Shown one piece after another: positions 1-7,243 of a DNA stretch of 7,243 nucleotides; the first letter of the stretch is position 1; each line of letters starts with the position of its first letter. The notes under the pieces were generated by a model, which was not told the DNA's origin, did no database searches, and saw only the letters and a list, made by a program, of their open reading frames with translations. Source of the stretch: Thermoleophilaceae bacterium (GTDB taxonomy: Bacteria > Actinomycetota > Thermoleophilia > Solirubrobacterales > Thermoleophilaceae). The DNA lies in assembly GCA_013696905.1 (NCBI GenBank), contig JACCXP010000247.1:1-7243 (forward strand). The letters run 5' to 3'. The position numbers and the translations under genes were made by a program.

Positions 1-606
1 ATGGAAGGCTCCGCCCGCGACTCCGTCGACACCGCCGCCGCCTGGCTGCGCTGCTATCGCTGCTGGTCGCGCAGCCTCGAGGTGCAGCTTCACTACGAGG
101 GGATTCTCAAGGTCGACCCGGAGACCGCGGAGGCCATCGACCCGGTCGAGGAGGTCCAGGAGGCGGTCGTCCAGTGCCTTGACTGCCTGCACGACCAGCC
201 CCACCTGGCCCTCTCGTTCTACGAGGAGAGCGGCAGGCGCGTGTCGCGCATAGAGGCGGTCGAGGACCGCTGGGAGCGGATGGTCGCCGGCACGCCTTGG
301 GTGGCCTCCTGCACGGTCACCGTCGAGGGCGACCAGGTCGAGACCTGCTCGGGTCCCGAGGCGGCCGACTCGCTCGCACACGGGGCCTTCGGGGACCACG
401 GCACGCGCGAGTTCTTCACGCACGTTCGCTTCCACAAGCACGAGGGGGACCAGATCGCGATCCACATGCTGATCGAGCTCTACGCCCGCTCGGCCGAGGA
501 GGCCGCCGACGTGCTCGAGTCGGCATCGCGCGGCACGCTCGCGATCACCTCGCTCGCCGAGGAGTCCCGCCCCCCCGCCGCCGCCGGCACCGACGACCCT
601 CACTGA
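1..606 (+). CDS. Hypothetical protein with two CxxC knuckles (5' end may lie outside the window)
   Basis: I do not recognise the family. The reading frame is open from the first base, which happens to be an ATG, so the true start could be upstream; as read it is 201 aa and ends in TGA at 604-606. It is acidic and soluble, with no membrane segment. Two CxxC pairs stand out, C18/C21 (CYRC) and C59/C62 (CLDC), separated by a stretch that looks like beta strands (residues 26-38) followed by an acidic helix. This spacing would suit a zinc ribbon or other four-cysteine metal site. The second half (about 98-185) contains a histidine-rich patch (FTHVRFHKHEGDQIAIH, 139-155) and an Ala/Glu helix. The C-terminus is a low-complexity Pro/Ala tail. 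The next gene starts 8 nt downstream in the same direction, so they are probably co-transcribed. Being a real gene is well supported by codon use and the tight spacing; metal binding is inference. Confidence 0.75.
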   Translation: MEGSARDSVDTAAAWLRCYRCWSRSLEVQLHYEGILKVDPETAEAIDPVEEVQEAVVQCLDCLHDQPHLALSFYEESGRRVSRIEAVEDRWERMVAGTPWVASCTVTVEGDQVETCSGPEAADSLAHGAFGDHGTREFFTHVRFHKHEGDQIAIHMLIELYARSAEEAADVLESASRGTLAITSLAEESRPPAAAGTDDPH

Positions 607-614
607 GGCCCGGC

Positions 615-1379
615 GTGAGCGCCAGGCGTGGAGTGTTCGTGGCCCCCTTCGACGAGCTCGCCGACCCGCGCCTTGTGGCCGGCCTTGCCGCGCGCGCCGA
701 GGAGCGCGGGTGGGATGGCCTCTTCCTGTGGGATCACATCCGCTACTCCGCGCCGACGCGGGATGTCGCCGACCCCTGGATCGCGCTCAGCGCCGCGGCG
801 TGCGCGACCGAGCGCCTGGTGCTCGGACCGCTCGTGACGCCGCTTGCGCGCCGGCGCGTTCAGAAGCTGGCGCGCGAGACGGTCACGCTCGACCGGCTCA
901 GCGACGGCCGTCTCGTGCTGGGCGCGGGCCTTGGCAGCGACCGCCACGGCGAGCTTGGGCCCTTCGGCGACGCGGAGGATCCACGCGAGCGCGCGCGCCT
1001 GCTCGACCAGGGGCTCGAGCGGCTTGCCCTGCTGTGGGGATCCGACTTCCAGCCGCCGCCCGTGCAGCGTCCGCGAATCCCGATCTGGCTCGCCGCCCGC
1101 TGGCCGGCGCGGCGCCCGGTGCGGCGGGCCGCCCGCTGGGACGGGCTCTTCCCAATCGACCTTCCGGGGCCGGACGCGCTCGCCGAGCTGGCCGGCGAGG
1201 TCGACGAGCAGCGCGGCTCGGGGGAGGCGGCGTTCGACCTCGTGGTGACCAATCCGGTCGGCGTGGACCCGCGGCCGTGGGAGGCCGCGGGCGCCACCTG
1301 GTGCCTCACGGGCTTCGGCGCGCAGCCGACCCGCCGAGAGGTGCAGGAGGCGATCGACGCCGGGCCGGACGTGGGCTGA
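615..1379 (+). CDS. LLM-class (luciferase-like) flavin-dependent oxidoreductase, short form
   Basis: The protein resembles the bacterial luciferase-like monooxygenase superfamily, cytosolic TIM-barrel enzymes that use FMN or coenzyme F420; the substrate cannot be told. I chose the GTG at 615 because GAGG (605-608) sits 6 nt before it and overlaps the stop of the preceding gene, and because homology-like sequence begins at once (VFVAPFDELADPRLVAGLA). That gives 254 aa. Family hallmarks seen are the N-terminal strand and helix, then RGWDGLFLWDHI (about 31-42), the RETVTLDRLSDGRLVLGAG segment (about 88-106), PRIPIWLA (about 153-160) and RRAARWDGLFPID (about 170-182). Members usually run 280-340 aa. 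Here the loop between LLWGSDF and PPPVQRPRIPIW appears shortened, where relatives carry the 'GEHY...' segment, and the C-terminal part is also brief. The same frame is open further upstream inside the previous gene, but that part is Arg/Gly/Pro-rich noise. It is the second gene of a two-gene operon. Confidence 0.85.
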   Translation: MSARRGVFVAPFDELADPRLVAGLAARAEERGWDGLFLWDHIRYSAPTRDVADPWIALSAAACATERLVLGPLVTPLARRRVQKLARETVTLDRLSDGRLVLGAGLGSDRHGELGPFGDAEDPRERARLLDQGLERLALLWGSDFQPPPVQRPRIPIWLAARWPARRPVRRAARWDGLFPIDLPGPDALAELAGEVDEQRGSGEAAFDLVVTNPVGVDPRPWEAAGATWCLTGFGAQPTRREVQEAIDAGPDVG

Positions 1380-1384
1380 GCGCT

Positions 1385-1398
1385 CGGGGACTGCCCCG
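1385..1398. terminator. Short GC hairpin between convergent genes
   Basis: CGGGG (1385-1389) pairs with CCCCG (1394-1398) around an ACTG tetraloop, in the 23-nt gap between the stop of the flavin oxidoreductase (+) and the stop of the PEP carboxykinase gene (-). There is no T-run on either side, so it would be a U-less, possibly bidirectional terminator of the kind often proposed in high-GC actinobacteria. The stem is only 5 bp, so function is uncertain. Confidence 0.4.
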
Positions 1399-1402
1399 CG
1401 CA

Positions 1403-2950
1403 TCAGCCCTTGACGGCTGAGACGATCTCGCGCGACAGCGCAGGGAACTGCTCGAGGAACTCACGGCGCTCGCGCTTCAGGCGCTCGACGACGCCTGAGT
1501 GCTCCTGCTCGCGATCCTGGGACTCGTACAGCTCGCGCGGGCGCAGCACCGGGTCGTCGGCGTGGATCCCGGGCACCTCGGCGGCGACCTCGTAGCCGAA
1601 GTCTGGGTCGCGCTCCCACTCGATCGTGCCCTCGGCGATCGCCTTGACGATCGCCGACGAGTGCCCGATCTCGACCTTGCGCGAGCGCTCGTCGTCCTCC
1701 GAGCCGCCGACCCGCCCGGTGTTGAGCAGGTAGACGTCGAGGCGGTGCTCGGCCATCAGCTCGAGGAAGCGATTGCCCTGGTGGTCGTGGTCGTCGGGAA
1801 AGAAGGGGTTGGTGCCGGGCACGCGCAGGCTCTTGCCGGCTTCGTCGGCGCCGCCCGCGCTCGTGCCCTGCGTCTCCCCGAGCATGAAGTAGGCCGCCGC
1901 CTGCTCGTCGTCCAGGCGCGCGACGGCGGGGATGATGCTCTCGTTGCGATTCAGGATCAGCAGGAAGTCGGCCGACTCGAGCCCTGACGCGTCGGCCGCC
2001 TCGATCGCCGCGAACGAGAACGTCGCGCGCCCGTTCTGCGTGTAGCTCTCGTCGAAGAAGTCGAGCTCGCCGTCGTCGTCCTGGGAGACGTTCTCGAGGT
2101 AGGCCTCGGGCTCTGAGACGGCCCCGTAGATGGTCGGCTCGTCCTCGGCTGAGAGCGCGTAGGTCTTGGCGAAGCAGCCGGCCTCGGTCGCGTAGACCTT
2201 GCCGCCCGGCATCATCGCGACGAAGTCGTCCTGCACCGGCAGCGAGCCGTTCTGCTTCGTGAAAGTGGTGGTGGTCTTGCCCGTCCCCGAGAGCCCGACG
2301 ATCAGCCCCACCTTGTCGCCGTGCTCGGTCGGGATCACCTTGCAGCCGGCGTGGAGCGGCAGCCCGCCGCGGTCGTACACGAGCTTGTTCCACATCCGCA
2401 GGCCGCCCTTCTTCGACTCGCCGAAGTAGTCGGAGTTGCAGACGCGGGTCACGCCCAGGTCGAGGTCGACGAGGATCGCGCGCTCGTCGGGGTAGCCTTC
2501 GACGGCGAGGCCGGGCGTGTAGATGACGGTCAGCTCCGGCTGGAAGCCGTCGGGGTCCTCGATGTCGAAGTAGAGCTGCTTCTGCATCGCGGCGATGTTG
2601 GCGTTCGCCTGCTCGATGTAGAGCCGCGCCGGCGTGCGGAAGTCGGGGTCGTCGCCGATGTAGCCGTCCACGACGAGCATGTCCTGCTCGGCGATGTACG
2701 CGTCCTGGAGCTCGGCGACGCGCTCAGCCTCCTCGCGCGAGATCGCCTGCTGCGAGCTCGTATCGGGGTCCTCGAGCACGAGGAAGGTCGAGGCCTTGAG
2801 GCGCGCGAGCACCTCCGTCTGCACGTTCACGTTCCCGTTCCTCGTGACCCTCGCGGTGGGCATCGCGGCGGCGAGCTGCTTGAGCTCCTCGGCGCTTGGA
2901 TCGAGCTTCACCGACTTCGCGTCCGGCAGCGGCGACATCTGCTTTGCCAT
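1403..2950 (-). CDS. pckA: Phosphoenolpyruvate carboxykinase (ATP), divergent subgroup
   Basis: The family converts oxaloacetate plus ATP to PEP, CO2 and ADP in the cytosol, the entry step of gluconeogenesis. The chosen ATG (2948-2950) has GAGGAG 10 nt upstream and gives 515 aa, close to the usual 520-540. Motifs seen: the P-loop GLSGTGKT (219-226), the metal-binding Asp pair QDD (D241/D242), the EAGCFAKT segment (256-263), LENVS (285-289) and LLNTG (408-412). By hand alignment to E. coli PckA, the equivalents of R65, Y207, K213, H232, K254, D269 and R333 appear kept as R50, Y175, K181, H200, K225, D242 and R308. Two familiar blocks differ: the GRSPKDK motif is replaced by ARLKAST, keeping only the Arg, and the adenine-side region after residue 340 is rewritten. 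Family assignment is firm; the subgroup may differ in kinetics or regulation. It is divergent from the sortase gene and convergent with the oxidoreductase. Confidence 0.93.
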   Translation of the reverse strand: MAKQMSPLPDAKSVKLDPSAEELKQLAAAMPTARVTRNGNVNVQTEVLARLKASTFLVLEDPDTSSQQAISREEAERVAELQDAYIAEQDMLVVDGYIGDDPDFRTPARLYIEQANANIAAMQKQLYFDIEDPDGFQPELTVIYTPGLAVEGYPDERAILVDLDLGVTRVCNSDYFGESKKGGLRMWNKLVYDRGGLPLHAGCKVIPTEHGDKVGLIVGLSGTGKTTTTFTKQNGSLPVQDDFVAMMPGGKVYATEAGCFAKTYALSAEDEPTIYGAVSEPEAYLENVSQDDDGELDFFDESYTQNGRATFSFAAIEAADASGLESADFLLILNRNESIIPAVARLDDEQAAAYFMLGETQGTSAGGADEAGKSLRVPGTNPFFPDDHDHQGNRFLELMAEHRLDVYLLNTGRVGGSEDDERSRKVEIGHSSAIVKAIAEGTIEWERDPDFGYEVAAEVPGIHADDPVLRPRELYESQDREQEHSGVVERLKRERREFLEQFPALSREIVSAVKG

Positions 2951-2960
2951 CGTGGCTTGA

Positions 2961-2966
2961 CTCCTC
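2961..2966 (-). promoter_or_regulatory. Ribosome binding site of pckA
   Basis: On the minus strand GAGGAG lies 10 nt before the ATG at 2950. It decides the start: a second ATG four codons later would be 22 nt away, and the frame continues open upstream for many codons with no comparable site. Confidence 0.7.
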
Positions 2967-2980
2967 GTTAGCGGCTTGCT

Positions 2981-2990
2981 GGGTCGACCC
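2981..2990. repeat. 10-bp perfect palindrome in the pckA leader
   Basis: GGGTCGACCC is a perfect palindrome located 31-40 bases upstream of the pckA ATG, between its RBS and any plausible promoter. It could be a repressor operator in the 5' untranslated region or chance in GC-rich DNA; no second copy was seen. Confidence 0.3.
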
Positions 2991-3068
2991 GGCTGACGCC
3001 GGGCAGAGCTGAAAAGGGTAGTTCTCGCCTTGGCCACAGGCGCCGGGCGGGCGGGCCGGACGCCTCCG

Positions 3069-3074
3069 TAGAAT
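3069..3074 (+). promoter_or_regulatory. Putative -10 element of the sortase gene (leaderless start)
   Basis: TAGAAT matches TATAAT at five of six positions and ends 9 nt before the GTG start at 3084, so transcription starting about 7-9 nt downstream would begin at or within 3 nt of the start codon. No -35 hexamer is visible; the place where it would sit is occupied by three GGGC repeats (3045-3056). The TAG of this hexamer is also the in-frame stop that bounds the reading frame upstream. Confidence 0.45.
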
Positions 3075-3083
3075 TCACGAGGC

Positions 3084-3755
3084 GTGCCCCGGGGACAGTG
3101 GACAGGCAGGGCCCTCGCCCGCTTCATCACCGCGGTGATGATCACGAGCGGGCTCTTGATGGTGACAGACGCCTTGCTGACGGTCGCCTGGCAGGAGCCG
3201 GTCTCGGCGCTGCTCGCAGGGCGCGAGCAGGGGCGCCTCGACGCCCAGCTCGCGATCGCCGGGCGCCGCGCCGCACGCGAGCGGCGCCGCCTCGGCCCAG
3301 ACGCGCCGTATGCGCGGCTCGCCGCGCGCCACGCCCGCCGCCTGCGCACGGGCGACGCCGTCGGGCGCATCGAGCTGCCGACGCTCGGGCGCTCCTATGC
3401 GGTGGTCGAGGGCACCGACGTCGAGACCCTGCGCAAGGGCCCCGGGCACTACCCGGACACCCCCCTGCCCGGCCGTCGCGGCACGGTCGCGGTCGCCGGG
3501 CACCGCACCACCCACGGCGCGCCGTTTCGCACGGTCGACAGCCTTCGCCGCGGTCAGCTCGTGGTGATGGCGATGCCCTACGGACGCTTCACCTACCGCG
3601 TAGAGGGCACCCGGATCGTGCCCCCGACGGCGCTGTGGGTCAAGCGGCGCGTTGACCATGACCGCCTGATCCTGAGCGCCTGCCATCCGCTCTACTCCGC
3701 CGAGAAGCGGATCGTCGTATTCGCTCGCCAGGTCGCGGTCTCGTCGCCAAGATGA
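3084..3755 (+). CDS. Class E-type sortase (membrane transpeptidase)
   Basis: Sortases are membrane-anchored cysteine transpeptidases that cut LPXTG-like signals between Thr and Gly and join the Thr to peptidoglycan precursors outside the cell. This 223-aa protein has an N-terminal membrane anchor (about 11-36), an Ala/Arg-rich helical linker (45-90), and a catalytic barrel. KGPGHYPDTPLPG (118-130) and VAGHRTTHGAPF (137-148) match class E enzymes and contain the catalytic H140. LSACHPLYSAEKR (197-209) holds the nucleophile C200 and the Arg R209. The GTG at 3084 is the first start after an in-frame stop at 3069-3071; GAGG is only 1 nt away, too close to act as Shine-Dalgarno, so a leaderless start fits better. 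An ATG at residue 19 would cut into the anchor. The last 64 bp overlap the convergent small membrane gene. The likely substrate is the LPFTG protein at 4475-5083. Confidence 0.92.
   Translation: MPRGQWTGRALARFITAVMITSGLLMVTDALLTVAWQEPVSALLAGREQGRLDAQLAIAGRRAARERRRLGPDAPYARLAARHARRLRTGDAVGRIELPTLGRSYAVVEGTDVETLRKGPGHYPDTPLPGRRGTVAVAGHRTTHGAPFRTVDSLRRGQLVVMAMPYGRFTYRVEGTRIVPPTALWVKRRVDHDRLILSACHPLYSAEKRIVVFARQVAVSSPR
3124..3141. repeat. 18-bp perfect palindrome inside the sortase 5' coding region
   Basis: TCATCACCGCGGTGATGA reads identically on both strands and lies 40-57 bases after the sortase start, within the codons for the membrane anchor. Its outer arms TCATCA/TGATGA are the same as those of the inverted repeat before the sigma factor gene at 4393-4407. 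It may be an intragenic operator, or the result of coding constraint plus chance. Confidence 0.4.
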
Positions 3756-3895
3756 TCCCCGCGTGCGCCCGCCGGTTCCGACGCGGACACGGCCGACGGA
3801 TCGCGTGACTCGAGGAAGAGGACGAGGCCGACGAGCAACGCGAGCGAGATCGCGAGCACCGCAAGCCAATAGAGCACCCTCAGGAGCACGTCCAT
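3692..3895 (-). CDS. Small single-pass membrane protein, translationally coupled to the sigma factor
   Basis: A 67-aa protein of unknown function. Residues about 4-28 (from LLRVLYWL to LVLFLE) form one strong hydrophobic helix with an Arg at the N-side; the rest (29-67) is a polar, slightly acidic tail expected outside the membrane. Its reality is supported by gene architecture: the ATG (3893-3895) overlaps the sigma factor's TGA as TGATG, and GAGGAG (3904-3909) lies 8 nt upstream inside the sigma coding sequence. Its last 20 or so codons run antisense to the sortase 3' end (3692-3755). Genes right after ECF sigma factors often encode anti-sigma factors, but this one has only about 5 residues on the cytosolic side, so it cannot be a classical anti-sigma by itself. 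It may assist or sense for the sigma system; that is inference. Confidence 0.65.
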   Translation of the reverse strand: MDVLLRVLYWLAVLAISLALLVGLVLFLESRDPSAVSASEPAGARGDHLGDETATWRANTTIRFSAE

Positions 3896-4377
3896 CAGCC
3901 GAGCTCCTCGCGCAGCTTGCGCAGGGCGCGGTAGACCCGGCCCTCGACCGTCGTCAGGGGGTTGTCTGTCAGGCGGGCTATCTCCGGCACCGTCAGGTCG
4001 GCTCCGAAGCGCAGCGCCACCGCGTCGCGCTCCTCGGCGGAGAGCGTCGCGAGAGCGCGCCCGAGCGCATCGCGATCCTCGAGCCGGTCGAGGCCCGGTG
4101 CCTCCATGCTCGTGCGTGCGCCGACCTTCTCGAGCGCCCGCCCCTCGGCGGCGCGACGGCGGTGGTGGTCGCGCACGAGGTTGAGCGCGATCGAGTAGAG
4201 CCAGGTCTTCTCGCTCGCGCGGCGGCGATCGAAGCGCGTGCGTGCGCCGTAGGCTCGCTCGAAGGTGTCGGCCAGCAGGTCCTCGGCAAGCGCCCGGTCG
4301 CCCGTCCGGTAGGCGAGAAAGCCGAACAGCGCCTGGGCGTGCTCCGCGTAGATGCGCTCGAAGTCGCTATCGCGCAT
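3895..4377 (-). CDS. ECF-type RNA polymerase sigma factor
   Basis: A 160-aa group 4 (ECF) sigma factor that would direct RNA polymerase to a small set of promoters. Region 2 spans about 8-75: AEDLLADTFERAY (31-43, core binding/2.2) and KTWLYSIALNLVRDHHRR (57-74, -10 recognition). Region 4 spans about 104-158, with the helix-turn-helix LTVPEIARLTDNPLTTVEGRVYRAL (128-152) for the -35. There is no region 1.1 or 3, as is normal for ECF factors, and no C-terminal extension. The start ATG at 4375-4377 has GAGGGA (4389-4394) 11 nt upstream. Its stop overlaps the start of the small membrane gene. The divergent LPFTG protein gene and the nearby sortase suggest it governs cell-envelope functions. No zinc-type anti-sigma gene is next to it, so its control must come from an unconventional neighbour or from elsewhere. 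Confidence 0.92.
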   Translation of the reverse strand: MRDSDFERIYAEHAQALFGFLAYRTGDRALAEDLLADTFERAYGARTRFDRRRASEKTWLYSIALNLVRDHHRRRAAEGRALEKVGARTSMEAPGLDRLEDRDALGRALATLSAEERDAVALRFGADLTVPEIARLTDNPLTTVEGRVYRALRKLREELG

Positions 4378-4388
4378 CGGCTCGCCGG

Positions 4389-4394
4389 TCCCTC
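4389..4394 (-). promoter_or_regulatory. Ribosome binding site of the sigma factor gene
   Basis: GAGGGA on the minus strand, 11 nt before the ATG at 4377. Two of its bases overlap the TCATCA/TGATGA inverted repeat, so a bound protein or a hairpin there could affect sigma expression. Confidence 0.5.
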
Positions 4395-4407
4395 ATCACG
4401 CTGATGA
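4393..4407. repeat. Inverted repeat TCATCA-CGC-TGATGA between sigma and the LPFTG gene
   Basis: Six-base perfect arms with a 3-nt centre, in the 97-bp divergent intergenic region, 16-30 bases upstream of the sigma ATG and about 68 bases upstream of the LPFTG gene start. It is a candidate operator. A lone TGATGA half-site also covers the LPFTG gene start (4473-4478), and the arms recur in the sortase gene at 3124-3141. Confidence 0.45.
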
Positions 4408-4442
4408 TCGTCACCGCGTCAGATGGGCTCGATCGCCGGTAA

Positions 4443-4468
4443 GGAATCGCGACGCTCGTGCGTATAAG
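4443..4468 (+). promoter_or_regulatory. Putative promoter of the LPFTG protein gene (leaderless)
   Basis: TATAAG at 4463-4468 matches the -10 consensus at five of six positions and ends 6 nt before the ATG at 4475, so the transcript would start at or next to the start codon. Upstream, GGAAT (4443-4447) with CGTAT (4461-4465) recalls the GGAAC...CGT pattern of ECF promoters, but the 13-nt spacing is shorter than the usual 15-17. Either a housekeeping or an ECF promoter is possible; I lean to a -10-driven leaderless start. Confidence 0.45.
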
Positions 4469-4474
4469 GCTGTG

Positions 4475-5083
4475 ATGAGAAGCTCGCACGACAACCAAAT
4501 CCCCGCCGACCTCGTTCACGTGGTCGAGCGGCTCTCGAGCGAGAAGCCGGAGCTAAGCGCCCTCGAGCTTGACCAGGTCAAGCAGCGGGCGCGCAAACAG
4601 GTCGCACGGAGGGCATCGACCCCGCGACAGAAAGGAATCGTCGTGAAGTCACGTCTAGCTATCACCAGCATGCTCGTCGTCGGAGTGCTGCTCAGCGCCA
4701 TGGGAGGCGCAGGCATCGCCGACGAGCAGAGCGCAAGCCGCGCCCAGTACGGCAAGCAGGAGCCGACCGTCGCGGTGCCGGCCGGCGAGAACCCGGTCCC
4801 CGCCGCGGCAGGCACGGCCGGCCAGGTGCAGTCCGCACCCACGCCGACCCTCGTGCCCGATCGTCCGCAGTCCGAAGTCGCCGGCGAGGTGGCCGAGGAC
4901 GAGGTCGCGCCGGCTCGCAAGGCCGATCCGGCTGACGACGTCGAGCCGGCTGCGCAGGTCGCAGCCGACGGCGACGAGCAGCTCCCGTTCACCGGCTTCG
5001 CCGCCATCCCCGTGCTGCTCGCGGGCCTGGCGCTGCTGGCCACCGGGCTCGTTCTGCGCCGTCGCATGCCGCAGGGCCTCTAG
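4475..5083 (+). CDS. LPFTG sortase-substrate surface protein with cytosolic N-terminal segment
   Basis: A 202-aa protein with an unusual layout. Residues 1-56 are charged and helical (DLVHVVERLSSEKPELSAL, then Lys/Arg-rich to about 53), looking cytosolic. Residues 61-82 are hydrophobic and end in AGIA, a possible signal peptidase site. Residues 83-168 form an Ala/Pro/Glu-rich linker likely to be extended outside the cell. LPFTG (170-174) is followed by a membrane segment (175-194) and an RRR tail, the complete cell-wall sorting signal. The substrate partner is presumably the sortase at 3084. The ATG at 4475 has no Shine-Dalgarno but follows a -10 hexamer, fitting a leaderless start. A second in-frame start, GTG at 4643 (residue 57), has AAAGGA 6 nt before it and would give a 146-aa protein beginning with a normal signal peptide. 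The N-terminal segment looks like a small protein-binding domain and could contact the divergent sigma factor; that is inference. Confidence 0.85.
   Translation: MRSSHDNQIPADLVHVVERLSSEKPELSALELDQVKQRARKQVARRASTPRQKGIVVKSRLAITSMLVVGVLLSAMGGAGIADEQSASRAQYGKQEPTVAVPAGENPVPAAAGTAGQVQSAPTPTLVPDRPQSEVAGEVAEDEVAPARKADPADDVEPAAQVAADGDEQLPFTGFAAIPVLLAGLALLATGLVLRRRMPQGL
4631..4645 (+). promoter_or_regulatory. Internal RBS and GTG start giving a signal-peptide-only form
   Basis: AAAGGA (4631-4636) sits 6 nt before GTG 4643-4645, in frame with the LPFTG protein. The peptide starting there (M/V-KSRLAITSMLVVGVLL...) has the basic n-region, hydrophobic core and A-type cleavage site of a standard signal peptide. 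The site could be real alternative initiation, or the sequence could just be the codons for QKGIV. Confidence 0.45.
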
Positions 5084-5110
5084 GCCCGAGCGAGCATCGG
5101 TCGGGCCTAG
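5080..5110. terminator. Bidirectional hairpin terminator between LPFTG and O-antigen ligase genes
   Basis: CTAGGCCCGA (5080-5089) pairs perfectly with TCGGGCCTAG (5101-5110) around an 11-nt loop, giving a 10-bp stem between two convergent genes. The left arm contains the TAG stop of the LPFTG gene. No U-run follows in either direction; a second small palindrome, GCCCGGGC (5113-5120), lies next to it on the side of the minus-strand gene. Confidence 0.65.
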
Positions 5111-5122
5111 GCGCCCGGGCCG

Positions 5123-7090
5123 TCATTGGATCAAGGGGAGGCGGGCCGCCACGGCCCGCCTCTCCCACGTCCGGCGCGAAGCGGTGTCAAAGCGCCGGCT
5201 CGCCTCGCGCAGCACGTCCTCGCGCGGGTTGAGGCGGCGCGCACGCCGCAGCTGGGGGCGCGGGTCGAGGCCCGCCGCCGCGCGTGTGAGCGCGAGTCCG
5301 TAGTGGTACTGCCAGTTGCCGGGATCGCGCCGGACGGCGTTCTGCATCGCCTGCACGGCCAGGCGGCGAGAGCCGAGCCGGACGTCGCAGTAGCCGAGGA
5401 TCTCCCACGGCTCGGAGCGCACGCTGACGGCCGAGAGCGAGCCGAGCGCCGCATCCACAGCCGCCGGGCAGCGCCCCGCCTGGAACTCGTCGACGCTCCG
5501 CTCGAGCCGTCGCTCGGAGACGGCCAGGAGCGCCGGCGTCAGCGCGAGCAGCGCGACACCGAGGGAGACCAGCAGTCGCGTACGGCGGCTCGGAGCCGGC
5601 AGCCCACCCTGCCCGGGCGGTGCCGCGAGCGCGACGCCACCGATGCAGAAGAGCCACTCCGTGACGGCCGTCATCTCCCAGTCCCAGTCGTTGCCGGCGT
5701 GCACGGCCCACGCAAGCGCCGCGCCCAGCGGGGCGGCGTAGATCGCGCGCTCACCCCCGCGCGCGTGGATGGCGAGCGCCGCCAGGACCGGAACGAGCGC
5801 CGTGGCGAGCAGCACGATCCCCACCACGCCGAGCTCGGCCAGCACCTCGAGATAGAGCGAGTGGGCATCCTGCACAGTGAAGTCCGAGGGGCGCCGCTGA
5901 GCCCACAGCATGCGATACGTGCCTGCCCCCGAGCCGGTCACGCGGCGCTCCGCGAAGCCCTCGAGCGCCACGCGCCAGTGGTAGATGCGCCCGTTGTTGC
6001 CGAACTGGGTCAGCCGGTCGCGCGTGTCGCCCGTCTCCTCGAGCGAGTTGCCCGCCACGAACCGCTCGAGGCTCTCAGCCGCGCGCGCCGGGACGTCGAG
6101 GGCGAGCCCGCCACCCACGCCCACAACGAGCGCAAGCGCAACCACGGCGGCCGTCAGCAGGCGCGCGCTGCGGCGCGCGATCTCAAGCCGGGCGAGACGC
6201 CGGTCGAGCGGCAACATCGCCGTCCGCAGGATCGCCGCGCCGAGCACCGCGAGGCTCACGGTGCGGGCTACGTCCGCTCCCTGGACAATCGCGGCAGGAG
6301 TGGTCGGCTCGGGCGTCGCGAGCAGTCCGGCGCCGTAGCCCGCCCGCACCGCGAGCGCCGCAGGGACGACCGTGGCGATCAGTCCCAGCACCAGCGCCCG
6401 CGGACGCCCGACCACCATGTAGGCGAGGAGGCCGAGCGCCCCGGCGACGATCGCCCCGCGCGAGAAGGTGAAGTAGAGCGTCGTTGCGAGCACGGGCACG
6501 GCGGCCGCGCCGAGCACCCGCGCCGGGCGCGGCTCGCGCGTGCTGCTCGCGAGGTGCAGGCACAGCACGGTCGCGAGCCCCGCGACCAAGCCGAGGGCGT
6601 TCCAGTAGGTGAGCGGATACGAGAGCCGCTCGTTGGAGACGCTCGCGGGGGTGGGCCACAGCTCGGGAAGCAGGCGGCTGACGAGGCCGACGGCGGCCAC
6701 GAGGCTCAGCGCGAGCGCCAGCCCCCACACCAGCCTCCTCATCCGCTCGGAGGAGCGCGAGCCACACCCGAACGCCACGAGCGCGAGCAGGTAGAGCAGC
6801 GTGCGGTCGAACTCGAGCAACGCGCGCGCCGGCGCACCCGACCACGCCGAGGAGGCCAGTTGCCACACGCCGAGCAGGGCGAGCCCGCCGGTCGCCACGG
6901 CGAGCGGACGGCTAAAGCCGGCGAACGGATCCTCGCCGAGGGTGACTCGCAGGACCAGCAGCAGCGCGAGCGCGAGCGCGGCGAGCGCCGGCTCCCCGGG
7001 GAAGAAGCCGCCGGCACTGAAGCACAGGTAAACCGTCAGCGCGCCGGGGACGAGCCACTCCGCGGCGCTCACTCGGCGGAGCACTGCCAT
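5123..7090 (-). CDS. O-antigen ligase/polymerase family (Wzy/WaaL-like) membrane protein with TPR-like C-terminus
   Basis: A 655-aa protein with about 12-14 hydrophobic helices (first at about 12-29, last at about 504-524). Family features are FTFSRGA (207-213), the large extracytoplasmic loop with NNGRIYHWRVALEGF (365-379) and TGSGAGTY (385-392), and QDAHSLYLEVLAELGVVG (407-424), the Wzy_C/WaaL His-containing motif. Such proteins polymerise or ligate undecaprenyl-linked glycans outside the membrane. The part after about 528 is soluble and looks like degenerate TPR helices (AVDAALGSLSAVSV; AVQAMQNAVRRDPGNWQYHYGLALTRA), a known architecture in this family. In a bacterium probably lacking lipopolysaccharide the likely job is exopolysaccharide polymerisation or glycan transfer to a protein or wall polymer; the acceptor is unknown. 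The ATG at 7088-7090 lacks a Shine-Dalgarno, but TATCAT lies 7 nt upstream. No glycosyltransferase genes are visible beside it. Confidence 0.88.
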   Translation of the reverse strand: MAVLRRVSAAEWLVPGALTVYLCFSAGGFFPGEPALAALALALLLVLRVTLGEDPFAGFSRPLAVATGGLALLGVWQLASSAWSGAPARALLEFDRTLLYLLALVAFGCGSRSSERMRRLVWGLALALSLVAAVGLVSRLLPELWPTPASVSNERLSYPLTYWNALGLVAGLATVLCLHLASSTREPRPARVLGAAAVPVLATTLYFTFSRGAIVAGALGLLAYMVVGRPRALVLGLIATVVPAALAVRAGYGAGLLATPEPTTPAAIVQGADVARTVSLAVLGAAILRTAMLPLDRRLARLEIARRSARLLTAAVVALALVVGVGGGLALDVPARAAESLERFVAGNSLEETGDTRDRLTQFGNNGRIYHWRVALEGFAERRVTGSGAGTYRMLWAQRRPSDFTVQDAHSLYLEVLAELGVVGIVLLATALVPVLAALAIHARGGERAIYAAPLGAALAWAVHAGNDWDWEMTAVTEWLFCIGGVALAAPPGQGGLPAPSRRTRLLVSLGVALLALTPALLAVSERRLERSVDEFQAGRCPAAVDAALGSLSAVSVRSEPWEILGYCDVRLGSRRLAVQAMQNAVRRDPGNWQYHYGLALTRAAAGLDPRPQLRRARRLNPREDVLREASRRFDTASRRTWERRAVAARLPLIQ

Positions 7091-7097
7091 GCGCCCG

Positions 7098-7103
7098 ATG
7101 ATA
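7098..7103 (-). promoter_or_regulatory. Putative -10 element of the O-antigen ligase gene (leaderless start)
   Basis: On the minus strand TATCAT (five of six to consensus) is followed by 7 nt and then the ATG at 7090, so transcription would begin at the start codon. A partial -35, TTGAAG (7125-7130), is 21 nt away, longer than the usual 16-19, so only the -10 is supported. Confidence 0.45.
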
Positions 7104-7192
7104 GGAACGGCTGCACCCGGTCCCCTTCAAGTCCCCCCGCGCGAACGCCGAAGAAGGCCATGTGGCGAGCGCCAGAGACTCAGACCTCGTGG

Positions 7193-7221
7193 CCGAGCGA
7201 GCCCCGGCAGGGGCCGCTCGG
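7193..7221. other. Very stable hairpin near the right edge
   Basis: CCGAGCG (7193-7199) pairs with CGCTCGG (7215-7221) and, inside it, GCCCC (7201-7205) pairs with GGGGC (7210-7214) around a GGCA tetraloop, leaving a single bulged A at 7200: twelve base pairs in all. The palindrome CCCGCGCGCGGG (7223-7234) follows directly. It could terminate a gene beyond the window or be a structured leader. All reading frames around it are open or nearly so, and coding cannot be excluded; for example a minus-strand frame ends in TGA at 7180-7182. Confidence 0.45.
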
Positions 7222-7243
7222 ACCCGCGCGCGGGCGTCCGTCG

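Follow-up and report, generated by a model that had tools for sequence, protein, structure and literature searches.

Four genes of a 7,243-nucleotide stretch of Thermoleophilaceae DNA, the whole of which we call the window, encode an ECF sigma factor, a protein with an LPFTG sorting signal, a sortase, and a small membrane protein (Table 1). The placement of these genes in the original prediction was confirmed by sequence and Pfam matches. The prediction had also remarked that no classical anti-sigma gene is adjacent, and indeed none of the eight window proteins scanned with Pfam gave a match to an anti-sigma domain. Which protein, then, might hold this sigma factor, and do all four genes belong together? 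A gap of 97 bp separates the divergent sigma and LPFTG genes, the sigma stop codon overlaps the start of the small membrane gene as TGATG, and the small membrane gene overlaps the 3' end of the sortase gene by 64 bp (3692-3755). Using conservation counts that were all drawn from related genomes, we on balance favor the reading in which the sigma factor has the LPFTG gene as its conserved partner and as its nearly sole recognizable promoter target. Two start sites in this gene would likely give two proteins. The longer one is predicted to sit in the membrane and keep hold of the sigma factor, the shorter one to be secreted and attached to the wall by a sortase.

Table 1. Features of the window, with strand and the evidence for each assignment.
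Feature	Position	Strand	Evidence
Sortase	3084-3755	+	PF04203 E 5.3e-28
67-aa small membrane protein, one hydrophobic stretch	3692-3895	-	Sequence; homologues in G013, G025, G008
ECF sigma factor, 160 aa	3895-4377	-	Pfam Sigma70_r2 E 1.2e-14, Sigma70_r4_2 E 7.9e-11
ECF-type promoter TAAGGAATC..CGTATAAG	4440-4468	+	Profile and genome-wide pattern searches
Long form of the LPFTG protein (202 aa), a candidate for a membrane-bound anti-sigma factor; carries a sorting tail	4475-5083	+	289-homologue family, sigma pairing
N-terminal domain of two helices (residues 10-48) that may bind sigma	4502-4618	+	Alignment A4, AlphaFold2
AAAGGA, Shine-Dalgarno-like, ahead of internal start	4631-4636	+	Sequence
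Putative short form beginning at the internal GTG, codon 57; consists of signal peptide, linker, and LPFTG tail	4643-5083	+	Start codon conservation
LPFTG sorting signal, C-terminal membrane helix, basic tail	4982-5083	+	Sequence, AlphaFold2 helix 177-197
Wzy-type O-antigen ligase/polymerase	5123-7090	-	PF04932 E 1.5e-13

Pairing of the sigma and LPFTG genes

The unit that stays constant across 39 genomes consists of the sigma factor and a protein with a two-helix N-terminal domain of ca. 50 residues (N-domain) and a membrane helix. After merging of identical copies there are 41 N-domain genes, all of which share their locus with the sigma gene and 25 of which diverge from it with a gap of 48-99 bp. 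The close sigma subfamily is found in 21 named loci, each with an N-domain gene (genomes contained in the 39). The usual third neighbor is a Wzy gene, present in the locus in 35 of the 39 genomes, and in the 31 loci that hold sigma, N-domain, and Wzy genes the distances of sigma and N-domain correlate beyond Wzy (r 0.26; 6 of 2000 permutations). At the level of the class, an N-domain profile matches 30 of 399 genomes drawn, 29 of them from this order and the 30th, G234, marginally (E 3.3e-4). The homologues of the LPFTG protein number 289 at E <= 0.01 among 7998 candidates scored; 120 of these were listed and 16 of the listed ones examined singly.

The window sigma factor matches PF04542 and PF08281 above cut-off, having regions 2 and 4 only as expected of an ECF factor, and scores 79.3 bits with the NCBIfam sigma70-ECF model (cut-off 42.9). 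Of 232 genomes searched from the order, 40 have a sigma homologue at E <= 1e-40; in three of these no N-domain gene was seen. In G180 a contig end interrupts the locus. The weakest two sigma hits, G148 and G174, seem to belong to another subfamily.

A conserved ECF-type promoter with a CGT box 13-16 nt upstream of the ATG (14 nt upstream of the ATG at 4475 in the window) was found at 39 of the 41 N-domain genes by a profile trained on these same genes. This short distance predicts that the LPFTG mRNA should be leaderless; at L181 the leader distance is meaningless because the promoter scores only 4.4. When 32 genomes were searched in full, 29 of 31 matches to the promoter pattern lay inside the module (reversed control, 3), so that the sigma factor appears nearly devoted to it. 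The pattern was derived from module sites and has no match at all in 6 of the 32 genomes, which is why weaker sigma targets may exist. Judged by these sequence comparisons, the sigma/LPFTG pair and its promoter are clearly kept more than chance would explain, and the set of four genes is not. A sigma-type promoter was also considered for Wzy; among sites of at least 15 bits in the scanned loci, none directly precedes its gene.

A conserved internal start in the LPFTG gene

Just upstream of the membrane helix, a start codon is kept in 24 of 25 LPXTG-tailed homologues. In a tally of 38 of the 41 genes (the second L031 copy and both L039 copies, altered or cut, were excluded), this internal start is present in 24/24 LPXTG-tailed members compared to 4/14 others; the 25th tailed homologue, L174 in G079, had escaped the domain profile and was examined separately. 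The conservation suggests that one gene would make both a long form, the membrane anti-sigma factor, and a short form that is secreted and anchored by sortase.

It could instead be that the long form alone matters, as a membrane-bound anti-sigma factor to which a sorting tail has been added, and that the internal start is a relic or unused. Ten of the 14 members without LPXTG keep the N-domain but not the internal start, and L174 has an LPFTG tail without it, as this explanation would expect. However, a Shine-Dalgarno match of at least 4 bases precedes the internal start in 22 of 24 LPXTG-tailed homologues (L032 and L055 have none), and unusual codons maintain a match of at least 5 bases in 17 of 24 where synonymous codon choice would give 1.86 (0 of 100,000 draws). 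Furthermore, non-Met codons at this position in the LPXTG set are GTG or TTG, and paralogues with the same promoter that encode only the short form exist in G181 and G027. These observations make the use of the long form alone rather unlikely and argue for two products.

The N-terminal domain as a candidate anti-sigma domain

Among the 41 N-domain genes, the N-terminal ca. 50 residues and the membrane helix are conserved and the outer tail is variable. AlphaFold2 models the window protein as two helices plus disorder overall (pTM 0.24), placing helices at residues 11-23, 29-47, 57-77, and 177-197, and predicts the N-terminal two well. With its predicted two-helix cytoplasmic part of about 50 residues or less, the protein has the shape of class II (CnrY-like) anti-sigma factors; at its other end, LPFTG (residues 170-174), helix 177-197, and an RRR tail form an LPXTG-type sorting signal, and PF00746 matches 3 of 38 members weakly. 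Sequence comparison lends strong indirect support to the LPFTG protein as the missing anti-sigma factor, a candidacy put forward in the original prediction that is upheld by the conserved N-domain and membrane helix, the locus shared with sigma, and the variable outer tail. The pN/pS of the N-domain, 0.49, is only moderately low.

No known anti-sigma family, including any class I anti-sigma domain, appeared for the 38 A3 members among the Pfam matches listed (25 of 31 families), while DUF3040 matches four of them (best E 7e-4). A PDB search with A4 retrieved no anti-sigma relative (best E 0.12), and none of its 23 matches at E <= 10 was a CnrY chain, in a type of search that short domains may evade. 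Residues 1-56 of the window protein contain no Cys and hence no Hx3Cx2C motif, which marks the zinc type of class I. The lack of a sequence match to anti-sigma domains, together with the long n-regions known in some LPXTG proteins, would suit the idea that the N-terminal 56 residues are an extended signal-peptide or localization region or a translated leader, with the sigma factor driving a wall protein and being controlled otherwise. Yet the N-domain is kept in members without an LPXTG tail and in G175 and G177, in which no sortase was found, it forms two well-predicted helices, and it is constantly paired with sigma, all of which make this idea unlikely.

Among known systems, CnrY, the class II anti-sigma factor of CnrH in Cupriavidus metallidurans, also combines a two-helix cytoplasmic part with an ECF partner encoded nearby. 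The accessible part of PMC7406223 describes this anti-sigma part as short, cytoplasmic, and made of two helices and, unlike what we see in the LPFTG protein, describes no sorting tail or second start. No sequence match between the two proteins was found, and binding here is a prediction. Class I anti-sigma factors (RseA, RsiW, RskA, and ChrR) share a cytoplasmic N-domain, often one membrane helix, and a variable outer domain with the LPFTG protein, but their anti-sigma domains average 101 residues in the same part of PMC7406223 compared to ca. 50 here, and the window N-domain has neither a Pfam match nor the Hx3Cx2C motif. LPXTG surface proteins have the LPFTG-type signal, membrane helix, and basic tail in common with the window protein, and a sortase gene lies somewhere in 25 of 28 module genomes; the LPFTG gene differs in that it additionally specifies a conserved cytoplasmic domain, with a sigma factor as its genomic partner.

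In Streptomyces, the ECF factor BldN and its small membrane anti-sigma factor RsbN are linked to surface proteins. The window pair of an ECF factor and a candidate membrane anti-sigma factor resembles this arrangement, and the solved structure nearest to the window sigma factor is 6dxo chain A (E 4.7e-20), which we take to be BldN. The window sigma factor stays below the cut-off of the BldN family (TIGR02952; 85.5 of 206.45 bits), and we know of no LPXTG tail in RsbN. A structure of the BldN/RsbN pair is mentioned in the accessible part of PMC7406223. A literature search from which subscription journals were largely absent returned no system of an LPXTG- or sortase-anchored anti-sigma factor with an ECF sigma factor, and nothing on anti-sigma isoforms made by internal translation or on a Thermoleophilia sortase. 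From the genomes compared, a dual product of a single candidate anti-sigma gene would likely be distributed among Thermoleophilaceae and Solirubrobacterales.

The sortase and possible links to the cell wall

The original prediction had joined sortase, small membrane protein, LPFTG protein, and sigma factor in one wall-sensing module and proposed looking for their synteny in relatives. The two-gene core, usually with Wzy, proved syntenic; the four-gene set was largely refuted, as only 4/39 genomes (window, G013, G025, and G008) have the sortase and small membrane genes at this position. All four genes are together there, as a joint wall sensor would have it, but the pair is not at its place in the other 35, some of which are cut by contig ends, and relatives often carry their sortase gene elsewhere (at the module in 4 of the 28 genomes). 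Such a sensor is very unlikely. The small membrane protein is confined to loci of the sortase variant. That the N-domain binds sigma as a helper, i.e., a co-activator or membrane recruiter, is scarcely credible, since most membrane proteins whose genes adjoin that of an ECF factor are inhibitors (as is well established and also stated in the accessible part of PMC7406223), even if pairing data do not reveal the sign of an interaction.

In the two-product reading that we favor, the two-helix cytoplasmic domain of the long form would bind the sigma factor in a CnrY-like manner until an envelope signal releases it. Free sigma would then drive transcription from TAAGGAATC..CGTATAAG, giving an mRNA whose 5' end lies close to or exactly at the long ATG. 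The long anti-sigma form would be restored by leaderless initiation as negative feedback, and initiation at the internal AAAGGA..GTG would yield the output, a short form bearing a Sec-type signal peptide and the LPFTG tail. As a point against this reading, the GLA/ALG-like site in the membrane helix may permit cleavage of the long and the short form alike, and the N-domain would then be released.

With considerable doubt, we also envisage a wall-tethered anti-sigma factor. The long form would keep its cytoplasmic sigma-binding domain while its far end is covalently bonded to peptidoglycan by sortase, and the short form, made from the second start of the near-sole target of sigma, would compete for sorting sites, so that the relative amounts of long and short form anchored there would report the state of the wall. 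If the two-product reading is true, a regulator and its own output share one reading frame and are selected by leaderless versus Shine-Dalgarno initiation, and an ECF sigma factor is almost wholly devoted to this one gene. We know of no earlier anti-sigma factor anchored by sortase; such a protein would connect wall and transcription directly and physically, and would make the balance of leaderless and led initiation on one actinobacterial mRNA testable.

The window sortase itself matches the general sortase model TIGR01076 (70.1 bits, cut-off 39.35); its best class model is class E (NF033747), where it remains below cut-off with 125.4 of 160 bits. The original prediction contained neither the Wzy neighbor nor the ECF-type promoter of the LPFTG gene, nor the internal start that is conserved in this gene.

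Conserved core of the module

The window, contig C193 of genome G000 (86.2% complete, 2.24 Mb, 434 contigs), encodes a flavin-reductase-like protein (weak match), an LLM oxidoreductase, PEP carboxykinase, a sortase, a small membrane protein, an ECF sigma factor, the LPFTG protein and a Wzy-type ligase. Coordinates, overlaps and the divergent arrangement had all been described correctly. Homologues were sought in 61 genomes with the LPFTG protein as query, in 232 genomes of the order with an LPFTG-protein alignment and in a named genome collection with a sigma alignment. The 39 genomes in which sigma and the N-domain gene (encoding the N-terminal domain of the LPFTG protein) share a locus comprise 38 found by profile plus G079, whose N-domain gene was detected by other searches outside that tally, and include those that carry the named sigma loci, 21 in all (L044-L064). 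The closest sigma factors in these loci come mostly from Thermoleophilaceae, Solirubrobacteraceae and Solirubrobacterales assemblies (identity up to 72%, full length).

An N-domain gene is present in all 21 named sigma loci and a Wzy gene in 19, the other two being contigs of 7.5 and 3.5 kb; across the 39 genomes Wzy is missing from 4 loci, 3 of them on contigs shorter than 7.5 kb. A sigma gene likewise lies in the locus of all 41 distinct N-domain genes, with 25 pairs divergent across a 48-99 bp gap, 3 divergent at 2-3.3 kb, 11 in tandem and 2 scored as convergent, one of these only due to a misplaced start of the second N-domain copy in locus L031. The sigma subfamily (E <= 1e-40) occurs in 40 of the order's 232 genomes, of which 37 have an N-domain gene; the G180 locus is interrupted by a contig end, and in G148 and G174, the two weakest sigma matches, the listed reading frames included no N-domain gene and the best promoter scores, 15.2 and 1.7 bits, were unconvincing. 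Over 31 loci, sigma and N-domain distances correlate when Wzy is controlled (partial r 0.26, a value reached in 6 of 2000 permutations) versus 0.04 for Wzy and N-domain with sigma controlled, a weak sign of pairing beyond Wzy. Pooled pN/pS of the N-domain is 0.49 (ten pairs).

The sortase and small membrane protein, originally proposed as further parts of a wall-sensing module, adjoin sigma in only 4 of 39 genomes (G000, G013, G025 and G008; some loci are interrupted by contig ends) and are a local addition to the sigma/LPFTG pair. In a Pfam search of 28 of the 39 genomes, 25 had a sortase; it sits at the module in those four genomes and lies 6.3 kb from it in G094. None turned up in G108 (77% complete) or in G175 and G177, where the N-domain protein lacks an LPXTG tail. 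Conservation of the small protein's tail says little because this overlaps the sortase gene, antisense to sortase codons.

By eye, the module flanks in L032, L035, L036, L037 and L040 contain exopolysaccharide-type genes (glycosyl-/sugar-transferase-like, chain-length-like). The record of L059 is titled Chlamydiae bacterium, yet its sigma, N-domain and Wzy genes resemble those of this order, and it is likely mislabelled.

A promoter before the long start

Upstream of the long ATG, 39 of 41 genes carry a conserved 29-base motif (TCAGGAAaCGGgCcgCTCGTTCGTATAAG, 28.6 bits), a count made with a profile trained on these same sites; its GGAA and CGTAT boxes are of ECF type. In all 24 LPXTG-tailed genes counted, CGT lies 13-16 nt upstream of the ATG; a Shine-Dalgarno match of at least 5 bases precedes the long start in only one of them. 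This predicts a leaderless mRNA. The 14 genes without LPXTG are split: a leader of 30-70 nt precedes the long start in 7 (6 of these with a Shine-Dalgarno of at least 5 there), 6 look leaderless and 1 (L181) has no real site. Leaderless mRNAs are described as common in another actinobacterium, M. tuberculosis (PMC3898074).

With up to 2 mismatches, the promoter pattern matched 31 times across 26 of 32 genomes: 29 matches fall within the module (25 genomes), one upstream of a secreted protein of G223 and one in G185 (reversed control, 3 sites); weak targets can be overlooked because it misses 6 of the 32 genomes entirely. A previous version of the pattern, allowing up to 3 mismatches, gave 13 sites over 16 genomes: 10 within the module and three outside it, of which two are in G223 and one is on contig C201 of G000; its control gave none. 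Further profile sites of at least 15 bits in the scanned loci lie upstream of a secreted protein in L041, in L057 (one) and before short paralogues in L045 and L058. The secreted proteins of L041 and G223 are possible further sigma targets.

An internal start in LPXTG-tailed homologues

Directly upstream of the membrane helix, homologues carry [MVL][KR][STG]R. A start codon stands at this site in 24 of 24 LPXTG-tailed genes versus 4 of 14 others (Fisher 2e-6; 38 genes), with a Shine-Dalgarno of at least 4 bases in 22 versus 4 and of at least 5 in 17 versus 1. When the seven preceding codons were redrawn among synonyms by each locus's own codon use, 1.86 of 24 matches of at least 5 were expected versus 17 seen (reached in 0 of 100,000 draws) and 15.26 of at least 4 versus 22 seen, although internal-start tests overstate independence because the genomes are related. 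Differing codon pairs form the match, 21 of the 24 24-mers are distinct, and of 6318 in-frame start codons elsewhere in the same loci, 267 show such a match. The three leucine codons at the site in the LPXTG set are all TTG (local share 2-15%). L174 (G079) has an LPFTG tail with CTC at the site and a strong Shine-Dalgarno-like run upstream of possible long starts, so the LPXTG-tailed tally becomes 24/25. A protein made from the internal start would open with a typical signal peptide that has GLA/ALG-like sites at its end, and G181 and G027 each have, under the same promoter, a paralogue that lacks the N-domain and corresponds to the short (secreted) form only.

Features of the window and of related loci (G, genome; C, contig; L, locus)
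Feature	Location	Strand	Remark
ECF sigma gene	window:3895-4377	-	
LPFTG gene	window:4475-5083	+	long start, ATG at 4475
Internal start	window:4643	+	AAAGGA, then GTG (codon 57)
Motif after membrane helix	window:4742-4750	+	usually AQY
Wzy gene	window:5123-7090	-	
Second sortase gene	G000:C285:3509-3906 (L002, L043)		64% identity to window's sortase
Promoter, secreted protein	L041:1610	-	25.6 bits
Similar promoter, secreted protein	L191:1501-1700 (G223:C6)		
Promoter, short-form paralogue	L045:6432	-	
Promoter, short-form paralogue	L058:5675	-	
Second module copy	L031:4437-5316		sigma matches profile positions 1-124 only; N-domain gene has tail without membrane helix, by eye
Wzy, additional N-terminal part	L035:8126-10708		helix-turn-helix-like by eye; Pfam match non-significant (E 0.21)
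Wzy, additional N-terminal part	L031:6752-9067		helix-turn-helix-like by eye; Pfam match non-significant (E 0.49)

Layout of the LPFTG protein and proposed mechanism

The N-terminal ~50 residues (consensus DLxxVAxRLxxxRPxLSxLELDxxKxRA) and the following membrane helix are common to homologues, while the outer part varies, with an LPXTG tail in one set and other sequences elsewhere; in the motif after the helix, at least 90% of 38 members retain Q and Y, whether or not they have LPXTG. AlphaFold2 places helices at residues 11-23, 29-47, 57-77 and 177-197 and models the linker as disordered (mean pLDDT 64.5, pTM 0.24; 83-89 in blocks 11-40). The modelled layout is that of a single-pass anti-sigma factor, but the family has no sequence match to a known anti-sigma domain (Pfam, among the matches listed; PDB), and we do not class the protein in a known anti-sigma domain family. 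Nearest to the N-domain in size is CnrY, described in PMC7406223 as a two-helix class II anti-sigma factor. The original prediction of the LPFTG protein as anti-sigma factor is likely right, supported by its constant sigma pairing and single-pass layout; binding is predicted.

On the pairing, promoter, internal start and layout found in these genomes we build a mechanism in which the long form would be a membrane anti-sigma factor responding to a signal and the short form an exported, sortase-anchored output; a single sigma-driven mRNA, probably leaderless, would encode both, and the circuit would feed back negatively on sigma. What would set the system apart from other sigma/anti-sigma pairs is the two start sites in one gene and a promoter to which sigma seems nearly devoted. 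That Wzy is the usual neighbour hints that the system has a role in exopolysaccharide.
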